From Flavobacteriales bacterium UBA7519 (GTDB lineage: Bacteria; Bacteroidota; Bacteroidia; Flavobacteriales; Weeksellaceae): a DNA stretch of 8,669 bases. Both the position numbers and the translations under genes were made by a program. Under the pieces are notes generated by a model that saw only the letters and a program-made list of their open reading frames with translations, was not told the DNA's origin and made no database searches. Positions 1 to 8,669 of this stretch are shown here, in pieces (the first letter of the stretch is position 1; the number at the start of each line of letters is the position of its first letter). The DNA lies in contig DLND01000189.1 of the NCBI GenBank assembly GCA_002476905.1, positions 1 through 8,669 on the forward strand, given 5' to 3'.

Positions 1-46
1 TCGGGTCTTCTTCGGAAAAAACATCTTTTTTCCGAAGAAGACCCGA
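1..46. repeat. Perfect inverted repeat (21-base arms, 4-base loop)
   Basis: Bases 1-21 are the exact reverse complement of bases 26-46, with CATC as the spacer. As RNA or cruciform this gives a 21-bp stem whose inner six pairs are all A-T and whose outer fifteen are G+C-richer. Because the left arm begins at the first base of the window, the repeat may extend further left. It could terminate transcription from a gene to the left or mark the edge of a repeat element. It lacks a T-run after the stem, so it is not a textbook intrinsic terminator. The right arm merges into the tandem repeats that follow. The structure is seen directly; the role is unknown. Confidence 0.9.
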
Positions 47-87
47 AGAAACCCCGGTGATGACCCGAAGAAACCCCGAAGCTATCC
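33..87. repeat. Tandem 11-base repeat, five imperfect units
   Basis: From base 33 the sequence can be cut into five 11-base units, each starting with CG, with consensus CGAAGAAACCC. The units at 44-54 and 66-76 are identical. The one at 33-43 differs by two bases, while those at 55-65 and 77-87 are more diverged. A 17-base stretch (40-56) therefore recurs exactly at 62-78. The first unit lies inside the right arm of the 1-46 inverted repeat, so the left arm carries the same motif in reverse. The 11-base period is close to one DNA helical turn, which would place each unit on the same face of the helix. No function is known to me. Confidence 0.8.
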
Positions 88-137
88 GGTCAAAATCAGT
101 CAAAATCAGTCAGAACCAGTCAAAAGCGGTCACGGGT
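88..137. repeat. Tandem 10-base repeat, four units plus a degenerate fifth
   Basis: This array directly abuts the 11-base array. It has consensus AGTCAAAATC, with units at 88-97, 98-107, 108-117 and 118-127 that differ from the consensus by zero to two bases. A weak fifth unit (128-137) keeps only the GTCA core. The 10-base period again matches helical phasing. The array ends about 58 bases before the start codon of the DUF6266-like gene, so it could be a protein-binding array, part of that gene's untranslated leader, or the end of a repeat family. It is far too short in period, and has no spacers, to be CRISPR. Confidence 0.8.
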
Positions 138-195
138 GTACAAGCTGCCATTTTCTGTTTTAACTTCGTGTCATTAACCAATAAAATTATTTGTT

Positions 196-837
196 ATGGC
201 AACATTAAGCAAAGGAATCCTAGGAGGATTCTCAGGTAAAGTAGGACCGGTAGTAGGCGCCACCTGGCGTGGTATGGACGTCATCCGCAGCCGTCCTAAG
301 AGCTCCAGACGCACCCCTTCGGAAAGGCAACTGGAGCAGCAATTGAAGTTTAAACTGGCTATCAGTTTTCTCCAACCGATCAAGAGTATTCAGTCTCTGT
401 ATTTCGGAATGGGGACTGGGGTGAAATCCAGAGTAAACATGGCAGTGTCTTACACCATCAGCACGGCCATACAGATGGTAGCAGGTCTCCCGGAACTGAT
501 CTACAACAAAGTGCTGATCACCCGTGGCGAACTCACCAGTTTCAGAAACCCAGTGCTTACCACGCAGCCCGGCGGTGTGCTGCACTTGGAGTGGGAGGAC
601 AACAGCACGCAGGGTGATGCCGCTCCCAAAGACCAGGTCAGCATCGTGTGTTACTGCGCAGAGCTGAATAACTGGGAGATCTACGAGGGCATCGTGATGC
701 GCTCCGACCTGATGGCCGATGTCACTTTGCCAGCCTACTGTCTCGGCAAAACAATGGAGGTTTATGCCTTCCTGAATAATGAAAAACAGACGGCAGCCTC
801 CACCAGTCTCTATCTCGGGCAACACCTGGTCAATTAA
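196..837 (+). CDS. DUF6266 family protein (function unknown)
   Basis: This encodes 213 residues. The N-terminus, with MATLSKGILGGFSGKVG, then GATWRG, RSRPKSSRR and a run of charged and hydrophobic helix up to about residue 75, matches my memory of the DUF6266 family. That family is found in Bacteroidota, often as several paralogues per genome, and has no established function. The second half (about residues 100-210) is rich in alternating hydrophobic residues and looks like a beta-sandwich, but I cannot name a fold. I see no signal peptide and no membrane segment. The start at 196 is chosen because the family N-terminus begins exactly there. The gene stands alone, preceded by a repeat array and closed by its own terminator. 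Its G+C is clearly higher than that of its neighbours (34 of 60 bases from 661), which suggests a different origin from the downstream operon. The family call is from recognition only. Confidence 0.75.
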   Translation: MATLSKGILGGFSGKVGPVVGATWRGMDVIRSRPKSSRRTPSERQLEQQLKFKLAISFLQPIKSIQSLYFGMGTGVKSRVNMAVSYTISTAIQMVAGLPELIYNKVLITRGELTSFRNPVLTTQPGGVLHLEWEDNSTQGDAAPKDQVSIVCYCAELNNWEIYEGIVMRSDLMADVTLPAYCLGKTMEVYAFLNNEKQTAASTSLYLGQHLVN

Positions 838-843
838 CCACAG

Positions 844-872
844 AATCCACTCCGCAAGAGTGGATTTTTTTT
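844..872 (+). terminator. Rho-independent terminator of the DUF6266-like gene
   Basis: AATCCACTC (844-852) pairs perfectly with GAGTGGATT (858-866) around a 5-base loop CGCAA, giving a 9-bp stem. An uninterrupted T-run occupies 865-872. It starts seven bases after the stop codon at 837, so it ends that transcript and separates it from the restriction operon. Confidence 0.92.
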
Positions 873-894
873 GTGATAATGAGGATTTCCGTAA

Positions 895-924
895 TTGTAG
901 CGTAATGAATTTTATTTATATTTG
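895..924 (+). promoter_or_regulatory. Candidate Bacteroidota-type sigma-A promoter
   Basis: TTG at 895-897 and TATATTTG at 917-924 are separated by 19 bases. This matches the -33 TTG and -7 TAnnTTTG pattern known for the primary sigma factor of Bacteroidota. It lies just after the upstream terminator and 25 bases before the ATG at 950, which places transcription start near 930. It probably drives the small gene at 950 and, with no terminator visible further on, may drive the whole hsd operon. The match is seen; activity is inferred. Confidence 0.6.
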
Positions 925-949
925 AAAGTGAAAACTAATTGATAAATCT

Positions 950-1204
950 ATGATTACTTACAATGGAAGTCTGGCTATTGATCTTAACAATGTCAAATCT
1001 ATCTATATCGAATACCTGAAACCTGGCGGTAACCTTGTTTTTGAACTTAATAATTTTATTCTTACTGTAGAAAATCCAGAAACAGGAGAGCTGGAACTGC
1101 GCTCTTTTCCTAATGAGGCTGTGAAATATTATTTTGACAGTTCCGATGTTCTGCACGCATATTTTGAAGAATGGGTGGGTTATTGGAAGGATTCCAAAAA
1201 ATAA
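950..1204 (+). CDS. Small acidic hypothetical protein
   Basis: This encodes 84 residues that I do not recognise. The N-terminal half (MITYNGSLAIDLNNVKSIYI and onward to about residue 50) shows alternating hydrophobic and polar residues typical of beta strands. The C-terminal third (about 57-84) is aromatic, with YYF, AYFEEW and GYW, and probably helical. I count 13 Asp/Glu against 7 Lys/Arg, so the protein is acidic. There is no signal peptide, membrane helix, helix-turn-helix or catalytic motif that I can see. A good promoter lies 25 bases upstream. The gap to hsdM is 61 bases with no strong terminator, so it is probably the first gene of the restriction operon. A role as regulator or accessory factor is only a guess. 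The coding call rests on the clean promoter-ORF arrangement and plausible composition. Confidence 0.7.
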   Translation: MITYNGSLAIDLNNVKSIYIEYLKPGGNLVFELNNFILTVENPETGELELRSFPNEAVKYYFDSSDVLHAYFEEWVGYWKDSKK

Positions 1205-1218
1205 ATAAACTTAAAATC

Positions 1219-1243
1219 AAACAGGCTAATATGATGTCTGTTT
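1219..1243. promoter_or_regulatory. Inverted repeat in the leader of hsdM
   Basis: AAACAGGC (1219-1226) and GTCTGTTT (1236-1243) can pair over 8 bp, with one G-U pair, around a 9-base loop. Overlapping the right arm, TTTAGAAA occurs at 1241-1248 and again at 1251-1258, a 10-base spacing. The hsdM start codon is 22 bases downstream of the stem. It could be an operator, a weak attenuator between the small gene and hsdM, or chance. There is no T-run, so it is not a clear terminator. Confidence 0.35.
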
Positions 1244-1265
1244 AGAAATATTTAGAAAAGATATA

Positions 1266-2831
1266 ATGGCAACGAAAACAGCTGCAAAAACTAAAAGTAC
1301 CGAAGAAATCCTCTGGGATTCTGCCAATAAATTAAGAGGTTCCGTGGAGCCTTCCGAATACAAACACGTGGTGTTGAGTCTGATCTTCCTCAAGTTTGCG
1401 AATGACAAATTTTTGAGAAGAAGACAGGAACTCATCAACGAACACAAAGAAGCTTTCCTGGATATTCCGGAATTTTATCAGGCGGAAAATGTATTTTATC
1501 TTCCTGAAGAATCGCGCTGGACTTTCATTATGAAAAATGCCAAGCAGGAAAATATCACATTGATAGTAGATTCCGCCCTGAAAACCATTGAGCGTACCAA
1601 TAAATCTCTGGAAGGCGCATTGCCAGACAATTATTTTTCACGTCTTGGGCTGGATCAGTCTAAGTTCTCGGCTTTGCTGGATACGATTAACAATATTGAT
1701 ACCCTGAAAGATGAAGCCCACGATATTGTAGGGCGCGTTTATGAATATTTCCTGAGCAAATTTGCCATTGCCGAAGGGAAAGGAAAAGGGGAATTCTATA
1801 CCCCAAAATCGATTGTTAATCTGATTGCAGAAATGATAGAACCCTACAAAGGGAAAATCTATGACCCTTCCTGTGGTTCGGGCGGGATGTTTGTACAGTC
1901 GCTGAAGTTTATTGAGAAGCATAAAGGAAACAAAAAAGATATTTCTATCTACGGTCAGGAGCTTACCAATACCACCTACAAATTGGCGAAGATGAACCTT
2001 GCCATCCGTGGAATTTCTTCTAATTTGGGGAACAAAGCGGCGGATACTTTTGGCGATGACCAGCACAAAGATCTGAAAGCCGACTACATAATGGCGAACC
2101 CACCTTTTAATTTAAAAGACTGGCGCGCGGACAGCGAACTGACTACCGACCCAAGATGGGCAGGCTATGAAGTGCCACCAAAATCAAATGCCAATTATGC
2201 GTGGATCTTGAATATGATCTCCAAGCTTTCTCAGAATGGCGTTGCCGGATTTATTTTGGCAAATGGTGCTTTGAGTGGTGGTGGCGAAGAATATAAAATC
2301 CGGAAACAGATTATTGAAAATGATTTGGTAGAAGCCGTTGTGATTTTACCACAAGATATGTTTTATTCTACCAATATTTCGGTAACACTTTGGATTCTGA
2401 ACCGCAATAAAAATGAGCGAACTTTTGAAGTAAACGATGGTGTAAAAAAGTACCGTGACCGCAAAGGCGAAGTGCTGTTTATGGATCTGCGTCAGAAAGG
2501 TGAACCGTTTGAAAAGAAATATATTCAGTTTGGCGAAGAAGAGATTACGGCTATTGCCACCCATTATCACAACTGGCAACAGCAAGACTGGAAAGAAACG
2601 TATCAGGATATTCCTGAATATTCTTACAGTGCGACTCTGGAAGACATCCGTAAAAAAGATTATTCTTTAGTACCCAGTAAATATATTGAATTCGTCAACC
2701 GAGATGAAAGTCTGGATTATAACGAGCAGATGCAAAGTTTGCAGGCAGATTTGAAAGATTTATTTGAACAGGAAAACCAATTGAAAGAAGAGGTTTCCAA
2801 TGTTTTTAAAACTTTGGGCTATGAGTTATAG
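1266..2831 (+). CDS. hsdM: Type I restriction-modification DNA methyltransferase subunit HsdM
   Basis: This is the N6-adenine DNA methyltransferase subunit. Two HsdM with one HsdS form the modification enzyme, which protects host DNA using S-adenosylmethionine, and the same trimer is the core onto which HsdR assembles. It has 521 residues, the usual length (E. coli HsdM has 529). Residues about 10-140 form the helical HsdM N-terminal domain. EFYTPKSIV (176-184) is the typical entry to the catalytic domain. DPSCGSGGMF (200-209) is the SAM-binding motif I, and NPPF (278-281) is the catalytic motif IV of gamma-type amino methyltransferases. The last 30 residues are a charged amphipathic helix of the kind that contacts HsdS. 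All key residues are intact and the frame is uninterrupted. The stop codon overlaps the start of hsdS, implying coupled translation. G+C is about 48% in a sampled line, like hsdR and unlike the KAP gene. Confidence 0.97.
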   Translation: MATKTAAKTKSTEEILWDSANKLRGSVEPSEYKHVVLSLIFLKFANDKFLRRRQELINEHKEAFLDIPEFYQAENVFYLPEESRWTFIMKNAKQENITLIVDSALKTIERTNKSLEGALPDNYFSRLGLDQSKFSALLDTINNIDTLKDEAHDIVGRVYEYFLSKFAIAEGKGKGEFYTPKSIVNLIAEMIEPYKGKIYDPSCGSGGMFVQSLKFIEKHKGNKKDISIYGQELTNTTYKLAKMNLAIRGISSNLGNKAADTFGDDQHKDLKADYIMANPPFNLKDWRADSELTTDPRWAGYEVPPKSNANYAWILNMISKLSQNGVAGFILANGALSGGGEEYKIRKQIIENDLVEAVVILPQDMFYSTNISVTLWILNRNKNERTFEVNDGVKKYRDRKGEVLFMDLRQKGEPFEKKYIQFGEEEITAIATHYHNWQQQDWKETYQDIPEYSYSATLEDIRKKDYSLVPSKYIEFVNRDESLDYNEQMQSLQADLKDLFEQENQLKEEVSNVFKTLGYEL

Positions 2832-3960
2832 AAAAGTTGGAGATTTGATTCAAGTTGTTGATGAGCGCAACAGAGATTTGGCGATTACGCATCTTGTGGG
2901 ACTAACTATTAATAAAAAGTTTATACCGTCTGTCGCAAATATTATTGGGACGGATATGGCAAATTATAAGTTGATTAGAAAAAACCAATTTGCTTGTAGT
3001 ACAATGCAGGTTCGCAGAGATAAAAAAATGCCAATAGCTTTACTAAAGGAATTTGATATCGCTATTATTTCGCAAGCGTATCCTGTTTTTGAAGTCATTG
3101 ATGAAAATGTGATTTTGCCTGATTATCTGATGTTGTGGTTTTCCCGTTCAGAATTTGACAGAGAAGCTTGCTTTCACGCTGTTGGCGGTGTGAGGGGAAG
3201 TCTTGAATGGGAAGACTTTTGTGGAATGCAACTTCCGGTTCCATCCATCGAAGAACAGCGACAAATTGTTAATCAATACCAAAGCATAGCCAACAAAATA
3301 AAAGTCAACAAGCAGATTTGCGAAAAGTTGGAAGCTACTGCGCAGGCTTTGTATTACAATATGGTTAAAGAAAACCATTGTAAAGAATCAATATTAAAAG
3401 ATTTCTGCTCATTTCAAGAGGGTTATGTAAATCCTTCTCAAGAACATTCAAAATATTTTGATGGGAATATTAAATGGCTAAGAGCAAATGATGTTAACGG
3501 AGGTTTTATCTTAGATACAAGTAGAAAATTAACTGAAGAGGGTTTTAATAGTGCAGGAACGAGTGCATTGCTTTTCTCTCCACAAACAATTATTATTACA
3601 AAATCGGGAACAATAGGACGAATCGGAATCTTATGTGACTATATGTGTGGAAATAGGGCAGTAATAAATATAAAACCAAATGAAGAATGTAATTTGCCTT
3701 TTATATTTTTTGTATTAAGAACTAAATATAATGAGTTAATTGATATGGCTGTAGGCAGTGCTCAAGCGAATTTATACGTCCCAATTTTAGCATCTTTGAA
3801 AATAAATACACCTTTAAAAGAAGTTTTAAATCAATTCAATTTAGTTGGAAATAAACTTCTAGAATTAATAAAATCAAAAACTCAAGAAAACCAAAAACTC
3901 ACCCAACTACAAAGTTTGTTGTTGTCGCGGTTGGCGGTTGGGGAGGAAGTTAGTATTTAA
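2821..3960 (+). CDS. hsdS: Type I restriction-modification specificity subunit HsdS
   Basis: This is the DNA-recognition subunit. Two target-recognition domains each read one half of a bipartite site and are held apart by conserved helices. Domain 1 covers residues 1 to about 142 and includes the stretches RNRDL and KKFIPSVANIIGTDMANYK, typical of a HsdS type common in Bacteroidota. The central conserved helix is about 143-182 (EEQRQIV onward). Domain 2 is about 187-335, and the distal conserved helix ends with KLTQLQSLLLSRLA. I chose ATG 2821 (MSYRKVGDL, 379 aa, 11-base overlap with hsdM) because family members begin at this point. ATG 2800 in the same frame adds seven residues and has a GAAGAGG six bases upstream, so it remains possible. 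Domain 2 is strikingly A+T-rich (11/60 G+C from 3661) while the final stretch returns to 27/60, a sign of recognition-domain exchange. The exact target site cannot be read from the sequence. Confidence 0.93.
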   Translation: MSYRKVGDLIQVVDERNRDLAITHLVGLTINKKFIPSVANIIGTDMANYKLIRKNQFACSTMQVRRDKKMPIALLKEFDIAIISQAYPVFEVIDENVILPDYLMLWFSRSEFDREACFHAVGGVRGSLEWEDFCGMQLPVPSIEEQRQIVNQYQSIANKIKVNKQICEKLEATAQALYYNMVKENHCKESILKDFCSFQEGYVNPSQEHSKYFDGNIKWLRANDVNGGFILDTSRKLTEEGFNSAGTSALLFSPQTIIITKSGTIGRIGILCDYMCGNRAVINIKPNEECNLPFIFFVLRTKYNELIDMAVGSAQANLYVPILASLKINTPLKEVLNQFNLVGNKLLELIKSKTQENQKLTQLQSLLLSRLAVGEEVSI

Positions 3961-3993
3961 AAAATAAAAATTAAAACTGATAATCACAAAAAT

Positions 3994-6900
3994 ATGGCAG
4001 AGAATTCTACAAACGAGAAGTTATTAAATTTTCTAACAAATCAACCTCTAGGTGAAGATTTATTTGAAAATAAATCACAAGATAAAATAGCGAAAGTTAT
4101 TAGCGACAGAATTATCAATGATCCAGAATTTAAGATTATTGGAATTGATGGTGAGTGGGGTTCTGGTAAAAGTAACTTGGTAAGACTACTTGATAAAAAG
4201 CTTGAAAGTACTCATAAATTTTTTGTTTATGATGTTTGGGGACATCAAGAAGATGAACAAAGAAAATCAATACTGGTAGAATTAACAGAATTTATTAAGA
4301 ACGACCCCAACTTATTAAAACAAGGAGATAAAAAAAGCTGGGATAATAAGTTGAAAATTCTATTAGCTAAGTCAAAGGAAACAACTACTATTAATCAGCC
4401 ATATCTCAGTATTGGATTTATTTTCAGTCTATTATCAATTATCTATATTCCTACTGTAAATGTTTTTAAAGATTCTATAAAAGATTTCTTAGAAATTGAG
4501 TCTTGGTTTTGGAAGATTGTCCTAGTCACATTTCCATTAATTATTGTTGTAGGAATCTATCTTTGGAATGTTATAGGAAATTGGCGACAAAAAAATGGAT
4601 TTTGGAATTCTTTCAAATTATCCGCTGAGGAGACTTTTCAGGTTTATACAAATAAACAAAAAGAAGAAACAAAGATTGAGACAGTATCTGAAGATCAGCC
4701 ATCAGTCAGAGATTTTCAAAATTGGATGAATGATATTAATGATGATCTTAATAAAAAAGTTGTAATTGTTTTTGATAATTTTGATAGATTACCGAAAAAG
4801 CATATCCTTAATATCTGGTCATCTTTACATATCTTTTTTGCGGAAAAATCATATTCAAATATTAAAGTCGTTATTCCTTTCGATCGAGAGCACATTCAAA
4901 ATGCCTTTAATGAATTAAATGGTAGAGATACTAAATTTGGTGATGATTATGTAAATAAAACTTTTGATATTGTATTTAGAATTACTTTGCCAATTATGTC
5001 TAATTGGAAAAAATTTTTTACTGATCAATGGAAAAAGGCATTTACAAATTATGACGAGGATGAGTTAAGATTGGTTGTACAGGTTTATGAGTTTCTAAAT
5101 CGTAGAATAACACCACGAGAAATAATATCTTTTATTAATGAAATACTCACAATCAAATTATTAGACGACAGCTTCAAAGAAAGATATGTTGCAATTTTTG
5201 TACTAAAGAAGGATGATATTTTAGAAAATCCTCTAGATGCTATTACGAATCTAGAATACCTAAAAGGTCTACAATCGTTTTATAGCAACGATAAAGATTT
5301 TGCAAAACAATTAACTGCAATAGTTTACCATATTGATGTAGAAAATGCAATAGAACTAATATACACTCAAGAGTTGAAAGATTCAATGAATAAAAATGAT
5401 GTAAAACAATTTAATACTATATGCAAATCTGAGTTTATTGATTCAATCTTTAATTCTGCGATTACTGAATTGGAGATTTTAGAAAATCCAATATTAACAT
5501 TGTCAAAATTAGATGAAGATACAAATCTTTCTAAGTTACATATAAGTCAAGCGTGGGATCTATTTTATAGTAAAATATTAAAACTTGATATTGTAAGAAA
5601 ATTAGAAATTGAAAATTGGCAAGTGACTTTATTGAGAAATATTTCTGATGATACATATTTATCTAAATTATTGGCAAATTATTATACTTTAATAGATGAC
5701 AGTAATATAGAAAACTATGCAGATTTGATAGACAATATCTCAAAAGATTTAGGTGATGATAGAATTAATGCTTCTTTAAATGAAAAAACAATCTCTGCTA
5801 GTAATTTTATAAAATTAATTGAATACAAAGGTGATGATTATGAAAAATATAAATTAAAAACAGATTTTTATCAGCTGGATTTGCATCTCTCCAAATTAAA
5901 AATTGACGAAATTTTTGAATTAGAGCATACAGATATACTTGCTAAAACAACAAAATTTAGTCAATATCGAGAATCGCTAAAAACTGAACTGAACAACTTT
6001 ATAGATCAAAATAATATTGAATTAGCAAATAATACTTTGATTAAAATAAAAGAAACTGTGAAAGAAACTGCTGATTTGAAAAACTTATTAGAAGATGTTA
6101 AGGTTTATACTATTTTTACTAATAATACATCATCAGATTTACCAATTATAAACGAATTAATTGCGATGAGAATCGCTAAAGGAAATACATTCAATACCTC
6201 CTATAAAAGTACTTTTAATAATGTTCTTAATACGGAAGATGAAGAAAGAGCTAATAAAATTGCACAAATAATTTTGCAGTACATCTCTTATGGTGAATTA
6301 CTTTTATTATCTAAGACATTTGAAAATGCACCATTGTTTAGGCAGATTATTTTGTCACTGTTTCCGTTAACTTCTGTGAAAAAGACTGCAAATATTATTG
6401 ATTTAATAAACAAATATCAAGAAATAAAAGAAAGTTTAAAAATAGTTGATAATGAATTAATTACCGAATTAAATAAGTGGAAAATCAACAAGGATAATCT
6501 TGATGTAAATAAACTAGATGATGAATTTCTTAAAGATTCCATTGCCAACTTAGACTTTAAAATAACAAAAGATTTCTTGGAGGTTTTTAATAGTGATTTT
6601 AAAAATTTTTATAAAGATACTTATGAAACTGTTTTTGATGATGAATCAGATATTCATTTTAAATATTTTGAATATTTAGAGCTGGAAAGTCTAACTCAGG
6701 AATCGTTGGATGTATATGAAAATAAATTTATTGAATTATTAAAATCTAGTAATACAATTGATAAACAATGGTGGAAGATTCTGAAAAAGTATGACGAAAA
6801 CAATGCTGACCTTTCTGTTGTAAATACATTAAAAAATATTAGAGACCAAATTTTAAATTCTTCAATAACCTTAAATTTAGAAGTTGCAAAATTAATTTTA

Positions 6901-7170
6901 CCATATTTCTTAAAATATGATTTATTAAGTAATCAAAAGGATATATTTAGATTAATTATCAAGAACGAATTTTTATCTGATAGCGATTTTGTGAAATTTC
7001 TGATTTCAAATTCAGATTTTGCTAAAAATCTTTATCAGCAGGCGCCGACAACTGATAAAGATGGCTTTCGAAATACTATTAATGAAAAAAGAGAATCTAA
7101 CGATCTGCTCGAACAGTTAGCAAAAAAAATTGATATTAGAAAACCAAAAGGAAATATGGAAAATCAATGA
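3994..7170 (+). CDS. KAP-family P-loop NTPase, membrane-anchored, R-M-linked
   Basis: This encodes 1058 residues. The Walker A loop is GEWGSGKS (53-60) and Walker B is VVIVFDNFDRL (256-266, with D261 and D264). Between them lie two hydrophobic segments (about 137-157 and 172-194), the paired membrane insertion that defines most bacterial KAP NTPases. Further on are VVIPFDREH (292-300), fitting the strand after Walker B, and TPREIISFINEI (373-384), fitting the conserved Arg and helix at the end of the NTPase domain. The remaining ~650 residues are charged, apparently all-helical, and contain no domain I can name. KAP proteins couple nucleotide hydrolysis to membrane-associated complexes; PifA of plasmid F, a member, blocks phage T7. 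The gene lies 33 A-rich bases after hsdS and its TGA overlaps the hsdR ATG, so it is embedded in the operon. Its very low G+C (12/60 from 5641) points to separate acquisition. A role in phage defence is inferred from position and family. Confidence 0.88.
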   Translation: MAENSTNEKLLNFLTNQPLGEDLFENKSQDKIAKVISDRIINDPEFKIIGIDGEWGSGKSNLVRLLDKKLESTHKFFVYDVWGHQEDEQRKSILVELTEFIKNDPNLLKQGDKKSWDNKLKILLAKSKETTTINQPYLSIGFIFSLLSIIYIPTVNVFKDSIKDFLEIESWFWKIVLVTFPLIIVVGIYLWNVIGNWRQKNGFWNSFKLSAEETFQVYTNKQKEETKIETVSEDQPSVRDFQNWMNDINDDLNKKVVIVFDNFDRLPKKHILNIWSSLHIFFAEKSYSNIKVVIPFDREHIQNAFNELNGRDTKFGDDYVNKTFDIVFRITLPIMSNWKKFFTDQWKKAFTNYDEDELRLVVQVYEFLNRRITPREIISFINEILTIKLLDDSFKERYVAIFVLKKDDILENPLDAITNLEYLKGLQSFYSNDKDFAKQLTAIVYHIDVENAIELIYTQELKDSMNKNDVKQFNTICKSEFIDSIFNSAITELEILENPILTLSKLDEDTNLSKLHISQAWDLFYSKILKLDIVRKLEIENWQVTLLRNISDDTYLSKLLANYYTLIDDSNIENYADLIDNISKDLGDDRINASLNEKTISASNFIKLIEYKGDDYEKYKLKTDFYQLDLHLSKLKIDEIFELEHTDILAKTTKFSQYRESLKTELNNFIDQNNIELANNTLIKIKETVKETADLKNLLEDVKVYTIFTNNTSSDLPIINELIAMRIAKGNTFNTSYKSTFNNVLNTEDEERANKIAQIILQYISYGELLLLSKTFENAPLFRQIILSLFPLTSVKKTANIIDLINKYQEIKESLKIVDNELITELNKWKINKDNLDVNKLDDEFLKDSIANLDFKITKDFLEVFNSDFKNFYKDTYETVFDDESDIHFKYFEYLELESLTQESLDVYENKFIELLKSSNTIDKQWWKILKKYDENNADLSVVNTLKNIRDQILNSSITLNLEVAKLILPYFLKYDLLSNQKDIFRLIIKNEFLSDSDFVKFLISNSDFAKNLYQQAPTTDKDGFRNTINEKRESNDLLEQLAKKIDIRKPKGNMENQ

Positions 7171-8669
7171 AATACACCGAATCCCAATTAGAAAAATCAT
7201 TCATCCATCTTCTGAAAGACGAAGGTTATGCGTATGTAAATGGCAAAGACGTAGTTCGGGCATCGCAACAGGAGGTTTTGATTCGGGAAGACCTGAGTGA
7301 TTTTCTGCTGTCCCGTTATCCCGATTTGGAAACCATAGAATTGGAAACACTGATCAATGAATTGGCGTATCAACCAGCATCTAATCTGTATGACAGCAAT
7401 AAATACATTGGCAAACTCTTGGCAGACGGTCTGATTTTTAAGAGAAACAATCCTTCTAAAAAAGATTTGCACATCCGTTACATTGATATAGATTCAACCA
7501 GTCTTTTTACCACCAATCGGTTTAAGATTGTAAACCAGCTGGAGATTCAAGGAAAAGAATTACGGATTCCAGATTTGATTCTGTATATCAACGGGATTCC
7601 GGTGGTGGTTTTTGAGTTTAAAACAACTATAGAAGAAGAGATTACGATTTATAATGCTTACAAACAACTGAGCATCCGCTACAGAAGAGATATTCCGGAA
7701 CTGATGAAATACAATGCGTTCTGCATCATCAGCGATGGCGTGAACAACAAAGCCGGTTCTCTGTTTGCGCCTTACGATTTTTTCTACGGTTGGCATAAAA
7801 TAACAGGCGAAGAAAAGAAAGCACTGACGGGAATTCATACCGCCACATCCATTGTCCACGGAATGCTGAACAGGGAAAGGCTTTGTGATATTCTGCATCA
7901 TTTCATCTGGTTTCCCGATACGACTAGAAAAGAAGAAAAGATATTGTGCCGTTACCCGCAGTACTATGCTGCCAACAAACTGTTTGACAATATCCAAAAG
8001 CACCGCAAACCGGAAGGCGACGGAAAAGGCGGCACCTATTTCGGAGCAACAGGTTGCGGAAAAAGTTATACGATGCTTTATCTGTCGAGACTGCTGATGC
8101 GTTCCACACAATTGGCAAGTCCGACCATCATTATTATCTCCGACCGTACCGATCTGGATGACCAGCTGTCGAGAGATTTTACCAATGCCAAGGATTTTAT
8201 TGGCGATGAAAATATCATCAACATAGAGTCCAGAGCCGATCTTCGTGCAAGACTGAGAGGCAGAGAAAGTGGCGGTGTTTTTCTGACGACGGTACAGAAA
8301 TTTGCGGAAGACAGCGAGATTTTGAGCGACCGCAACAATATCATCTGTATTTCCGATGAAGCCCACCGCTCGCAGGTGAATCTGGATTTGAAAGTCCGCA
8401 TTGATGAAGATGGTGTGAAAAAGTCGTATGGTTTTGCGAAATACCTTCACGACTCACTTCCGAATGCGACGTATGTAGGCTTTACAGGAACACCGATTGA
8501 TAAGACTTTGGATGTCTTTGGCCCTGTGGTAGATTCCTACACGATGTTTGAATCGGTGGTGGATGAAATTACGGTTCGTCTGGTGTATGAAGGCCGTGCT
8601 GCAAAAGTCAATCTGAACCATTCTAAAGTGGTAGAGATAGAAAAGTACTATCAAAATGCGGTTGCAGAA
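7167..8669 (+). CDS. hsdR: Type I restriction enzyme HsdR, 5' part (cut by window end)
   Basis: This is the motor and nuclease subunit: it binds the HsdM-HsdS core, pulls DNA using ATP and cuts unmethylated DNA far from the target. The first 501 codons are present and open to the last base; HsdR proteins are usually around 1000 residues, so about half is missing only because the window stops. The N-terminal nuclease domain shows IPD (D136), FEFK (E150, K152) as the PD-(D/E)xK site, followed by Q167 and Y172, resembling the Q...Y motif. The superfamily 2 helicase motor shows Walker A GATGCGKS (293-300), SDRTDLDDQL (325-334), DEAH (397-400) and GFTGTP (438-443). ATG 7167 shares ATGA with the stop of the KAP gene, favouring coupled translation, and the protein N-terminus MKYTESQLEK fits the family. 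All catalytic residues in view are intact, so the enzyme is probably active. Confidence 0.95.
   Translation, partial: MKYTESQLEKSFIHLLKDEGYAYVNGKDVVRASQQEVLIREDLSDFLLSRYPDLETIELETLINELAYQPASNLYDSNKYIGKLLADGLIFKRNNPSKKDLHIRYIDIDSTSLFTTNRFKIVNQLEIQGKELRIPDLILYINGIPVVVFEFKTTIEEEITIYNAYKQLSIRYRRDIPELMKYNAFCIISDGVNNKAGSLFAPYDFFYGWHKITGEEKKALTGIHTATSIVHGMLNRERLCDILHHFIWFPDTTRKEEKILCRYPQYYAANKLFDNIQKHRKPEGDGKGGTYFGATGCGKSYTMLYLSRLLMRSTQLASPTIIIISDRTDLDDQLSRDFTNAKDFIGDENIINIESRADLRARLRGRESGGVFLTTVQKFAEDSEILSDRNNIICISDEAHRSQVNLDLKVRIDEDGVKKSYGFAKYLHDSLPNATYVGFTGTPIDKTLDVFGPVVDSYTMFESVVDEITVRLVYEGRAAKVNLNHSKVVEIEKYYQNAVAE

Follow-up and report, generated by a model that had tools for sequence, protein, structure and literature searches.

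The window, i.e., the whole stretch of 8,669 nucleotides analyzed here, contains a type I restriction-modification (R-M) operon, and all of its features discussed below lie on the plus strand. ORF calls and the Pfam domains of all four genes bear out the order hsdM-hsdS-KAP-hsdR given in a preliminary description of this DNA. The methyltransferase gene hsdM (positions 1266 to 2831; N6_Mtase, 348.6 bits; HsdM_N, 76.5 bits) is followed by hsdS for the specificity subunit (2821 to 3960; Methylase_S, 75.7 bits), whose ORF opens at 2800 and whose likely start, judged from the sequence, is the ATG at 2821 within the end of hsdM. A gene for a KAP-family NTPase of 1,058 amino acids comes next (3994 to 7170; KAP_NTPase; 264 homologues), and then the 5' half of hsdR (7167 to 8669; HSDR_N, 106.7 bits; SWI2_SNF2, 182.5 bits), which runs off the window, so that the type I family domains of its product are seen within the first 501 codons. 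The KAP stop and the hsdR start share the four bases ATGA at 7167 to 7170, as had been described. An 11-pair stem followed by a T run forms a terminator-like hairpin 5' of the operon (842 to 868; a consensus match only). The plus-strand sites of this kind are this hairpin and a shorter one inside it, 5' of hsdM, and others within hsdM and within hsdR; none was found from the start of hsdS to that of hsdR, in agreement with the earlier claim. The GC content is 40% in hsdM, drops to 29% in the second variable (target-recognition) stretch of hsdS (3355 to 3862) and to 26% in KAP, and is back at 43% in hsdR; this dip has the look of an inserted block.

The KAP protein is a member of the KAP P-loop NTPases (PF07693), with a Pfam match over residues 31 to 387 that scores 80 bits against a cutoff of 20. 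Both nucleotide-binding motifs are intact: in Walker A (GEWGSGKS, residues 53 to 60; positions 4150 to 4173) G53, G58, K59, and S60 are invariant in 26 sequences, and in the Walker B region (residues 256 to 264; 4759 to 4785) D261 and N262 are invariant in the same 26 and also in a set of 35. Between the two motifs lies an insert (residues 131 to 200; 4384 to 4593) with two hydrophobic segments (Kyte-Doolittle centers 141 to 151 and 174 to 188), which by hydropathy only corresponds to the transmembrane insert typical of KAP proteins. The gene is under purifying selection. In the AlphaFold2 model, residues 451 to 1046 (5344 to 7131) form an all-helical C-terminal repeat region with block pLDDT values of mostly about 90 from residue 460. 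The NTPase/membrane part is modeled poorly, with many blocks below 60 (pTM of the model, 0.48), and Foldseek returned zero matches for it at an E value of 0.001 or better; any likeness of fold is therefore suggestive only. A sequence search of the PDB found no relative at an E value of 0.05 or better, the top entry being a dephospho-CoA kinase (E value of 0.091), and a search of plasmids found no close KAP, its top match having 28% identity across 77% of the protein.

The protein was compared with characterized defense proteins of similar type. The earlier comparison with PifA of plasmid F, a protein that excludes phage T7, holds at the level of the KAP family (PADLOC PifA, 43 bits over residues 31 to 109 in the P-loop region) and goes no further; identity with PifA was rejected, since the match to the 720-position model is partial and not full length. 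PADLOC QatA scored 42 bits, with its best stretch at residues 236 to 330, but membership in a Qat system was likewise rejected on the basis of a partial match and of adjacent genes that are hsdS and hsdR and not qatB, qatC, and qatD; genes past hsdR lie outside the window. With RdrA of the RADAR system there is a suggestive likeness of fold only, and the same two neighbors stand where an RdrB-like deaminase partner would be adjacent. The accessible part of PMC11846954 presents Tmn as an NTPase of the KAP family that has two transmembrane domains and blocks phages by a mechanism described as unexplored. By this description, the window protein resembles Tmn in family and in its two predicted membrane segments and differs in its setting, since an R-M operon does not figure in that part of the description of Tmn (PMC11846954). 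Membrane modification leading to phage exclusion is named as a possible function of KAP proteins in the part of PMC3387028 available to us. The suggestion of a membrane-bound defense layer is thus reasonable with respect to the KAP family and the two hydrophobic segments; the tie to restriction that formed its second part is taken up below.

Comparison of the window with 16 near operons delimits the slot that KAP occupies. DNA identity spans hsdM and the 5' part of hsdS, ends near position 3354 at the variable part, and resumes at 3862 to 3893 in 14 of the 16, in the conserved 3' end of hsdS (3863 to 3960) that forms the left boundary; in L072, hsdS matches throughout, and in L077 its last stretch does not match. 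The right boundary is the ATGA overlap: where the cargo differs from that of the window, in 13 of the near operons, identity ends at the cargo and returns at 7161 to 7167, at the hsdR start codon. The last 30 nucleotides of hsdS are alike in most of 14 operons compared (divergent in L063, L066, and L102, partly so in L071 and L073), the first 30 of hsdR show no difference in 12 of 13 near operons with a located start (one change in L072; start not located for L062), and the 36 nucleotides 5' of the hsdR start vary with the cargo. Near-identical operons accordingly differ in what they carry. The nearest genome, G001, shares with the window an upstream DUF6266 gene at 92% DNA identity and has the same operon (L063) with an AriA-like and a transposase-like gene in place of KAP. 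The HsdS of L072 is 94% identical to that of the window, yet its cargo is different. Over AbiE and the visible part of hsdR, L078, L079, and L080 share about 97% identity, and 5' of AbiE they carry an AAA_13-type gene, KAP, and a NACHT gene among others, respectively. Such exchange would rest chiefly on homologous recombination, with the conserved hsdM/hsdS and hsdR regions as its arms.

The frequency with which the slot is filled was determined for the family and the phylum of G001, the genome samples being even draws from larger groups. HsdR of the window's type is encoded in 43 of 296 family genomes, and in 41 of these loci a single contig includes both hsdM and hsdR (L093 and L104, with no hsdM there, were left out). 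ORFs from an automated call in the interval from hsdM to hsdR were taken as cargo, hsdS-like ones being excluded. Besides hsdS, 40 of the 41 operons contain one or more further ORFs of 100 residues or longer in this interval, and L103 is empty; in L075, a single ORF of 351 amino acids sits between hsdM and hsdS. In the phylum sample, 16 genomes had an HsdR match, G001 among them, and the other 15 were analyzed. Three have no hsdM on the contig; among the 12 loci with all three hsd genes, seven are loaded (L131 to L136 and L141) and five are empty (L137, L138, and L143 to L145, the last three with an HsdR only 39% identical to that of L001). Constant loading is therefore a trait of the family sample and not of the whole phylum. 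KAP itself was absent from all 15 of these phylum loci and is the cargo of 7 of the 41 family operons. Type I restriction enzymes have been reported to reside at the cell envelope, so a membrane NTPase without any defense function might serve the restriction enzyme in a housekeeping or regulatory role, e.g., in membrane localization. Since 34 of the 41 family operons are without KAP, restriction probably does not depend on the protein, and we regard such a role as very improbable.

The content of the slots is diverse and rich in names known from defense systems. A total of 146 cargo ORFs (137 from the 40 loaded loci and 9 from named loci) fell into 62 clusters, and family matches of cluster representatives were transferred within the blastp clusters, the choice of what counts as defense type being a reading of Pfam and PADLOC names. 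On this basis, one or more extra genes belong to a cluster with a defense-type match in 37 of the 40 loaded loci, a count that covers slot genes alone; L094, L095, and L098 have no cargo so labeled. The number falls to 32 of 40 when the weaker labels are dropped, i.e., the DEAD helicase beside HamA ("HamB-like" is our own label for it), a partial Ppl match, Fic, HipA, PDDEXK_4, and AlbA_2. By gene, 72 of the 137 cargo ORFs bear a defense-type label, again for slot genes alone. A PrrC/RloC-type AAA_13 protein occupies the slot of the sister operons L062 (PADLOC PDC-S06, 881 bits; PrrC, 40 bits) and L069, which belong to the same cluster and whose HsdR proteins are 95% and 94% identical, respectively, to that of L001; AAA_13 is also found in the cargo of L101. 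Further representatives include an AriA-like AAA_15 protein (252 bits), an OLD-like AAA protein plus Toprim, a TIR protein with SLOG (ThsB model, 371 bits), SIR2-pAgo (1,365 bits), DRT2 (472 bits), and HerA (565 bits). GmrSD, NACHT, DUF4062-STAND, HamA beside the DEAD helicase, AbiEi/AbiEii, Fic, HipA, Schlafen-AlbA, and PDDEXK_4 complete the names. Nine of ten representatives, picked nonrandomly after the Pfam results were known, matched a PADLOC model at 1e-10. Transposase-like genes are present in 8 of the 40 loaded slots, and small DUF genes also occur. Two occupants are unnamed: one of 684 residues has no Pfam or PADLOC match, and one of 987 residues has partial matches only.

The orientation of the cargo follows that of the operon. 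Among cargo ORFs of at least 100 residues, 127 of 131 are codirectional with the operon, compared to 131 of 198 ORFs located 5' of hsdM; the counteroriented ones are two each in L094 and L098. The last codirectional cargo stop lies no more than 60 nucleotides from the start of the hsdR ORF, overlaps included, in 32 of 40 loci. Placed on the same strand and mostly just 5' of hsdR, the cargo would be coexpressed with the operon. It is improbable, then, that KAP is a defense gene that sits in the slot merely by virtue of recombining arms, with a function related neither to restriction nor to the operon: the very mixed cargo, which includes the small DUF and transposase-like genes, and the dispersal of KAP carriers over the HsdR tree (7 changes of the label, against 7.5 on average after shuffling) are what such a passenger would lead one to expect, but the common strand and the tight spacing speak for shared expression. 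Since 40 of the 41 gaps hold extra genes, 37 of them with a relative of known antivirus genes, the operon is likely a dock for plug-in defenses.

KAP relatives are found both in this slot and far from it. Loci from a homologue scan of a genome collection were classified by ORF maps (blastp against the hsd proteins of the window, with six ORFs on each side) and by Pfam on chosen neighbors. KAP occupies the hsdS-hsdR gap in 10 of the 31 loci (L001, L002, L003, L009, L011, L014, L016, L017, L025, and L029), adjoins type I genes in a different order in three (L005, L006, and L012), follows a weak hsdS-like ORF in one (L028), and follows a type ISP gene in two (L013 and L020). Some of the loci with the hsdS-KAP-hsdR order have further genes beside KAP. 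No type I or ISP gene was found nearby in 11 loci (L004, L007, L018, L019, L021, L022, L023, L024, L026, L027, and L031), the Pfam scan having covered no neighbor for L018, L023, L024, and L031, and four (L008, L010, L015, and L030) offer too little context to place KAP. The KAP of L026 adjoins GmrSD, and that of L004 lies near a reverse transcriptase gene and SduA. In the genome samples, scoring was limited to two candidates per genome, and the counts may therefore be too low: KAP is present in 14 of 296 family genomes and in 5 of 395 phylum genomes. Seven of the 14 family carriers have it in the slot and seven elsewhere, the latter with no hsd relative among the neighbors examined (one side only for G281, where KAP is near a contig end). 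None of the five phylum KAPs was seen in the hsdS-hsdR slot; those of G420 and G523 are broken and near a contig end, with one side visible only. The slot counts of the scan and of the family overlap, four loci apparently being common to both. The hsdS-KAP-hsdR order is thus recurrent beyond chance. A tree was built of 34 KAP proteins, 31 with a label. The slot label changes 9 times on it, compared to a mean of 10.4 after shuffling, and 119 of 500 shuffles gave a value at least as low; slot KAPs are thus dispersed across the tree and do not form a separate lineage.

In EcoprrI, the PrrC gene stands between hsdS and hsdR, and KAP occupies the same position in its type I operon. The view that this is the slot used by prrC-type genes holds as far as position is concerned, and the AAA_13 genes of L062 and L069 are cases in point. 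A guard of the PrrC kind would be bound and silenced by HsdMSR and released as a lethal second layer when a phage blocks restriction. For KAP, such a guard is conceivable because PrrC- and PARIS-type relatives occupy the slot, the position being common to the prrC-type genes of the sister operons, and the ATGA overlap with hsdR in the window has four-base counterparts in L064, L068, and L074. PARIS, to which the AriA-like cargo belongs by type, and PrrC, whose gene is embedded in the type I locus of EcoprrI (PMC12707154), both detect inhibition of restriction, according to the accessible parts of PMC12707154 and PMC2610378. Half of the family KAP genes are in the slot, and there is therefore room for a real coupling to restriction. 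The linkage is, however, of another order: in the portion of PMC2610378 consulted, PrrC orthologues always accompany a type Ic R-M system and RloC is rarely linked, and KAP, half linked, falls between the two. It differs from PrrC further in having no AAA_13 match in Pfam and in its hydrophobic insert. Related KAPs are found with differing R-M types, and a strict bond to the R-M type of the window was rejected; the special tie to the HsdMSR complex that had been proposed is not supported, in view of the seven carriers elsewhere, the other R-M settings, and the scatter on the tree. Homologues lying mostly away from hsd genes had been named in advance as speaking against that tie; half of the family carriers do so. 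All in all, we consider a PrrC-like guard unlikely. A broader variant, in which the whole hsdS-hsdR gap is a guard dock whose AAA_13, PARIS-type AriA, TIR, SIR2-Argonaute, and KAP cargo is made together with HsdR and fires when restriction is blocked, with KAP as a new membrane-damaging guard, is a doubtful but arguable proposition. The best-supported reading is that KAP is an interchangeable, autonomous defense gene that uses the operon for its expression.

Extra ORFs between hsdS and hsdR are already known from the hsd loci of Campylobacter jejuni, where R-linked ORFs (rlo), among them the GmrS-type RloF, take this place, and RloC-type genes are inserts in type I loci (accessible parts of PMC4619093, PMC5183652, and PMC2610378). 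The window and its relatives share this arrangement and differ in having a Bacteroidota backbone, in the loading of nearly every family operon, and in the wider range of defense-type cargo; KAP cargo is not described for rlo loci in those parts of the three sources. No account of KAP between hsdS and hsdR was found among the papers listed for the literature searched, most subscription journals being outside its reach. As far as this literature extends, three things are new: the presence of KAP among the cargo, the loading of nearly every slot in one Bacteroidota lineage, and the range of defense types exchanged.

Within the framework of an autonomous defense gene, KAP is most likely an interchangeable, membrane-anchored sensor and effector in one protein. 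The helical C-terminal half would sense a phage component, which, rather than inhibition of the restriction enzyme, would be the trigger; the protein would act at the membrane, and its NTP-driven assembly would damage the membrane of the infected cell. The predicted damage is derived from the kinship with KAP proteins and Tmn, from the hydrophobic insert, and from previous work on PifA. On balance, we think it somewhat probable that KAP is the cargo of an exchangeable slot and an autonomous antiphage protein that senses phages and damages membranes.

The near-identical backbones with different cargo allow the question of whether the operon guards its cargo or merely carries it to be asked by swapping the cargo in a fixed operon. 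The slot also provides a natural collection of KAP NTPases of the membrane kind, to which Tmn belongs. If the slot is a general defense dock, type I operons would carry many other systems besides restriction enzymes, and the slot could be mined for defense genes as yet unknown, several of its occupants being unnamed.

The KAP-family NTPase genes look mosaic when the gene lying between hsdS and hsdR (window positions 3994-7170, + strand) is compared at the sequence level with the relatives P0008, P0009, and P0012 and with locus L074. Residues 107 to 212 of P0008 and P0009 share 42% identity with the window protein and adjoin blocks of 80 to 86% and 72%; the last tenth of P0012 reaches 97% and its preceding blocks 49 to 86%.

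KAP relatives were also found in other gene settings. In locus L004 (5886-9763), genes for a reverse transcriptase and a DNA polymerase of A type come directly before the KAP relative, and SduA is encoded downstream of it. In loci L013 (6000-9792) and L020 (6144-9873), a type ISP restriction gene is followed by a small ORF (198 or 151 residues, neither with a Pfam match) and then by KAP. Loci L125 and L128, from genomes of different families (G035 and G635), have a distant KAP in common, with equal match scores and nearly identical surrounding ORF maps, in which no hsd relative was seen beside it. This shared arrangement across families suggests a recent transfer.

Upstream of the hsd operon, the window carries a DUF6266 gene (196-837) with a terminator-like hairpin at its 3' side.

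The hsdS-hsdR slot of the related operons also holds large proteins, i.e., those of L090 (8910-10964; 684 residues, no match in Pfam or PADLOC), L080 (6408-8204, 598 residues; and 8255-9736, 493 residues, the latter without a Pfam match), and L084 (10034-12997; 987 residues, partial model matches only), which are candidates for new defense genes.

Small transposase-like proteins occur in 8 of the 40 loaded slots (L063, L071, L083, L089, L091, L092, L095, and L102), mostly adjoining hsdR. Y1_Tnp matches were borderline or subthreshold and restricted to some members of the cluster, with none for the L071 protein. An MPNHxH motif is conserved, which is reminiscent of REP-associated transposases. 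A GGGCGAAT-type sequence lies 3' of hsdS in L063 (the operon of the nearest genome), L073, and L102. The transposase-like genes might aid the movement of slot cargo.
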